From assembly GCA_016177775.1 (NCBI GenBank), contig JACOUQ010000037.1, positions 124,001 through 188,000 on the forward strand: a DNA stretch of 64,000 nt, in the 5' to 3' direction. Made by a program: the position numbers and the translations under genes. The notes beneath the pieces were generated by a model, which saw nothing but the letters and a program-made list of their open reading frames with translations, was not told the DNA's origin and ran no database searches. The DNA is from Geobacter sp. (GTDB lineage Bacteria; Desulfobacterota; Desulfuromonadia; Geobacterales; Geobacteraceae). Below are positions 1 to 64,000 of this stretch, piece after piece (position 1 is the stretch's first letter; each line of letters begins with the position of its first letter).

Positions 1-1
1 C

Positions 2-103
2 GAGGGGAACTACTCGGAGTATGAGGCAGACAGAAAACGCCGTCTCGGCACTGCTGCCGACATCCCCCACAGGATCAAGTACCGGCAGCTTACCCGCGCG
101 TGA
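2..103 (+). CDS. 3' end of an EttA-like ABC-F ATPase (partial)
   Basis: Only the last 33 codons are in the window. The tail reads EGNYSEYEADRKRRLG and then PHRIKYRQL before a TGA at 101-103. This matches the C-terminus of the ABC-F translation factor EttA, whose last residues follow the EGNF.YEE...LG....RIKYK pattern. The family gates the ribosomal E site according to energy state; that role is family knowledge. The gene body lies upstream of the window, so length and ATP motifs cannot be checked. Confidence 0.75.
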   Translation, partial: EGNYSEYEADRKRRLGTAADIPHRIKYRQLTRA

Positions 104-177
104 ATATTGCACGGGATATGCTTCATGAGCGAGCGGGTTCCCGCTGTCCGGCACTTTAATGTTTCACGAGCCTGTTC

Positions 178-206
178 TTGACATGTCGGCAGCATTTCTT
201 TAAGCT
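178..206 (+). promoter_or_regulatory. candidate sigma-70 promoter of the TPR gene
   Basis: TTGACA at 178-183 is followed after 17 bases by TAAGCT at 201-206, a poor -10. The site lies about 45 bases upstream of the TTG start at 251. It is the only promoter-like match in this gap. Confidence 0.35.
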
Positions 207-250
207 ACATATTCCCTTGAAAATACAGCAGATTTAGGCAAGAGGAACAT

Positions 251-2338
251 TTGGCCTCACAAAAGGATAAATACATAGCCAGTGCCCAGAAATTTCTACT
301 AAAGGGGCAGGTAGACAAGGCTATAAAGGACTACGAGGAGGTCGTCGCCTTTGACCCGGCGGACATCCGCAACCGCCAGAAGCTTGCCGAGCTTTATGTC
401 AAGGCGGGGCGCAAAGAAGATGCCGTAAAGGAATACGAGAAAATTGGCAAGAGTTATGACGACAAAGGTTTCTTTCTCAAGGCGATTGCCGTCTATAAAC
501 AGATACAGAAGCTCGACCCGACCAACCTGGATATATATCTGGTTCTAGGTGACCTCAATCACAAGCAGGGGCTGATTGGCAATGCCCTTGCCGAATACAA
601 GATTCTGGTCGATTATTACGAGAAGAAGAATCAACTTAATGAGGCGATCAAGGTCATCGAAAAGATGCTGGCCGTTGATCCCGAAAACCTCAACATCCTC
701 CTCAAGCTGGCCGAAACCTTTTTTGGCCGTGGCCTGGAAGAGTCCTCCTATCAATATTACACAAAGGTTGCCCTCACCCTGAAGAAGCGGGGGGAGGAAA
801 AGCTCTTTTCGCAGATCTGCGCCAGGATCCGGGACCATTTCCCCACAAAGACCGACTTTTTTGTTGATATGGCTGCAGAACAGTTCAGGTCCGGCGATAC
901 GGCAGGGGCGATAGTGCGTGTTTCGGAAATACTCGAATGCTCTCCCGGAAACGTTGCCGCCCTGAAACTCCTGGTGGAGGTTTATCCGCAGACCGGTGAA
1001 ACCGAAAAACTCCGCTCTGCCTGCGAACAGCTCCTTCGTGTCTCACCTGGCGAGCTTTCAGCCATGCAAAAGCTTGTGGAGAGTTATGTGGAGGCCGGCG
1101 ATGTGGAGAACGCCCTTCAACGGCTGCACCGGTTCAAGAAGGACTTCGTAGATGCCGGTCTGGTGCTGGAGCTTGCCGCATACTTTCGAAGGCTCCAGGG
1201 GTATGCTCCGGACAATATCCCGCTCCTGGAAGAAGTCAGGGAAGTCTACGAGCTCTCCGGCGACACAACCGGACGGGACCTGATCGCCGGGCAGATAGAG
1301 CGGCTACGGCAGGAGTCGATGGAGGCCCTGTCAACGGAGCCAGAGGAGCAAGAGCCTGAAGCCCGGCAGGAAGACTTGGCGCCGCCGCCCGAATCGGCAC
1401 TACCTGAAATGCCGGCAGAGCAGGAGATCGAGCTTGAGCTTCCGGAGGGGCCGATTGACTTCGAAGTTGAGGCGGAACACCCGGTCGTTATCGAACAGCC
1501 GCCGCAGCCGGCCGCGCAGCAGGAAGAAACTCCCCCGCTTCACGAAGAAATAGAACTGGTGCTGGATATTCCCGAAGAAGACGCATTGGTCACAGAGCCG
1601 GTCGAGGAGATGATCGAGCTGGATTTGTCACTGGATGCCGAGCCCCCCTTTTCTTTTGACGAGAAACAGCTTGAAGGGGAGGGGCTGGCCCCGGATAAAG
1701 AGGACGAGTCCTCCGTGTCCCTGGAACCACTTGAATTTGAAAATGTTTTTGAGGGGCCGGATTTCGAGTTGGAACTGGAGGGAGCTTTTACCGCGGAAGC
1801 GGAGCAGCCGGCCCAGGAAACGGAGCAACTCCCCGGAAAGGCAAGCAAGTACACGGTTGCCGGAGTCATTTCCGAGTTCAGGAAAGGGATCGACCGGCAG
1901 GTTGCCAAGGAAGACACCGAAACCCACTATAACCTCGGCATAGCCTACATGGAGATGGGGCTTTACGACGATGCGGTCCGGGAATTCAAAAACGGCGCCC
2001 GAGACCCGCAGCGCAAGATCGACTGCCAGACATTGACCGCAGTCTGTTTTCGCGACAAGGGAGATTTTCAGTCTGCCGAGCAAACGCTCAGGGAAGGGCT
2101 TGCCATGGCAGGCCTGGGGCGGGAAGAAATCCTGAGCTTAACCTATGAGCTTGCCCTCGTGTACGAATCATCCGGCGACACAGACAGTGCCCTTCGAGAG
2201 CTTCAGGAAGTTGCGGCAATAGCTCCGAATTTCCGGGACACCAGGGAAAAGATCGAGGAGTTACTTGGTATCGGTGGGCTGGATGAGGAAGAGGGAGAGC
2301 TGGAGTTAATCGACCTCGACCAGGAGGAAGACAATTAA
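251..2338 (+). CDS. TPR-repeat protein with acidic linker
   Basis: The 695-residue protein starts at TTG (251), preceded by AGAGGA. The N-terminal ~330 residues are a run of tetratricopeptide repeats (for example KGQVDKAIKDYEEVVAFDP, then AVYKQIQKLDP). Residues ~355-560 form a very acidic Glu/Pro-rich linker. Residues ~560-675 return to TPRs (THYNLGIAYMEMGLYDDAV), and the tail is acidic. TPR proteins are scaffolds for protein contacts. No signal peptide or membrane segment is visible, so it is probably cytoplasmic. It converges on a TonB-like gene only 5 bases beyond its stop. The binding partner cannot be told from sequence. The dumbbell shape, TPR-acidic linker-TPR, is clear. Confidence 0.85.
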   Translation: MASQKDKYIASAQKFLLKGQVDKAIKDYEEVVAFDPADIRNRQKLAELYVKAGRKEDAVKEYEKIGKSYDDKGFFLKAIAVYKQIQKLDPTNLDIYLVLGDLNHKQGLIGNALAEYKILVDYYEKKNQLNEAIKVIEKMLAVDPENLNILLKLAETFFGRGLEESSYQYYTKVALTLKKRGEEKLFSQICARIRDHFPTKTDFFVDMAAEQFRSGDTAGAIVRVSEILECSPGNVAALKLLVEVYPQTGETEKLRSACEQLLRVSPGELSAMQKLVESYVEAGDVENALQRLHRFKKDFVDAGLVLELAAYFRRLQGYAPDNIPLLEEVREVYELSGDTTGRDLIAGQIERLRQESMEALSTEPEEQEPEARQEDLAPPPESALPEMPAEQEIELELPEGPIDFEVEAEHPVVIEQPPQPAAQQEETPPLHEEIELVLDIPEEDALVTEPVEEMIELDLSLDAEPPFSFDEKQLEGEGLAPDKEDESSVSLEPLEFENVFEGPDFELELEGAFTAEAEQPAQETEQLPGKASKYTVAGVISEFRKGIDRQVAKEDTETHYNLGIAYMEMGLYDDAVREFKNGARDPQRKIDCQTLTAVCFRDKGDFQSAEQTLREGLAMAGLGREEILSLTYELALVYESSGDTDSALRELQEVAAIAPNFRDTREKIEELLGIGGLDEEEGELELIDLDQEEDN

Positions 2339-2343
2339 GAGCG

Positions 2344-3078
2344 TTACTGCAAGTGGCTTTGCTTGGGCATGCCCGCCAGCATCAGCCCGGATGGCACTAC
2401 CAGTCTAAGCGGCGCCTCGAAATAAAATCCCGGGTAGGTTTCCGGCAGGGGGGCGAACGGTGCCGCCACTTCCAGTGCCTTCATAATGGCTCGGTCATAG
2501 CCAGCACTTCCTGACCCGCGCAGCAGCTTCCGTTCCAAAACCTCACCGTTCCTGGCGATTCTTATTATTATAGAAACATCCTGCCGCACGTCCCGAGGAT
2601 TAGCCCCACCGATCAGCCACCAGCTCTCGTTGATCTTCTGAAGCATGGTCAGATAATATTCCCGAATCTCAAAACGAAGCGTCTCCCCTTCCGAAATGCT
2701 CCGGAAAAAGCCGAAGCTCATCCCCATGGCAATGGAATTGTGCTGCATTTGCTCGCTGCTTGCGGCCGCAGGAGGCGCCTGCTGCGCCACTGGTTCGGGC
2801 TTCTCCACGGTTGCTGATTCCGTCGGCATTGTCTGCTCCGAAGGGGTGACAGCCTCCTCCTTCTGGACGGCCGGTGCAGCCTGCTGCGGCAACATGCCCA
2901 GATCGATGTAATTGATCTGGGGAATACCCGGACCTCCCTTTCTCGTAAGAAGAAATCCTCCGGCGGCCAGATGAAGTAGTAGCGAAATCACCAGCATCGT
3001 GGCGAAAAATCTGCCGGCAGCACTATGGGAGATGGCCGTCCCTCCCACCCCGAATTCCCTGTCAATAAGCTCTTCCAT
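2344..3078 (-). CDS. TonB/TolA-like energy transducer protein
   Basis: The protein has 244 residues. A single N-terminal membrane segment (about residues 25-46, FFATMLVISLLLHLAAGGFL) is followed by a Pro/Ala/Glu-rich periplasmic stretch (~70-118). The C-terminal domain carries the TonB/TolA-type pattern of LQKINESWW, then an IIRIARNGEV strand, then AIMKALEVAAPFAPLP. TonB proteins pass inner-membrane proton-motive energy to outer-membrane partners. No exbB/exbD gene is nearby, so the partner complex is unknown. It lies downstream of maeB on the same strand, but a terminator at ~3146-3174 separates them. Family is fairly sure; role is inferred. Confidence 0.75.
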   Translation of the reverse strand: MEELIDREFGVGGTAISHSAAGRFFATMLVISLLLHLAAGGFLLTRKGGPGIPQINYIDLGMLPQQAAPAVQKEEAVTPSEQTMPTESATVEKPEPVAQQAPPAAASSEQMQHNSIAMGMSFGFFRSISEGETLRFEIREYYLTMLQKINESWWLIGGANPRDVRQDVSIIIRIARNGEVLERKLLRGSGSAGYDRAIMKALEVAAPFAPLPETYPGFYFEAPLRLVVPSGLMLAGMPKQSHLQ

Positions 3079-3147
3079 AACCTCTGCCGGTACCGGTTAA
3101 GATAAACTGCACAGACATGGTAGCAAAATACGGACCTTTTTGGCAAT

Positions 3148-3174
3148 AAAAAGGGGGGCTTTGGCCCCCCCCTT
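3148..3174 (-). terminator. rho-independent terminator after maeB
   Basis: Read on the minus strand, a G-run stem (plus-strand 151-158 against 167-174 of this block) closes an 8-base loop and is followed by TTTTTATT. It lies ~30 bases beyond the malic enzyme stop. Confidence 0.75.
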
Positions 3175-3205
3175 GTTGCTTCCGGTCTGTTGGACAAATT
3201 GCTTG

Positions 3206-5458
<2,253 letters not shown>

Positions 5459-5655
5459 GTCAGTAAAACCTCCTGTTTCTGTCCCGTATTTTAGTGTTGG
5501 TAAAATTGGGACCTGCTAACAAATAATGTTTGATATGGGCAAACTGCGCCTGAGGCGGGTGTAAACAAATATTATTCCCCTTGCTGAACCTTTGTCAAGT
5601 TTTAACCGCGCTGAAATAGAAAAATATTTTATTTTCATTTAATCAGACTCGATAT

Positions 5656-5684
5656 TTGAAATATGCGCCAATACGGACTATAAT
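5656..5684 (+). promoter_or_regulatory. sigma-70 promoter of the HIT-glucokinase-pfk operon
   Basis: TTGAAA at 5656-5661, a 17-base spacer and a perfect TATAAT at 5679-5684. It lies 40 bases upstream of the HIT gene start. Confidence 0.75.
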
Positions 5685-5723
5685 CCGCGGCATGCCATAG
5701 ACGCAAAGCGAGAGGGAGGGGAA

Positions 5724-6224
5724 ATGGAGAGACTCTGGGCACCATGGAGAATGGAATACATAAGGAACTCGGAGCAGGCCGGATGTGTATTCTGCATCGG
5801 CGCCGACCCCTCGGGTGACCGGGAAAAACTGGTGCTCTGCCGCACAGCGCACTCGTTTGTGATCATGAACCGCTATCCATACAGCAATGCACATCTCATG
5901 GTTGCTCCCTACAAGCATACCGCAGAACTGAACGATTTGAACGAAGAGGAAATGCTGGACCTTTTCCAGACCCTTACCCTTTGCAAGAACGTTCTACAGG
6001 AAACCGTAAGGCCCGGCGGCTTCAACATCGGCATCAATCTCGGCAGGGATGCCGGGGCTGGTGTCGATGACCATCTTCACATCCATATCGTTCCCCGCTG
6101 GCACGGGGACATTAATTTCATGAGCGTGGTCGCGGACCTGCGAGTGATTCCCGAAGCGCTCATCACCACCTATGACAACCTTCTTCCCGCCTTTTCCGCG
6201 CGCTGCTCCGGGGGGCCTGCATGA
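5724..6224 (+). CDS. HIT family nucleotide-binding hydrolase
   Basis: The protein has 166 residues. The histidine triad HLHIHIVP lies at about residues 117-124, and an N-terminal zinc-type C-x2-C pair is seen in GCVFCIGA. The N-terminus MERLWAPWRMEYI is typical of the AP4A-phosphorylase-like/HIT subgroup in these bacteria. HIT proteins hydrolyse or phosphorolyse nucleotide-phosphate linkages; the exact substrate here is unknown. ATG start behind GAGGGGAA. Its stop overlaps the next start (ATGA), so it is translationally coupled to a sugar kinase. Confidence 0.9.
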   Translation: MERLWAPWRMEYIRNSEQAGCVFCIGADPSGDREKLVLCRTAHSFVIMNRYPYSNAHLMVAPYKHTAELNDLNEEEMLDLFQTLTLCKNVLQETVRPGGFNIGINLGRDAGAGVDDHLHIHIVPRWHGDINFMSVVADLRVIPEALITTYDNLLPAFSARCSGGPA

Positions 6225-7180
6225 GCGTCCGCTCCGGGCAGGCATATATCGGCATCGACATCGGCGGCACCAACCTCCGTCTTGCCCTTGTAGCACCTGA
6301 TGGCGACATATTGCACCGCGAGCGGCGGAAAACGTCCGTTGTCGATGGTGGGGATGCTTTTCTGGAGCTTCTTGAAGAGGGGATCGGTGCTGTCCGCGAG
6401 TCGGCGGCGGCGATGGGGGTCAAGGTCGCGGCCATTGGAGCGGGCATGCCGGGGCTGATCGATCGCCAGGGAACCATCCGCTCCTCGGTCAATCTCAGGC
6501 CGCTGGAAGGGGTCAATCTCAGGGAGCGCCTGGAAGAAGCAAGCGGATTGCCGGTCACAGTCGTGAACGACGCCAATGCCATTGCGTATGGGGAGAAGAT
6601 ATATGGGGCAGGGCGGGATTTCGGTTCATTCCTGCTACTGACTCTTGGTACTGGAGTCGGAAGCGGCCTGGTGCTGGATGGTCGCCTCTGGAGCGGTTCA
6701 GACGGTTTTGCCAGCGAGTTCGGCCATGCCACGGTTGAGCCTGAAGGGATAAAGTGCCCCTGCGGCAACCGCGGTTGCCTGGAGCAGTATGCTTCTGCCA
6801 CGGCGTTGGTCAGGTCGGCCCGGGCGAGCCTGAATCCGGAGGGTGATGACGAGATGGCCGCGGAAAAGGTGGCGGCACTGGCAAAGGCCGGAGACAAGTC
6901 CGCATCAAGCCTTTTCGAGCAGGTCGGCCGCTATCTCGGAATCGCCTCGGCTACGGCGATAAACCTGCTGAACCTCGATGCCGTTATTGTTGGCGGAGGG
7001 ATGGCCGCTGCCTTTGAACTGTTTTACGGCGCACTTCGGGAGGAGGTCGATTCGCGGGCATTTGCCGAGATGGCAGGGAGGGTCAGGATTGTCCGCGCAG
7101 CGCTGGGTGATGATGCCGGCCTGTTTGGGAGCGCGGCCCTTGCCAAAGAGTTGCTCGATGATAATCAGGAGGCAATATGA
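6221..7180 (+). CDS. ROK family glucokinase
   Basis: The protein has 319 residues. It shows the phosphate-binding motif DIGGTNLRLALV near residue 14, a GTGVGSGLV loop near 148, and the ROK zinc signature CPCGNRGCLEQ near 182 preceded by the EFGH catalytic region. It most likely phosphorylates glucose with ATP. Other hexoses cannot be excluded, because ROK kinases vary in substrate. It sits between a HIT gene and phosphofructokinase with 4-base ATGA overlaps on both sides, which suits a hexose-phosphate role. Confidence 0.85.
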   Translation: MSVRSGQAYIGIDIGGTNLRLALVAPDGDILHRERRKTSVVDGGDAFLELLEEGIGAVRESAAAMGVKVAAIGAGMPGLIDRQGTIRSSVNLRPLEGVNLRERLEEASGLPVTVVNDANAIAYGEKIYGAGRDFGSFLLLTLGTGVGSGLVLDGRLWSGSDGFASEFGHATVEPEGIKCPCGNRGCLEQYASATALVRSARASLNPEGDDEMAAEKVAALAKAGDKSASSLFEQVGRYLGIASATAINLLNLDAVIVGGGMAAAFELFYGALREEVDSRAFAEMAGRVRIVRAALGDDAGLFGSAALAKELLDDNQEAI

Positions 7181-8262
7181 AAAAGATAGCGGTTCTGACC
7201 GGTGGCGGCGACTGCCCTGGACTTAACGCGGTGATCCGCGGGATTGTAAAAAGTGCGGTAATCAGGAGGAACTGGGAGGTGATCGGCATTGAGGACGGCT
7301 TTGACGGCTTTCTCGTCGACACCAAGCGCCGGCCCCTGACCCTGGAATCGGTGCGGGGCATTCTGCCGCGGGGCGGCACCATCCTGGGGACCTCGAACCG
7401 CGGCAACCCGTTTTCCTATCCCGTGGAACGGGAGGGGAAGACCGAGCTGGTCGATGTCTCCGGACAGGTGGTGGAGAAGATTCGCGGGATGGGGCTTGAC
7501 GCGCTCGTTGTAATTGGTGGTGACGGATCGCTGAAGATCGCCCTGGAACTCTTCCAGAAGGGGGTGCCGGTGGTCGGAGTCCCGAAGACCATTGACAACG
7601 ACCTCCGCGAGACCGATGTCACCTTTGGCTATAACACGGCCCTGGAGACCGCCACCGACGCGCTCGACAAGCTGCACAGCACGGCGGAGAGCCATCACCG
7701 GGTGATGATTATGGAGGTGATGGGGCGTTACGCCGGATGGATCGCGCTGGAATCCGGGATTGCCGGCGGTGCCGATGTTATTCTCATCCCCGAGATCCCG
7801 TTCGACATGGAAGGGATCTGTCGGGCGATTCGCCAGCGCAGCGAGCGGGGAAACCGCTTCAGCATCGTGGTGGTGGCGGAGGGTGCCCATCCGAAAGGGG
7901 GAGGGCGCGTGGTCAAGGAGCAGGCAAGCGTGACCCATACTGTGGAGAGGCTGGGGGGGATCGGTGATTACCTTGCCAAGGAATTGGCGCTCTGCCTGAA
8001 TATGGAAACCAGGGTAACCGTGCTGGGTCACTTGCAGCGCGGCGGCTCGCCGACCACCTTCGACCGCTGCCTGGCAAGTCGTTTCGGTGTCAAGGCCGTG
8101 GATCTCGTGGAAAGGGAAATGTTCGGCCATATGGTCTGCCTCAGGGGGCGGGACATCCTTTCCGTCCCGATTGAGGATGCTGTACAGACCCTGAATCTGG
8201 TGGACCCGGACGGACCGATGGCAAGGGCCGCTGAAGAACTGGGGATCATGATGGGGAGATGA
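7177..8262 (+). CDS. pfkA: 6-phosphofructokinase, group III type
   Basis: The protein has 361 residues. It begins with the nucleotide loop TGGGDCPGLNAVIRG. It has GGDGS near residue 113 and PKTIDNDL near 137, followed by the MEVMGRYAGWIAL and EGAHPKGG substrate regions. It phosphorylates fructose 6-phosphate. The glycine of GGDGS is the ATP-type residue, while the lysine of PKTIDND is shared with pyrophosphate enzymes. Group III enzymes with this pair include ATP users, so ATP is the better guess. It is the last gene of the operon, with a fresh promoter after it. Confidence 0.9.
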   Translation: MKKIAVLTGGGDCPGLNAVIRGIVKSAVIRRNWEVIGIEDGFDGFLVDTKRRPLTLESVRGILPRGGTILGTSNRGNPFSYPVEREGKTELVDVSGQVVEKIRGMGLDALVVIGGDGSLKIALELFQKGVPVVGVPKTIDNDLRETDVTFGYNTALETATDALDKLHSTAESHHRVMIMEVMGRYAGWIALESGIAGGADVILIPEIPFDMEGICRAIRQRSERGNRFSIVVVAEGAHPKGGGRVVKEQASVTHTVERLGGIGDYLAKELALCLNMETRVTVLGHLQRGGSPTTFDRCLASRFGVKAVDLVEREMFGHMVCLRGRDILSVPIEDAVQTLNLVDPDGPMARAAEELGIMMGR

Positions 8263-8271
8263 TGAACATTG

Positions 8272-8300
8272 TTGACATTTGCGCTCCTGTTAAGTATGGT
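8272..8300 (+). promoter_or_regulatory. sigma-70 promoter of the chemoreceptor gene
   Basis: TTGACA at 8272-8277, a 17-base spacer and TATGGT at 8295-8300. It begins 9 bases after the pfk stop and leaves a ~55-base leader. Confidence 0.6.
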
Positions 8301-8360
8301 GCGTCCTGTAGCAATATTTGCTGTTCTTGAATATTATTATGCGATGGGAGTGCTGATCGA

Positions 8361-10352
8361 ATGGGCTATGAATCGGTTGTGCAGCGTCGCAGTATCCTCT
8401 ACGCCCTCATTGGTTTCATACTCGGCATGGGGGCGCCAGTCACCTGGGCATTGATACGCCTCATCTTCTTTCCCGACCCAGGAATTTCCTTTTTCTCGCA
8501 AGTATTATCCGACATCACGAAGACGTCTCAACACACCTTTTTGTACACGTACATGGGAGTAGGGACTTCGTTTATCATGACTTTTCTCGGATTCTTCATC
8601 GGCAGGGCCGGTGACGAACTCCACCTTCGCGCCAGGGAGCTGGACGGGCTGCACACTGAGGTGGCCTCCCAGAAGGAGATGTTCGAGCACCGCTACAAGG
8701 TGCTGGACAACAACATCAAGAACTTCCACCAGATAAGCAGCCGCATCCAGAATTCTACGGACCATCTCCAGGTCTTGAGGCTTTGCGCCGAGGGGCTGCA
8801 TGACGTGCTGGAATACGAGCGGGTCAATATCCTGCTGGCTGACGAGGAGCGGAAGAACCTCAGGTTTGTGGCTGCCACGGGTAGCGCCGGTTTCAGCGTC
8901 GAGGGAGTGACGATCCCCCTGGACGACAGGGGCGGGGTGATCTACAAGGCCTTTGCGGAGCGCAGGCTTTTTTTCATTGACGACATCGGTAAATTTGACG
9001 CGAGTTACCACCTGAAGTCTCCCTTTAACAATATCAAGCCTCTTCGCTCGCGCAGTTTCGTCCTCTGCCCCATCGTGGTGAAGGGGGAATCGATCGGCGT
9101 ATTCGGCATTGACAACAAGTTCACAACTCGCCAGTTGAACGACACTGACGTGGACACCGTAAAGCTCTTTGCCGATCAGGCAGCCACGGCCATCAACCGG
9201 ATCAACCTTCTCAAGGCGATATCCGCCCTGACCGGGGAGCTGGAAACCACATTTTCCGGTTTTCTCGGCAGCCGGACCGTATATGCCGAGAATCTGGACA
9301 ATCTGAAGACCGCGGTTGCCTCTTCCGTGCAGGATACGGCCAATATCGCCGTAGCGTCAAACAGCGTGATGGAGTCCGTGGACGATACTCGCTCCACGGT
9401 TTCCGAGATTTCCGTCAGTATCGAGCAGGTTACCCGCAATCTCGATTATCTATCCGAGAGCATCGAGAAGTCTGTTTCCGCCATGGCGCAGATAAACGCA
9501 TCCATCGGCAACGTGGAGCAGAACGCCGCCGTATCCCACGAGGTTTCCCTCCAGGTCAAGAAACAGGCCGACATGGCGCAGGAAGCGGTCCAGGAGACCA
9601 TCTCTGCACTTGAGGATATCCAGCGTTCGGTGGAGCTCGCCTACGCAGGCGTAACCCGTCTCAGTGACAACAGCAGCCGGATCGACAGCATCGTAAGCGT
9701 CATCAGCGAGATCACCAAGAGGACAAACCTCCTTGCCCTGAACGCCTCCATCATCGCCGCCCAGGCCGGGGAATACGGCCGGAGCTTCGGCGTGGTCGCC
9801 GACGAGATCCGTAACCTGTCGCTTCAGACCGGCATGTCCACTAACGAGATCACCGGCATCATGGAGGAGATCAAGGGAGAGTCTTTGCAGACCGCCAACA
9901 ACATCGGCTCGACCAAGCTCCTGGTGCAAAAGGGTGTGGAGATCGGCCAGCAGATGGGGGAGAGTCTCAAAGTCATTCTTGAAAGCTCCAACCGTTCCCT
10001 CGACATGACCAGGGAGATCAAGACCGCCACGGAGGAGGAAGCCAAGAGCGCTTCCCTGGTCATGCAGTCCATCGAGGACGTGAACACCATGGCCTCCCAG
10101 ATTCTCAACGCCTCACGGGAGCAGTCCATCGGAACCCGCAACATCGTCAAATCGGTCGATGGCATCATGGACACTGCCCAGGAAATGGCCAGGGCTACCC
10201 AGCGCCAGGTCAGGGAGGCCGAGGAGATCAAGACCGCCGTGGAGATTGTTGACGAGATGGCGCAGGGGATTTTCGACGACATGGAGAAGCGGCGTGGCGA
10301 GAGCCTTGAGGTGGTCCATGAGATGGAGAGCCTGAAAGGGGTAGCCTCCTGA
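8361..10352 (+). CDS. Methyl-accepting chemotaxis protein with GAF domain
   Basis: The protein has 663 residues. Two membrane helices lie at about residues 12-35 and 57-80, with very little between them, so there is no periplasmic sensor domain. A GAF domain follows (~120-285, FHQISSRIQNSTDHLQVLRL onward) and then a long helical signalling domain. The hairpin tip reads TNLLALNAS and then AAQAGEYGRSFGVVADEIR near residue 455. This is a variant of the usual NLLALNAAIEAARAGE. It should sense a cytoplasmic or membrane signal and control CheA. Start ATG is preceded by GGGAG. No che genes are near. Confidence 0.9.
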   Translation: MGYESVVQRRSILYALIGFILGMGAPVTWALIRLIFFPDPGISFFSQVLSDITKTSQHTFLYTYMGVGTSFIMTFLGFFIGRAGDELHLRARELDGLHTEVASQKEMFEHRYKVLDNNIKNFHQISSRIQNSTDHLQVLRLCAEGLHDVLEYERVNILLADEERKNLRFVAATGSAGFSVEGVTIPLDDRGGVIYKAFAERRLFFIDDIGKFDASYHLKSPFNNIKPLRSRSFVLCPIVVKGESIGVFGIDNKFTTRQLNDTDVDTVKLFADQAATAINRINLLKAISALTGELETTFSGFLGSRTVYAENLDNLKTAVASSVQDTANIAVASNSVMESVDDTRSTVSEISVSIEQVTRNLDYLSESIEKSVSAMAQINASIGNVEQNAAVSHEVSLQVKKQADMAQEAVQETISALEDIQRSVELAYAGVTRLSDNSSRIDSIVSVISEITKRTNLLALNASIIAAQAGEYGRSFGVVADEIRNLSLQTGMSTNEITGIMEEIKGESLQTANNIGSTKLLVQKGVEIGQQMGESLKVILESSNRSLDMTREIKTATEEEAKSASLVMQSIEDVNTMASQILNASREQSIGTRNIVKSVDGIMDTAQEMARATQRQVREAEEIKTAVEIVDEMAQGIFDDMEKRRGESLEVVHEMESLKGVAS

Positions 10353-10545
10353 AAATTTGCTGGACAGCCTGTCACAGGATGTGCTAAAAACAGAAACAAC
10401 GTTTTGAGGCCTGGACCGTTACCCGAATGGATCCATGGGGCCTGACAAAAAATAAAATTCCGCCTGGATTCGCCTGGAACCGGGACGGCTGGCAATAGCC
10501 TGACAGATTCAGCGTTGACCCCAATGTCTGCCAACTGTTGAGTAT

Positions 10546-10577
10546 ACGCCCGCCGAACTTCTGCGGGCGTTTTATTT
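10546..10577 (+). terminator. terminator ahead of panB
   Basis: ACGCCCGC (10546-10553) pairs with GCGGGCGT (10563-10570) across a 9-base loop and is followed by TTTATTTT. It probably ends the chemoreceptor transcript. Since panB starts 33 bases further on, it could also act as an attenuator. The rest of the 10353-10609 gap shows no gene. Confidence 0.7.
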
Positions 10578-10609
10578 TGCCGTAAACTTTATAAAGGTCC
10601 ATCAGCACA

Positions 10610-11413
10610 GTGAACAGGAAAAAGACCGTTCTCGATATCCAGAAGATGAAGGCAGACGGCGAGAAGATCACCGTCCTAACCTCCTATGACTACCCATTCA
10701 CCCGGATCATGGACGGCTGCGGCATTGACGTGATCCTGGTGGGGGATTCCGTCGGGGTGGTCGTTGCCGGCCATGATAATACCCTGCCGGTTACGGTGGA
10801 GGAGATGGTCTACCACACCCGGGCTGTGGTCCGAGCCGAACCGAAGGCCCTGGTGGTGGCGGATATGCCGTTTATGTCCTACCAGACAGACCTGCGCGAT
10901 GCGCGGCTCAACGCCGGACGCCTCATCAAGGATGGAAGGGCGGAGGCGGTCAAGCTTGAAGGTGGCGAGAACGTGGCCCCTACCATCCGCGCCATAGTGG
11001 AGATGGATATACCTGTAATGGCCCACATCGGCCTGACCCCCCAGTCGATCCACCGGATGGGTGGATACCGGGTACAGGGAAAGAAGGAGGAGCAGGCGGA
11101 AAGCCTGCTGCGTGACGCGCACGCGATCCAGGAAGCAGGCGCCTTCGCCGTGGTGCTGGAAGGGATCCCTCTGAAGCTTGCCCAACGGATCACGGAGGAG
11201 CTTGACATTCCCACCATCGGGATAGGGGCTGGGCCCCACTGTGACGGGCAGGTGCTGGTCATACACGACATCCTGGGGTTGTGCGAGAAGTATTCCCCCA
11301 AGTTCGTGAAGCGTTACGCCGAGCTGGCGCCGGTGATTTCCCGGGCAGTGTCGGACTACATCACGGAGGTCAAGGGGGGGACGTTCCCCACTGATGCGCA
11401 TTCGTTCAAATGA
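10610..11413 (+). CDS. panB: 3-methyl-2-oxobutanoate hydroxymethyltransferase
   Basis: The 267-residue length is standard for PanB. It has the motifs [20 protein letters not shown] (near 44), KLEGG (near 115) and HIGLTPQS (near 140), the known substrate and magnesium-binding elements of the family. It uses methylenetetrahydrofolate to make ketopantoate, the first committed step of pantothenate and CoA synthesis. The start is GTG at 10610 with only a weak ribosome site (AAAGG 10 or more bases upstream). Its stop overlaps panC (ATGA). Confidence 0.97.
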
Positions 11414-12273
11414 AAATCATACAATCCATAGATGAAATGCAAGAGTTCTCCCAAAGGGCCAGGGGCGAAGGTAAGACCATAGCCTTTGTCCCCACCATGG
11501 GTTATCTGCACGAGGGGCATGCCTCCCTCATGCGCGAAGGGCGCAACAGGGCCGACATTCTGGTGGCCAGCATCTTCGTCAACCCGACCCAGTTCGGCAA
11601 GGGGGAGGACTTCGAGACCTACCCGCGGGATATGGAGCGGGACTCGAAAATCGCCGCCGAGGCCGGGGTGGACGTCATCTTTACGCCGACGGCCGCGGAG
11701 ATGTATCCTGCCGGGTATCAGACGTATGTGAACGTCGAAGGGCTGAGCCTGCCGCTCTGTGGGGCGAGCCGTCCCGGTCACTTCCGCGGCGTCACAACGG
11801 TTGTCACCAAGCTTTTCAATATCGTCCGGCCCCACACTTCACTGTTCGGCAGGAAGGACTTCCAGCAGCTCGCTGTGATCCGCCGGATGACGGCCGACCT
11901 GAACCTGGGGGTGGAAATAGTGGGCATGCCGATTGTCCGGGAGCCGGACGGACTGGCCATGAGTTCGCGCAATGCCTATCTTTCGTCGGAGGAGCGGCAG
12001 CAGGCGCTCTGCCTCTACAAGGCCATGCGGCAGATCGCCTGGCTCTACCGCCACGGCGAGCGCTCCGCAAAGATCCTCCGGAAGGTGGCTGTCGCTGAGA
12101 TCAACGCCAAGCCTTCGGCTGCCGTTGACTACGTGGAGCTGCGCAATAGTGTTACCCTGGAAGAGGTCACAGCGGCCGATGATGCCACGCTTCTGGCATT
12201 GGCCGTTAAAATTGGAAAAACCAGATTGATTGATAATTGCATCTTGGGAGAGGAGTCACAGGATGGAGCGTAA
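11410..12273 (+). CDS. panC: Pantoate--beta-alanine ligase
   Basis: The protein has 287 residues. It shows [15 protein letters not shown] near residue 28 (the HIGH-like nucleotide motif), the FGRKDFQQL region near 148 and a KMSS-like MSSRNAYLS near 183. It condenses pantoate and beta-alanine with ATP to pantothenate. It overlaps panB by 4 bases and panD by 11, which points to coupled translation of the whole pathway. Confidence 0.97.
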
Positions 12274-12661
12274 AATGCTGAAGAGCAAGATTCACCGCGC
12301 CACGGTCACTGGCGCCGACCTTCACTACGAGGGGAGCATCACCATCGACAAGGACCTGATGGAGGCCTCCGACATCATCCCGTACGAGGCGGTGGTCATC
12401 TGGAACGTCACCAACGGCAACCGTTTCGAGACCTATGCCATCGAAGGGGAACGGGGCTCCGGCGTTATCTGCATCAACGGCGCAGCCGCCCGCCTGGTGG
12501 CGCCCAAGGACCTGGTCATCATCGCCAGCTTCGTCAACATGGAGGACGAAGAGGCGAAATGCCACGAGCCGAAGCTGGTATTTGTCGACGAGAAGAACCG
12601 GATGCTGCCGACCCGCAAGGAAGTGGCGGGGCAGGGGAATCTGAAGAAAGTCGCATGGTAG
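12263..12661 (+). CDS. panD: Aspartate 1-decarboxylase
   Basis: I take the ATG at 12263 (MERKMLKSK) rather than the upstream in-frame TTG. It gives 132 residues and puts the self-cleavage pair of YEGS at Gly24-Ser25, the same numbering as E. coli PanD, and GGGAGAGGAG lies just upstream. Autocleavage makes the pyruvoyl cofactor, and the enzyme yields beta-alanine for PanC. With panB and panC it completes pantothenate synthesis except for ketopantoate reductase. Confidence 0.96.
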
Positions 12662-12714
12662 GTGTGATTGGAGTCGGGTTGGGGGCTTTCGTGAAGCAAA
12701 TGGCAATCTACTAT

Positions 12715-12819
12715 CCTTCTCCCTGAGGGAGAAGGTGGCCGAAGGACGGATGAGGGGGCAGCAAAGTCGAATAATGACCCATTTCCCCCTCACCCTAGCC
12801 CTCTCCCTCAGGGAGAGGG
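12715..12819 (+). repeat. 105-bp palindromic repeat, copy 1
   Basis: The left end is a hairpin CCTTCTCCCTGAGGGAGAAGG and the right end is CCCTCTCCCTCAGGGAGAGGG. Between them are a conserved GTGGCCGAAGG-CGGATGAGGGGG block and its partial complement CCCCCTCACC. Copies of identical length are at 26383-26487 (inverted) and 30298-30402. It lies between panD and its terminator. The gap 12662-12953 otherwise holds no gene. Confidence 0.9.
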
Positions 12820-12865
12820 AACAGTATGTCGTTTTCGAGTAATTGGTACAAGTTTTACATTTACT

Positions 12866-12896
12866 GCCCCATGCACCTCGGCGCATGGGGCTTTTT
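12866..12896 (+). terminator. terminator of the panBCD operon
   Basis: GCCCCATGC (12866-12874) pairs perfectly with GCATGGGGC (12883-12891), with an 8-base loop and TTTTT after it. Confidence 0.9.
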
Positions 12897-12953
12897 CGTG
12901 CGCGCTGCCGCAGCTTCTGGTATACTCTGTTCATCTTTCCGGATGGAGGGTTT

Positions 12954-14198
12954 ATGGAGATTTATGCCGCTTCGTATCTGCTTCCGATAGCTTCGCCGCC
13001 TGTTGAAGGAGGTGCCATTGCCGTGGAGAACGGCCGCATCAAGGCAGTCGGCCGCCTGGCGGACCTTCGGGCAGAATTCGGCGCACCGGTCCGGGAATTC
13101 CCCGGCTGCGTCATCATGCCCGGCCTGGTGAATGCCCACACCCATCTGGAGCTCACCCACTTTCCCTCCTGGAAACTGCGCAAGGATATCGATTACTCGC
13201 CACGCACCTATGTCGACTGGGTGGTGCAGGTCATCAAGATCCGCCGCGCATTGAGCCATGACGAACTGGCTGTTTCCTCACGCGAAGGGATAAGGATGTG
13301 CCTGGAGTCTGGCACTACGGCGGTCGGCGACATACTCACCGACCGAAGCCTCCTGCCGCAGTATGCTGCCTCTCCCCTGACCGGCCGGCTCTTCCTCGAA
13401 GCCATCGGTCAGGACCCTTTCCGTTGCGCCGCCCTGAAGTCCGAGTTGGAGCGGTCTCTCGATGCCTTTCCCTGCGGCGCCCTTCTGCCGGGGCTCTCAC
13501 CGCATGCACCGCACACCCTGGCCCCTGACTTCCTGCAGGATGTGGTCGCAATGGCCCGCAAGCGCTTTCTCCCTGCCATGATCCATCTCTCCGAGTCGCG
13601 GGAGGAGACAGCGTTCTTGCACGACTCCTCCGGCAGGATCGCGGAGAACCTCTACCCTCTGGCCGGCTGGGAGTCCTACATACCGCCTCCGCGCCACACC
13701 ACGTCCACTGCCTGGCTTGACTCCCTCGGCGTCATCGGCCCGGCTACCGTGGCAGTCCATTGCGTGCACGTCACGCCATCCGATGTGCGAATACTGCGGG
13801 AGAGGGGGGCCACATGCGTCCTCTGCCCCCGCAGTAACGACCGGCTCGACGTGGGGAAGGCGCCAGCGGCACTTCTGAAGAAAGAGGGGGTTCCCCTTGC
13901 CCTCGGCACTGATTCGCTGGCAAGCAACGATTCCCTCTCCATGTGGGACGAGATGCGTTTTGCCATCGACGCATATCCCGTTGTTTTCACACCCGCCGAG
14001 CTCCTGGAAATGTCCACCATTGGTGCGGCCAAGGCACTGCAGCTCGAAGAGGAGATCGGTTCGCTGGAGAGCGGAAAGCGTGCGGATTTTCTCGTGGTGC
14101 ACCCCGGTCGGCCTGGGCAGGCGCATGGTATTGTCGAGACGCTGCTGGAGGAGAGCCGGGTCGAGGAGGTTTTCTGCGGTGGAGAACGGGTTTCGTAG
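12954..14198 (+). CDS. Amidohydrolase (ATZ/TRZ-type deaminase)
   Basis: I choose ATG 12954, directly behind GGAGGG; longer starts run into the terminator. The protein has 414 residues. The metal-binding H-x-H is at residues 62 and 64 (NAHTHLEL). Further ligands are in the HLSESREE and AVHCVHV regions, and the catalytic Asp is in LGTDSLASNDSLSMWDEM. This is the COG0402 pattern shared by S-adenosylhomocysteine, guanine and aminodeoxyfutalosine deaminases. An aminodeoxyfutalosine (menaquinone) role is plausible from the SLxSNxSL motif but not proven, and no mqn genes are adjacent. A DUF2784 gene follows at 21 bases. Confidence 0.8.
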   Translation: MEIYAASYLLPIASPPVEGGAIAVENGRIKAVGRLADLRAEFGAPVREFPGCVIMPGLVNAHTHLELTHFPSWKLRKDIDYSPRTYVDWVVQVIKIRRALSHDELAVSSREGIRMCLESGTTAVGDILTDRSLLPQYAASPLTGRLFLEAIGQDPFRCAALKSELERSLDAFPCGALLPGLSPHAPHTLAPDFLQDVVAMARKRFLPAMIHLSESREETAFLHDSSGRIAENLYPLAGWESYIPPPRHTTSTAWLDSLGVIGPATVAVHCVHVTPSDVRILRERGATCVLCPRSNDRLDVGKAPAALLKKEGVPLALGTDSLASNDSLSMWDEMRFAIDAYPVVFTPAELLEMSTIGAAKALQLEEEIGSLESGKRADFLVVHPGRPGQAHGIVETLLEESRVEEVFCGGERVS

Positions 14199-14219
14199 CG
14201 GGTTCATCGCGGACTTCCA

Positions 14220-14588
14220 ATGATCTATCGCATCCTCGCCGACATAGTGATGGTAATCCATCTCGCCTTCGTGCTGTTCGTCGTGTTCGGCGGCCTGCTA
14301 GTGCTTCGCTGGCGGCGCTTGGTATGGTTCCATTTCCCTGCGTTCGTCTGGGGGGTAGTGATAGAGCTGACTGGCTGGATATGTCCCCTCACGCCGCTTG
14401 AGAATTATCTGCGCCACAGGGGAGGGGAAGCGGGATACGAAACCGGCTTCATCGATCACTACATAGTGCCTGTCCTCTACCCGGAGGGGATGACCCGAAG
14501 CGACCAGCTCATCCTCGGCGCGTTGATCCTTTTGATCAATATCGCGGTTTACTCATGGCTTGTCCGGAGGTGGAGGAAACATGAATAG
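14220..14588 (+). CDS. DUF2784 membrane protein
   Basis: The protein has 122 residues with three predicted membrane helices (about 7-27, 38-57 and 95-115). It carries the family pattern HLAFVLFVVFGGLL, then WICPLTPLEN, then GFIDHYIVPVLYPEG. Function is unknown in all relatives. It follows the amidohydrolase closely and is probably cotranscribed. Confidence 0.85.
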   Translation: MIYRILADIVMVIHLAFVLFVVFGGLLVLRWRRLVWFHFPAFVWGVVIELTGWICPLTPLENYLRHRGGEAGYETGFIDHYIVPVLYPEGMTRSDQLILGALILLINIAVYSWLVRRWRKHE

Positions 14589-14624
14589 CCTGAGCTGATG
14601 GGAGTAGCCCCGCAAAATCATCAA

Positions 14625-14653
14625 TTGACAAACCCTCCTGAAAATTGTATACA
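14625..14653 (+). promoter_or_regulatory. sigma-70 promoter of acnB
   Basis: TTGACA at 14625-14630, exactly 17 bases, then TATACA at 14648-14653. The icd promoter on the other strand has the same two hexamers and the same spacing. Confidence 0.8.
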
Positions 14654-14693
14654 GTATGCAATCCACAAGGTCGCACATCCATACCGTATACAC
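14647..14693 (+). promoter_or_regulatory. double operator at the acnB promoter
   Basis: GTATACAGTATGC (14647-14659) overlaps the -10 and differs by one base from the palindrome GTATAC-N-GTATAC. A second imperfect copy, CCATACCGTATAC, lies at ~14680-14692, downstream of the expected transcription start. The same palindrome lies over the icd -10. The binding protein is not identifiable here. Confidence 0.6.
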
Positions 14694-14740
14694 CCGAAAT
14701 GACACGCCATTTCAGGACATAACCAACAGGAGGAGAGTCA

Positions 14741-17284
14741 ATGATCGAAGCGTATCTTGCCCACGAAGCCGAGCGCAAGGCGCAGGGAATTCCCGCGCTG
14801 CCCCTTAACCCCGAGCAGACCGTCGGGCTGTGCAAGCTCCTTGAAGCGCCCCCCGCAGGGAAGGAAGCGTTCCTGCTCAACCTGCTCAAAGAGCGGGTCT
14901 CCCCCGGCGTCGACCCCGCCGCTGAAGTTAAGGCCGCATTCCTGGCAGAAATCATCAAGGGTTCCAAGAAGTCTCCCCTTGTTTCCAGAAAGGACGCGGT
15001 ACAGATCCTCGGCACCATGATCGGCGGCTACAACGTGGCTCCGCTGATAGACGCACTCACCGACGCCGAGCTTTCAGAAGTCGCCGCCTGCGCCCTCTGC
15101 GGCATGACCCTGGTGTACGATGGCTTCGACAAGGTAGTGGAGCTCTCCAAGTCCAACGCTTCCGCGAAAAAAGTCCTGGAGTCGTGGGCCAATGCCGAGT
15201 GGTTCACAAAGCGCCCCGGCGTTCCCGAGACCATCAAGGTCAAGGTCTTCAAGGTGGAAGGCGAGATCAACACCGACGACTTCTCCCCGGCTGGCGACGC
15301 CTGGAGCCGCCCGGACATCCCGCTCCACGCCCTGGCCATGGGCAAGACCCGTTTCCCGAACCGTCTCGCGCAGATCGCCGAGTGGCGCGCAGCAGGCAAC
15401 CAGGTCGCCTTCGTCGGCGACGTGGTCGGCACCGGTTCTTCCCGCAAATCTGCCTGCAACAGCGTGCTCTGGCACATGGGGCAGGATATCCCATGTGTTC
15501 CCAACAAGAAGACCGCAGGCGTGATCATCGGCGGCGTCATCGCCCCGATCTTCTTCAACACTGCCCAGGATTCCGGCGCGCTCCCCATAAAGGCGGACGT
15601 CACCAATGTGAACGACGGCGACATCATCACCATCAATACCAAAAAGGGTGAGATCACCAACGAAAAGGGTGAGATCGTCTCCACCTTCAAGCTCAACCCC
15701 AATACCATTGCCGACGAGTTCCGCGCCGGCGGCCGCATCCCCCTCATCATCGGCCGCGCCGTCACCGAGAAGGCCCGCAAGGCCCTCGGCCTCGGCGACA
15801 CCGACGTGTTCACCCTGCCGGTCAATCCGACCCCGAAGGCGAACCAGGGGTACTCCCTGGCCCAGAAGATGGTCGGCAAGGCGTGCGGCGTGACTGGTGT
15901 CCTCCCCGGCACCGCCTGCGAGCCGAAGATGACCACTGTCGGTTCCCAGGACACTACCGGCCCCATGACCGCCGACGAGCTGAAGGAACTGGCCTGCCTC
16001 AGGTTCCAGTCCCCGATGTTCATGCAGTCCTTCTGCCACACCGCCGCCTATCCGAAGCCGGCGGACGTAAAGATGCACAAGAACCTCCCCAAGTTCATGA
16101 TCGAGCGCGCCGGAGTCCCCCTCAAGCCGGGGGACGGCGTCATCCACTCCTGGCTGAACCGCCTGCTCCTCCCCGACACGGTCGGCACTGGCGGTGACTC
16201 CCACACCCGCTTCCCCATCGGCATCTCCTTCCCGGCCGGCTCCGGTCTGGTTGCGTTTGCCGGCGCCATGGGGTTCATGCCGCTGGACATGCCGGAATCA
16301 GTGCTGGTCCGCTTCAAGGGCAAGCTGAACCCCGGCATCACCCTGCGCGACGCAGTGAACGCCATCCCCTACTGGGCCATCAAGCAGGGTAAGCTGACCG
16401 TGCCCAAGAAGAACAAGGTCAACATCTTCAACGGCCGCATCTTGGAGATGGAAGGGCTTCCCGAACTGACCGTGGAGCAGGCCTTTGAGCTGACCGACGC
16501 CGCTGCCGAGCGTTCGGCTGCCGCCGGCTGCATCCAGCTCTCAAAGGAGAGCGTTGCCACCTACCTGCGCTCTAACGTGGCCCTCATGAAGAAGATGATT
16601 GCTGACGGCTACCAGGATGCAAAGACCTTGCAGAACCGGATCGATGCCGTCAATGCATGGCTGGCCAAGCCCGAGTTGCTTGAAGCCGATAAGAACGCGC
16701 AAGAAACCGGCGCTTACGCCGACGTGATCGAGATCGACCTGGCCGACATCACTGAGCCGATCCTCGCCTGCCCGAACGACCCGGACGACGTGAAGCTCCT
16801 TTCCGACGTGGCCGGTACCCCGATCCAGGACGTGTTCCTCGGTTCCTGCATGACCAACATAGGCCACTTCCGCGCCGCCGCCGAGATCTGGCGCGGCCTG
16901 AAGTTCAACCCGGCAGTGCGCACCTGGATATGCCCGCCGACCCGCATGGATCAGCAGCAGCTCAAGGACGAGGCGTATTTCTCGGTCTACAGCGCCTTCG
17001 GCGCCCGGATTGAGATCGCAGGCTGCTCCCTCTGCATGGGGAACCAGGCCCGCGTGCCCGACGGGGTGAACATGTTCTCCACCTCCACCCGCAACTTCGA
17101 CGATCGGATCGGCGACGGCGCCAAGGTATTCCTCGGCTCAGCCGAGCTCGGGGCGGTAGCCGCCACCATGGGCAAGCTCCCCACTGTTGCCGAGTTCATG
17201 GCAGTCTACAAGGAGAAGGTCGAGCCGAAGAAGGATGCGATCTACAAGTATCTGCAGTTCGATGAGATGGCTGAATATAAGTGA
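14741..17284 (+). CDS. acnB: Aconitate hydratase B
   Basis: The protein has 847 residues, against about 865 for E. coli AcnB. It has the AcnB order: an N-terminal helical HEAT-like domain (1-~155), a swivel domain (~160-370), then the catalytic core. The [4Fe-4S] cysteines are in [10 protein letters not shown] (near 705) and GCSLCMGNQ (near 763), and GGDSHTRFP is near 484. It isomerises citrate and isocitrate in the TCA cycle and may also act as 2-methylisocitrate dehydratase. Start ATG is behind AGGAGGAGAG. It is monocistronic, with its own promoter and terminator. Confidence 0.97.
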
Positions 17285-17310
17285 GATGTGAGATGTAAAA
17301 TGTGAGAATG

Positions 17311-17344
17311 AACCCCCGCTTGGGCTTGCCCGGCGGGGGTTTTT
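17311..17344 (+). terminator. terminator of acnB
   Basis: AACCCCCGC (17311-17319) pairs with GCGGGGGTT (17333-17341), followed by a short T-run. Confidence 0.85.
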
Positions 17345-17422
17345 GCTTGACCGTCTGAGAATTCTCAGTAAAATGGGCGCTCAAGTTCTGGCGTTTATCC
17401 CCCAGCACAACCAGGAGGCATC

Positions 17423-18442
17423 ATGACCATCTTCGACGGCATCAGGCGGCAGCTGCGGACCGTGATCGAATGGCGGGACCCCTCGCCGGAGGCGCTCTTC
17501 TCGCAATGGAGCGATAACGGCGACGAGATCAAGAACGCCTCGAAACTGATCGTCAACCCCGGCCAGGGGTGCATCTTCGTCTATGAGGGACAGATCCGCT
17601 CGGTGCTCACCGAGCCGTGCATGATAGAGCTCTCCACTGCCAACGTCCCTTTCTGGACCACCATCTCGCGATTCATGCAGTCCTTCCAGAGCGAGCACAA
17701 GGTCGGACTTTACTTCTTCCGCACCGCCAAGGTGCTCAACCAGAAATGGGGGACCCTCTCCCCGATCAAGTACGAGGACCCGAAATACGGCATCCCGGTA
17801 GCTGTGAAGGCGTTCGGCAACTTCAGCTACCGCATCTCCGAGCCGCGCGATTTCTTCGTCAACGTCGTCGGTGCGCACACCGACTACACCACCGCCGACT
17901 TCCGGACCGTCATGGCGGAGCGACTGGTCCAGTCGATCACCGACCATATTGCCGAGTGCCGGCTCGCCTACACCGAGATCGACGCCCATCGGGAGGAGAT
18001 CGCCACGGGGATGTCCCCGAGGCTGACCGCCGAGTTCGGCAAGCTCGGCTTCGCCGTGGACGACTTCCGGCTTGAGGGGATCAACTTCGACGAGGACACC
18101 GTCCGGCGCATCGGCCGGATTGCCGACATGACCGCCGAGGCGCAGGCTGTGAAGGCTGTGGGGATGGACTATGCCTCGATGCAGAAGCTGGAGGCGCTGC
18201 GGGAAGCTGCCAGGAACGAAGGTGGCGGGGCAGGCATCGGCGTGGGGCTGGGGGCCGGGATCGGCATGGGACAGACCATGGCGCAAACGATGGGGCAGAC
18301 GGCCTCCACGACGCCGCAACCGGCAAACGGAGGCAGCGACGCCGCGGCAAGGCTAAGCCAGCTCAAGCAGATGTTTGACCAGGGGCTGATCACGGCGGAA
18401 GAGTTTGCAGCCAAGAAGAAACAGATTCTCGAATCGCTCTGA
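17423..18442 (+). CDS. SPFH/Band-7 protein with SHOCT tail
   Basis: The protein has 339 residues. The first ~245 form an SPFH domain of the COG4260 kind (VNPGQGCIFVYEGQI, VAVKAFGNFSYRISEP). A Gly-rich linker follows (~265-300). The C-terminal ~32 residues are a SHOCT motif (LKQMFDQGLITAEEFAAKK). No membrane helix is visible. SPFH proteins form membrane-associated oligomers; the specific job is unknown. The next gene encodes a zinc-ribbon protein 11 bases away, and COG4260 members are often fused to a zinc ribbon, so the two probably work together. Confidence 0.85.
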   Translation: MTIFDGIRRQLRTVIEWRDPSPEALFSQWSDNGDEIKNASKLIVNPGQGCIFVYEGQIRSVLTEPCMIELSTANVPFWTTISRFMQSFQSEHKVGLYFFRTAKVLNQKWGTLSPIKYEDPKYGIPVAVKAFGNFSYRISEPRDFFVNVVGAHTDYTTADFRTVMAERLVQSITDHIAECRLAYTEIDAHREEIATGMSPRLTAEFGKLGFAVDDFRLEGINFDEDTVRRIGRIADMTAEAQAVKAVGMDYASMQKLEALREAARNEGGGAGIGVGLGAGIGMGQTMAQTMGQTASTTPQPANGGSDAAARLSQLKQMFDQGLITAEEFAAKKKQILESL

Positions 18443-18453
18443 AGGATATCGTC

Positions 18454-19110
18454 ATGGCTTTATGCAGCAGCTGTTCAGCGCCGCTTCCCGTCAACGTCTG
18501 CCTCTGCAGTTATTGCGGCACCCGCAACGACATGAATTTCACCGCCGACCGCTTCTCCGTGTCTCGCGACACGTCCCGGCGGGTCTGCCCGGATTGCACG
18601 ATTGCCTTGCAGACGGTCCGGGTCAATACCGGCGCCGGTGTCTTCGCCATCGACCGCTGCGAGCGCTGCTACGGACTCTTCTTTGACATGGGGGAGGCCC
18701 AGGCGTTCCTAGAGGCCTCGGTTACCCCCGCCTTTGCCGTTAATTTCCGCGAGATAGCCACCATTAATGAGGAGCGGGGCTCGGCCGTCCGACAGGTTCG
18801 CTACATCAAGTGCCCAGAGTGCGGCGTGCTGATGAACCGAATCAATTTCGGCGCCAGGAGCGGCGTCGTGGTGGACCAGTGCAAGGATCACGGCGTGTGG
18901 CTGGACAATGGGGAACTCGTTCACTTGATGGAATGGAAAAAGGCGGGGGGACAGCTCCTGGATCAGAAGGAGCGGGTTGAGCAGCAGCGACAGCGGGAGT
19001 ATATTCGCCCCGTCCCTTCCTACCCGATGTCGGGATATCCAGAGACGAGCCCTGCGGGGGACCTGCTGGCGACGGCCTGCACTGTGCTTCTGGATACCCT
19101 GTTTCGCTGA
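18454..19110 (+). CDS. Zinc-ribbon (TFIIB-type) protein
   Basis: The protein has 218 residues with three cysteine clusters: CSSCSAPLP..CLCSYCG at the N-terminus, CPDC...CERCYGLFFD in the middle (~48-73), and CPECGVLMN...CKDHGVWLDNGEL (~113-155). The last two are TFIIB-type zinc fingers of the COG3809 family. It is not a transcription factor by context. It follows the SPFH gene by 11 bases. Biochemical role unknown. Confidence 0.8.
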   Translation: MALCSSCSAPLPVNVCLCSYCGTRNDMNFTADRFSVSRDTSRRVCPDCTIALQTVRVNTGAGVFAIDRCERCYGLFFDMGEAQAFLEASVTPAFAVNFREIATINEERGSAVRQVRYIKCPECGVLMNRINFGARSGVVVDQCKDHGVWLDNGELVHLMEWKKAGGQLLDQKERVEQQRQREYIRPVPSYPMSGYPETSPAGDLLATACTVLLDTLFR

Positions 19111-19175
19111 AGCGATAGTGGTCTGATGCAGTTCGATGAAATGCCCGATAATTGTGAATTCCTCGGAGCCGCTCT

Positions 19176-19781
19176 ATGACAGGCATCAGACTGATCATCA
19201 TCCTCGCGCTTTTCTTCCTCTGCTCCTGCAGCACCGCCCCCAAACTGGCGCCGTTGCCGGAAGACGCGGTGGTGCTTGCCTTTGGCGACAGTATCACCTT
19301 CGGAACGGGGGCCGCCCCGGCCGAGAGTTATCCGCGCGTTCTGGAGGGGCTCATCGGGAGACGCGTGGTTAATGCCGGGGTGGCGGGCGAGGTGACAGCC
19401 GAGGGGAGGAAACGGCTTGCTGCCGTGCTGGACGAGCATCACCCGGCGTTGATGCTCCTCTGCCTCGGCGGCAACGATTTCCTGCGGCGCGAGAACGAGG
19501 CCCGCACAGCCGAGAACCTGCGGGCCATGGTTGGACTTGCCCGGCAGCGGGGTGTGAACGTAGTGCTGATCGCCGTGCCGAAGCCCGGTTTCGGGCTGGA
19601 AGTGCCGCGGATGTACAGGGAGATTGCCGGGGAGTTTGCCATTCCGCTCGAAGGGAAGGCGCTGGAGAATATCCTTTCGACCAAAAGCCTCAAATCAGAC
19701 CCGATTCACCCCAACGCCGCAGGCTACCGTCTCTTTGCCGAGGCTGTGGCCAAGTTGCTGCGCACTTCCGGGGCTCTCTGA
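19176..19781 (+). CDS. SGNH/GDSL hydrolase lipoprotein, TesA-like
   Basis: The protein has 201 residues. A lipoprotein signal ends at FLCSCS (cysteine near residue 17). Block I is FGDSITFG with the nucleophile Ser, block III is GGNDFLR, and block V is DPIHPNAAGY with the catalytic Asp and His. This is the arylesterase/lysophospholipase (TesA) fold, acting in the periplasm on esters or thioesters. The substrate is not predictable. It probably belongs to the SPFH/zinc-ribbon transcript. Confidence 0.85.
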   Translation: MTGIRLIIILALFFLCSCSTAPKLAPLPEDAVVLAFGDSITFGTGAAPAESYPRVLEGLIGRRVVNAGVAGEVTAEGRKRLAAVLDEHHPALMLLCLGGNDFLRRENEARTAENLRAMVGLARQRGVNVVLIAVPKPGFGLEVPRMYREIAGEFAIPLEGKALENILSTKSLKSDPIHPNAAGYRLFAEAVAKLLRTSGAL

Positions 19782-19858
19782 GCCAGTGCCAGTGGAAAGG
19801 GAGGGGACAGTCGCCCCAGCCGCCTGTTCCCGCAGATGTATCTGGTATACTTTTTAAC

Positions 19859-20011
19859 ATGGACAATCTCCGGGGAAATTGGGTGTGGCGGCTCTTCGGC
19901 TTCCTGCTGAGGGTCGCCCACGACTTCAGGCGCAATCAGGGTTTCTGCTGTCGGGCGCCCAGGTCATTGCCGAGGTCGCGCACACAACAAGCAGATTGGC
20001 AGAGGAGAAAC
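19859..20011 (+). pseudogene. remnant of a YihY/UPF0761-like membrane protein
   Basis: An ATG at 19859 opens MDNLRGNWVWRLFGFLLRVAHDFRRNQG, which resembles the N-terminus of YihY/BrkB-family proteins. These normally continue into a FLLSGAxAYY segment. Here FLLSGA appears only after shifting frame near 19940, and the similarity then stops. No full-length frame follows. I read it as a truncated, frameshifted relic. The rest of the gap 19782-20226 shows nothing except the terminator at its right end. The match is from memory of the family, so certainty is limited. Confidence 0.4.
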
Positions 20012-20153
20012 CATCCCGTTTGGGGGAATAGCGCGCCAAATTTCAAAGGCGGGTTATGTAGCACACGGATAGCACCAGCATCTTGAGGAGCGCAAGCTCT
20101 CATCGCAAAATTTCAACTCCGTAACTATCCCCAGGATCATCAGCTTCAAACAT

Positions 20154-20186
20154 AAAAAAGGGCTACAGCAGTACATTGTAGCCCTT
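20154..20186 (-). terminator. terminator of the DUF4410-like lipoprotein gene
   Basis: AAGGGCTACA (20158-20167) pairs with TGTAGCCCTT (20177-20186). On the minus strand it is followed by TTTTTT. Confidence 0.85.
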
Positions 20187-20226
20187 GGTAAATTCTGACG
20201 GGCAGCTTGTAAGAACCGACTGTTTG

Positions 20227-20709
20227 TCAGTTCTTCCCCTTGACACAGTCAGCAACGGCTTCTGCGAGATCCTCGTGCATCTTATTCAGGCTCCCTCCGA
20301 ATAAACCCATGGCAAGCCAGCCATCGACGTTGCAGTTTCCGATTTCCTCTCCGGTGGCGGAAACCAGTTTCCAGTTCGAGTCGTATGTTGCCTTGCCTGC
20401 GCCGAATCCGACGAAATACCGAAGCGCCCGGTTCCCCGAGTCATAGTTGCTGAATTGGCCGATCAGTGACACAACATCTTTCGGGTCGCCTGCTACCTTT
20501 ATTCCTTCGTCCTGAAGCTTGGAGGCCACTATCTCTTTCAGCCCCAGAATTTCTTCCTGGAGTTTATGCTCGCTGCTGCGGTCGACCAGGGACAATGTAA
20601 CGGTTTTGGGTGAAGCGGAAGCGGTTTTGATCACCTTCAAATCAGTGTTAGCGCATCCCGTTATCAACATGCTCGATAATACAACCAGCCCGAATCCTTT
20701 GATCTTCAT
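20227..20709 (-). CDS. Lipoprotein, DUF4410-like
   Basis: I choose ATG 20709 (MKIKGFGLVV), behind GGAGAGG, rather than a longer frame. The protein has 160 residues. A lipobox lies at LITGCA with the lipid-bearing cysteine near residue 19. The rest has the DUF4410/YajG look: a SPKTVTLSLVDRSS strand, LKEIVASKLQDEGIKV, and a GFGAGKATYDSNWKL segment. It probably sits in the outer membrane or periplasm. Function unknown. It is a single gene with its own terminator. Confidence 0.7.
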   Translation of the reverse strand: MKIKGFGLVVLSSMLITGCANTDLKVIKTASASPKTVTLSLVDRSSEHKLQEEILGLKEIVASKLQDEGIKVAGDPKDVVSLIGQFSNYDSGNRALRYFVGFGAGKATYDSNWKLVSATGEEIGNCNVDGWLAMGLFGGSLNKMHEDLAEAVADCVKGKN

Positions 20710-20837
20710 GGCCTCTCCTTTGGATTGATATAGGCTTTTGTGTATATCATCCGGGAATGTTTCATTCAATTACTTTGCGTATACTCGCAGAGCCTGCATT
20801 TCGGGGACCCCCCCCTCAGAATTCCAGAGACAAGCAC

Positions 20838-20860
20838 AAAAGCCCGCTTTCGCGGGCTTT
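20838..20860 (-). terminator. terminator of the 53-residue ORF
   Basis: AAAGCCCGC (20839-20847) pairs with GCGGGCTTT (20852-20860), with a 4-base loop. It is ~40 bases beyond the small gene stop on the minus strand. Confidence 0.75.
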
Positions 20861-20901
20861 CATAGTTCACTGAGCTTGCAGAACGGTATGATATGCTTAT
20901 T

Positions 20902-21063
20902 CTATTCTACCTCAGGGGTCTCTTCGACGGCTGCGGGCTGATCGGGATTATCCTGAGGCTCTGCAGTGCGTTTGTTCAGCTTGCGCTGCAATTTTTCTTC
21001 GTTCTTTTTCTTCTTTTCCAATTCTTTTTGCCGCTTCTGAAAGCTGTAGTTGGGCTTTGCCAT
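20902..21063 (-). CDS. Small basic coiled protein (53 residues)
   Basis: This short frame starts ATG at 21063, behind AAGGAG, and ends TAG at 20902. It begins MAKPNYSFQKRQKELEKK and runs into a Lys/Glu-rich helical stretch and an acidic tail ending VEETPEVE. The strong ribosome site, its own terminator and the biased composition support a real gene. Similar small basic proteins occur beside cold-shock genes in Geobacter (recollection, not checked). It lies directly downstream of csp on the same strand. Nucleic acid contact is a guess from charge. Confidence 0.65.
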   Translation of the reverse strand: MAKPNYSFQKRQKELEKKKKNEEKLQRKLNKRTAEPQDNPDQPAAVEETPEVE

Positions 21064-21176
21064 TGATTCACTCCTTTAAGGATGTAGTCGGATTGAAGTC
21101 GGACGTCCATTGCTCGGCATTGCCTGTGCGATCTCCAGACGCATGGTATCTATCTCTGTTCCGCAATTCAGACAAT

Positions 21177-21208
21177 AAAAAAGCCCCGGTGAACACCGGG
21201 GCTTTTTC
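21177..21208 (-). terminator. terminator of the cold-shock gene
   Basis: AAGCCCCGGT (21181-21190) pairs with ACCGGGGCTT (21195-21204), loop GAAC. A/T tracts on both sides make it potentially bidirectional. Confidence 0.85.
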
Positions 21209-21227
21209 GGTCGGCTGGAAACGATGC

Positions 21228-21428
21228 CTAGACCCTTCTGACGTTGGCGGCCTGAAGCCCTTTCGGTCCTTTGGTGACCTCGAACGTTACTCTATCGCCT
21301 TCAGCAAGGGATTTGAATCCGTCACCGGCGATGGCAGAGAAATGACAAAAAACATCTTCGCCATTTTCCTGCTCGAGAAAACCAAAACCCTTGCTGTCAT
21401 TGAACCATTTTACTGTTCCATTTACCAT
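21228..21428 (-). CDS. Cold-shock domain protein
   Basis: The protein has 66 residues, the normal CspA size. RNP1 is KGFGFL (residues 13-18) and RNP2 is DVFCHF (25-30). The protein binds single-stranded RNA or DNA and acts as an RNA chaperone. ATG start behind AGGAGAAAG. The promoter-to-start distance gives a leader of about 55-60 bases, shorter than the E. coli cspA leader. Confidence 0.95.
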
Positions 21429-21834
21429 GTTCTTTTCTTTCTCCTGATACTCGCGTTATCTTGTCCGAATTTACGTCGGATCATGCGTCACCATAACAGC
21501 TTTATGGAATCAAAGTCAAGCATTTTGTTTCCAGGCATTTTGGATGAAACGGGTTTGCGGAACTTTCAAAAAGAACCAGCATTGATAAACCGTATCTACG
21601 CGTGCGACAAATACACCAACTAAAACAGCGCATTATTGTAAAAGCATGGCTGATTTTATGGGAGCATCACGTCAACTTATTATTACCCTTGCATAAAGCC
21701 TGATCTGCGGTATCATAAATATGACACATCGCATCTGGAAACAATGGGTACACGCATCACCATGAACAGCAGATGCATTTTCAAAGCGTTGCAGCAGCAC
21801 CTACCACCACCTCGAATCAAATAGGCGAGAGTCA
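21429..21834. other. intergenic region between csp and the DUF3553 gene
   Basis: No convincing gene. On the minus strand a csp promoter is likely: TTGACT at 21514-21519 and TATGGT at 21490-21495, 18 bases apart. On the plus strand TTGCAT (21689) with TATCAT (21711) is a weak candidate for the DUF3553 gene. A long plus-strand frame through csp is an antisense shadow. Confidence 0.5.
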
Positions 21835-22092
21835 ATGACAATCAAAGTCGGCAACATTGTAAGCCACAGAGACGCCCGTGAATGGGGCGCCGGCAAGGTG
21901 CTGGACGTGACGGCCGCCATGGTGACGATTCAGTTCAGTGACGGAAAGAACCGGAAGATTGCAGCCACCCATTTCACTACACTGGAACCGGCCGCCGCAT
22001 CCTCCTATGTGCCTCCCGTCGAGGTCCCACCGCCTGTGAAAACTGCATTTAAAACACCACGTGCCCCCAAGGCCGCCTCCAAAAAGAAATAA
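21835..22092 (+). CDS. DUF3553 small protein
   Basis: The protein has 85 residues. The N-terminal ~50 (KVGNIVSHRDAREWGAGKVL..MVTIQFSDG) match the DUF3553 beta-barrel-like domain also found near the end of UvrD-like helicases. The remaining tail is Pro/Ala/Lys-rich and ends PKAASKKK, which suggests nucleic acid contact. It stands alone. No function is known. Confidence 0.75.
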   Translation: MTIKVGNIVSHRDAREWGAGKVLDVTAAMVTIQFSDGKNRKIAATHFTTLEPAAASSYVPPVEVPPPVKTAFKTPRAPKAASKKK

Positions 22093-22280
22093 TCCGAATA
22101 ACGACAGTCATCCACAAAAATCGCGAAGCAGGCGAAGGCAAACCGGTATTATACGAGGTGTGGCCGGGAAAGGCCTGACGGCAAGGCTGGAAAAGAAAGT
22201 TTCCACGCTATAGTCTGTTCGGACACGCTTGTGTTACGATGCCAAGAGGCAACCAGCCCAGTTCATGGATGGAGGATGGC

Positions 22281-22589
22281 GTGCCCGAGCTTCCCGAGGT
22301 GGAGACGACCCGCCGACGCCTGGAGCCGCTGGTTGTGGGGAAGAAATTTGAGAAGGTAGTGATGCGGGCGCCCAAGCTCCGGCTGCCGATGCAGAAGGAA
22401 CTGAAATTGGTCCTGCCCGGCCGAATCGTGCGGGGCTTGGGACGGCGGAGGAAATACCTGCTGTTTTACTGCGATGGTGGCTGCCTCGTCATCCACCTGG
22501 GGCCGGATCACTATCTTTTGTCCACGTTGTCAGCAGTAAAGGAAATTACACGGGGAAGAGGCACCTTATCTGGGGGGCAAACCGATTGA
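22281..22589 (+). pseudogene. mutM: truncated formamidopyrimidine-DNA glycosylase
   Basis: From GTG 22281, behind GGAGG, the frame reads PELPEVETTRRRLEPLVVGK and continues with Fpg/MutM similarity to RRKYLLFYCDGGCLVIHLG. It then leaves the family pattern (HLGMSG is expected) and stops at 103 codons, against about 270 in an intact enzyme. The catalytic Pro after the start and the Glu are present. The H2TH and zinc-finger domains are missing. The tail overlaps the iorA promoter, so a deletion probably joined the two. Confidence 0.8.
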
Positions 22590-22614
22590 CTCAATAACGG
22601 TTTTTCTGTATATT
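22586..22614 (+). promoter_or_regulatory. sigma-70 promoter of the ior-liv array
   Basis: TTGACT at 22586-22591, a 17-base spacer and TATATT at 22609-22614. It overlaps the stop of the mutM remnant and lies 65 bases before iorA. Confidence 0.7.
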
Positions 22615-22678
22615 GACGAAACTTTGAACGGCCTCCCGGCCTGTTCCAACAAAGACGCAAAGGTGCGATCGAAACTAC

Positions 22679-24478
22679 ATGAAAGAAATCCTTTCTGGCA
22701 ACGAAGCCATTGCCCGCGGCGCTTATGAAGCCGGCGTGAAGGTCGCCAGCGGCTATCCCGGCACCCCCTCCACCGAAATCCTCGAAAACATCCTGCAATA
22801 CAAGAAAATAGACGCTTCCTGGGCCCCCAATGAAAAGGTGGCCATGGAGGTCGGCATTGGCGCCAGCTTTGGCGGCGGCCGGGCCATTGTCACCATGAAG
22901 CATGTGGGTGTCAACGTGGCGGCCGATCCTCTTTTCACCTTCTCCTACACAGGAGTTGGGGGAGGTTTTGTCCTGATTGCCGCGGACGATCCGGAGATGC
23001 ACTCCTCCCAGAACGAGCAGGACAGCCGCAATTACGCCCGGTTCGCCAAGGTTCCGATGCTGGAACCTGCCGATTCCCAGGAGTGCAAGGATTTCACCCG
23101 TCTCGCCTTCGAGCTCTCCGAGCAGTTCGATACCCCAGTCATGCTCCGCAGTTGCACCCGCATCTCCCACGGCAAGTCGATAGTTGAGCTGAATGAACCC
23201 GTATCAGGCCTTCCCGAGCCCAGGCTCGTCAAGAACCCGTCCAAACTGGTCATGCTGCCGGGAAACGCGCGGGTCCGGCATCCCCTGGTGGAAGAGCGGA
23301 TGGTAAAGCTGGCCGCTTTCGGAGCTTCTGCCCCGTTCAACAGCGTCGAGATGCGCGATGGGGAGATCGGAGTCATTACGGCCGGCATCAGTTACAACTA
23401 CGTCCGCGAGGTGCTCCCGAACGCCTCGGTTCTGAAGCTCGGCATGGTCAATCCCCTTCCCATGGAGCTTGTCCGCGACTTCGCGAGGAAGGTGAACAAG
23501 CTCTACGTGGTCGAGGAACTTGACCCGTTCATCGAGGAGCAGGTGCGCGCGGCCGGCATAGCCGTAACCGGCAAGGAGATCATCCCTATCTGTGGCGAGT
23601 TGACCCCGGGAAGGCTGAGAAATGCGTTCACCACGGCAGGGATCGTAGGGGCGGGGTTACCCCGCCCGGAACAGGGCGACGAAACGTCGCCCCTACAGAT
23701 TGAAAAATTGCCCGGCCGCCCTCCCAATATGTGCCCCGGCTGTCCCCACCGGGGGGTCTTCTACACCCTCAACCAGTTGAAGGCCTATGTAACCGGTGAT
23801 ATCGGCTGCTATACCCTCGGCTTCATGCCCCCTCTAAACGCCATGGACACCTGCATCTGCATGGGGGCCAGCATCAGCAACGCCAGCGGCATCGTCCGCG
23901 TCCTCCCCGAAGATGAGAAGAAGAAGGTCGTCGCTGTCATCGGTGACTCTACCTTCCTTCACACCGGCATTAACAGCCTCATGGAAATGGCTTACAACGG
24001 CTCTCCGGCCACGGTAATCATCCTCGACAACCGGATCACCGCCATGACCGGGCGGCAGGACAACCCCGCTTCCGGCTGGACCCTTCGTGACGAGCCAGCC
24101 GTACCGGTTGACCTGGTGCAGCTCTGCCGAGCCGTCGGAATCAGGCATGTCCAGGTCGTCGATCCCTTTGACCTGGATGAAACCCGCAAGGTGTTGATGG
24201 AGGAGATGAACCGGCCGGAGCCATCCGTGATCATCACAAACCGCCCCTGCGTCCTGGTGAAGCGGGAAGGGGTGTTTGAGAAAGGTCTCGCGCTCTCTGT
24301 CGACGAAGACCATTGCTCTGGCTGCAAGGCCTGTCTCAGGATCGGCTGTCCTGCCATTGAGTGGCAGCCCGCGCCTGAAGGGAAAAAGGGTAAGGCATGC
24401 ATCGACCCCCTTCTCTGCAACGGCTGCGACGTCTGCCGGCAACTCTGCAAGTTCGATGCGATCGGGAGGGGCAAATGA
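22679..24478 (+). CDS. iorA: Indolepyruvate:ferredoxin oxidoreductase, alpha subunit
   Basis: The protein has 599 residues. The N-terminal pyruvate-oxidoreductase domain begins LSGNEAIARGAYEAGV with GYPGTPSTE. The TPP-binding region has CPGCPHRG and GDSTFLHTG. The C-terminus carries two [4Fe-4S] motifs, CSGCKACLRIGCP near 545 and CNGCDVCRQLC near 580. It oxidatively decarboxylates aryl pyruvates to aryl-acetyl-CoA with reduction of ferredoxin. Residues ~322-341 (IVGAGLPRPEQGDETSPLQI) are encoded by an inserted palindromic repeat and should be absent from relatives. It overlaps iorB by 4 bases. Confidence 0.95.
   Translation: MKEILSGNEAIARGAYEAGVKVASGYPGTPSTEILENILQYKKIDASWAPNEKVAMEVGIGASFGGGRAIVTMKHVGVNVAADPLFTFSYTGVGGGFVLIAADDPEMHSSQNEQDSRNYARFAKVPMLEPADSQECKDFTRLAFELSEQFDTPVMLRSCTRISHGKSIVELNEPVSGLPEPRLVKNPSKLVMLPGNARVRHPLVEERMVKLAAFGASAPFNSVEMRDGEIGVITAGISYNYVREVLPNASVLKLGMVNPLPMELVRDFARKVNKLYVVEELDPFIEEQVRAAGIAVTGKEIIPICGELTPGRLRNAFTTAGIVGAGLPRPEQGDETSPLQIEKLPGRPPNMCPGCPHRGVFYTLNQLKAYVTGDIGCYTLGFMPPLNAMDTCICMGASISNASGIVRVLPEDEKKKVVAVIGDSTFLHTGINSLMEMAYNGSPATVIILDNRITAMTGRQDNPASGWTLRDEPAVPVDLVQLCRAVGIRHVQVVDPFDLDETRKVLMEEMNRPEPSVIITNRPCVLVKREGVFEKGLALSVDEDHCSGCKACLRIGCPAIEWQPAPEGKKGKACIDPLLCNGCDVCRQLCKFDAIGRGK
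23645..23696 (+). repeat. 52-bp palindromic repeat inside iorA
   Basis: The repeat begins GTAGGGGCGGGG and ends CGTCGCCCCTAC. It has two inner hairpins (GGGCGGGG-TTA-CCCCGCCC and GGGCGACG-AAA-CGTCGCCC). A related 51-bp copy is at 29265-29315. Here it is read through in frame. Confidence 0.9.
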
Positions 24479-25053
24479 GCAATTCAGTTACCAATATCCT
24501 CCTGGTAGGAGTTGGCGGGCAGGGGATCCTGCTTGCCTCCGAAATACTCTCCGAGGCCTTCATGCTAGGCGGTTTCGACGTGAAGAAGAGCGAGATCCAC
24601 GGCATGTCCCAGCGGGGGGGAAGCGTAGCCTCCCACGTCCGCTATGGAAAAGAGGTATTCTCCCCCATTGTTCCCGAGGGGGAGGGGGACATCCTGTTCG
24701 GTTTCGAGATGCTGGAAACCTATCGTTCCCTGCCGCTCCTCAAAAAGGGAGGGACCGTGGTGGCCAATGACCTCCGCATCCCGCCTCCTTCGGTCCTGCT
24801 TGGCCAGGAAACCTACCCCGAGGATCTTACTGGGAAGATAGAAGCCCTTTTCCCGGATTTCACGCTTGTTGATGGCCAGAAACTGGCCACCGAGGCGGGG
24901 AATATCCGTGCTGCCAACACGGTCCTCCTCGGCGCGGTGTCAAAGCGGCTGGACATCCCGGAAGTGTGCTGGCGGCAGGCTCTGGAGAAGATGGTCCCGA
25001 AGAAGGCGTTGGAAATGAATATTCAGGCGTTCCGAATGGGTAGGGACCTGTAA
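24475..25053 (+). CDS. iorB: Indolepyruvate:ferredoxin oxidoreductase, beta subunit
   Basis: The protein has 192 residues from ATG 24475 (MSNSVTNILLVGVGGQG), which overlaps the iorA stop as ATGA and follows GGGAGGGG. It belongs to the gamma-type domain family of 2-oxoacid:ferredoxin oxidoreductases (GVGGQGILLASEIL, and the EIHGMSQRGGSV motif). It forms the complex with IorA. Confidence 0.95.
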   Translation: MSNSVTNILLVGVGGQGILLASEILSEAFMLGGFDVKKSEIHGMSQRGGSVASHVRYGKEVFSPIVPEGEGDILFGFEMLETYRSLPLLKKGGTVVANDLRIPPPSVLLGQETYPEDLTGKIEALFPDFTLVDGQKLATEAGNIRAANTVLLGAVSKRLDIPEVCWRQALEKMVPKKALEMNIQAFRMGRDL

Positions 25054-25071
25054 AAACTGTGCGGAGTTTTC

Positions 25072-26373
25072 ATGATGTTCCACGAAGAATTTGAATGCAT
25101 GCCCCGTCCCGCCCTGGAAGCCCTGCAACTGAAGCGCCTCCAGGCAACCGTCGCGCGGGTCCATGGCAATGTTCCCTTTTACCGGGAATCCCTTGCCAAG
25201 GCCGGGATAAAGCCGGCGGACATCAACTCACTGGAAGACCTCCAGCGCATCCCCTTCACCACCAAGCAGGACATGCGGGACTCCTATCCCTACGGCCTCT
25301 TTGCCGCCCCCATGGAGGAGATCGTCCGGATCCACGCTTCCTCCGGCACCACCGGCAAGCCGACCGTGGTCGGCTATACCCAGAAGGACATCAGCACCTG
25401 GACTGAACTGATGGCGCGCTCCTTTGTGGCTGCCGGCGTGCACAAGGGTGATATCATCCACAATGCTTACGGCTACGGCCTCTTCACCGGCGGACTCGGC
25501 GCCCACTACGGCGCGGAGCGGCTCGGCGCCTCGGTCATACCCATTTCCGGCGGTAACACCAAACGGCAGATCGTGATCATGAAGGACTTCGGCTCCACGG
25601 TCCTCACCTGCACACCGTCCTATTCGCTTTACATGGCAGAGGCGGCGCGGGAGGAGGGGGTGGATTTCCGCGACCTGAAGCTGCGGGTCGGCATCTTCGG
25701 CGCCGAGCCCTGGTCGGAGACCATGCGGGGGGAGATCGAGGCGAAACTGAACCTGGCGGCCCTGGACATCTATGGCCTCTCCGAGATCATGGGGCCGGGG
25801 GTGGCCATAGAGTGCATCGAGGCAAAGCACGGCCTCCATATCTGGGAAGACCACTTCATCGCCGAGATCATTGACCCCGACACCGGCAAGGTCCTCCCCG
25901 AAGGGGAGAAGGGTGAGCTGGTCATCACCACCATCACCAAGGAGGGAATCCCGCTCCTGCGCTACCGGACCAGGGACATCACCAGCATCACCCGCGAGCC
26001 CTGCAAGTGCGGCCGGACCCATGCCCGGATCGCCCGCATGAGCGGCCGAAGCGACGACATGCTCATCATCCGCGGGGTCAATGTCTTCCCGTCCCAGATC
26101 GAATCGATCCTGATGCGGATCGAAGGGGTGGAGCCCCATTATCTCCTCATCGTCGATCGGGACGGCAATCTCGACACCCTGGAGGTCCAGGTAGAGGTGG
26201 ATGAACGGATATTCTCCGACGAGGTGAAGGTACTTCAGGCACTCTCGAAGCAGATCGAGAAGGAGATCAAGGACCTGCTCGGAGTCACCTGCACGGTCCG
26301 TCTGGTTGAGCCGAAGACCATCGCCAGGAGCGAAGGGAAAGCGAAACGGGTGAACGATAAAAGGAAAATGTAA
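25072..26373 (+). CDS. paaK: Phenylacetate--CoA ligase, first copy
   Basis: The protein has 433 residues of the adenylate-forming family. The phosphate loop is [15 protein letters not shown] near 89. Further marks are [10 protein letters not shown] near 235, YRTRDIT near 300 and the hinge [16 protein letters not shown] near 325, with a C-terminal Lys in RSEGKAKRV. It activates phenylacetate-like acids to CoA thioesters (by ATP to AMP). Next to iorAB it suits handling of aryl acids from aromatic amino acids. A second copy lies at the far end of the array. Confidence 0.93.
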
Positions 26374-26382
26374 TCCATAGTT

Positions 26383-26487
26383 CCCTCTCCCTGAGGGAGA
26401 GGGTCAGGGTGAGGGGGAAATGGTCGATCATTCGAGGCTGTTACCCCCTCATCCGGCCTTCGGCCACCTTCTCCCTCATGGAGAAGG
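26383..26487 (-). repeat. 105-bp palindromic repeat, copy 2 (inverted)
   Basis: Same element as 12715-12819, in opposite orientation, with ends CCCTCTCCCTGAGGGAGAGGG and CCTTCTCCCTCATGGAGAAGG. It fills the gap between paaK and the ACT-domain gene, ending 25 bases before the chosen start. Confidence 0.9.
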
Positions 26488-26511
26488 GATTCAGAAATGG
26501 GAGGTCAGACC

Positions 26512-26943
26512 ATGAAAGTCGAACAAATATCCATCTTCATAGAGAACAAGTCGGGAAGGCTTGCCGAAGTGACCGGCATCCTCGGCGAGGCAGGGGTCAA
26601 CATCCGCGCCTTGTCGCTCGCCGATACCTCCGATTTCGGCATCCTGCGCCTGATCGTCAATGACTGCGAAAAGGCCAAGCAGGTCCTGAAGGAGAGAGGA
26701 TTCACGGTCAACAAGACCGAGGTCGTGGCAGTAGAAGTCCCGGACCAGCCGGGCGGTCTCTCCCGCATACTTCAGGTCCTGGACCGGGAAAAGATCAACG
26801 TGGAATACATGTATGCCTTCGTGGAGCGGTGCGGGGAGAACGCCGTCATCATCTTCCGCTTCGACGAGACCGACAAAGCAATCAAGGCCCTGCAGGACAG
26901 CAGCTTCAACGTGCTTCCGGGGGAAAGGCTTTACAGCATGTAA
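26512..26943 (+). CDS. Tandem ACT-domain protein
   Basis: The protein has 143 residues from ATG 26512, behind GGGAGGT; the ATG at 26497 has the ribosome site after it. It has two ACT domains: [27 protein letters not shown] (N-terminal half) and [26 protein letters not shown] (C-terminal half). No catalytic domain is present. ACT pairs bind amino acids and act as sensors, so it may signal amino-acid level to the neighbouring ligase, oxidoreductase or transporter. It is often found next to paaK genes in these bacteria (family knowledge). Confidence 0.88.
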
Positions 26944-26976
26944 TGAACCTCACATTTCGTTTGAGGAGGGAAAGTT

Positions 26977-28113
26977 ATGGTCAAAAAACTGGTCAGCGCC
27001 ATGTTCATCGTTATTCTCACTGCAACAGCCGCACTAGCCGCACCATCAATCCGAATCGGCGCACTGTTCGCCGTAACCGGGCCGGCTTCCTTCCTGGGGG
27101 AGCCGGAACGCAAGACACTGGAGATGCTGGTCAAGGACATCAACAGTAAGGGTGGCATCAAAGGTTCGATTGTGGAACTGGTGGTTTACGACACCCAGGG
27201 AGACGCCACCAAGGCCGTGCAACTGGCCAACAAGCTGATCAAGAACGACAAGGTTGTCGCCATCATCGGCCCCTCCACCACAGGAGAGACCATGGCGGTC
27301 ATTCCCATTGCCGAGAAAGAGCAGATCCCTCTCATCTCCTGCGCGGCCGGAATAAAGATCACCGATCCGGTGAAGAAGTGGGTCTTCAAGACCCCTGCCA
27401 ACGATCATGTTGCAGCCGATAAGATCCTCATCCATGCTGCGAAGATGAAGCAGAAGAATCTGGCGCTCATCACGGTATCCGACTCCTTCGGGGCTTCCGG
27501 ACGCGAGCAGTTCAAGGCACTGGCTGCGAAAAAGGGCTTCAAGATCGTTGCCGACGAGGTATACGGTCCCAAGGATACCGACATGACGGCCCAGCTCACC
27601 AAGATTAAAGCCGCAAAGCCTGACGCCATCGTCTGCTGGGGGACCAATCCCGGCCCTGCCCTCGTTACCCGCAACGTGAAGCAACTGGCCATCAATGTCC
27701 CGCTCTATCAGAGCCACGGCGTTGCTTCCAAGAAGTACATCGAGCTGGCCGGCGCGGACAATGCCGAGGGCGTTATGCTCCCGGCGGGGAAACTCACCGT
27801 CTTCGACAAGCTTCCCGCAAAGGACCCGCAGCTCAAGGTTCTCAAGGCCTATGACCAGGCATACAGGCAGGAGTACAACGTGGAGGCCTCCACCTTCGGC
27901 GGCTATGCCTATGACGGCTTTCAGTTGATCGTGAATGCGGTAAAGACTTCCGGCGCCACGCCGGAGGCGATCCGCAACGGCATCGAGAAAGCGAAGAAAA
28001 TGGTCGGAGTCTCCGGCGTCTTCAACATGTCCCCCGCGGACCACAACGGGCTGGATCTCTCTGCGTTCGAAATGGTAAAGGTTTCCAGGGGTGACTGGGT
28101 GTTGATCAAATGA
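26977..28113 (+). CDS. livK: Branched-chain amino acid ABC transporter, binding protein 1
   Basis: The protein has 378 residues. A Sec signal peptide (VKKLVSAMFIVILTATAALAA) is followed by the Leu/Ile/Val-binding fold (IRIGALFAVTGPASFLGEP, DTQGDATKAVQLANKLI, IGPSTTGETMA). It captures branched-chain or related amino acids in the periplasm for LivHMGF. A paralog starts 20 bases after its stop. Their similarity is high (for example GALFAVTGPA.FLGEPER and TDPVKKWVFKT in both). Confidence 0.93.
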   Translation: MVKKLVSAMFIVILTATAALAAPSIRIGALFAVTGPASFLGEPERKTLEMLVKDINSKGGIKGSIVELVVYDTQGDATKAVQLANKLIKNDKVVAIIGPSTTGETMAVIPIAEKEQIPLISCAAGIKITDPVKKWVFKTPANDHVAADKILIHAAKMKQKNLALITVSDSFGASGREQFKALAAKKGFKIVADEVYGPKDTDMTAQLTKIKAAKPDAIVCWGTNPGPALVTRNVKQLAINVPLYQSHGVASKKYIELAGADNAEGVMLPAGKLTVFDKLPAKDPQLKVLKAYDQAYRQEYNVEASTFGGYAYDGFQLIVNAVKTSGATPEAIRNGIEKAKKMVGVSGVFNMSPADHNGLDLSAFEMVKVSRGDWVLIK

Positions 28114-28133
28114 TATCGGCAAGGGGAGGGAAT

Positions 28134-29267
28134 ATGTCACGTACCGTTTTTTCGGTTTTCCTGGGGATACTGCTGACTGCAGCCGGCGCTTTCGCAGCCG
28201 AGCCAATCAAGATTGGCGCACTGTTTGCCGTAACCGGCCCGGCGGCTTTTCTTGGCGAGCCTGAACGCAATACCGCCCAGATGGTCGTCGACGAGATCAA
28301 CAAGGGGGGCGGTATCAAGGGGCGGAAGCTGGAACTTGTAGTCTACGACACCCAGGGAGATTCCACCAAGGCTGTCCAGGCAGCAACCCGCCTGATCAAG
28401 GAAGACAATGTCGTGGCCATAATCGGCCCCAGCACCACTGGCGACAGCATGGCGGTCATTCCGGTGGTGGAGAAGGCAAAAATACCGATGGTCTCCTGCG
28501 CGGCCGGCATGAAGATCACCGACCCCGTCAAGAAATGGGTGTTCAAGACTGCCCAGAATGACACCCTTGCGGTGGAGAAAATCTACGAGCACCTGAAGAA
28601 GCGGAAGGTATCCAGGGTGGCGATCCTGACCGTTTCCGACTCCTTCGGCTCCTCTGGCCGCGAGCAGCTCAAGGCCCAGGCCGCTAAATTCGGCATCCAG
28701 ATCCTTGTGGATGACACCTACGGGCCGAAGGACACCGACATGACCTCCCAGCTCACTAAGGTCCGCGGCACCCAGGCCGAGGCACTGATCTGCTGGGGGA
28801 CCAATCCCGGCCCCGCCGTGATCGCCCGGAACGCCAAGCAGCTGGGGCTGAAGATGCCGCTTTACATGAGCCACGGCGTCTCCTCCAAGAAGTTCATCGA
28901 ACTGGCCGGCGATGCCGCCGAGGGGATCATGATCCCATCCGGCCGCGTGATCGTGGCCGATCTCCTCCCCAAGTCGGACAAGCAGAAGAAGTCCCTCATG
29001 GCGTTCGTAAAGGACTACCAGAACCACTACAGGAAGGAAGGGGACCACTTCGGCGGTCATGCATGGGATGCGGTCATGCTGCTGAAAGGGGCCATAGAGA
29101 AGGGTGGCGCCACACCCGATGGTATCCGCAACCAGCTAGAGAAGACCCGCAATTTCGCCGGCATCGGCGGAATATTCAACTATTCGCCCGCCGACCATGC
29201 CGGCCTGACAAAGGACGCCTTTGTGCTGGTGGAGATCAAAAAAGGGGACTGGGTGCTGGTTAAATAG
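28134..29267 (+). CDS. livK: Branched-chain amino acid ABC transporter, binding protein 2
   Basis: The protein has 377 residues from ATG 28134, behind GGGGAGGG. The signal peptide ends AGAFAA, then EPIKIGALFAVTG. It is a tandem paralog of the preceding gene, differing in the ligand-facing C-terminal lobe, so it may widen the substrate range of one permease. Its TAG stop (29265-29267) is the first three bases of a palindromic repeat. Confidence 0.93.
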   Translation: MSRTVFSVFLGILLTAAGAFAAEPIKIGALFAVTGPAAFLGEPERNTAQMVVDEINKGGGIKGRKLELVVYDTQGDSTKAVQAATRLIKEDNVVAIIGPSTTGDSMAVIPVVEKAKIPMVSCAAGMKITDPVKKWVFKTAQNDTLAVEKIYEHLKKRKVSRVAILTVSDSFGSSGREQLKAQAAKFGIQILVDDTYGPKDTDMTSQLTKVRGTQAEALICWGTNPGPAVIARNAKQLGLKMPLYMSHGVSSKKFIELAGDAAEGIMIPSGRVIVADLLPKSDKQKKSLMAFVKDYQNHYRKEGDHFGGHAWDAVMLLKGAIEKGGATPDGIRNQLEKTRNFAGIGGIFNYSPADHAGLTKDAFVLVEIKKGDWVLVK

Positions 29268-29315
29268 GGGCGGTGCTTGCCCCGCCCAACCGGGCGACGC
29301 ATGCGTTGCCCCTAC
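29265..29315 (+). repeat. 51-bp palindromic repeat at the livK2 stop
   Basis: TAGGGGCGG at the left and GTTGCCCCTAC at the right, with the inner hairpins of the iorA-internal copy (23645-23696). The left end supplies the stop codon. Confidence 0.85.
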
Positions 29316-29386
29316 ATGAGTCTGCATAACGCGGCGCAGGCGAAGGTGATGTCTGCGCTGCCTTTTTGTCGAGGAACGCAATATAA

Positions 29387-30271
29387 ATGGAATTTGCGCA
29401 GCAACTCTTACAGTACCTGGTTTCCGGTTTCTCCACCGGCGCCATCTATGCCCTGATCGGTCTGGGGTTCGCCATTATCTACAACGCCACAGGCATCATC
29501 AACTTCGCCCAGGGCGAGTTCGTAATGCTCGGCGGCATGCTGACCCTCTTCTTCCTGAACGTCGCCCGTTTCGGCATGATTCCCTCGATCATTCTGGCTA
29601 TTCTGGTGGCGACCCTATGCGGCGTGGTCTTCAACCGTCTGGCCATCAAGCCGCTGAAGAAACCTTCCCCCCTCAACCTGGTCATAATAACCATCGGCGG
29701 CAGCATCCTGATGCGGGGCCTGGCCATGCTCATCTGGGACAAGGATACCCATGCGGTTCCCGCATTTTCCGGCTCTGAGCCGCTCGATCTCGCGGGCGCC
29801 ACGATTTTGCCCCAGCACCTCTGGATCTTTGGCATCACCATCCTGGCCATCGCTGGCAATAAATTCTTTTTCTATTACACCATCAGCGGCAGGGCCATGC
29901 GCGCCTGCTCCTACAACAGCCGGGCCGCGAGCCTCGTGGGGATCGCAGTGGAACGAATGGTGCTCTTCTCCTTTCTGCTCAGTTCCGCCCTGGGAGCGGT
30001 GGCAGGGATCATAGTCGCGCCCCTCACCATGACCTCCTACGACGTGGGTGTCATGCTCGGCCTCAAGGGGTTCTGCGCCGCCATCATCGGCGGGATGAGC
30101 AGCGGCATCGGCACTGTGCTCGGCGGCATAATTCTGGGCATTCTCGAAGCACTGGGAGCCGGCCTGATTTCGTCCGGGTACAAAGATGCCATTGCGTTCA
30201 TAATTCTGCTGCTGATCCTCTTCGTCCGGCCGCAGGGGTTGTTCAGAAAAGCCGAAACAGAGAGGGTGTAA
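29387..30271 (+). CDS. livH: Branched-chain amino acid ABC permease LivH
   Basis: The protein has 294 residues with about eight membrane helices and the family start QYLVSGFSTGAIYALIGLGF followed by NFAQGEF. The EAA-like loop is near GIAVERMV. It forms the inner-membrane channel with LivM. ATG start 71 bases after the repeat. Confidence 0.94.
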   Translation: MEFAQQLLQYLVSGFSTGAIYALIGLGFAIIYNATGIINFAQGEFVMLGGMLTLFFLNVARFGMIPSIILAILVATLCGVVFNRLAIKPLKKPSPLNLVIITIGGSILMRGLAMLIWDKDTHAVPAFSGSEPLDLAGATILPQHLWIFGITILAIAGNKFFFYYTISGRAMRACSYNSRAASLVGIAVERMVLFSFLLSSALGAVAGIIVAPLTMTSYDVGVMLGLKGFCAAIIGGMSSGIGTVLGGIILGILEALGAGLISSGYKDAIAFIILLLILFVRPQGLFRKAETERV

Positions 30272-30297
30272 ATCTGAACCCGATAGTTTCGCTAATC

Positions 30298-30402
30298 CCT
30301 TCTCCATGAGGGAGAAGGTGGCCGAAGGCCGGATGAGGGGGTCAGCAGCCCCTAACAATCTATATTTCCCCCTCACCCTTACCCTCTCCCTCAGGGAGAG
30401 GG
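30298..30402 (+). repeat. 105-bp palindromic repeat, copy 3
   Basis: Same length and ends as copies 1 and 2. It fills the livH-livM gap. An in-frame extension of livM through it is an artefact. Confidence 0.9.
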
Positions 30403-30422
30403 AATTTTCGAGGCAATATCAC

Positions 30423-31394
30423 TTGAAACGAGAACTGCTGAAATTTGCCATATTTACCATACTGGTCCTGCTTCTGCCGCTGGCCGCAAAGGAAGGTTAC
30501 ATCCTCAACGTGCTGGTCTTCGTCGGCATCCACTCCATCCTTGCCATTGCCCTCAACCTTCTGCTGGGCTACGCGGGGCAGATATCCCTGGGACATGCCG
30601 GATTTTTCGGACTGGGAGCCTATATCTCCGGGGTTCTCACCGCCACGCATGGACAAAATCCCTGGCTCGCCATGTGTTACGCCGCCGGTGCCGTCGGGAT
30701 ACTGGCCTTCGTCATCGGCTTCCCCATCCTGAAGCTCAAGGGACATTACCTGGCCATGGCCACCCTTGGGCTCGGCATCATCATCTACATCCTGTTCAAC
30801 GAAACAGTCGACCTGACCGGCGGCCCGTCCGGCCTTTCGGGCATTCCGAATCTTACGCTCGGCACGCTCACCTTCGACAATGATTTGAAGAATTATTATC
30901 TTGTCTGGACTTTCACCCTGGTCGCCATCCTGCTCGCAGTGAACCTGGCCAATTCCCGCATCGGCAGGGCACTGCGTGCCATTCACGATTCCGAGACAGC
31001 CGCCCGATTGATGGGGATAAACGCCCGGTTCCTGAAGGTGCAGGTATTCGCCCTGTCGGCCCTTCTCTGCTCTGTGGCGGGAAGCCTCTATGCCCATGTC
31101 ATGACCTTCGTCGCGCCCGCTTCCTTCGGGTTCAACTTCTCGGTAGAGTTGGTGACCATGGTGATAATCGGCGGGCTCGGCTCCATCTACGGCTCCGTCC
31201 TCGGCGCCGCCATCCTGACCCTCCTGCCGGAACTGCTGCGCGCTTTTCAGGACTACGACATCATCATTTACGGCCTCATCCTGATTCTCATGACCATGTT
31301 CCTGCCGGGAGGGCTGGTGAGCATGGCGCCGGTTTTCATGTCGCTGCTGAGAGGCAGAAGGAAACAGCCAGGAGGTGCCCATGCTGAGGCTTGA
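30423..31394 (+). CDS. livM: Branched-chain amino acid ABC permease LivM
   Basis: I choose TTG 30423 (LKRELLKFAIF), just after the repeat; upstream codons are repeat sequence. It gives 323 residues, usual for LivM. Membrane helices and the motifs GYAGQISLGHAGFFGLGAY and ETAARLMGIN are present. It is the partner of LivH. The start lacks a strong ribosome site (GAGGCAAT), so the exact first codon is uncertain. It overlaps livG by 14 bases. Confidence 0.9.
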   Translation: MKRELLKFAIFTILVLLLPLAAKEGYILNVLVFVGIHSILAIALNLLLGYAGQISLGHAGFFGLGAYISGVLTATHGQNPWLAMCYAAGAVGILAFVIGFPILKLKGHYLAMATLGLGIIIYILFNETVDLTGGPSGLSGIPNLTLGTLTFDNDLKNYYLVWTFTLVAILLAVNLANSRIGRALRAIHDSETAARLMGINARFLKVQVFALSALLCSVAGSLYAHVMTFVAPASFGFNFSVELVTMVIIGGLGSIYGSVLGAAILTLLPELLRAFQDYDIIIYGLILILMTMFLPGGLVSMAPVFMSLLRGRRKQPGGAHAEA

Positions 31395-32133
31395 TCGGGT
31401 CAGCAAGCGGTTCGGCGGCCTGCTGGCACTGGAGGATGTCTCCTTCCGGATCTCGGAAGGGGCGATCACCGGCATAATTGGACCCAATGGCGCCGGCAAG
31501 ACCACCCTCTTCAACATCATCACCGGGCTATACGACATCTCCGACGGCGATGTCTTCCTCAGTGACGCCAGAATCACCGGCCTGCCGGCCGAGAAGCTCG
31601 CCGTAAAGGGGATAGTCCGCACCTTCCAGAACCTGGAGCTGTTCGGCAACATGACGGTGCTGGAAAACGTCATGGCCGGGCTCCACACCCGAAGCCGATG
31701 CGGCATGGTGGCCTGCGCCCTGAAACTTCCATGGCAGATCGCCGAAGAGAGGCGCATCCGCGAGGAGGCCTTGCAGTGGCTCGACTTCGTCGGCCTTTCG
31801 GATGATGCGCGGCTCAAGGCCTCGGAGCTTCCCTTCGGCAAGGGGCGCTTATTGGAGATAGCCCGAGCCATGGCCCTCAAACCGAAGCTTCTCTTGATGG
31901 ACGAACCGGCGGCCGGGCTCAACAGCCGTGAAACCCTGGAACTGGCGGGACTTATCCGCAGGATCAGGGAATCGGGTATCACGGTGGTTCTGGTGGAGCA
32001 CGACATGGAGCTGGTCATGGACATCTGCGAACAGATCGTGGTCATGAACCTTGGCCGGAAACTGGCGGAAGGGACGCCGCGGGAAATCCAGGAAAATCCG
32101 GAAGTAATAGCAGCTTATCTGGGAGAGGGGTGA
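31381..32133 (+). CDS. livG: Branched-chain amino acid ABC ATPase LivG
   Basis: The protein has 250 residues from ATG 31381, behind AGGAGG. Walker A is GPNGAGKTT, followed by the LivG-specific VRTFQNLELFGNMTVLENV region. The signature-like LPFGKGRLLEIARAMA has FGKG where LSYGQQ is usual. Walker B is LLLMDEPAAGL and the H-loop is VVLVEHDM. It energises LivHM. Confidence 0.93.
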   Translation: MLRLDRVSKRFGGLLALEDVSFRISEGAITGIIGPNGAGKTTLFNIITGLYDISDGDVFLSDARITGLPAEKLAVKGIVRTFQNLELFGNMTVLENVMAGLHTRSRCGMVACALKLPWQIAEERRIREEALQWLDFVGLSDDARLKASELPFGKGRLLEIARAMALKPKLLLMDEPAAGLNSRETLELAGLIRRIRESGITVVLVEHDMELVMDICEQIVVMNLGRKLAEGTPREIQENPEVIAAYLGEG

Positions 32134-32135
32134 AT

Positions 32136-32206
32136 CAGGCAACAGGCATCAGGCAAAGGGCAAAAGTACCCCCTATTGCCTGATGCCCATTGCCCGTTGC
32201 CCGAAG
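32136..32206. repeat. hairpin repeat between livG and livF
   Basis: GGCATCAGGCAA (32145-32156) and TTGCCTGATGCC (32176-32187) form the core stem. GGCAA blocks flank it on both sides. It is unlike the other repeat families in the window. Confidence 0.8.
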
Positions 32207-32211
32207 TTATC

Positions 32212-32955
32212 ATGCTCAAACTCAAGAACATCAACACATACTACGGCCAGGTGCATGCCCTCAAGACCGTATCCATGCACCTGAACAAGGGGGAGATCGT
32301 CACCCTGATCGGCGCAAACGGCGCCGGGAAGACCACGATTCTCAACACCATCTCCGGGATAACGCCTCCCCGTGACGGCGAAATCCTCTTCGAAGGGGAG
32401 GGGATCGTGAAGCTGCCACCGGACCGGATCGTTCGCCGTGGCGTATCCCAGGTGCCCGAGGGACGCCAGGTGTTCAAACCCCTGTCCGTAGAGGACAACT
32501 TGGAGCTGGGTGCCTATCTCCGCTACCGTTCGCGGGAGGGGAGGGGTGAGATCAGGAAGGACCTGGAAAAGGTCTACGAACTCTTCCCCCGTTTGCTGGA
32601 GCGGCGCAAGCAGATGGCCGGCACCCTTTCCGGCGGGGAACAGCAGATGCTGGCCATTGGTCGGGCGCTCATGGCCAAGCCGAGGCTTCTCCTTCTGGAC
32701 GAGCCCTCCATGGGGCTTGCTCCGCTGGTCGTACAGGAAATTTTCCGGGTGCTGGAAATGCTGCGCCACGAGCATGGCACCACCATCCTCCTGGTGGAGC
32801 AGAACGCCAAGGCTGCCCTCAAGCTAGCGGACCGGGGGTATGTCCTCGAAACAGGTAAAGTGATACTTGAAGAAGTGGCCTCTGAGCTCCTGGAAAACAA
32901 GGAGGTTCAGCGCGCATACCTGGGGCGCGACAAGAAGGAAATCTGGGAAAGATAG
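32212..32955 (+). CDS. livF: Branched-chain amino acid ABC ATPase LivF
   Basis: The protein has 247 residues from ATG 32212 (MLKLKNINTYYGQ). The longer frame begins inside the hairpin repeat. Walker A is GANGAGKTT, the LivF-type signature region is LSGGEQQMLAIGRALM, Walker B is LLLLDEPSMGLAP and the H-loop is LLVEQN. It is the second ATPase of the transporter. Confidence 0.93.
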   Translation: MLKLKNINTYYGQVHALKTVSMHLNKGEIVTLIGANGAGKTTILNTISGITPPRDGEILFEGEGIVKLPPDRIVRRGVSQVPEGRQVFKPLSVEDNLELGAYLRYRSREGRGEIRKDLEKVYELFPRLLERRKQMAGTLSGGEQQMLAIGRALMAKPRLLLLDEPSMGLAPLVVQEIFRVLEMLRHEHGTTILLVEQNAKAALKLADRGYVLETGKVILEEVASELLENKEVQRAYLGRDKKEIWER

Positions 32956-32959
32956 AACT

Positions 32960-33064
32960 CACACAAAGACACAAAGGCACTAAGAAAATCACAATAGGGT
33001 TTGTCAGGTTAAACCCGCATGAATTATGATTGTGCTTACCTTTGTGTCTTGGTGTCTTCGTGTG
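32960..33064. repeat. inverted repeat of the CACAAAGACAC family
   Basis: The left arm CACACAAAGACACAAAGGCA and right arm ACCTTTGTGTCTTGGTGTC are imperfect complements around ~50 unrelated bases. It separates livF from the second paaK. Confidence 0.8.
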
Positions 33065-33099
33065 ATAAATCCTTTTTATCTTTTATCGAGAGGGATGTC

Positions 33100-34407
33100 A
33101 TGGAGCATCAAATCTGGGATCGCACCCACGAATGCATGCCGCGCGAAGATATCGAGCAACTCCAGCTTGAGCGTCTTCAGGCTACCGTTAACCGGGTCTA
33201 CAAGAGCGTCACCTGTTATCGCAACAAATTCAACGAGCTGGGTATCGTTCCCGAGGATATCCGCTCACTCTCCGACCTCTCCAGACTTCCTTTCACCACT
33301 AAGGACGATCTGCGCCTCAACTACCCCTACGGCATGTTCGCCGTGCCTTTGCGCGAGGTGGTGCGCATCCACTCATCCTCCGGCACTACAGGCAAGCCGA
33401 CCGTTGTCGGCTACACCAAAAACGACATCAAGACCTGGTCCAACCTGGTGGCCCGCTTCATGACCGCCGCCGGCGTCACCCACGACGACGTGGTGCAGAT
33501 CGCCTTCGGCTACGGCATGTTCACCGGCGCCTTCGGCCTCCACTACGGAGCCGAAACCATCGGCGCCTCGGTCATTCCCATGAGTGCCGGCAACACCGAG
33601 AAGCAGATCATGATCATGCAGGACTACAAATCCACGGCCCTGGTCTGCACTCCCAGCTATGCCCTCACCCTGGCCGACCGGATGGAGAAGATGGGGATCG
33701 ACTCCAAGAGCCTGTCGCTCAAGGTCGGGCTGTTCGGCGGCGAGCCATGGTCCGAGGCGATGCGCAGGGAGATCGAAGGTCGACTCTTCATCAGTGCCAC
33801 CGACAACTACGGCCTCTCCGAGGTGATCGGTCCCGGCGTTGCCGGTGACTGCCACTGCAAAAACGGCATGCACATCTTCGAGGACGCCTTTATCCCCGAG
33901 ATCATCGACCCTGAAACAGGTGAAACCCTGCCGCCGGGGAACGTAGGGGAACTGGTCCTCACCACCCTGACCAAGGAAGCGTTCCCCATGATCCGCTACC
34001 GGACGCGGGACATCACCTCGCTCGACTACACGCAATGCGCATGCGGCAGAACCCTGGTCCGGATGAAGAAAACCATGGGACGCAGCGACGACATGATCAT
34101 CATCAAGGGAGTGAATGTCTTCCCGTCACAGATCGAAGAAGTCCTGTTCGCCATCGAGGGATGCGAGCCCCACTACCAGCTAGTGGTGGACCGGAGGGGG
34201 AGCATGGATACCCTGGAAGTCCACATCGAAGTGACCGAGAACATCTTCTTCGACGAGATGAAGAAGCAGCGGTCGTTCCTGGAGATGGTGGAGAAGAGAA
34301 TCGAGTCGGTGATCCAGGTGGGCGCGACGGTCAGGCTGGTGGAGCCGAACTCCATTCCGCGCAGCGAGGGGAAGGCGCAGCGGGTGATCGACAGGAGGAG
34401 TTTGTAA
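33100..34407 (+). CDS. paaK: Phenylacetate--CoA ligase, second copy
   Basis: The protein has 435 residues from ATG 33100, behind GAGAGGG; the upstream extension is repeat. It is homologous to the first copy over its whole length ([48 protein letters not shown]). It differs in the substrate region and C-terminus. Two ligases in one array suggest two aryl or acyl substrates. No terminator is obvious behind it. Confidence 0.92.
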
Positions 34408-34517
34408 GTATCATTAGAACAGTTGACCGGCGTTCGCGTTTCCGTTAATTTGGAGCCGCTTTGTCAGCGTGAGAGCTGATGGGGCGGGTTTTTTACGAAG
34501 GTGCCGGGTCCCCCCTT

Positions 34518-34820
34518 ATGACAAAGAAACCGTTTTTTACGTGGGAAGGTGACACCTTGGTGCTTAATATTCTCGGCACGCCCAATGCCAAGCGTGACGC
34601 CATCGGCAAGGTAAAGGGCCATCAGCTCTGCGTCAGTGTAACAGCAGTGCCGCGGGCGGGGAGGGCAACCGACCATATGGTCCGTTTTCTGGCTGAAGAG
34701 TTTGGCGTATCGGTCAGTGATATCCAGGTCGTATTCGGCAGGATGAATGTCAACAAGCAGCTGCGGATTAAAGCGCCCAAACGCTTGCCGGCAGTTATCG
34801 GGCAGCTGGAGCTATGCTGA
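34518..34820 (+). CDS. DUF167 (YggU-like) protein
   Basis: About 100 residues from ATG 34518 (MTKKPFFTWEGDTLVLNI). An upstream ATG at 34479 is possible and has a GAG ribosome site, so the start is open. It shows the family pattern of a VLNI strand, PNAKRDAIG, the RAGRATDHMVRFLAEEFGV helix and KQLRIKAPK. Function unknown, usually an alpha/beta single-domain protein. It overlaps the methyltransferase gene by 7 bases. Confidence 0.82.
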   Translation: MTKKPFFTWEGDTLVLNILGTPNAKRDAIGKVKGHQLCVSVTAVPRAGRATDHMVRFLAEEFGVSVSDIQVVFGRMNVNKQLRIKAPKRLPAVIGQLELC

Positions 34821-35491
34821 ATCCCGGGGTGGACCGCTCATCGCGTAATCGACTCAACGAAAAACTCCTCCATCAATTTGCCGGAGACACCCTCTTTGAC
34901 GCCATAGGCCGGGCGGTCTGCCGTGCCGGTTGCCTGCCGCGCAAGGAGCTTTATGAAGCATGGGAAGTCGCTAGAAGGGTGCGGCGCCGCTTCAGGGGAG
35001 GGAGGGTTGTGGATCTGGCCTGCGGTCACGGGCTGCTGGCGCAGATCCTCCTGCTTCTCGACGACAGCTCCCCCTTGGCCCTGGCCGTTGATCGGCATAT
35101 CCCGAAGAGTGCCGCAACCCTTGCCGCGGCATTGAGCGATGCCTGGCCGCGTCTCAAGGACCGCATCCGGTTTGTTGAATCGGACCTGAGAGACGTGCAG
35201 CTGCATCACGATGACCTGATAGTATCGGCCCATGCCTGCGGTGGCCTGACCGACCTGATTCTCGGCCGGGCGGTGGATGCCGGGGTCAGAGTTGCGGTGT
35301 TGCCCTGCTGTCACGACCTCAAGGACGCCGACCTCGGCGGTCTGCAGGGCTGGATGGATGGTCCGCTGGCGATGGATGCAGCCCGCGTCTTCCGGCTGCG
35401 CTCCCAGGGATACCGGGTATTCACTCAGCAGATCCCGGATGATATCACGCCGAAAAACAGACTGCTGATGGCCGAACCGGAACAGGAGTAA
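34814..35491 (+). CDS. SAM-dependent methyltransferase-like protein
   Basis: The protein has 225 residues. The glycine motif VVDLACGHGLLAQ is near residue 65, an acidic AVDRH strand end is near 92, and motif IV-like DDLIVSAHACGGLTD is near 137. A CCH triplet follows in VLPCCHDL. This resembles the Methyltransf_32 group, thought to act on RNA or protein. The substrate is unknown. It is coupled to the DUF167 gene. Confidence 0.72.
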   Translation: MLNPGVDRSSRNRLNEKLLHQFAGDTLFDAIGRAVCRAGCLPRKELYEAWEVARRVRRRFRGGRVVDLACGHGLLAQILLLLDDSSPLALAVDRHIPKSAATLAAALSDAWPRLKDRIRFVESDLRDVQLHHDDLIVSAHACGGLTDLILGRAVDAGVRVAVLPCCHDLKDADLGGLQGWMDGPLAMDAARVFRLRSQGYRVFTQQIPDDITPKNRLLMAEPEQE

Positions 35492-35571
35492 TGAAGAGGT
35501 TCAGGTTTGACTTGACATTTATACCGTTACGCCACAATTTGATATAAACCTCACAAAGAAAGGAACATCTC

Positions 35572-36267
35572 ATGGACCAGTACAACATAAACTACCCCCG
35601 CACCGCCGACCAGATCGCCATCGCCCGGAATACGCTGATTCGCCAGGTTTACGCATGGATGGGCGGTGGACTGCTGGTCACCGCGCTCCTGGCCATGGTC
35701 ACCGTCTCCTCGCCTGCCATCCTCAATGCCGTGTTCGGCAACCGTCTTGTCTTTTACGGTCTTATTCTCGGCGAACTCGGCCTTGTAATCGCCATCTCAG
35801 GCGCCATCAACAGACTGAGCGCCGCCATGGCGTCGCTATTGTTCATCCTCTACGCCGCCTTGAACGGCATCACCATGTCCGTCATCTTCGCCGTTTACAC
35901 CGCCGAATCGGTCGCCTCCACCTTCGTTATTACTGCCGCCACTTTCGGCGCCATGAGTGCCTACGGCTACCTGACCAGGCGCGACCTGACCGGCTGGGGG
36001 AGCTTTCTCTTCATGGGACTGATCGGCGTTGTTATCGCCTCGCTGGTAAATATCTTCACCCGGAGCAGCGCCGCCTCCTGGATCATCTCGGCCGTGGGGG
36101 TGATCGTATTTACCGGGCTGACCGCCTACGACACCCAGAAGATCAAGGCCATGGCCGCAACTGGAGCGGAAGGCCGCAAGCCGGCCATCCTCGGAGCCCT
36201 CACCCTTTACCTCGACTTCATCAATCTCTTTCTGATGCTCCTGCGGCTCCTCGGCAACCGTCGCTAG
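35572..36267 (+). CDS. Bax inhibitor-1/YccA family membrane protein
   Basis: The protein has 231 residues with seven predicted helices, ending in the acidic-cluster helix AYDTQKIKAM typical of the family. N-terminal RNTLIRQVYAWMGGGLLVTA is characteristic. Relatives act as Ca2+/H+ leak channels or modulate FtsH; the role here is not shown. ATG start behind AAAGGAAC. Confidence 0.93.
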   Translation: MDQYNINYPRTADQIAIARNTLIRQVYAWMGGGLLVTALLAMVTVSSPAILNAVFGNRLVFYGLILGELGLVIAISGAINRLSAAMASLLFILYAALNGITMSVIFAVYTAESVASTFVITAATFGAMSAYGYLTRRDLTGWGSFLFMGLIGVVIASLVNIFTRSSAASWIISAVGVIVFTGLTAYDTQKIKAMAATGAEGRKPAILGALTLYLDFINLFLMLLRLLGNRR

Positions 36268-36270
36268 AAG

Positions 36271-36531
36271 GTGGAAGAAATCATAAGGATAGAAACAGCC
36301 GACGAACAGGGAAAGCCACAGGAAGAGGAAGGGATAGAAATACCCCTCGACAGGATAGACCCGGATACGCTTCGGAACATGCTGGCGGAGTTTGTCACCA
36401 GGGAATGGGCGGATGAGGAATGCTCGCTGGAACGCAGGATCGAACAGGTCCTGCGTCAGCTACGGGAGCGCAGAGCTAAAGTAGTGTATGACTTCAGAAC
36501 GGAAACCTGGAATATTACCGAGTGCCGATGA
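36271..36531 (+). CDS. UPF0270 (YheU-like) protein
   Basis: The protein has 86 residues from GTG 36271, three bases after the preceding stop. Residues ~22-82 match the YheU pattern: IEIPLDRIDPDTLRNMLAEF, VTREW, LERRIEQVLRQL and VVYDFRTETWNI. The N-terminal ~20 acidic residues are extra. No function is known. Confidence 0.75.
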   Translation: MEEIIRIETADEQGKPQEEEGIEIPLDRIDPDTLRNMLAEFVTREWADEECSLERRIEQVLRQLRERRAKVVYDFRTETWNITECR

Positions 36532-36550
36532 TTGGGAAAAGTTGTTACTC

Positions 36551-36895
36551 TTACAAGAGCCCTATCACCCCTTTGAGGCTTCGTTCCACTTCAGCCATTT
36601 CTTCGGGGGTGAGGCTGGTGAGGGGACCTTCGCCAAAGCGGTTGATGTCTAGGGCACGGGGTTGATCAACTACGACCTGACAGGGTTTGAGCAGGCGGTC
36701 GCGTGGCTCAATGGTGATCCGCCAGCGCTTGAAAGATGGGTAAACCTGGGTGGTGAGCGGTAAAATTACCACCATTGGTGAACCGCTCGCAGTGAGGGCG
36801 TCGTCCTGAATGACCAGCACCGGCCGGATTTTGCCGATTTCACGCCCGCGACCGGGATTAAGATTGGCAACCCATATCTCGCCGCGCCGCATCAT
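36551..36895 (-). CDS. mazF: MazF-like endoribonuclease toxin
   Basis: I choose ATG 36895, which overlaps the antitoxin stop as ATGA; a GTG three codons upstream is also possible. About 114 residues: MRRGEIWVANLNPGRGREIGKIRPVLVI is the PemK/MazF core, followed by the VVILPLTTQV strand. It cleaves mRNA at short sequences when freed from its antitoxin. It ends 20 bases from the convergent UPF0270 gene. Confidence 0.9.
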   Translation of the reverse strand: MMRRGEIWVANLNPGRGREIGKIRPVLVIQDDALTASGSPMVVILPLTTQVYPSFKRWRITIEPRDRLLKPCQVVVDQPRALDINRFGEGPLTSLTPEEMAEVERSLKGVIGLL

Positions 36896-37209
36896 TTCCA
36901 CCACTTCTCATCCGACCCTTTAGTCCGGCTTTTGCCGGGTTTGTGACCTTCGGTAATGTCGAGGGCTTCATTACTCGTGACCATTCCTTCCTCGGCCATT
37001 TCCAACGCCTCCCGACGTATATTCTCGTCACCATAGCCGGTGCGAGCTTCGGCCACCAGTTCGGCCATGAATCGCTCGCGCTCGCGGCGGGCAAGATAGT
37101 CAGATATGGCTTGGCGTACCACTTCGGAACGAGGCAGACCTTCGCGATGAGCTTCTTCCTCAAGTCGGTGCTCCAGATCTTCAGCCAGTCGCAGACTTAG
37201 GGCAGGCAT
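36892..37209 (-). CDS. Ribbon-helix-helix antitoxin
   Basis: The protein has 105 residues from ATG 37209 (MPALSLRLAEDLEHRLEEEA), behind GGAGG. The N-terminal ~45 form a MetJ/Arc/CopG-type fold (LSLRL strand, GLPRSEVVRQAISDYL helix). The Lys-rich C-terminus probably wraps the toxin. It precedes mazF and overlaps it by 4 bases, the usual order for an autoregulated module. Confidence 0.87.
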   Translation of the reverse strand: MPALSLRLAEDLEHRLEEEAHREGLPRSEVVRQAISDYLARRERERFMAELVAEARTGYGDENIRREALEMAEEGMVTSNEALDITEGHKPGKSRTKGSDEKWWK

Positions 37210-37221
37210 GTAACCTCCGCA

Positions 37222-37270
37222 TAATACAGAATGTACTACCAATTGTATTACATTATGTATGAGCCGTCAA
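37222..37270 (-). promoter_or_regulatory. toxin-antitoxin promoter and operator
   Basis: On the minus strand TTGACG (37270-37265), a 17-base spacer and TACAAT (37247-37242). The inverted repeat TAATACA / TGTATTA (37222-37228 and 37244-37250) overlaps the -10, as expected for repression by the RHH antitoxin. Confidence 0.6.
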
Positions 37271-37685
37271 TTGTTCAATCGAAAGGTCAGGTTGACAGAA
37301 CGCTATGAAAATGAGCCTTCACGGCGCATGTTGAATATTGGGGGATACCACGGATATCAATTGCAACGAGAAATACAATTACAGAGCAAATTTGGAAGCC
37401 GCCCCAAATTGCCCAACAGAGATCGCGGCCCGCAAGGAGCTGTTCGTGAAGGTCGCGAGTACATGAGGGGTACGCATCAAGGCCGATCTCCGTCCGATCC
37501 GACGACGAACGAGGATTGCAATTTTTACAAAGCCACATCACTAACTTTACATAATATATCTTATGGGACGTAAACTAAGGACATAAAGAAAGCCGCCATG
37601 ACCGGAATATTGGCCACAGGCGGCTCTTATCTTACTGTTTTGAATGGCAACAAACGTACTGAAAGTATGTTGGGATTCCCAGAGG
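37271..37685. other. intergenic region with gene debris
   Basis: No intact gene. It holds an inverted queE fragment at 37418-37453. The other short frames in both directions match nothing I know. Base composition is more AT-rich than the neighbours. Confidence 0.5.
37418..37453 (+). pseudogene. relic fragment of queE in inverted orientation
   Basis: 36 bases on the plus strand match the queE coding strand (which lies on the minus strand at ~37908-37943) at about 33 positions. They cover the codons of the EIAAHKELFVKV segment. Nothing longer aligns clearly. It may be the scar of a second queE copy or of an inverted duplication. Confidence 0.5.
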
Positions 37686-38435
37686 TCAGATCATCCCCAG
37701 GAATTTATGGGTCTGGGGAATTACCCGGACTTCTTTCAGGTATCTGCATGCTGTTTCCTGCAACTCGATCACCTTTATTGGCGACACTGTAACCGATCCA
37801 TCCTTTCCAGTCATCGGCTGAATGATGAGCGGAATATTTTTGCCGACAGCGGCAATTATTTCGCAAGCTCTGATGACTTCCCAATCCTGGGTTGTCTCGC
37901 CAACTACCACCTTTACGAACAGCTCCTTGTGGGCCGCTATCTCGATGAATCTTTGATGGCAATCCCACAGGTCAGCTTCGCCTGATGTGGACGGCAGCTT
38001 TATATCCATGGAAATGTAATCGATGTTGTCGATCACCGTTCCGAGGGTTTCATGGGGCACGCCGTTAGTTTCCAGGTAGATCGGGAGAATGCTCCGCAGC
38101 CTTGGAAGCCATTCTACTAGAGCATCATGGTGTAGCAGCGGCTCGCCGCCGGTCAGGCTGATGGAGTGATGAACGCCCGGCCAGCCACGGCACCAGCCTT
38201 CCAGGTGCATTGCGATCCGTTCCAGACCTACGGGATTGGCCTGCGGGAAAAAGTCTCTCCGCCCAGGAGTCGCTTCCATCAGGCAGTGCTTCGGCGCCGT
38301 CAGGCTGCCTGTGTCGCAATAGTCGCAGGAAATATTGCAGCCGGCAAAGCGGATAAACGCCTGGCGCAGCCCTACGAGCATCCCTTCCCCCTGGACCGAT
38401 GAGAATACCTCTATGAGCTCGGCGGATTTATTCAT
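37686..38435 (-). CDS. queE: 7-carboxy-7-deazaguanine synthase
   Basis: The protein has 249 residues. Radical SAM cysteines are Cys33, Cys37 and Cys40 (CNISCDYC), the C-x3-C-x2-C spacing. SLTGGEPLLH is the SAM-binding GGE motif, and VQGEG near residue 14 is typical of QueE. It rearranges carboxytetrahydropterin to the deazaguanine core of queuosine. It overlaps queD by 8 bases. Confidence 0.94.
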   Translation of the reverse strand: MNKSAELIEVFSSVQGEGMLVGLRQAFIRFAGCNISCDYCDTGSLTAPKHCLMEATPGRRDFFPQANPVGLERIAMHLEGWCRGWPGVHHSISLTGGEPLLHHDALVEWLPRLRSILPIYLETNGVPHETLGTVIDNIDYISMDIKLPSTSGEADLWDCHQRFIEIAAHKELFVKVVVGETTQDWEVIRACEIIAAVGKNIPLIIQPMTGKDGSVTVSPIKVIELQETACRYLKEVRVIPQTHKFLGMI

Positions 38436-38796
38436 AGTAGCTGGCGCTTGCGTTGTCCGATTCCCAAACCGTTATCATTTCAACCTTGATGTTTCCGTCA
38501 TTGAGGATGCCGGACAGCTCTTCGTAAAGATAGCGGGAAATGTTTTCGGAAGACGGCGAAATCCCGACGAACGGCGGCAATTCGTTCAGGTACTTGTGGT
38601 CAAGCGTCTTCAACAGCCGTATGGTTTCAGCCTTGAGTATCTTGAAATCAATGCCGAGTCCTGCCTTATCCAGTTCCCTGGCGGTGACCATCACCTCCAC
38701 CTTCCAGTTGTGGCCGTGCAGGTTCTCGCATTCCCCCTGGTAGTTGATCAGGCAATGGGCTGCGGCAAAGGATGTAACAATGTTGAGTCTGTACAT
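38428..38796 (-). CDS. queD: 6-carboxytetrahydropterin synthase
   Basis: The protein has 122 residues. Zinc ligands are His14, His27 and His29 (FAAAHC, LHGHNW), and the catalytic Cys is Cys23 (GECENLHGH). It converts dihydroneopterin triphosphate for QueE. Start ATG behind GGAGA. queDE form the two middle steps of pre-queuosine synthesis; queC and folE are not in the window. Confidence 0.95.
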   Translation of the reverse strand: MYRLNIVTSFAAAHCLINYQGECENLHGHNWKVEVMVTARELDKAGLGIDFKILKAETIRLLKTLDHKYLNELPPFVGISPSSENISRYLYEELSGILNDGNIKVEMITVWESDNASASYYE

Positions 38797-38892
38797 GCTG
38801 TCTCCTAGTGTTGTTTACTTATTGGGATGATAGCACGTAAGTATGGGAATGTCACCCCCCTCCCCTTTCTGCAGACTGCGGTGTCGGGACAC

Positions 38893-38927
38893 AAAAAAAG
38901 CCCGACGATGTGAACCGTCGGGCTTTT
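38893..38927 (-). terminator. terminator of the kor operon
   Basis: AAAAGCCCGACG (38896-38907) pairs with CGTCGGGCTTTT (38916-38927). The T-run on the minus strand is 7 long. It lies 19 bases beyond korC. Confidence 0.9.
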
Positions 38928-38945
38928 GGTCAGGCAGTAATGCTC

Positions 38946-39494
38946 TTACTTCTTGGCTTCCAGGGCCTTTTCGTAGCCGGTGTTGAAAGCCTTCTTGTTC
39001 AGTTCGAGGAAGGCTTCGGGGACCCGGGAAAGAACCGCCTTCTCGGCGGCCTCCCTGGATACCACGCCCGTGAGCGCGACCATCGCGCCAAGCGCTACGA
39101 TATTGGCAACTATCTCGCGGCCGACCTCGTTCTTGGCGGTGTTGATAATTGGGAATGAGGTAATGTTGTATTTACCTGCCGGGTGCTTTTGTACCAGATC
39201 GGAATCAAGCAGCAGCACGCCACCTTCTTTCAGGTCGTGGACATACTTGTCGCACGCCTCCTGGGTAAGGGCCAGAAGCGCGTCCACATGGGTTGCCTTC
39301 GGGTAGTCGACGGGGCCTTCGGAGATTATTACCTCCGACTTGGAGGCGCCACCACGGGCCTCGGGGCCGTAGCTCTGGGACTGCACGGCCTGCTTGCCGT
39401 CGTAGATCGACGCGGCCTCGGCCATGATAACACCGGCCAGGATCAGACCCTGTCCGCCGGCGCCGGAAAATCTAAGCTCGTATCTTCCAGACAT
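38946..39494 (-). CDS. korC: 2-oxoglutarate:ferredoxin oxidoreductase, gamma subunit
   Basis: The protein has 182 residues from ATG 39494 (MSGRYELRFSG), behind GGAGAG. It has the gamma-domain motifs SGAGGQGLILAGVIMAEA and QSYGPEARGGASKSEVIIS. It is the last subunit gene of the four-gene set D-A-B-C. The complex oxidises 2-oxoglutarate to succinyl-CoA with ferredoxin, or the reverse. Confidence 0.94.
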   Translation of the reverse strand: MSGRYELRFSGAGGQGLILAGVIMAEAASIYDGKQAVQSQSYGPEARGGASKSEVIISEGPVDYPKATHVDALLALTQEACDKYVHDLKEGGVLLLDSDLVQKHPAGKYNITSFPIINTAKNEVGREIVANIVALGAMVALTGVVSREAAEKAVLSRVPEAFLELNKKAFNTGYEKALEAKK

Positions 39495-39566
39495 TGTGTC
39501 TCTCCTTTTCAAACGCGACGACAGATTTGCGATCGTCACAAATCTGTCGCTACGGACTGTTGTTGA

Positions 39567-40388
39567 TTACTTCGCGCCACCCTGGGCACGCTCGATCACC
39601 TTCGCATACTGCTCGCAGTACTCGGGCTTGTCCTCTTTGTAGAGGATACCGGTGAGTACCTTGCCCTGGAGCTGCTCGGGAGTCATCTTCTCGGCGGCTT
39701 TTACAGGAACGGCGATGTCTTTCAGGCGGTTCATCATCTCGATGACCGACTTGAATTTGTTGCGGCGACCGTAGGTGGTCGGGCAGTCGTCGAGAATCTC
39801 CACCACGGAGAATCCCTTGTGCTGGATCGCTTCTGTGATCAGCTTGTCGATCTGGTTGGCGTGATAGGCGGTGCCGCGGGCCACGAAGGTGGCGCCAGCG
39901 CCGATGGCAAGCTTGGCCACGTCGAAAGCCGGGTCGGGGTTGCCGTAGGGGGTGGTGGAAGCCTTGGCGCCGGTCGGGGTGCAGGGAGAGAACTGGCCGC
40001 CGGTCATGCCGTAAATATTGTTGTTCATGATGATGTAGGTCATGTCGATGTTGCGGCGGCAGGCATGGATGAAGTGGTTGCCGCCGATTGCGGTGCCGTC
40101 GCCGTCGCCGCCAACAAGCAGGACGGTCATTTCGGGACGGGCCATTTTCACGCCAGTGGCGAATGCCGCAGCACGGCCATGGGCGGTGTGCAGGGTGCAG
40201 CAATCCATGTAGCCCGGCAGACGAGAGGCGCAGCCGATACCGGAAACGATCGCGGTGTTTTCTTTCTTGAGGCCGAGAGTGTCAATGGCCCGGATCATCC
40301 CCTTCATTACGATGCCGTGACCGCAGCCGGGGCACCAGATGTGGGGCAACTTGCCCGGACGGAGATATTTATCATAATCGAACGCCAT
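39567..40388 (-). CDS. korB: 2-oxoglutarate:ferredoxin oxidoreductase, beta subunit
   Basis: The protein has 273 residues. CPGCGHG near residue 20 is a cluster-binding motif. The TPP motif GDGDGTAIGGNHFIHACRRN is near 94, followed by NNNIYGMTGGQ. It carries the thiamine diphosphate site. ATG start behind GGAGG, two bases after korA. Confidence 0.95.
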   Translation of the reverse strand: MAFDYDKYLRPGKLPHIWCPGCGHGIVMKGMIRAIDTLGLKKENTAIVSGIGCASRLPGYMDCCTLHTAHGRAAAFATGVKMARPEMTVLLVGGDGDGTAIGGNHFIHACRRNIDMTYIIMNNNIYGMTGGQFSPCTPTGAKASTTPYGNPDPAFDVAKLAIGAGATFVARGTAYHANQIDKLITEAIQHKGFSVVEILDDCPTTYGRRNKFKSVIEMMNRLKDIAVPVKAAEKMTPEQLQGKVLTGILYKEDKPEYCEQYAKVIERAQGGAK

Positions 40389-40390
40389 GG

Positions 40391-41524
40391 TTACTTGACC
40401 TCCTTCATCTTGTCGAGAATCTGGCCAGGATTTATCGGCTCGCCGTCAACGCGGAAAATACCCAGCACCGGGGCCTTGCCCTCTGCGCAACGCTCAACTT
40501 CGATAGTGCACATGCCGAGATTCATCTCCGGAGTTATGAACGCCTTGACCTTGCCGGCCAGCGCCTTGATCTGTTTGTCCGGGAACGGCCATACTGTCTT
40601 GATCCGGAACATACCTACCTTGATTCCCTGTTTGCGCGCCTCATTGACAGCAAAGCGGGCGGAACGGGAAGTGGAACCGAAAGCAACCACTACGATCTCG
40701 GCATCATCCAGCAGGTATTCTTCGAAATCGACGATATTGTCCACATCGGCCATAACCTTGCGGATCTGACGCTCCTCCTCGGCCTGAACATAATCAGCCT
40801 TGGTGGTGGGGAAGCCGTCGGGAAGCTTGTTGAGACCGGTCACATGGAACTTGTAGCCGGAGCCGAAAGATGCCAGGGGGGGCACATCGCCGAACTGGGT
40901 GTCATAGGGCTTGTACTGCTCGGGGGGGACGGTCGGCTTGATGCGGTCGAGCACTTCCATTTCGCCGGGCTCGGGGAACTCGATCCTCTCCCGCATGTGA
41001 CCGACGATCTCGTCCGGCATGACGAACACAGGCAGACGATACTTCTCGGCCAGATTGAAGGCCTGCACGGTCATCTCGAAGCATTCCTGCACGGAGGCAG
41101 GCAGCAGAGCGATAGTGGCATGATCGCCATGGGTACCCCAGCGGGCGCACATGATATCAGACTGGGAAGGACCGGTCGGCATGCCGGTGGAGGGGCCACC
41201 ACGCATAACGTTGTAGATGACGCAGGGAATTTCGGCAATGCAGGCATAGCCGATAAGTTCCTGTTTGAGGGAAAGTCCCGGGCCGGAAGTCGCGGTAAGT
41301 GTCTTGGCACCGCCCAGTGCACCGCCGATTACGGCCGCCATGGCAGCGATCTCGTCTTCCATCTGGATGAATTTGCCACCGACCTTGGGAAGCTCATTGG
41401 ACAACACCTCGGCCACTTCGGTGGAAGGGGTGATCGGGTAGCCGGCGAAAAAGCGGCAGCCGGCGTACAAGGCGCCGTGCGCAGCAGCTTCGTTACCCTG
41501 AAGGAACGCAACTTTCTTTGCCAC
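40391..41524 (-). CDS. korA: 2-oxoglutarate:ferredoxin oxidoreductase, alpha subunit
   Basis: The protein has 377 residues from GTG 41524, behind AGGAGG. N-terminal FLQGNEAAAHGALYAGCRFF and GYPITPSTEVAE mark the substrate domain. TSGPGLSLKQELIGYA is near 78. The C-terminal domain ends in the alpha-type Rossmann fold. It pairs with korB. Confidence 0.95.
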   Translation of the reverse strand: MAKKVAFLQGNEAAAHGALYAGCRFFAGYPITPSTEVAEVLSNELPKVGGKFIQMEDEIAAMAAVIGGALGGAKTLTATSGPGLSLKQELIGYACIAEIPCVIYNVMRGGPSTGMPTGPSQSDIMCARWGTHGDHATIALLPASVQECFEMTVQAFNLAEKYRLPVFVMPDEIVGHMRERIEFPEPGEMEVLDRIKPTVPPEQYKPYDTQFGDVPPLASFGSGYKFHVTGLNKLPDGFPTTKADYVQAEEERQIRKVMADVDNIVDFEEYLLDDAEIVVVAFGSTSRSARFAVNEARKQGIKVGMFRIKTVWPFPDKQIKALAGKVKAFITPEMNLGMCTIEVERCAEGKAPVLGIFRVDGEPINPGQILDKMKEVK

Positions 41525-41546
41525 TGTAGATACCTCCTGTTCTTTA

Positions 41547-41741
41547 TTAAGGTTTTACTTTGATTGCGAAGTCAGGGCACCGGAGTTCACACTGCATGCA
41601 CTTGATACAGGCCTCCAGGTTTTTGACCGCCGCCACGAATCCCTGCATCTCCAGGACCTTGGTCGGGCAGAACTCGACGCAAATGTGGCACCCCTTGCAA
41701 TACTTCTCGATAATCTCGATTGTCGGAAGCTTTTTTTCCAT
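41547..41741 (-). CDS. korD: 2-oxoglutarate:ferredoxin oxidoreductase, ferredoxin-like delta subunit
   Basis: The protein has 64 residues. Two [4Fe-4S] motifs lie at Cys15, 18, 21, 25 and Cys45, 48, 51, 55. It passes electrons from the TPP site to ferredoxin. It is the first gene of korDABC, with AAGGAG ahead of ATG. Confidence 0.94.
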   Translation of the reverse strand: MEKKLPTIEIIEKYCKGCHICVEFCPTKVLEMQGFVAAVKNLEACIKCMQCELRCPDFAIKVKP

Positions 41742-41818
41742 CTACGTACGCTCCTTTATTGATTTTGCAGAAAATGTTGGTTTTGTTAGGAACAGCCAAC
41801 AATATGCCCTGTCATAAT

Positions 41819-41849
41819 GTAAAAGAAGGGCATTGCGCCCTTCTTTTAC
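41819..41849 (-). terminator. terminator between mdh and korD
   Basis: GTAAAAGAAGGGC (41819-41831) pairs perfectly with GCCCTTCTTTTAC (41837-41849), loop ATTGC. It should at least partly separate icd-mdh from korDABC. Confidence 0.85.
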
Positions 41850-41873
41850 ATTTGGAAGAACTTAGCTGCCAGA

Positions 41874-42854
<981 letters not shown>

Positions 42855-42872
42855 TTAATTACCTGTTTCTTG

Positions 42873-45110
<2,238 letters not shown>

Positions 45111-45181
45111 TTAATGCCTGTATCGCCAGAGGCTTGATTGATTAAGGAAAGCGGCGGACTCGCGTTTCATCGGCCATGTCG

Positions 45182-45233
45182 GCCGTATACGGAGATATGG
45201 TTTGTGTATACAGTATACAGTATGTGGTGTCAA
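45182..45233 (-). promoter_or_regulatory. icd promoter with palindromic operators
   Basis: On the minus strand TTGACA (45233-45228), 17 bases, TATACA (45210-45205). The perfect palindrome GTATACAGTATAC (45206-45218 on the plus strand) covers the -10. A second site, CCGTATACGG, lies at 45183-45192, downstream of the start point. The layout is the same as at acnB. Confidence 0.75.
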
Positions 45234-45292
45234 GAAAAAAAGAGGGAAAATACTTGCTATGACATGGCTCCAAAGGAGCATGAAAGGATGTT

Positions 45293-45982
45293 TTAATGGA
45301 AAGATTTTCCTGCGGAGAACCTGCGTGCTTCGGCAATATCTTCGCGGCTGACGTTTCTGGGGATGCGAAGCACCTGTCCGGGCGATATGAACCGCGGGTC
45401 GCGGATCTGATCCCGGTTGGCCCTATAGATAAGGGGCCAGAGGGTCTGGTCATTGTAGACTTCATGTCGCGCGGCAATTTGTGGCAGGGTTTCGCCACGC
45501 TTGACAGTATAATAAGGAGGGAGCGGTCGTTCCCGTTCAGTTTTCTCCTTCTCCCGCTCCCTCCTTTTCTTTTCCTCTTCTCGAAGCTTCTCCTCGGCGA
45601 GGCGCTTCTGCTCCTCGATCTCGGCGAGGCGCTTCTGCTCGGCCTTCAGGCGTTCAGCCTCTTCGCGCAAAAGCTTCTCTGCGTGCACCCTGGCCTTTTC
45701 CTCTTCGAGTTTCTTTCGCAGCAACATCCCCTTTGACCATGCAAGGAGAAAAAGCCGCTCCGCCTCATCATCATCCCCGTCTTTCAACAAGACTTCAGCC
45801 ATGATGACGGTTTCTTCGATGCTGCGGTATTCCGCCGGGAGGATCTTATCGTCACCCTTGGTACGGGTCTGCTCGAGAATGGCACGGGATTCGGTCATTC
45901 CCTTGGGAACCCTGGCGGCACATCCCCAGAAAACCGGCAGTAGAAGAATGAGTAGTGCCGCTATTCCGCGGGGAATCAACAT
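45293..45982 (-). CDS. LysM-domain lipoprotein with coiled coil
   Basis: The protein has 229 residues from ATG 45982, which overlaps the aspS stop (TGATG). The lipobox is FWGCA with the Cys near residue 20. A long Lys/Glu/Arg coiled coil spans ~95-155. A LysM domain follows (YYTVKRGETLPQIAARH, near 162, to VLRIPRN). It should be anchored in a membrane and bind peptidoglycan. It is cotranscribed with aspS, and its exact role is unknown. Confidence 0.85.
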   Translation of the reverse strand: MLIPRGIAALLILLLPVFWGCAARVPKGMTESRAILEQTRTKGDDKILPAEYRSIEETVIMAEVLLKDGDDDEAERLFLLAWSKGMLLRKKLEEEKARVHAEKLLREEAERLKAEQKRLAEIEEQKRLAEEKLREEEKKRREREKEKTERERPLPPYYTVKRGETLPQIAARHEVYNDQTLWPLIYRANRDQIRDPRFISPGQVLRIPRNVSREDIAEARRFSAGKSFH

Positions 45983-47775
45983 CAATTCCCGGCGTCCTCG
46001 CTTCTTACGCGCAATCCGAGCTCGCGCAACTGCTTCTGGTCAACCGGCGACGGGGCCTCGGACATGAGACAGGCCCCTTTCTGCGTCTTGGGGAAAGCTA
46101 TGACATCGCGGATGGAATCGCTGCCGGTAAGGAGCATGATCAGACGGTCCATGCCGAAGGCGATGCCGCCGTGCGGGGGGGTGCCGTACTCCAGGGCGTC
46201 CAGCAGGAAGCCGAACTTGGATCGCGCCTCCTCCTCGGCGAGGCCGAGCATCTTGAACATGAGGGACTGAACCTGCTCCTGATGGATACGGATGGAACCA
46301 CCGCCGATCTCGTTGCCGTTGAGCACCAGGTCGTACGCCTTGGCCCGGCAGCGCCCAGGATCGGATTCCACGAACTCCACGTCCTCGTCCATCGGTGCGG
46401 TGAACGGGTGGTGAACCGCGGCCCAGCGCTTATCCTCCTCGTCCCACTCCAGAAGCGGGAAGTCGGTAATCCAGACGAAACGGTAATCGTCCTTGCTGAC
46501 GAGACCGAGAAGCTGGGCAAGGTGATTGCGCAGCTTGCCGAGAGAATCGTTAACCACTTTGGGCTTGTCCGCCACGAACAGAAGCAGGTCCCCCTCCTCC
46601 GCGCCGAAGGCCTGGTTCATGGAGGCGATCTCCGCTTCAGTGAAGAACTTGGCTATGGGTGAATGCCACTGCCCCTGCTCGATCTTCACATAGGCGAGCC
46701 CCTTGGCGCCGTAAATCCTGGCGAAATCGGTGAGGTCGTCGATCTCCTTGCGGGAGAAACGGGCGCAACCCTTGGCATTCAGTCCCTTGATGATCCCGCC
46801 GCCTGCTGCCACCTCGGCGAAGACCTTGAAGCCGGAGCCTTTAACGATGTCGGTCAGCTCGACCAGCTCCAGGCCGAAACGAATGTCCGGGTTGTCAACG
46901 CCAAAGCGGCGGATCGCTTCCGCATAGGTCATGCGCGGCACCGGAAGCGGCACATCAACCTCTTTTGCTTGCTTGAAAATGGTGGCGATAAGCCCTTCCA
47001 TGACCCGGATGATATCTTCCCGATCGATGAACGACATCTCGCAGTCGATCTGGGTGAATTCCGGCTGGCGGTCGGCGCGCAGGTCCTCGTCCCTGAAGCA
47101 GCGGACGACCTGGAAATAGCGGTCGAAGCCGGCGATCATCAGAATCTGCTTGAAGAGCTGGGGGGACTGGGGGAGCGCATAGAACTGCCCCTTGTGGATA
47201 CGGGAAGGAACAAGGAAGTCGCGTGCCCCTTCCGGGGTCGACTTGGTGAGAAACGGAGTCTCGATTTCAAGGAAACCCTTTTCTGTGAGATATTGCCTTG
47301 TTATCTGGGAAACCTTCGAGCGGAGCATGAGGTTTTCCTGGATGGCGGGACGGCGCATATCCAAGTAGCGGTACTTGAGACGAAGGTTCTCGGCAACATC
47401 AACATAGTCGTCCAGAGTGAACGGCAGAGGTTTGGAGGGGTTGAGGAGCCGGCATTCGTCTACCCTTATCTCCACTTCGCCTGTTTTCATGTTGGGATTG
47501 ACAGTACCTTCCGGCCTGGCGATCACTGTCCCCTTAACCGCGAGAACAAACTCGTTACGGATCTGCTCGGCCTTGGCATGGGCATCCCTGGACACTTCGG
47601 GATCAAAGACGATCTGCGCCAAACCTTCCCGGTCGCGCAGGTCGACGAAGATCAGCCCGCCATGGTCGCGGCGGCGCATGGCCCATCCCATCAGGACGAC
47701 ATCTTTCCCTATATCAGCGGCTTTCAACTCGCCGCAGTAATGTGTCCGCTTCCAATCACCAAGAATATCCGTCAC
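45982..47775 (-). CDS. aspS: Aspartyl-tRNA synthetase, probably non-discriminating
   Basis: I choose GTG 47775 ([17 protein letters not shown]) with GGAGG 8 bases upstream; the longer TTG frame starts on that ribosome site. The protein has 597 residues: an N-terminal anticodon-binding domain, a class II core with the bacterial GAD insertion, and motif 3 [12 protein letters not shown] near the end. The [10 protein letters not shown] loop (His38) has the His-Gly pair of AspRS enzymes that also charge tRNA-Asn, unlike the Leu-Gly of E. coli. If so, it supplies Asp-tRNA-Asn to a GatCAB amidotransferase. Confidence 0.95.
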
Positions 47776-47909
47776 TGTTCTATCCTCCAATATTTCCGAG
47801 TCCGTTTCCTGTCAAAGGTTGACACTATACTCAAAAAATGGTTCATCTTCAAGGATTAATGCTGGATTTGCGTGGTATTTCCCCTCTTCAAATCCCTCGA
47901 CCACCCCCC

Positions 47910-47962
47910 CGCCCCCTCCTAACCAAGGAGGGGGCGTTGCTCCCCTCCTATTTTAGGAGGGG
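47910..47962. repeat. double-hairpin palindromic repeat
   Basis: CGCCCCCTCCT (47910-47920) pairs with AGGAGGGGGCG (47926-47936), and CCCCTCCTA (47942-47950) with TAGGAGGGG (47954-47962). It is flanked by pyrimidine-rich sequence between divergent aspS and the cyclase-like gene. The stems could also terminate transcription, but T-runs are lacking. Confidence 0.75.
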
Positions 47963-48003
47963 CTGGGAGTGGTAAGCTTTTGGACGTTACTAGCAGCGCT
48001 TGA

Positions 48004-48032
48004 TTGACACATCCATGCCGGCACGATATTTT
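48004..48032 (+). promoter_or_regulatory. sigma-70 promoter of the cyclase-like/DUF362 unit
   Basis: TTGACA at 48004-48009, a 17-base spacer, TATTTT at 48027-48032. It lies 33 bases before the first start. Confidence 0.55.
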
Positions 48033-48064
48033 TTAGTACGCTCAATTTATAAGGAAAACATTTC

Positions 48065-48943
48065 ATGCCCCATCTAAACCTTCCTGCGCTTCTCGAAGCA
48101 ATATCCGGAAGAACCGCAGCGGATGGCGGATTTGCAGCACACAGCGGTGGCGCTTTCAACCCTGAAGCCACGGCTTGGGGCGCTATCGCCCTCAAAATGG
48201 CCGGTGCTCGAAACGATCTCATCTCTTCTGCCCTTGACAAGCTGGCGTCTATCCAATCGTCCGACGGCAGGGTGAGTTTTTACAGCGACCATCCCGAAGT
48301 TTTCTGGCCAACCCCCATTGCGCTCCTTGCGTGGCATGGCTCGGACCTGCACCGGCAGAACATACGTCGGGCGATTGATTTTCTGCTGGGAATAACCGGT
48401 TTTCATTGGCAGAAGCCGGCCGGCTATCCCTGCGATTATGATACTGCCATTCGCGGCTGGCCGTGGGTGACCGATGCCCACTCCTGGGTAGAGCCGACGG
48501 CATTGTCCCTTCTGGCGCTGAATGTCGCCGGATATGGGGATCACGAGCGCTGCAGCGAAGGAATCAGGATGCTTCTTGACCGGCAGCTTCCCCACGGCGG
48601 ATGGAATTATGGAATTCCGGTCATGTACGAGCATGAGGTCCCACCCCAGACCCATACCACGGGGATCGCACTCGCTGCCCTGGAGGGGTGCGCTACGGGA
48701 GAGGTGGTCCATAAAAGCATCGATTACCTGAAAAAGGAAATCAGCGTGACCAATACCCCCCTCTCCCTCTGCTGGAGCATCCTGGGGCTCTCCGCATGGG
48801 GGATGAGGCCTTCGCCGACCGAAAGGCTCCTTGCGGAGGCCCACAATCTGCGGCACAAGTACGGAGATTTCGACACCACGCTCCTCTCCCTGCTGGTCAT
48901 TGCAAACCATTCCGAACACGGGCTGAAACAGGCGCTTAAATGA
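48065..48943 (+). CDS. Prenyltransferase/squalene-oxidase repeat protein
   Basis: The protein has 292 residues built of alpha-alpha barrel repeats (for example TADGGFAAHSGG, WVEPTALSLLALNVAGYG, LPHGGWNYG, TTGIALAALEGC). This is the fold of squalene/hopene cyclases and prenyltransferase beta subunits. At under half the length of a hopene cyclase (~630) it lacks the second barrel, and no DxDD acid motif is visible. A ligand-binding or scaffold role is as likely as catalysis. No signal peptide. Its stop overlaps the DUF362 start (ATGA). Confidence 0.75.
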   Translation: MPHLNLPALLEAISGRTAADGGFAAHSGGAFNPEATAWGAIALKMAGARNDLISSALDKLASIQSSDGRVSFYSDHPEVFWPTPIALLAWHGSDLHRQNIRRAIDFLLGITGFHWQKPAGYPCDYDTAIRGWPWVTDAHSWVEPTALSLLALNVAGYGDHERCSEGIRMLLDRQLPHGGWNYGIPVMYEHEVPPQTHTTGIALAALEGCATGEVVHKSIDYLKKEISVTNTPLSLCWSILGLSAWGMRPSPTERLLAEAHNLRHKYGDFDTTLLSLLVIANHSEHGLKQALK

Positions 48944-49968
48944 AACGTCACAATGCTCCGGACACCCCTCACCTTCTCATGACATCCGGCATATCCCGGC
49001 GGCATTTTCTCAAGGGAACCCTTGCGGGAAGCCTTGCCGTCGCATCCGGAATGAGCCTTGGCGGCTGTCACCATGCGAGGCAACAGGCACCAGTATTTGT
49101 CGGCAAAATCGATGGTTACGACAAGGAGATAGCCTCGGTCATTCTTGCAGGGATGCTCGAACTGGGGATCTCGCGTCAGGAGATCAAAGGGAAGAAAATT
49201 CTTCTCAAGCCGAACATGGTCGAGCCATGCAAGGGAAAGATCCACGTCACGACCCACCCGCTTGTCGTGCGCGGAGCAATCGAGGCGTTTCTGCGTCTTG
49301 GTGCGGCAGAAGTCATGGTGGCCGAAGGTCCAGGATTCTGCCGCGATACCCACATGGTCCTCGAAGAAACCGGGCTTGGCGAAATACTCCACGAGGACCG
49401 TATTCCCTTCACAGACCTTAACTACGACCCGGTATATGCCGTACAAAATTCCGGCCGTCTGTCCCGCATCTCAACCCTTGTCTTTCCGGCAACTCTCAGG
49501 CGGGCGGACTGGATCGTCTCAATGCCCAAACTGAAAACCCACTGGGTTGGTGTAAGCCTTTCCCTCAAAAACATGTTCGGAGTCATGCCCGGCTGTTATT
49601 ACGGCTGGCCAAAGAATCTGCTCCACCGCGAAGGCCCGGAAAAAATGATCCTGGACATCAATGAGACTCTCAAGCCCCACTTTGCCATTGTGGACGGCAT
49701 AACCGGCATGGAGGGGGACGGTCCCCTCACGGGCACACCCCGGCACGCAGGCGTAATCGTTATGGGGCGCAACCTGGTTGCCGTGGACGCCACCTGCACA
49801 CGCATAATGGCTATCCAACCCGGGCAGGTCCCTTATCTTGCATTGGCTTCGGAAAAACTTGGCCCCATCAATGAGGCCGGAATCATTCAACGCGGCGAAA
49901 CAATCGTATCAGTGCGCCAGGCGTTTGTTCAGCATATTCTCTATACCCGCGATCCTGCCAAGATTTAA
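48940..49968 (+). CDS. Tat-exported DUF362 protein
   Basis: The protein has 342 residues. The N-terminus carries a twin-arginine signal (SRRHFLKGTLAGSLAVASG, near residues 17-35) with a GGC that could be a lipobox. The mature part has the DUF362 pattern KILLKPNMVEP, then AEVMVAEGP, WIVSMPKLKTHWVGVSLSLK and a GITGMEGDGP loop. DUF362 proteins are often found with Fe-S domains; no ferredoxin motif is present here. Export in folded form hints at a cofactor. Function unknown. It is coupled to the cyclase-like gene. Confidence 0.8.
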   Translation: MKRHNAPDTPHLLMTSGISRRHFLKGTLAGSLAVASGMSLGGCHHARQQAPVFVGKIDGYDKEIASVILAGMLELGISRQEIKGKKILLKPNMVEPCKGKIHVTTHPLVVRGAIEAFLRLGAAEVMVAEGPGFCRDTHMVLEETGLGEILHEDRIPFTDLNYDPVYAVQNSGRLSRISTLVFPATLRRADWIVSMPKLKTHWVGVSLSLKNMFGVMPGCYYGWPKNLLHREGPEKMILDINETLKPHFAIVDGITGMEGDGPLTGTPRHAGVIVMGRNLVAVDATCTRIMAIQPGQVPYLALASEKLGPINEAGIIQRGETIVSVRQAFVQHILYTRDPAKI

Positions 49969-50020
49969 TCCTTCTCCCATCTTCACTCCCCCTGCACTGC
50001 AAAAAAATTTCGTTGTGCAT

Positions 50021-50048
50021 TTGACAAACCTTTGACCGGTGTTAGAAA
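50021..50048 (+). promoter_or_regulatory. candidate promoter of the tad locus
   Basis: TTGACA at 50021-50026 followed by TAGAAA at 50043-50048 (16-base spacer). It leaves a ~125-base leader before the pilin gene. The gap 49969-50178 holds no other feature. Confidence 0.4.
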
Positions 50049-50178
50049 TGTAAGCATGAATCTTGCTAATCGGCCTGAATCACATTCCCGGCAGGGGGGT
50101 GATGAAATCGCGGATGGCAAAGAAATAAAGAGAGGCATTTTCAAAGCAGCTATCCATCAACGAGAGGAGGTAGGACAA

Positions 50179-50373
50179 ATGAATTACCTGAATGAACTGT
50201 ACTGCAGAATCATCGGCTCCATCAGAAGCGAAAAAGGTCAGACACTCGTGGAATACGCGTTGCTGCTGGTGCTCATCGCCATCGTGGTCATCGCCATTGT
50301 AACCGCAGTCGGCCGGTCCACATGCAATGTGTACAGTGCTGTCAACTCGGCGCTGCAGCCGCCTGCCAGCTAA
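50179..50373 (+). CDS. flp: Flp/Fap type IVb pilin
   Basis: The protein has 64 residues from ATG 50179, behind GAGGAGGT. The class III leader ends at Gly20 with cleavage before QTLVEYALLL. Glu25 and Tyr26 are the Flp hallmarks, and a single hydrophobic helix follows. It is the structural subunit of the Tad pilus. One cysteine lies after the helix (TCNVYS). Confidence 0.95.
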   Translation: MNYLNELYCRIIGSIRSEKGQTLVEYALLLVLIAIVVIAIVTAVGRSTCNVYSAVNSALQPPAS

Positions 50374-50386
50374 TCGGCGGCAGATT

Positions 50387-50475
50387 GGGACAGAGGGGGA
50401 AACCCCTCTGTCCCTACAGTTTCAATGTAGGAGCAGGCTCAGCCCGCGATAATCGCGCCTGAAGGCGGCTCCTAC
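50387..50475. repeat. hairpin plus GTAGGAGC-type repeat
   Basis: GGGACAGAGGGG (50387-50398) pairs with CCCCTCTGTCCC (50403-50414). Next to it is a 49-bp unit (50427-50475) from GTAGGAGC to GGCTCCTAC. It lies between flp and tadE. The first hairpin could stabilise or end the abundant pilin message. Confidence 0.8.
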
Positions 50476-50525
50476 GTGGAATTGGAATGGATCAATAACG
50501 TTATCCAGTCCCCAAGGTGACTTTC

Positions 50526-51017
50526 ATGCATATTCAGAACAACAAAGGACAGACCCTGGTTGAAACCGCCCTGATTCTCATATTTCTGATGCTTGTAATC
50601 ATCGGCATCATGGAATTCGGCAGGGCCATGTATTTCAAGAACACTGCCAACAACGCGGCCAGAGGGATAGCCAGAATCGCGGTTGTTACCCCTAACCTTA
50701 CCGCCAATACATCAACGAGTCCTGACGTGGATTATACAGCGAATTGTGGCTCGGTCGATTGTTCTTCCGCAGGAGGGGGAAGCATCCTGTTCGGTACACT
50801 TACCGATAAAGATGTCTGTTGCCGATTTGCAACAATAGTCAAGGGCCCGGTCGATATAGATATAGATATTTATGATCAAACTGGAAACGCCAGATCAGGA
50901 AATGCCCAGACTGGCGATACGGTATATGTCAGTGTCACAATCCCGTTCGAATCTCTAACCAGGCTTATAACGATTTCGCCTACTCTCGTCGGAGAGGCGT
51001 CGATGCGCTATGAATAA
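50526..51017 (+). CDS. tadE: TadE-like minor pseudopilin
   Basis: The protein has 163 residues from ATG 50526, with AAGGTGA upstream; a GTG three codons earlier is an alternative. The N-terminus NNKGQTLVETALI repeats the pilin processing site (Gly8, Glu13) and leads into one hydrophobic helix and the TadE block MEFGRAMYFKNTANNAARG. It is probably processed by the pilin peptidase and assembled at the pilus base or tip. Confidence 0.88.
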   Translation: MHIQNNKGQTLVETALILIFLMLVIIGIMEFGRAMYFKNTANNAARGIARIAVVTPNLTANTSTSPDVDYTANCGSVDCSSAGGGSILFGTLTDKDVCCRFATIVKGPVDIDIDIYDQTGNARSGNAQTGDTVYVSVTIPFESLTRLITISPTLVGEASMRYE

Positions 51018-51056
51018 AAAACTCGAATCCAAAACAGTCAAGGAGGGAGGAGTATT

Positions 51057-51938
51057 ATGAGCCGACACAGGGCACTAATCATCGTGACGCTGGTTGCTCT
51101 GGTCTTTGCAGGACTGGCGACCTGGGGCATCGTCACCTTCATGCAAAGAGAATCGCTTAAAGCGAAGGGCGCCGGCCAGGCGGAGCGGATAGTCGTGGCC
51201 GCGGCAGACCTCCCCATTGGCACCAAGCTCGATGCGAGCCAACTGAAGCTGGTCGGCTGGCCCAAGGACAGCATTCCCCAAGGGAGCTTCACCGACCCGA
51301 ACGCTATTGCCGGCAGAATCATTATCCGGCAGATCAGCGCGGGAGACGTCATAACCGAGCCGAAGCTGATTCCCAAGGAAGGCGCGCAGGCTGCCGGCCT
51401 CATGACCTATATCGTCCCCAAGGGGCATCGCGCGGTTACCGTTGCGGTCAACGAGGTCGCGGGCGTGGCCGGCTTCCTGGCCCCGCACAACAGGGTGGAC
51501 GTGGTCGTAACGACAACTCCGACCGGCGCCCCGGAACCGCTAAGCAAGATCGTTCTTCAGGACGTGACGATTCTGGCAACCGGTCAGATAACCGAGCAGA
51601 AGGAAGGGAAACCGGTGGTTGTCCCCACTGTCACGCTCGACCTGGTACCTGATGACGCCGAAAAACTGGTGCTTGCTTCATCCAAGGGAACCCTGCAACT
51701 GCTGCTGCGGAATATCGTCGACACAGAAACCGTGGACGCCAAGGGCGCGACCATAGGGAAGGTTTTGGGCGTAAGGCCGGTTTCTTCTGCACCGGCACGG
51801 GTGTCGAGAAAAGGCAAACGGCAAGCGCCCGTAGCCAAGGCCCCCACAAAACCGGCCGGCCCCCCACCCTACTCGGTGGAGATGATCAAGGGCACCACGA
51901 AATCCACGCGTGAATTCGTCCCGGAAGAAGGACAATAA
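51057..51938 (+). CDS. cpaB: Flp pilus assembly protein CpaB/RcpC
   Basis: The protein has 293 residues. An N-terminal membrane anchor (IVTLVALVFAGLATWGIV) is followed by the SAF domain (IVVAAADLPIGTKLDASQL, then GRIIIRQISAGDVIT) and the CpaB C-terminal domain. It works in the periplasm with the secretin. ATG behind GGAGGGAGGAG. Confidence 0.92.
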   Translation: MSRHRALIIVTLVALVFAGLATWGIVTFMQRESLKAKGAGQAERIVVAAADLPIGTKLDASQLKLVGWPKDSIPQGSFTDPNAIAGRIIIRQISAGDVITEPKLIPKEGAQAAGLMTYIVPKGHRAVTVAVNEVAGVAGFLAPHNRVDVVVTTTPTGAPEPLSKIVLQDVTILATGQITEQKEGKPVVVPTVTLDLVPDDAEKLVLASSKGTLQLLLRNIVDTETVDAKGATIGKVLGVRPVSSAPARVSRKGKRQAPVAKAPTKPAGPPPYSVEMIKGTTKSTREFVPEEGQ

Positions 51939-51963
51939 TTACATAAAATTGCGAGGTACGACT

Positions 51964-53316
51964 ATGAACCCGGTCAGAAAAAAATCATGGATTACCCTCG
52001 TTATTGCCCTCGCCTTCACTCTAGTGTCGGCAGTGGCCAGCTTCGGGGGAGTCCCGACAGAGGTTGTCGTCAACAAGAGCACCATTCTCAACTTGGGCAA
52101 GCCGGCCGAAAGGATATCCATCACGAACCCGGCCATTGCCGATATAGTCCTGATCTCACCTCGCCAGGTGCAGATCAACGGACTGGCAACCGGCACGACA
52201 TCCCTGATCGTCTGGGAGAAGGGTGCGGCCAAACCTACCTTTTTCGACATTGCCGTTGTCGGCGATACGAGCATGATCGAGGCACAGATCAAGGATGTCG
52301 CGCCGAACGACACCATTACCGCCGCCTATGTCAAGGACTCCCTGATTCTCACCGGCAAGGCCTCCAGCGAGTTTGTCGCAGCCAAGGCGGTGCAAATCGC
52401 CCAGGCGTATTCAGCCAAGGTCATTAACCAGATACAGGTGGAGGTTCCACAGGTTCTCCTGGAGGTAAAGGTTGCCCAGGTTGACAAGAACGCCCTCAGG
52501 CAACTCGGTGTCAGCGGCCTTATCAAGGGGAACACCGCAGAGGGATTCTACAACATCATCGGCGCGCCCCAGGGTGGCTCGACCGTAACTACATCGGGTG
52601 GAGCAACCACTGTCTCATCAGGAACAGGCACGGGCATAGCTGGTAATGTACCGGCGCTTGGCACCTACAACCCGCTGAATGCCTTCCAGGCTGGTGTTTC
52701 CTACTTCCCTGCCGGCATTGGCGCGGTTATCCAAGCTCTGGCAACCAAGGGCATGGCCAAGATTCTTGCCGAACCGAATCTCTTGGTCAAGAGCGGGCAG
52801 AAAGGCGAGTTTCTGGCAGGGAGCAAGATACCCTACAACATCGTGACCAGCACCGGCGGTACCGCGACCACATCCATCGTATTCCAGGACGTCGGGGTCA
52901 AGTTGAATTTTGCTCCGGTAGTCCAGGATAACGGCGTGATAACCCTCAAGATTGATCCTGCTGAAGTTAGCAGTATATCCGGGACCCTTCAGGTGAACGG
53001 CTACCCGATCATCGACACCAGGAGCGTCAAGACCGAAGTTGAGCTGAGAGAAGGTGAAGGGTTGGTGATGGCCGGTCTTCTGCAGGAAGACGAAATAAGG
53101 ACCATGTCGAAGATTCCGCTTCTCGGGGACATCCCGATACTTGGCGCCCTCTTCCGCTCTACGCAAAAAGAGTTGAAGGAAAAAGAGCTGGTGTTCTTTG
53201 TCACTCCGAAAATCATCAAGCCGATGACTCCTGGCACGAAGCCGGCATTCCCGACCGACAACCGCCCGACCGCCGAGGAAAAGCGTGAGTTGAACTGGGT
53301 GCCTACGATACCGTGA
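51964..53316 (+). CDS. cpaC: Flp pilus secretin CpaC/RcpA
   Basis: The protein has 450 residues from ATG 51964 (MNPVRKKSW), behind GCGAGGTACG. A signal peptide precedes the pilus N-domain (VVNKSTILNLGKPAERISI, INGLATGTTSLIVWE) and the secretin domain (ILAEPNLLVKSGQKGEFLAG to LREGEGLVMAGLL). It forms the outer-membrane pore. A repeat lies just behind it. Confidence 0.93.
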   Translation: MNPVRKKSWITLVIALAFTLVSAVASFGGVPTEVVVNKSTILNLGKPAERISITNPAIADIVLISPRQVQINGLATGTTSLIVWEKGAAKPTFFDIAVVGDTSMIEAQIKDVAPNDTITAAYVKDSLILTGKASSEFVAAKAVQIAQAYSAKVINQIQVEVPQVLLEVKVAQVDKNALRQLGVSGLIKGNTAEGFYNIIGAPQGGSTVTTSGGATTVSSGTGTGIAGNVPALGTYNPLNAFQAGVSYFPAGIGAVIQALATKGMAKILAEPNLLVKSGQKGEFLAGSKIPYNIVTSTGGTATTSIVFQDVGVKLNFAPVVQDNGVITLKIDPAEVSSISGTLQVNGYPIIDTRSVKTEVELREGEGLVMAGLLQEDEIRTMSKIPLLGDIPILGALFRSTQKELKEKELVFFVTPKIIKPMTPGTKPAFPTDNRPTAEEKRELNWVPTIP

Positions 53317-53320
53317 TGTT

Positions 53321-53395
53321 GTAGGGATACCCCTTGCGGGTATCCAGATTTCGGGCACCCGCAAGGACCCTGACGGGCCTAAAGGGTGCCCCTAC
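53321..53395. repeat. 75-bp GTAGGG/CCTAC palindromic repeat
   Basis: The outer ends GTAGGG and GCCCCTAC recall the copies at 23645 and 29265, with different inner stems (GGATACCC with GGGTATCC, GGGCACCC with GGGTGCCC). It fills the cpaC-tadG gap. Confidence 0.8.
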
Positions 53396-53441
53396 AAAAC
53401 CCATCACAGATTCAGAAATAACAAACACCATGGGGCCTGCG

Positions 53442-54611
53442 ATGAAGATATTCAAATCGGGAAATAAGAAAGGGATAGCGCTGGTTTACATCGCGATCCT
53501 GATCGTGATGCTCATCGGCTTCCTGGGCTTGGCAATCGACATTGGCTACATGTACAGCGTCAAGGGGCAGCTACAGAATGCCGCCGATGCGGCTGCCTTG
53601 GCAGGGGCAGCGAAGATAAACCCGGCTGACCTCACCTTCAACCAATACAGCGCAAGGTCAGCTGCCGTATCATTCGCGGCAAAAAATACCGCAGCCAGGG
53701 AAAGCGTGGCTGTTGCATCTACACCCCCTACCAATACTTTGTCCGACGCTTTCGTAAGTGGAGGTAACGACATAACATTCGGGAATTGGAACTTTAAGAA
53801 CTATTCAGCAGGCAGAACTCCTATCAATGCCATTCAAGTAAGAACACGCCGATCTGTACCTGGCGCAGATGCCGCAAATCAGGGACAAGTCGCCACTTTT
53901 CTCGGAAGAATATTTGCCCTTTTGGGTGTAGGTCCAGGGGTTCCTTTCATGAGTCCGGGAGCTGAAGCTGTCGCTTTTCGGAAACCGCTTGGGTTACCAG
54001 GGATAACCATCTGCATCGACACATGCGCATTGTCCAACACAAACCTGTATTTTCAAGATCCACCAGGAATACCAGATGTGCAAAAGGTAGCTTGGACTTC
54101 TTTCAGATGCGAGCAAGCACCGAATATAGGCAAAAACGGGGATGTCGTTGACTTAATATGGGGGCGGAAAAAAGTATCCAGCCTGTGTGATCTGTGTATA
54201 ACAACCAACAACGGACCCGGCGAGGCATTCAAGGAACTTGAAGTTGCATTTGCGGATAGGAATTATGAAAAAGATAGTAAAACATTTGATCCTGTAACCG
54301 GAGCGGTTACATCATGGACTGTCGCGGTTCCGGTCGTGGATCGTAGATGTGCGGATGGATATAATCCAAACACTTGCCTAGGTGTAGCTTGTGATCCGCC
54401 TGGCGTACCGCCAAATCCTTGTACTAATGCCTGCCCGCCAAGCGCTCAGGGCAAAAACGAAAGATACCACGTACAGCGAGTTGCCACTATGGTGATAACA
54501 GGTACATTGCGGACACCAGATGATAAAAGAGGGTTCAGCATATCAACTCTATTTTGCGTTGAATGTCCCACGGGCCTGCCATTGGGCAAGGGCGTCGCGC
54601 TAGTTCGTTAA
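53442..54611 (+). CDS. tadG: TadG-like protein, cysteine-rich
   Basis: The protein has 389 residues from ATG 53442; ATG 53430 is possible. The N-terminus KKGIALVYIAIL is pilin-like, then AIDIGYMYSVKGQLQNAADAAALAGAA is the TadG N-domain. The C-terminal ~200 residues are rich in cysteine (CIDTC, LCDLC, and a CADGYNPNTCLGVAC then CTNAC stretch). This suggests disulfides or metal binding, and the DNA there is more AT-rich than its neighbours. It is probably a periplasmic pilus-base or tip protein. It is tandem with a second TadG. Confidence 0.82.
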   Translation: MKIFKSGNKKGIALVYIAILIVMLIGFLGLAIDIGYMYSVKGQLQNAADAAALAGAAKINPADLTFNQYSARSAAVSFAAKNTAARESVAVASTPPTNTLSDAFVSGGNDITFGNWNFKNYSAGRTPINAIQVRTRRSVPGADAANQGQVATFLGRIFALLGVGPGVPFMSPGAEAVAFRKPLGLPGITICIDTCALSNTNLYFQDPPGIPDVQKVAWTSFRCEQAPNIGKNGDVVDLIWGRKKVSSLCDLCITTNNGPGEAFKELEVAFADRNYEKDSKTFDPVTGAVTSWTVAVPVVDRRCADGYNPNTCLGVACDPPGVPPNPCTNACPPSAQGKNERYHVQRVATMVITGTLRTPDDKRGFSISTLFCVECPTGLPLGKGVALVR

Positions 54612-54660
54612 CAAGTTCTATTTGAATAAAATGCTCTTGAAGGCACAATGGGTATCAAAG

Positions 54661-56172
54661 ATGAACATTAACAAATTACATAACCCCCTAAACAACAACA
54701 AAGGCATCACGATCGTCCTCGTCGCCATCCTGCTGTTCGTCCTGGTCGGCTTCGTCGGCCTGGCGCTCGATATCAGCTACATGTACGTCGTCAAGGGACA
54801 GCTGCAGAATGCCGCAGACGCCGGGGCGCTGGCAGGGGCTGCCAAGCTGAACGAGGCGTACGGCTCGGCCCCTTGTGATCCGTCCCTGTATTTGAGTTCC
54901 GTAAAAACGGAAGCCAAAAGGATCTCTGAACAGAACAACGCGGCCGGAACGTCATTGTCCGGGGCCGTAGAGTTGACTGCAGGTGTAAACGAACTGACTG
55001 ACGATAACGACATAACCATCGGCTTCTGGGATTCGGCAACTGCTACCTACACGCCGACCATGACCAACCCCAACGCGGTGCAGGTGAGAGTCAGGAGAAC
55101 AACGCAATCCCCCTTGGGACAGGTAAGGCTGTTCATCAGCAGGGTGCTCGGATGGGAAACAATGGGGACAGCGGCCGAGGCAGTGGCGGATTCCGAGCCG
55201 GCGTCTTTAGCACCGATAGTCGTCAACGAATATTGGCTCGACAAAGAGGTAATGAACAGAAAAGACCCTAGCGACCCTATTTGGAAAAATAATCCACAGG
55301 TTCCTTATGCCAAGGAAGTACACGCATATCCAAACAGTTTTGTCAGAGATACCTCCATCGGCCCTATTTATGGGACCGAAAAGGCCTTCGGCAAAATCTT
55401 TGCGATCCTGGGGAGCCAGGCAAACTCCAATGTCCCGGCGAGCGAGGTAGGAGGAGACCAGGCAATTAACGGATTCGTAAACCTCAACTTCAGGAGCAGC
55501 AGCTATGATGCTGTCGAAGGAACATGGTATCAGTTGGGTTTTGGGGCCAAGGCTGTTGAAGACTGCTATCCCTCTGTTAATGTCTTCGACGGGCCATTAG
55601 CCAAAATCACCCAGGGAGATGTCAGGTCAACAAGTGATCTGGCGATGCAATATCTCGTCAATGGTTACGATTATGTTCCCCCTACTGCCGTAAAGGAAAA
55701 ATACACGGATAAATACTACCTGACAGAATACACCAAACCCAATACCTCCGATAAACCTTATGCAACGGTTGCCCATATGGAGACCAGCGGAAAGGTGTCA
55801 CTTAATCAGGAAGTCGACGGGAAAAGTTTTCAAGATGTTTATCCTCCGGGCGAGCAAATTGTTGCAATGGTGTACGACGGCACTTTTAATACGGACCATG
55901 ACCCGAAAATGCCCAATGCCGTGACCGTGGTTGGTTACGTCCTTCTCCAGATAGACGGATACTCAAGTAAAGAACCTTCCCAAATGACGGAAGCTGACAA
56001 AAAAACAATAAAGACCGGTTTTTGGGGGAATAATGGCAATACCGCCTATGCCCATGCCGTGGCGCCGATGATAGAAGGGGGCCGCCCTTTCTCGGAATTG
56101 TACCCCGAAATCAACGGACTCCGTTGGAGAGGCGGCAAGGTCAGGCTGGTAATGAATCGAGGGATTTTCTAA
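54661..56172 (+). CDS. tadG: Second TadG-like protein
   Basis: The protein has 503 residues from ATG 54661 (MNINKLHNPLNNNKG); in-frame starts at 54622 and 54631 exist and none has a good ribosome site. It has the same N-domain as the preceding gene (KGITIVLVAILL, ALDISYMYVVKGQLQNAADA). The C-terminal 300 residues are unlike it and poor in cysteine. It is probably a paralog with a different exposed domain. Confidence 0.8.
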   Translation: MNINKLHNPLNNNKGITIVLVAILLFVLVGFVGLALDISYMYVVKGQLQNAADAGALAGAAKLNEAYGSAPCDPSLYLSSVKTEAKRISEQNNAAGTSLSGAVELTAGVNELTDDNDITIGFWDSATATYTPTMTNPNAVQVRVRRTTQSPLGQVRLFISRVLGWETMGTAAEAVADSEPASLAPIVVNEYWLDKEVMNRKDPSDPIWKNNPQVPYAKEVHAYPNSFVRDTSIGPIYGTEKAFGKIFAILGSQANSNVPASEVGGDQAINGFVNLNFRSSSYDAVEGTWYQLGFGAKAVEDCYPSVNVFDGPLAKITQGDVRSTSDLAMQYLVNGYDYVPPTAVKEKYTDKYYLTEYTKPNTSDKPYATVAHMETSGKVSLNQEVDGKSFQDVYPPGEQIVAMVYDGTFNTDHDPKMPNAVTVVGYVLLQIDGYSSKEPSQMTEADKKTIKTGFWGNNGNTAYAHAVAPMIEGGRPFSELYPEINGLRWRGGKVRLVMNRGIF

Positions 56173-56211
56173 CAGATAAACCAGGCAACCCAAGAAAGGA
56201 TTTACAACCAG

Positions 56212-57348
56212 ATGCCTCCACACGTAACTCACGTAATAATCGATTCCGACAAGGCCTCACGCGACGCCATTGCCGCACTGCTGGTCCCCTTTGGCGACAT
56301 GGTGAAAACCATGGGATCCGTGGATGACTTCAACGAAGGAGTGAGGATAATCCAGTCCACCAACCCCATGGTGGTCATTCTGGATGTGAAGGACCTGGCA
56401 AAGGGGGTTGAAGAGATACACTACCTTCTCTCCCGTTTCCCGAGATTGTCGGTTTTCGTAACAGCAGCGGAAAAGAACCCGGACTGGATTCTCGGCGTTA
56501 TGCGGGCCGGCGCAGTCGCGTATCTCCTGAAACCGGTCGATTCCGCGGAACTGAGCGAAGAGCTGCACAAGGTGGGAAGACTGTGGGTCCAGCCCCCTGC
56601 CGCAAAGCCGGATAAAGCTGGAAAGGTCATCAGTATCTATAATCCCCTCGGCGGCATGGGAACCACCACCATAGCGGTCAATCTGGCCGCGGCTCTTGCC
56701 AGCGAGAACGAGAAAGTGGCCCTGGTCGACCTCAATCTCTTCAGCGGCGATGTCTCTTCCTTCCTGGACGTCAACCCATCCTACACCCTGAGCAGCGTCA
56801 CCACCAACATTGCCCGGCTTGACGCCAGCTTCCTGATAACCGCGATGACGCGCCACGCCTCGGGTGTCTACGTCCTTGCCGAGCCGCTGGAAGTGGAGGA
56901 AACGTTCGATATCACCCCGGAACAGGTGAAACGCGTCCTGGGGATATTGAAAGGCGCGTTCACCTATATCGTCATAGACTCGGGGGGGCATCTCGCCGGT
57001 TGCAACATGGCCGCCTTTGAAAGCTCAGATATGGTGCTGTTCAACACCGTGCTGGGGCTCCCGTCGCTGAAGAACGCCAAGAGATACCTGAGCGCGCTGG
57101 GTAAAAAGGGACTGCGCAAGGACAAGCTGAAGCTCGTGGTCAACAGGTATATCCACAAAGCGGACATACGGGTGGAAGATGCCGAAAAGGTCCTGGATTT
57201 CAAGGTATTCCTGACCATACCCAACGAATATGCCGACGTCGTGGATTCGATAAACAAGGGAATTCCGCTTGTCTCGCTAACGCCCAGATCGGATGTCAGC
57301 AGGGCGATCAAAAACCTGGCGGACATGATAAAGGGGCAAACAGGCTGA
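56212..57348 (+). CDS. tadZ: TadZ/CpaE pilus-localising ATPase-like protein
   Basis: The protein has 378 residues. The N-terminal ~125 form a degenerate receiver-like domain. A MinD/ParA-like domain follows from [16 protein letters not shown] (residues ~139-153). The nucleotide loop reads LGGMGTTT where KGGxGKTT is expected, so both conserved lysines are missing. TadZ proteins place the secretion machine at the pole. ATP binding here may be altered. It overlaps no neighbour, and cpaF follows at 43 bases. Confidence 0.9.
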
Positions 57349-57391
57349 ATCGTGCCAAACGTCCGAGGACCATACTAACGGGAGAACAAAT

Positions 57392-58714
57392 ATGCCAATC
57401 ACGAACCCTGATGATCCAATGGAAATGTCATCCATAGGCAAAGACACCCGGTTCTTCCAGGATTTGAAAAGCCGGATTCACCGGCGACTGATCGAGCGGA
57501 TCGATCTCGGGAAAATGGACGTGCTTGAAAGTGGTGAGCTTGCCCGGGAGATCCGGCGCGTAATAGAGTCGCTGATCGCCGAGGAGCGGGTGCCGCTCAA
57601 TCAGCAGGAGCAGGAGCGGCTGATCGTTGAGGTGCAGCACGAAACCTTCGGCCTCGGCCCCATCGAGCCCCTTCTGGCTGACCCGGACATTTCCGACATC
57701 CTGGTCAATAGCAGCTCCAAGGTCTATATAGAGCGTTTCGGCAAGCTGGCAAAGACGGATGTTGTCTTCCGCGACGATGCCCATCTGCTCCAGATTATCG
57801 AGAGGATCGTTTCCAAGGTCGGCAGAAGGATCGACGAATCTTCTCCATTCGTGGACGCCCGGCTGCCGGACGGTTCCAGGGTGAATGCCATTATCCCTCC
57901 CCTGGCCATTGACGGCCCTGCCCTTTCCATTCGGCGGTTCGGCGTGGAGCCACTCAAGATGAATGATCTGATCAGATTCGGTTCCGTGGATGAACGGATA
58001 GCGAAAATACTCGAAGGGGCCGTGAAGACACGGGTCAACATCCTCATTTCCGGCGGTACCGGCACAGGCAAGACAACCCTTCTGAATGCCCTGTCGGAAT
58101 TCATACCGACAACCGAAAGGATCATAAGCATCGAGGATTCCGCCGAGCTCCACCTGAAGCAGGAGCACGTGGTACGCCTGGAAACGCGGCCTCCCAATAT
58201 CGAAGGGAAAGGCGAGGTCACCCAGCGTGATCTGGTGCGAAATGCCCTGCGTATGCGTCCTGACCGCATAATCGTCGGCGAGGTCCGAAGCGGCGAAGCC
58301 CTTGACATGCTCCAGGCGATGAACACCGGTCACGACGGCTCACTCTCCACCATCCACGCCAACACAACACGGGATGCACTGTCAAGGCTGGAGACAATGG
58401 TCCTGATGGCAGGTATGGAGCTCCCGTCGAGGGCCATCAGGGAGCAGGTCGCATCGGCCATCCATATCGTCGTGCAGATCATCAGGTTCCCGGATGGAAC
58501 GAGAAAGCTCGTGAAGCTTTCGGAGATAACAGGAATGGAAGGGAACACAATCGTCATGCAGGATGTCTTTGTCTATAACCAGCGGGGTATCGACAAGGAC
58601 GGAAAAGTGGTCGGGGAATACGTTGCCACCGGCATCCGGCCGCATTTCGTGGAGCGTTTCCGGATTTCCGGCATCGAAATCCCTCCGGGGGTGTTTGAGC
58701 AGCCGGTGGGATAA
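57392..58714 (+). CDS. tadA: Tad secretion ATPase TadA/CpaF
   Basis: The protein has 440 residues. Walker A is [14 protein letters not shown] near residue 221, the Asp box is [11 protein letters not shown], and Walker B and the His box are [20 protein letters not shown] and [10 protein letters not shown]. It is the hexameric motor for pilus extension and retraction. ATG at 57392. Confidence 0.95.
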
Positions 58715-58753
58715 AGGATGAAATGTCAAGCTAAACTCTGACAGGGGGAAAAT

Positions 58754-59713
58754 GTGCTACCGATAATATTACTGACATTTTGCGCCATATTCCTGGCTAC
58801 ATTTTCCATTTACCTCGGGTTCGCCGAGGCCAAGGATTCTCCCCGCGCCATCCTGAAAAGGAGGCTTCGGCACCTTGTTGAAACCGGCGAAGGGATACTG
58901 CCGGATGAGTTGAAGGCGGACCTGATCAAAGAGACAACCGCCATGGACCGTTTCATTGCCGGCGTTCCAGCGCTTAGAAAGCTGGAAAGGCTGATCGACC
59001 AGGCAGGGCTCAAAATCTCCCCCATCCGCTTCCTGCTCATTCCCGCGATCCTGCTGGTGATTATCCTTCTCATCGCGTTCATCATCAAAAAATTCCTGCT
59101 GGCAATGATACTCATCGCGCTGTTCGTGCCGGTTATCCCGTTTATTTATCTCTCACATCGCAAAAAAAAGAGGGAGGAAAAATTCACCGAGCAACTGCCG
59201 GACGCTCTCACCATGCTCGCCAGGTCGCTCAGGGCCGGTCACTCCCTTACCGGCGCAGTCGAACTGGTCGGCACGGAAATGCAGGACCCTCTCGGAGAGC
59301 TGTTCAAGACCGCGTATGAACAGCAGAAACTGGGCCTGCGGGTAACCGATTCGATGCAGAGCATTACGGAGCGGATAGAGAGCATCGATCTGCGGTTCAT
59401 GGTGACGGCCCTCAGCATAAATGCCGAGGTCGGAGGGAACCTGGCGGAAATCCTGGACAAGCTGGCGGAGACCATACGCGAACGACTGAGAATACGCCGC
59501 CAGGTGCGGGTCTACACGGCGCAGGGACGCATGTCGGGTTACATCCTTGCAGCCCTCCCGATCGTGACCTTCATACTTTTCAACATCCTGATGCCGGGCT
59601 ACGAAGACGTTCTGGTAAGGGAGAAGGTCGGCAATTACGTGCTGGCATTCGCCGCGTTAATGCAGATCATGGGTTTTCTCTTCATCAGAAAGATCATAAA
59701 CATCCGGATATGA
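58754..59713 (+). CDS. tadB: Tad inner-membrane platform protein TadB
   Basis: The protein has 319 residues from GTG 58754, behind AGGGGG. Membrane helices lie near the N-terminus, at ~95-135 and ~260-315. The T2SF domain has FTEQLPDALTMLARSLRAGHSL. It works with TadC as the base under the ATPase. Confidence 0.92.
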   Translation: MLPIILLTFCAIFLATFSIYLGFAEAKDSPRAILKRRLRHLVETGEGILPDELKADLIKETTAMDRFIAGVPALRKLERLIDQAGLKISPIRFLLIPAILLVIILLIAFIIKKFLLAMILIALFVPVIPFIYLSHRKKKREEKFTEQLPDALTMLARSLRAGHSLTGAVELVGTEMQDPLGELFKTAYEQQKLGLRVTDSMQSITERIESIDLRFMVTALSINAEVGGNLAEILDKLAETIRERLRIRRQVRVYTAQGRMSGYILAALPIVTFILFNILMPGYEDVLVREKVGNYVLAFAALMQIMGFLFIRKIINIRI

Positions 59714-59724
59714 GGTAAACACTT

Positions 59725-60639
59725 ATGCTATCCCTCTTCTTGATTGCCTGCTGCATATTCATCGCAATGGCCCTTCTGACCGGTGTTGTCCTGTACCCAA
59801 TACTCACCCGGAGAACGCCGGTCCAGGAACGTCTCGGCAAGATAGCCGACGAGAAAACCAAGGCAGCATCTCTTGTTGCTGAAGTGCCACAATGGCAGGA
59901 AACCCTGGGGCGTGTCGGCGAAAGCCTGCCCATCAAGCCGAAGGAGCGCTCTCAATATACGAAGACTCTTCAGGCAGCCGGTTTGAAGAAGGAGATTCTC
60001 CCCCTGTTTCTCGGCAGCAAGATTCTTCTTGCGGCTGTGTTACCATGCCTGTATGCCATATTCTATGCCCTTCCCAAGGGAGATCTCCTGAAGCCCACGT
60101 CGATTCTCTACATGGCGGCCCTTGCCATTGTCGGCTTTCTTGCCCCCAGCTTCTGGCTGACCCATAAGGTGGAAAAAAGAAAGATAGAGATATTTCACAC
60201 ACTGCCTGATGTGCTCGACCTTCTGACCATTTGCGTGGAAGCCGGCCTGGGTCTTGACGGCGCGCTGGTCAAGACCTGCGATAGTCCCCAGTTCAAGGGA
60301 AACCCGCTTGCCGATGAGATCAAGGTCGCATCCATGGAAACCAGGGCCGGCAAGCCGAGAACAGCTGCATTGAAGGATATGGGAGAACGGACCATGGTTG
60401 ACGATGTCAAGCAATTCGTCACCATGCTGATACAGACGGAAAGATTCGGCACGAGTCTGGGCGTGGCGCTGCGGGTTCACTCGGATTCGCTCCGCACGAA
60501 AAGAAGGCAGATTGCCGAGGAAGCCGCGGCGAAAACTGCCATAAAGATGTTGTTCCCGTTGGCATTCCTGATTTTCCCGGCCTTGATGGTCGTCATTCTG
60601 GGGCCGGCGTTCTTCAAGTTCCAGGAAGTATTCAAATAA
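59725..60639 (+). CDS. tadC: Tad inner-membrane platform protein TadC
   Basis: The protein has 304 residues. The T2SF domain has FHTLPDVLDLLTICVEAGLGLDGAL near 155, with membrane helices at both ends. It is the partner of TadB. ATG 11 bases after tadB, behind GAGGTAA. Confidence 0.92.
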   Translation: MLSLFLIACCIFIAMALLTGVVLYPILTRRTPVQERLGKIADEKTKAASLVAEVPQWQETLGRVGESLPIKPKERSQYTKTLQAAGLKKEILPLFLGSKILLAAVLPCLYAIFYALPKGDLLKPTSILYMAALAIVGFLAPSFWLTHKVEKRKIEIFHTLPDVLDLLTICVEAGLGLDGALVKTCDSPQFKGNPLADEIKVASMETRAGKPRTAALKDMGERTMVDDVKQFVTMLIQTERFGTSLGVALRVHSDSLRTKRRQIAEEAAAKTAIKMLFPLAFLIFPALMVVILGPAFFKFQEVFK

Positions 60640-60691
60640 AGGTACAATTCAGCGAAGTCGCAAAAATAACAGCAATAAGGAGGGTAAAATC

Positions 60692-60772
60692 ATGATTACA
60701 TTCGATTCCATTGTGTTGTTGATCATCGCTGTCGAACTGGCTCTGATTTACACAAAACTCAGCAAGAAATAA
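60692..60772 (+). CDS. 26-residue single-helix membrane peptide
   Basis: A very short gene with a near-perfect ribosome site (AAGGAGGG, 7 bases before ATG) and a TAA stop. It begins MITFDSIVLL and ends YTKLSKK, with one hydrophobic helix (~6-20) and a positively charged C-terminus. It lies 52 bases behind tadC, likely in the same transcript. No family is recognised. It could be a small subunit of the Tad machine, or unrelated. Confidence 0.6.
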   Translation: MITFDSIVLLIIAVELALIYTKLSKK

Positions 60773-60780
60773 CAGGTTAC

Positions 60781-60822
60781 CCCCCCTTGGCCACCCATAT
60801 TCACGCGGGTGTCCAAGGGGGG
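60781..60822. repeat. long hairpin behind the 26-residue gene
   Basis: CCCCCCTTGGCCACCC (60781-60796) pairs with GGGTGTCCAAGGGGGG (60807-60822) with one mismatch. There is no T-run, so it looks like a repeat or message-stabilising stem rather than a terminator. Confidence 0.75.
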
Positions 60823-60838
60823 CAGGAAGGGAGCATCG

Positions 60839-61180
60839 ATGCGCGCGACAAATGCAAAATCACATAAGGACCTGGCGGATAATCTGGTAGTGGCGGCATC
60901 CATCCTGGACCGGATGAAGGGTCTACTGGGAAAACAGACCATGGGCGCCGGTGAAGGAGTGTGGCTAAAACCGTGCATGGGAATCCACACGATTGGCATG
61001 AAGTTCCCGATCGATGCCGTTTTCCTGGACAAGGAGAACACGGTCGTTGCCATAAACAGGAATCTCCAGCCCAACCACATGACCACTCTCCATTTCGACG
61101 CCTCAAGCGTCCTGGAACTCCCTGCCGGCGCCGCTGATACCACCTCCACCGAAGTCGGAGACAAGCTTGAATTTTCCTGA
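60839..61180 (+). CDS. DUF192 protein
   Basis: The protein has 113 residues from ATG 60839, behind GGAAGGGAG. It shows the DUF192/COG1430 pattern RMKGLLGKQTMGAGEGVWL, MGIHTIGMKFPIDAVFLDK and the final SVLELPAG. No signal peptide. It is often found beside tad loci (recollection). Function unknown. It overlaps the next gene by 14 bases. Confidence 0.85.
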   Translation: MRATNAKSHKDLADNLVVAASILDRMKGLLGKQTMGAGEGVWLKPCMGIHTIGMKFPIDAVFLDKENTVVAINRNLQPNHMTTLHFDASSVLELPAGAADTTSTEVGDKLEFS

Positions 61181-62723
61181 CAATGCTCCCTGTTCCAGCC
61201 ACCATCCAGGAAACTTCCGTCGTGAATACATCGCTTATCTCCTGCTTCTTTCAGCCCATATGCTGCTGGTCTGGCTGGTCCCCTTTTTCCCCACGCAGGA
61301 CGGTCCCAGCCATCTGTACAACCTGATCATTCTCCAGGACCTCCTCAATGGAGGTAAAACATGGGGAAGCTTTTTCACGCATCAAGTGAATGCGGTACCA
61401 AATCTCGGATTCACCATCATCGGTTATCCTCTGCTGAAGATTTTCCCGATCCTCGATGTCGAAAGAATTTTTCTAACCATCTATCTGTTTCTTCTGGGAG
61501 CTACCGTTCCGTTGCTGCTCAAGGCGTTCGGCAAGCCCCCCCTTCCCTTGGGTTTCCTTGTCTTTCCAGTCGTATTCAATTTTACCCTGATGATGGGATT
61601 CTATAGCTACAATATGGCGGTCGCTCTTTTTCTTGCCGCTTTTTGCATGGCTTGGGCAATGCGTCTCAAACCTCTCGCCACAAGGGCTGTCTGCTATAAT
61701 CTCGCTGGCCTGGCCATATATTTTTTCCACCTGATTCCTTTCATCTTTTATCTACTGTCGCTTTACGCAATGGATGTTACGGACAGGAATTCCCCCAGGG
61801 AAAAATGCTTGAATCTCCTGAAACTTTCGCTCATTTTGTCCCCCTCCTTAGTTCTCCTTGCCTGGTATTTCGCGCAGAGCAAGGGAGGGATGGCTGCCGG
61901 CGTCTCCACCACTCTCACATTAGGCCGTTTCCGGGATTTGTTCATCAACCTGCTGATTTTTTCATCCGCCCCCTTTTCCCGCTGGCAGTTGATCCCCGCG
62001 GCATTACTTATGTTCGTCGCATTGCTTGGCGGCTATCTGACATTGAAGGATGTTCCGCGAAGAAGCAGATTAAGAGAAATAACGCACGCGGAAAGGGTCC
62101 TTTTCCTGATGGTGGGTGCTTTGACCGTTATCTACTTTGTCGCGCCCTTTCGTCTTGGCGACGGGAGTTACTTTAACGAACGCTTCCCCTGGGTTATTCT
62201 CCTGCTTTCCCTTCCGTTGATGAGCATCCCTGCCGGGCGCTTCCCGACATACCTTCTGGCCGGCATCGCCTCCTTGTATTTGCTGATCAATGCAGCGGTG
62301 CTCCGGGGGCAGAGCAATCAGGTTGCCTTATTCGTGAAGAGCATGGTTTCAGGATGTTCGCGCGGTGATCTGGTGATGACGTATAAACGGCCCGATACTC
62401 CTGGGTGGGCAAAGGTCGACCCCTTGCTCCATGCCGTCTCCTATCATGGCATCTTCAAGGGGTGCATCGACATCGGCAATTACGAAACAGCGATGCGTTA
62501 TTTTCCCGTGCATTTCAAGGAAACTCTGCCTCCCCTTCCCACCCCCGATCAGGTGGCATGGGAACCAGAAAACATCGATTTCGGGAAATACCCGGCCATC
62601 CGATACCTCATTGGCTGGAAAATATCGGAAAAAGACAAAACACGGTTGGGAAATTTCTTCCGCATTGTCATGGAAGAGGAGCAAGTCACGGTTTGGAGCA
62701 GGATCAGCCGGAGTGACGGGTGA
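61167..62723 (+). CDS. Multi-pass membrane protein, possibly GT-C type
   Basis: The protein has 518 residues from TTG 61167, with GGAG 6 bases upstream, coupled to the DUF192 gene. About ten membrane helices fill residues ~20-385, and a ~130-residue soluble C-terminal domain follows. The first external loop has PTQDGPSHLYNL. An acidic residue at this place is typical of GT-C glycosyltransferases that use lipid-linked sugars. Family placement is inference. It is the first of three membrane genes after the pilus locus. Confidence 0.6.
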   Translation: MNFPDNAPCSSHHPGNFRREYIAYLLLLSAHMLLVWLVPFFPTQDGPSHLYNLIILQDLLNGGKTWGSFFTHQVNAVPNLGFTIIGYPLLKIFPILDVERIFLTIYLFLLGATVPLLLKAFGKPPLPLGFLVFPVVFNFTLMMGFYSYNMAVALFLAAFCMAWAMRLKPLATRAVCYNLAGLAIYFFHLIPFIFYLLSLYAMDVTDRNSPREKCLNLLKLSLILSPSLVLLAWYFAQSKGGMAAGVSTTLTLGRFRDLFINLLIFSSAPFSRWQLIPAALLMFVALLGGYLTLKDVPRRSRLREITHAERVLFLMVGALTVIYFVAPFRLGDGSYFNERFPWVILLLSLPLMSIPAGRFPTYLLAGIASLYLLINAAVLRGQSNQVALFVKSMVSGCSRGDLVMTYKRPDTPGWAKVDPLLHAVSYHGIFKGCIDIGNYETAMRYFPVHFKETLPPLPTPDQVAWEPENIDFGKYPAIRYLIGWKISEKDKTRLGNFFRIVMEEEQVTVWSRISRSDG

Positions 62724-62727
62724 AACC

Positions 62728-63162
62728 ATGGGACCAGATCGCAAGTTGTGTGCATTTGCGATAGTAATTGCCATTTCATCCACGGCCTTTATCATGAATA
62801 TGCTGTTATTTTTCAATGCGTTCAACGATATCAGATCCTGGAAGCCTGACGCGGACGAGTATTCAGCCTATGTAAAAAGGTTTGATGATGTTGGCCGTTA
62901 CCTGAGTCAACATGAAACCATGAGTTACATTTCCGACGTCGGGCTCGGTCTTACCCTTCAGGGTAACAAAGAATACAATTACGGATTCAATCTCGCACAA
63001 TATGCACTCGCTCCCCGCATTCTCGTCAGCGGTGCTTCGGAAAAACTGATAATCGGTGATTTCGTTGATTTGACCAATATCGATAAGGCAGATGACAAAG
63101 TGGATGTGGCACTGGTAAAGGATTTCGGACATGGTGTAATTCTATTTGAAAAGAAGAAATGA
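62728..63162 (+). CDS. Single-helix membrane protein
   Basis: The protein has 144 residues from ATG 62728. One N-terminal helix (LCAFAIVIAISSTAFIMNMLL) is followed by a soluble domain of no known family (ISDVGLGLTLQGNKEYNYGF, LAPRILVSGA). It sits between two GT-C-like genes, 4 bases after one and overlapping the next as ATGA. It resembles the isolated soluble tails of such membrane enzymes in length and placement, so it may be a partner subunit. Confidence 0.6.
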   Translation: MGPDRKLCAFAIVIAISSTAFIMNMLLFFNAFNDIRSWKPDADEYSAYVKRFDDVGRYLSQHETMSYISDVGLGLTLQGNKEYNYGFNLAQYALAPRILVSGASEKLIIGDFVDLTNIDKADDKVDVALVKDFGHGVILFEKKK

Positions 63163-64000
63163 TCGCCCTCCTTGCGATATCCATATTGCTCCCTGTCTTG
63201 GCGGCTCATATGGTGCTGACCCGTTATCTTCCGTATCACACAAGCACCGTCAGCCGTACCCTGGTGTTGAGCCTGGCAGTTGGGACCGGCCTCGGTTTTT
63301 CGTCATGCACTTACTTTGCATGGTTGGTCTTGAACGGCTCTGCCGGCGATTTCTTTTCATTTGCGGATGCAATGTTATTCCTTGGCATTATTTTGTGCGT
63401 CACTGTTTGCAATAAAAAATCAAGCCACTCCCCTTCCCCATCGATCCCAATGCCGGATCAATTGAACAAGCAAATCCACAGGTTTCTTGCAATAGTTTTC
63501 TGTTTTTTACTGGTAAGCGCGATTGCAATTTTCGTAGCCATATCGATTCTCGGTCCCCATGGGGGATGGGATGCATGCATGATATGGAATTTACGGGCCA
63601 GGTTTCTGTTCAGGGGTGGCGTACACTGGAACAACGCGTTTTCCGGCTTGTTATACTGGCCTTACCATACGGATTACCCCTTGCTCATACCCGCGAATGT
63701 TGCAAGAGGCTGGACATACATAGGGAAGGAAACGCAGGCAATGCCGGCGATGATCGGATTGTTGTTCACATTTGCCACAATCGGGCTTCTTCTGTCGTCG
63801 CTGACCATCCTTAAATGCAGAAGCCTGGGTTTGCTCGCCGCTGTAATCATGCTCGGCACATCCAGATTCCTTATGCACGGCACAAGTCAATATGCCGATG
63901 TTCCCCTGGGATTCTATTTTCTTGCAGCTATCGCCCTGCTCTTTCTTCAGGGGGTATTCCCCTCCAACTATATTCCAATATTACTGGCGGGAATGATGTC
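63159..64000 (+). CDS. GT-C-like glycosyltransferase (partial, runs off the window)
   Basis: It opens with ATG 63159, overlapping the preceding stop, and stays open to the end of the window (280 codons seen). It is hydrophobic with helices at about residues 1-18, 33-56, 66-82, 108-130, 200-225 and 260-275. An external loop has GPHGGWDACMIWNLRARFLF and then HTDYPLLIP, the pattern of GT-C enzymes with an early acidic residue. Nothing can be said of its C-terminus. Confidence 0.65.
   Translation, partial: MIALLAISILLPVLAAHMVLTRYLPYHTSTVSRTLVLSLAVGTGLGFSSCTYFAWLVLNGSAGDFFSFADAMLFLGIILCVTVCNKKSSHSPSPSIPMPDQLNKQIHRFLAIVFCFLLVSAIAIFVAISILGPHGGWDACMIWNLRARFLFRGGVHWNNAFSGLLYWPYHTDYPLLIPANVARGWTYIGKETQAMPAMIGLLFTFATIGLLLSSLTILKCRSLGLLAAVIMLGTSRFLMHGTSQYADVPLGFYFLAAIALLFLQGVFPSNYIPILLAGMM

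Follow-up and report, generated by a model that had tools for sequence, protein, structure and literature searches.

The acnB promoter carries a real and conserved site that is predicted to be of the repressor type. The same site is common to most promoters of the acetate-oxidation and respiration genes, where it is most likely read by one autoregulated GntR-family regulator. On comparative sequence grounds, we consider it probable that GTATAC-W-GTATAC (in full, TTGTATACWGTATACAA) is the operator of P0001, an autoregulated GntR/FCD repressor acting on the acetate-oxidation pathway. Computation established the site and its enrichment, the genes that it marks, how well it is conserved, that it co-occurs with the regulator and that the regulator's own promoter carries it.

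Geobacter-type bacteria live by complete acetate oxidation, and the throttling of the acetate pathway under hydrogen or another donor has so far been credited to one reported repressor. A defined operator, a regulon and a candidate protein make this throttle question testable and offer a way to tune current production or the use of acetate. The new part is the operator and its breadth. The regulon itself is of a known kind because the targets of HgtR and the binding of GSU3370 to gltA have already been reported. Both reports are said to originate with Ueki and Lovley in 2010.

Operator copies at acnB and icd

The window (the whole stretch of DNA analysed, 64 kb long) contains a TTGACA-17-TATACA promoter upstream of acnB, with GTATACAGTATGC over its -10, as read directly. 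The features of the acnB and icd regions were the following.

14625..14630, plus strand: -35 hexamer TTGACA of the acnB promoter, read directly
14648-14653, plus strand: -10 hexamer TATACA of the acnB promoter, at a 17-bp spacer from the -35
14647..14659, plus strand: main operator GTATACAGTATGC, one mismatch, over the acnB -10; conserved at the same promoter position
14679..14691, plus strand: weaker downstream copy CCATACCGTATAC, two mismatches, read directly
14741..17284, plus strand: acnB, bifunctional aconitate hydratase 2 / 2-methylisocitrate dehydratase, 847 aa (NCBIfam TIGR00117, above cut-off)
41874..42827, minus strand: mdh, malate dehydrogenase, adjoining icd (NCBIfam TIGR01763, above cut-off)
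42873..45095, minus strand: icd, monomeric NADP-dependent isocitrate dehydrogenase (NCBIfam TIGR00178, above cut-off)
45233-45228 and 45210-45205, minus strand: icd promoter, TTGACA -35 and TATACA -10, respectively, with a spacer of 17
45206..45218, minus strand: exact operator GTATACTGTATAC over the icd -10; conserved at icd in G003, G009 and Seleniivibrio
45213..45225, minus strand: overlapping copy ACATACTGTATAC with a third half-site at a 7-bp shift, from the window motif scan

The initial annotation had described a near-perfect 13-base palindrome on the acnB -10 and a second, imperfect copy approximately 30 bases downstream. Both were confirmed, the first at 14647-14659 with one mismatch and the second as CCATACCGTATAC with two mismatches, and their centres were 32 bp apart. 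If transcription starts near 14660, the CCATACCGTATAC copy lies at about +20 to +32. Given 54 two-mismatch sites per 3.42 Mb, approximately 0.003 such sites would be expected within 100 bp. Because the downstream copy was absent from every relative examined, the paired acnB layout is not supported; a conserved looping arrangement of the pair was considered and dropped, the second site being private to this genome. Second, weaker sites were also found in this genome at gltA and at the CoA-transferase gene (62 and 156 bp away, respectively), so auxiliary sites may be a local peculiarity. In the acnB promoters of relatives, TTGACA or a near-TTGACA hexamer was found at the same distance from the operator.

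The only exact copy in the 64-kb window was that of icd (45206-45218). The earlier description of icd as the other paired site was right in part: an exact copy does lie over the -10, but there it belongs to three half-sites 7 bp apart, unlike the separate sites of acnB. Judging from their adjacency, mdh and icd are probably in one operon. In all, the window contained 15 motif matches with three or fewer mismatches, compared with a shuffle mean of 5.5, and 0 of 100 shuffles reached 15.

Targets and conservation of the motif

The window belongs to the 3.42-Mb draft genome of a Geobacter relative, which was scanned with the reversed pattern as the control. Exact sites numbered 6 (0 in the control), and sites within one mismatch numbered 15 (4 in the control). 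The genome scan at two or fewer mismatches, which had been proposed with the original observation, could not separate signal from noise: it returned 54 sites versus 53 in the control, equal to chance, and only thresholds of zero or one mismatch were useful. Based on 100 unique sites, the extended motif was a 17-bp palindrome, TTGTATACWGTATACAA.

The six exact sites lay upstream of the ATP synthase b-subunit gene, nuoA, icd, sdhC/frdC (b558 family), the succinate/acetate CoA-transferase gene and the gene of the GntR/FCD regulator. One-mismatch sites included those of acnB, gltA, a c7-type cytochrome gene and a putative SfrB-like NAD(P)H oxidoreductase gene, so named from its domain order (NuoF-like Fe-S region plus GltD-like). 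No clear target was found for 5 of the 15 sites within one mismatch (L007, L008, L009, L013 and L015). Matches had been predicted at TCA and acetate genes, and the best sites were indeed at gltA, sdh/frd, nuo, atp and the acetate CoA-transferase gene. A full-text literature search for GTATAC in Geobacter returned no relevant paper. Heptanucleotide repeats and paired sites have been described in G. metallireducens (PMC2700814), but these were rejected as instances of the motif because their sequences are different (GGGACCG, GTTGCTYN, TCTCCGTS and MTYCTGA).

Across 17 genomes, exact copies were found 87 times, compared with 2 for the reversed pattern. The 37 family genomes with a P0001 ortholog contained 423 sites within one mismatch (64 in the control), whereas the 10 genomes without an ortholog contained 48 (37 in the control) when the incomplete G004 was left out; with G004 kept, the latter total was 57 versus 38. 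The excess of the motif was significantly associated with the presence of the ortholog (Mann-Whitney test, all 11 non-ortholog genomes included, P = 1.5e-5). In G004, a 78% complete genome, the motif was present and a P0001 ortholog was not found. G042 had 10 one-mismatch sites versus 0 in the control, yet it was without any FCD protein.

The palindrome on the acnB -10 proved to be conserved in close relatives, being present in 17 of 17 family genomes with the GntR ortholog and in 0 of 7 without it. It was located in 15 named or MAG loci, including those of Pelotalea chapellei, Geomonas edaphica, Malonomonas and a Seleniivibrio MAG. A similar trend was found for sdhC/frdC, with a site within one mismatch in 11 of 13 genomes with the regulator and in 0 of 2 without it. 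Nine copies of gltA had a site within 320 bp of the start, and the second gltA copies of G014 and G030 were without one. The Seleniivibrio MAG, which we assign to Deferribacterota on the basis of its genus, had sites at acnB, icd, an SfrB-like/NuoG-type operon and a molybdopterin oxidoreductase gene, and near a hydrogenase-type gene cluster. Separately, a contig titled Methanococcoides vulcani, an archaeon (L056), carried an acnB 76% identical to the present one and without the operator, which reflects either gene transfer or contamination.

The leaders of two of the target genes showed other conserved elements. Before sdhC/frdC, 14 of the 15 regulator-bearing genomes examined had a short upstream ORF with a strong ribosome-binding site and the form M(Q)....WR[A/G]PP; the fifteenth, G038, had MKPLRAPP in its place. 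These ORFs lie outside the window (L004, at G000:C24:49965-50009 on the minus strand, L149 and L210-L222). Of the 48 family genomes, 35 had the corresponding DNA pattern, each of them once, and the reversed control had none. The conserved part runs no further than WRxPP, which is also where the ORF of G014 and G006 ends. Known ribosome-arrest peptides have R-A-P-P/G as their core (PMC7897499), so the ORF resembles an arrest leader peptide of succinate dehydrogenase/fumarate reductase. Between the sdh -35 and -10, the palindrome AAAACGACGTTTA was observed in many family genomes, and AACGGCATTTA in the Geomonas-like ones (L004 and L210-L222); this palindrome is possibly the site of a second regulator. 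At gltA, a conserved GGAAAGGAGG was found about 100 bp upstream of the start codon, with no obvious ATG ORF after it (L169-L179).

The regulator and its predicted mode of action

P0001 is a GntR/FCD protein of 234 aa with an exact site upstream of its gene and selA next to it (G000:C37). Both of its domains scored over the cut-off (GntR winged helix PF00392, 67.5 bits; FCD PF07729, 103.4 bits), and orthologs at about 70-76% identity were found in most of the family. The regulator's own promoter contained GTATACTGTATAC or GGATACTGTATAC in 21 of 21 gntR loci read, 39-46 bp upstream of where the match begins; the count excludes nine loci that are stored on the opposite strand. Exactly one FCD-domain protein each was found in this genome, G003, G005, G037 and G047, so that, as far as these partly incomplete assemblies go, no other protein of that class can read the site there. 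The operator consensus of the GntR/FadR subfamily is GTM-N0-1-KAC (PMC4494728), and the GTATAC core within the AT-rich palindrome TTGTATACWGTATACAA fits it.

In the Seleniivibrio MAG, an exact site precedes two gntR paralogs (46% and 37% identical). The tandem FCD regulators of Seleniivibrio and a divergent pair in G052 lie under or next to the same operator (L155 and L127), which suggests duplication of the regulator. In the FCD metal site (Asp plus three His), the His of DFH and the His of EEH were kept in the orthologs. The last His was Asn in all aligned Desulfuromonadia orthologs except one, which has another non-His residue, and it was kept in both Seleniivibrio paralogs.

The operator covers the -10 at acnB and icd, so a bound protein would exclude RNA polymerase from these promoters. 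When hexamers were read by eye, the sites of gltA and nuoA were on the transcribed side of the -10, and that of the gntR promoter was between the -35 and the -10. These five positions would suit repression. We infer that P0001 physically binds the site, that the sign of its action is repression and that its effector is a small organic acid. In the mechanism that we propose, dimers of P0001 would bind the GTATAC cores, keeping RNA polymerase off the -10 of acnB and icd and blocking early transcription at gltA and nuoA, where the operator directly follows the core promoter. Citrate synthase, aconitase, isocitrate dehydrogenase and succinate dehydrogenase would then be turned down together, along with acetate CoA-transferase, complex I and ATP synthase, and P0001 would limit its own synthesis through its own operator. 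The initial annotation had proposed one repressor for the entry steps of the TCA cycle. One regulator very probably does act at acnB and icd, but its scope appears wider, taking in complex I, ATP synthase, succinate dehydrogenase and its own gene.

In the Geomonas-like sdh operon, the site is upstream of the -35 and ends about 8 bp from it, a placement that suits activation and would also allow it there. The same GntR protein could then be mainly an activator, or could act in both ways, its sign being set by the position of the site; we regard this as unlikely, because the sites of acnB, icd, gltA, nuoA and gntR overlap or follow the core promoter, where a bound protein normally blocks.

A somewhat smaller probability attaches to the motif being the site of HgtR (GSU3364), induced during hydrogen growth, with gntR merely another target. 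HgtR is reported to be a repressor of gltA, atpG and nuoA in G. sulfurreducens (PMC7726332; PMC7894505), and these genes have motif-bearing counterparts here. However, the motif goes with the GntR ortholog throughout the family, occurs on gntR promoters even in another phylum and has a core of the GntR type, and a GntR protein of little-known role, GSU3370, is itself described as binding the G. sulfurreducens gltA promoter (PMC10599522). A search for HgtR six genes from gntR in G009 and G003 gave no clear candidate. It is highly improbable that the motif is simply a common sigma-70 -10 form (TATACA) repeated by chance in AT-rich promoters: the -10 elements of acnB and icd are inside it, but 13 bp are fixed while their position relative to the promoter varies among targets, the 87 exact copies versus 2 reversed contradict such an origin, and acnB promoters are without the motif in genomes without the GntR gene.

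A broader and more tentative proposal, to which we give slightly less than an even chance, is that complete acetate oxidation has a single GntR/FCD regulator, kept through Desulfuromonadia into Deferribacterota, as its master switch. Via the tandem GTATAC operator, it would coordinate every stage of the pathway, beginning with acetate activation, continuing with the TCA cycle and ending with complex I and ATP synthase; it would also sense a TCA intermediate directly.

Comparison with known regulators

P0001 resembles the FadR/FCD repressors of the GntR family (PdhR, LldR, GlcC and NanR) in combining a winged-helix GntR domain with an FCD domain. The palindromic GT..AC site and the autoregulation are also alike, and the effectors of these repressors are carboxylic acids (PMC4494728). 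Whereas most of them have one site, whose spacer is 3 nt (PMC4494728), the operator here places two GTATAC cores (2-nt spacer), and sometimes three, 7 bp apart. A further difference is that the regulon predicted here spans central metabolism and respiration.

The closest solved relative of P0001 was the protein of PDB 7xp0/7xp1 (E = 2.9e-31), which we take to be PmiR of Pseudomonas aeruginosa, a sensor of 2-methylisocitrate. If this identity is correct, the likeness would extend to a ligand that is a tricarboxylate related to the substrate of AcnB. Because the Desulfuromonadia orthologs have another residue in place of the last metal-site His, their ligand may differ from that of the 7xp0/7xp1 protein.

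GSU3370 shares with P0001 the GntR family and the gltA promoter, and is possibly its ortholog. Presumably, GSU3370 has ispD/ispF and rpe as neighbours, an arrangement that would agree with the surroundings of P0001 in G009 and G003. No regulon or operator for GSU3370 was found in the literature searched. The HgtR regulon is similar in that the counterparts of gltA, atpG and nuoA carry the motif here (for atp, the b-subunit gene), and in the repression of TCA and energy genes, which is predicted here from the position of the sites. It differs in that the motif described here tracks a GntR/FCD protein.
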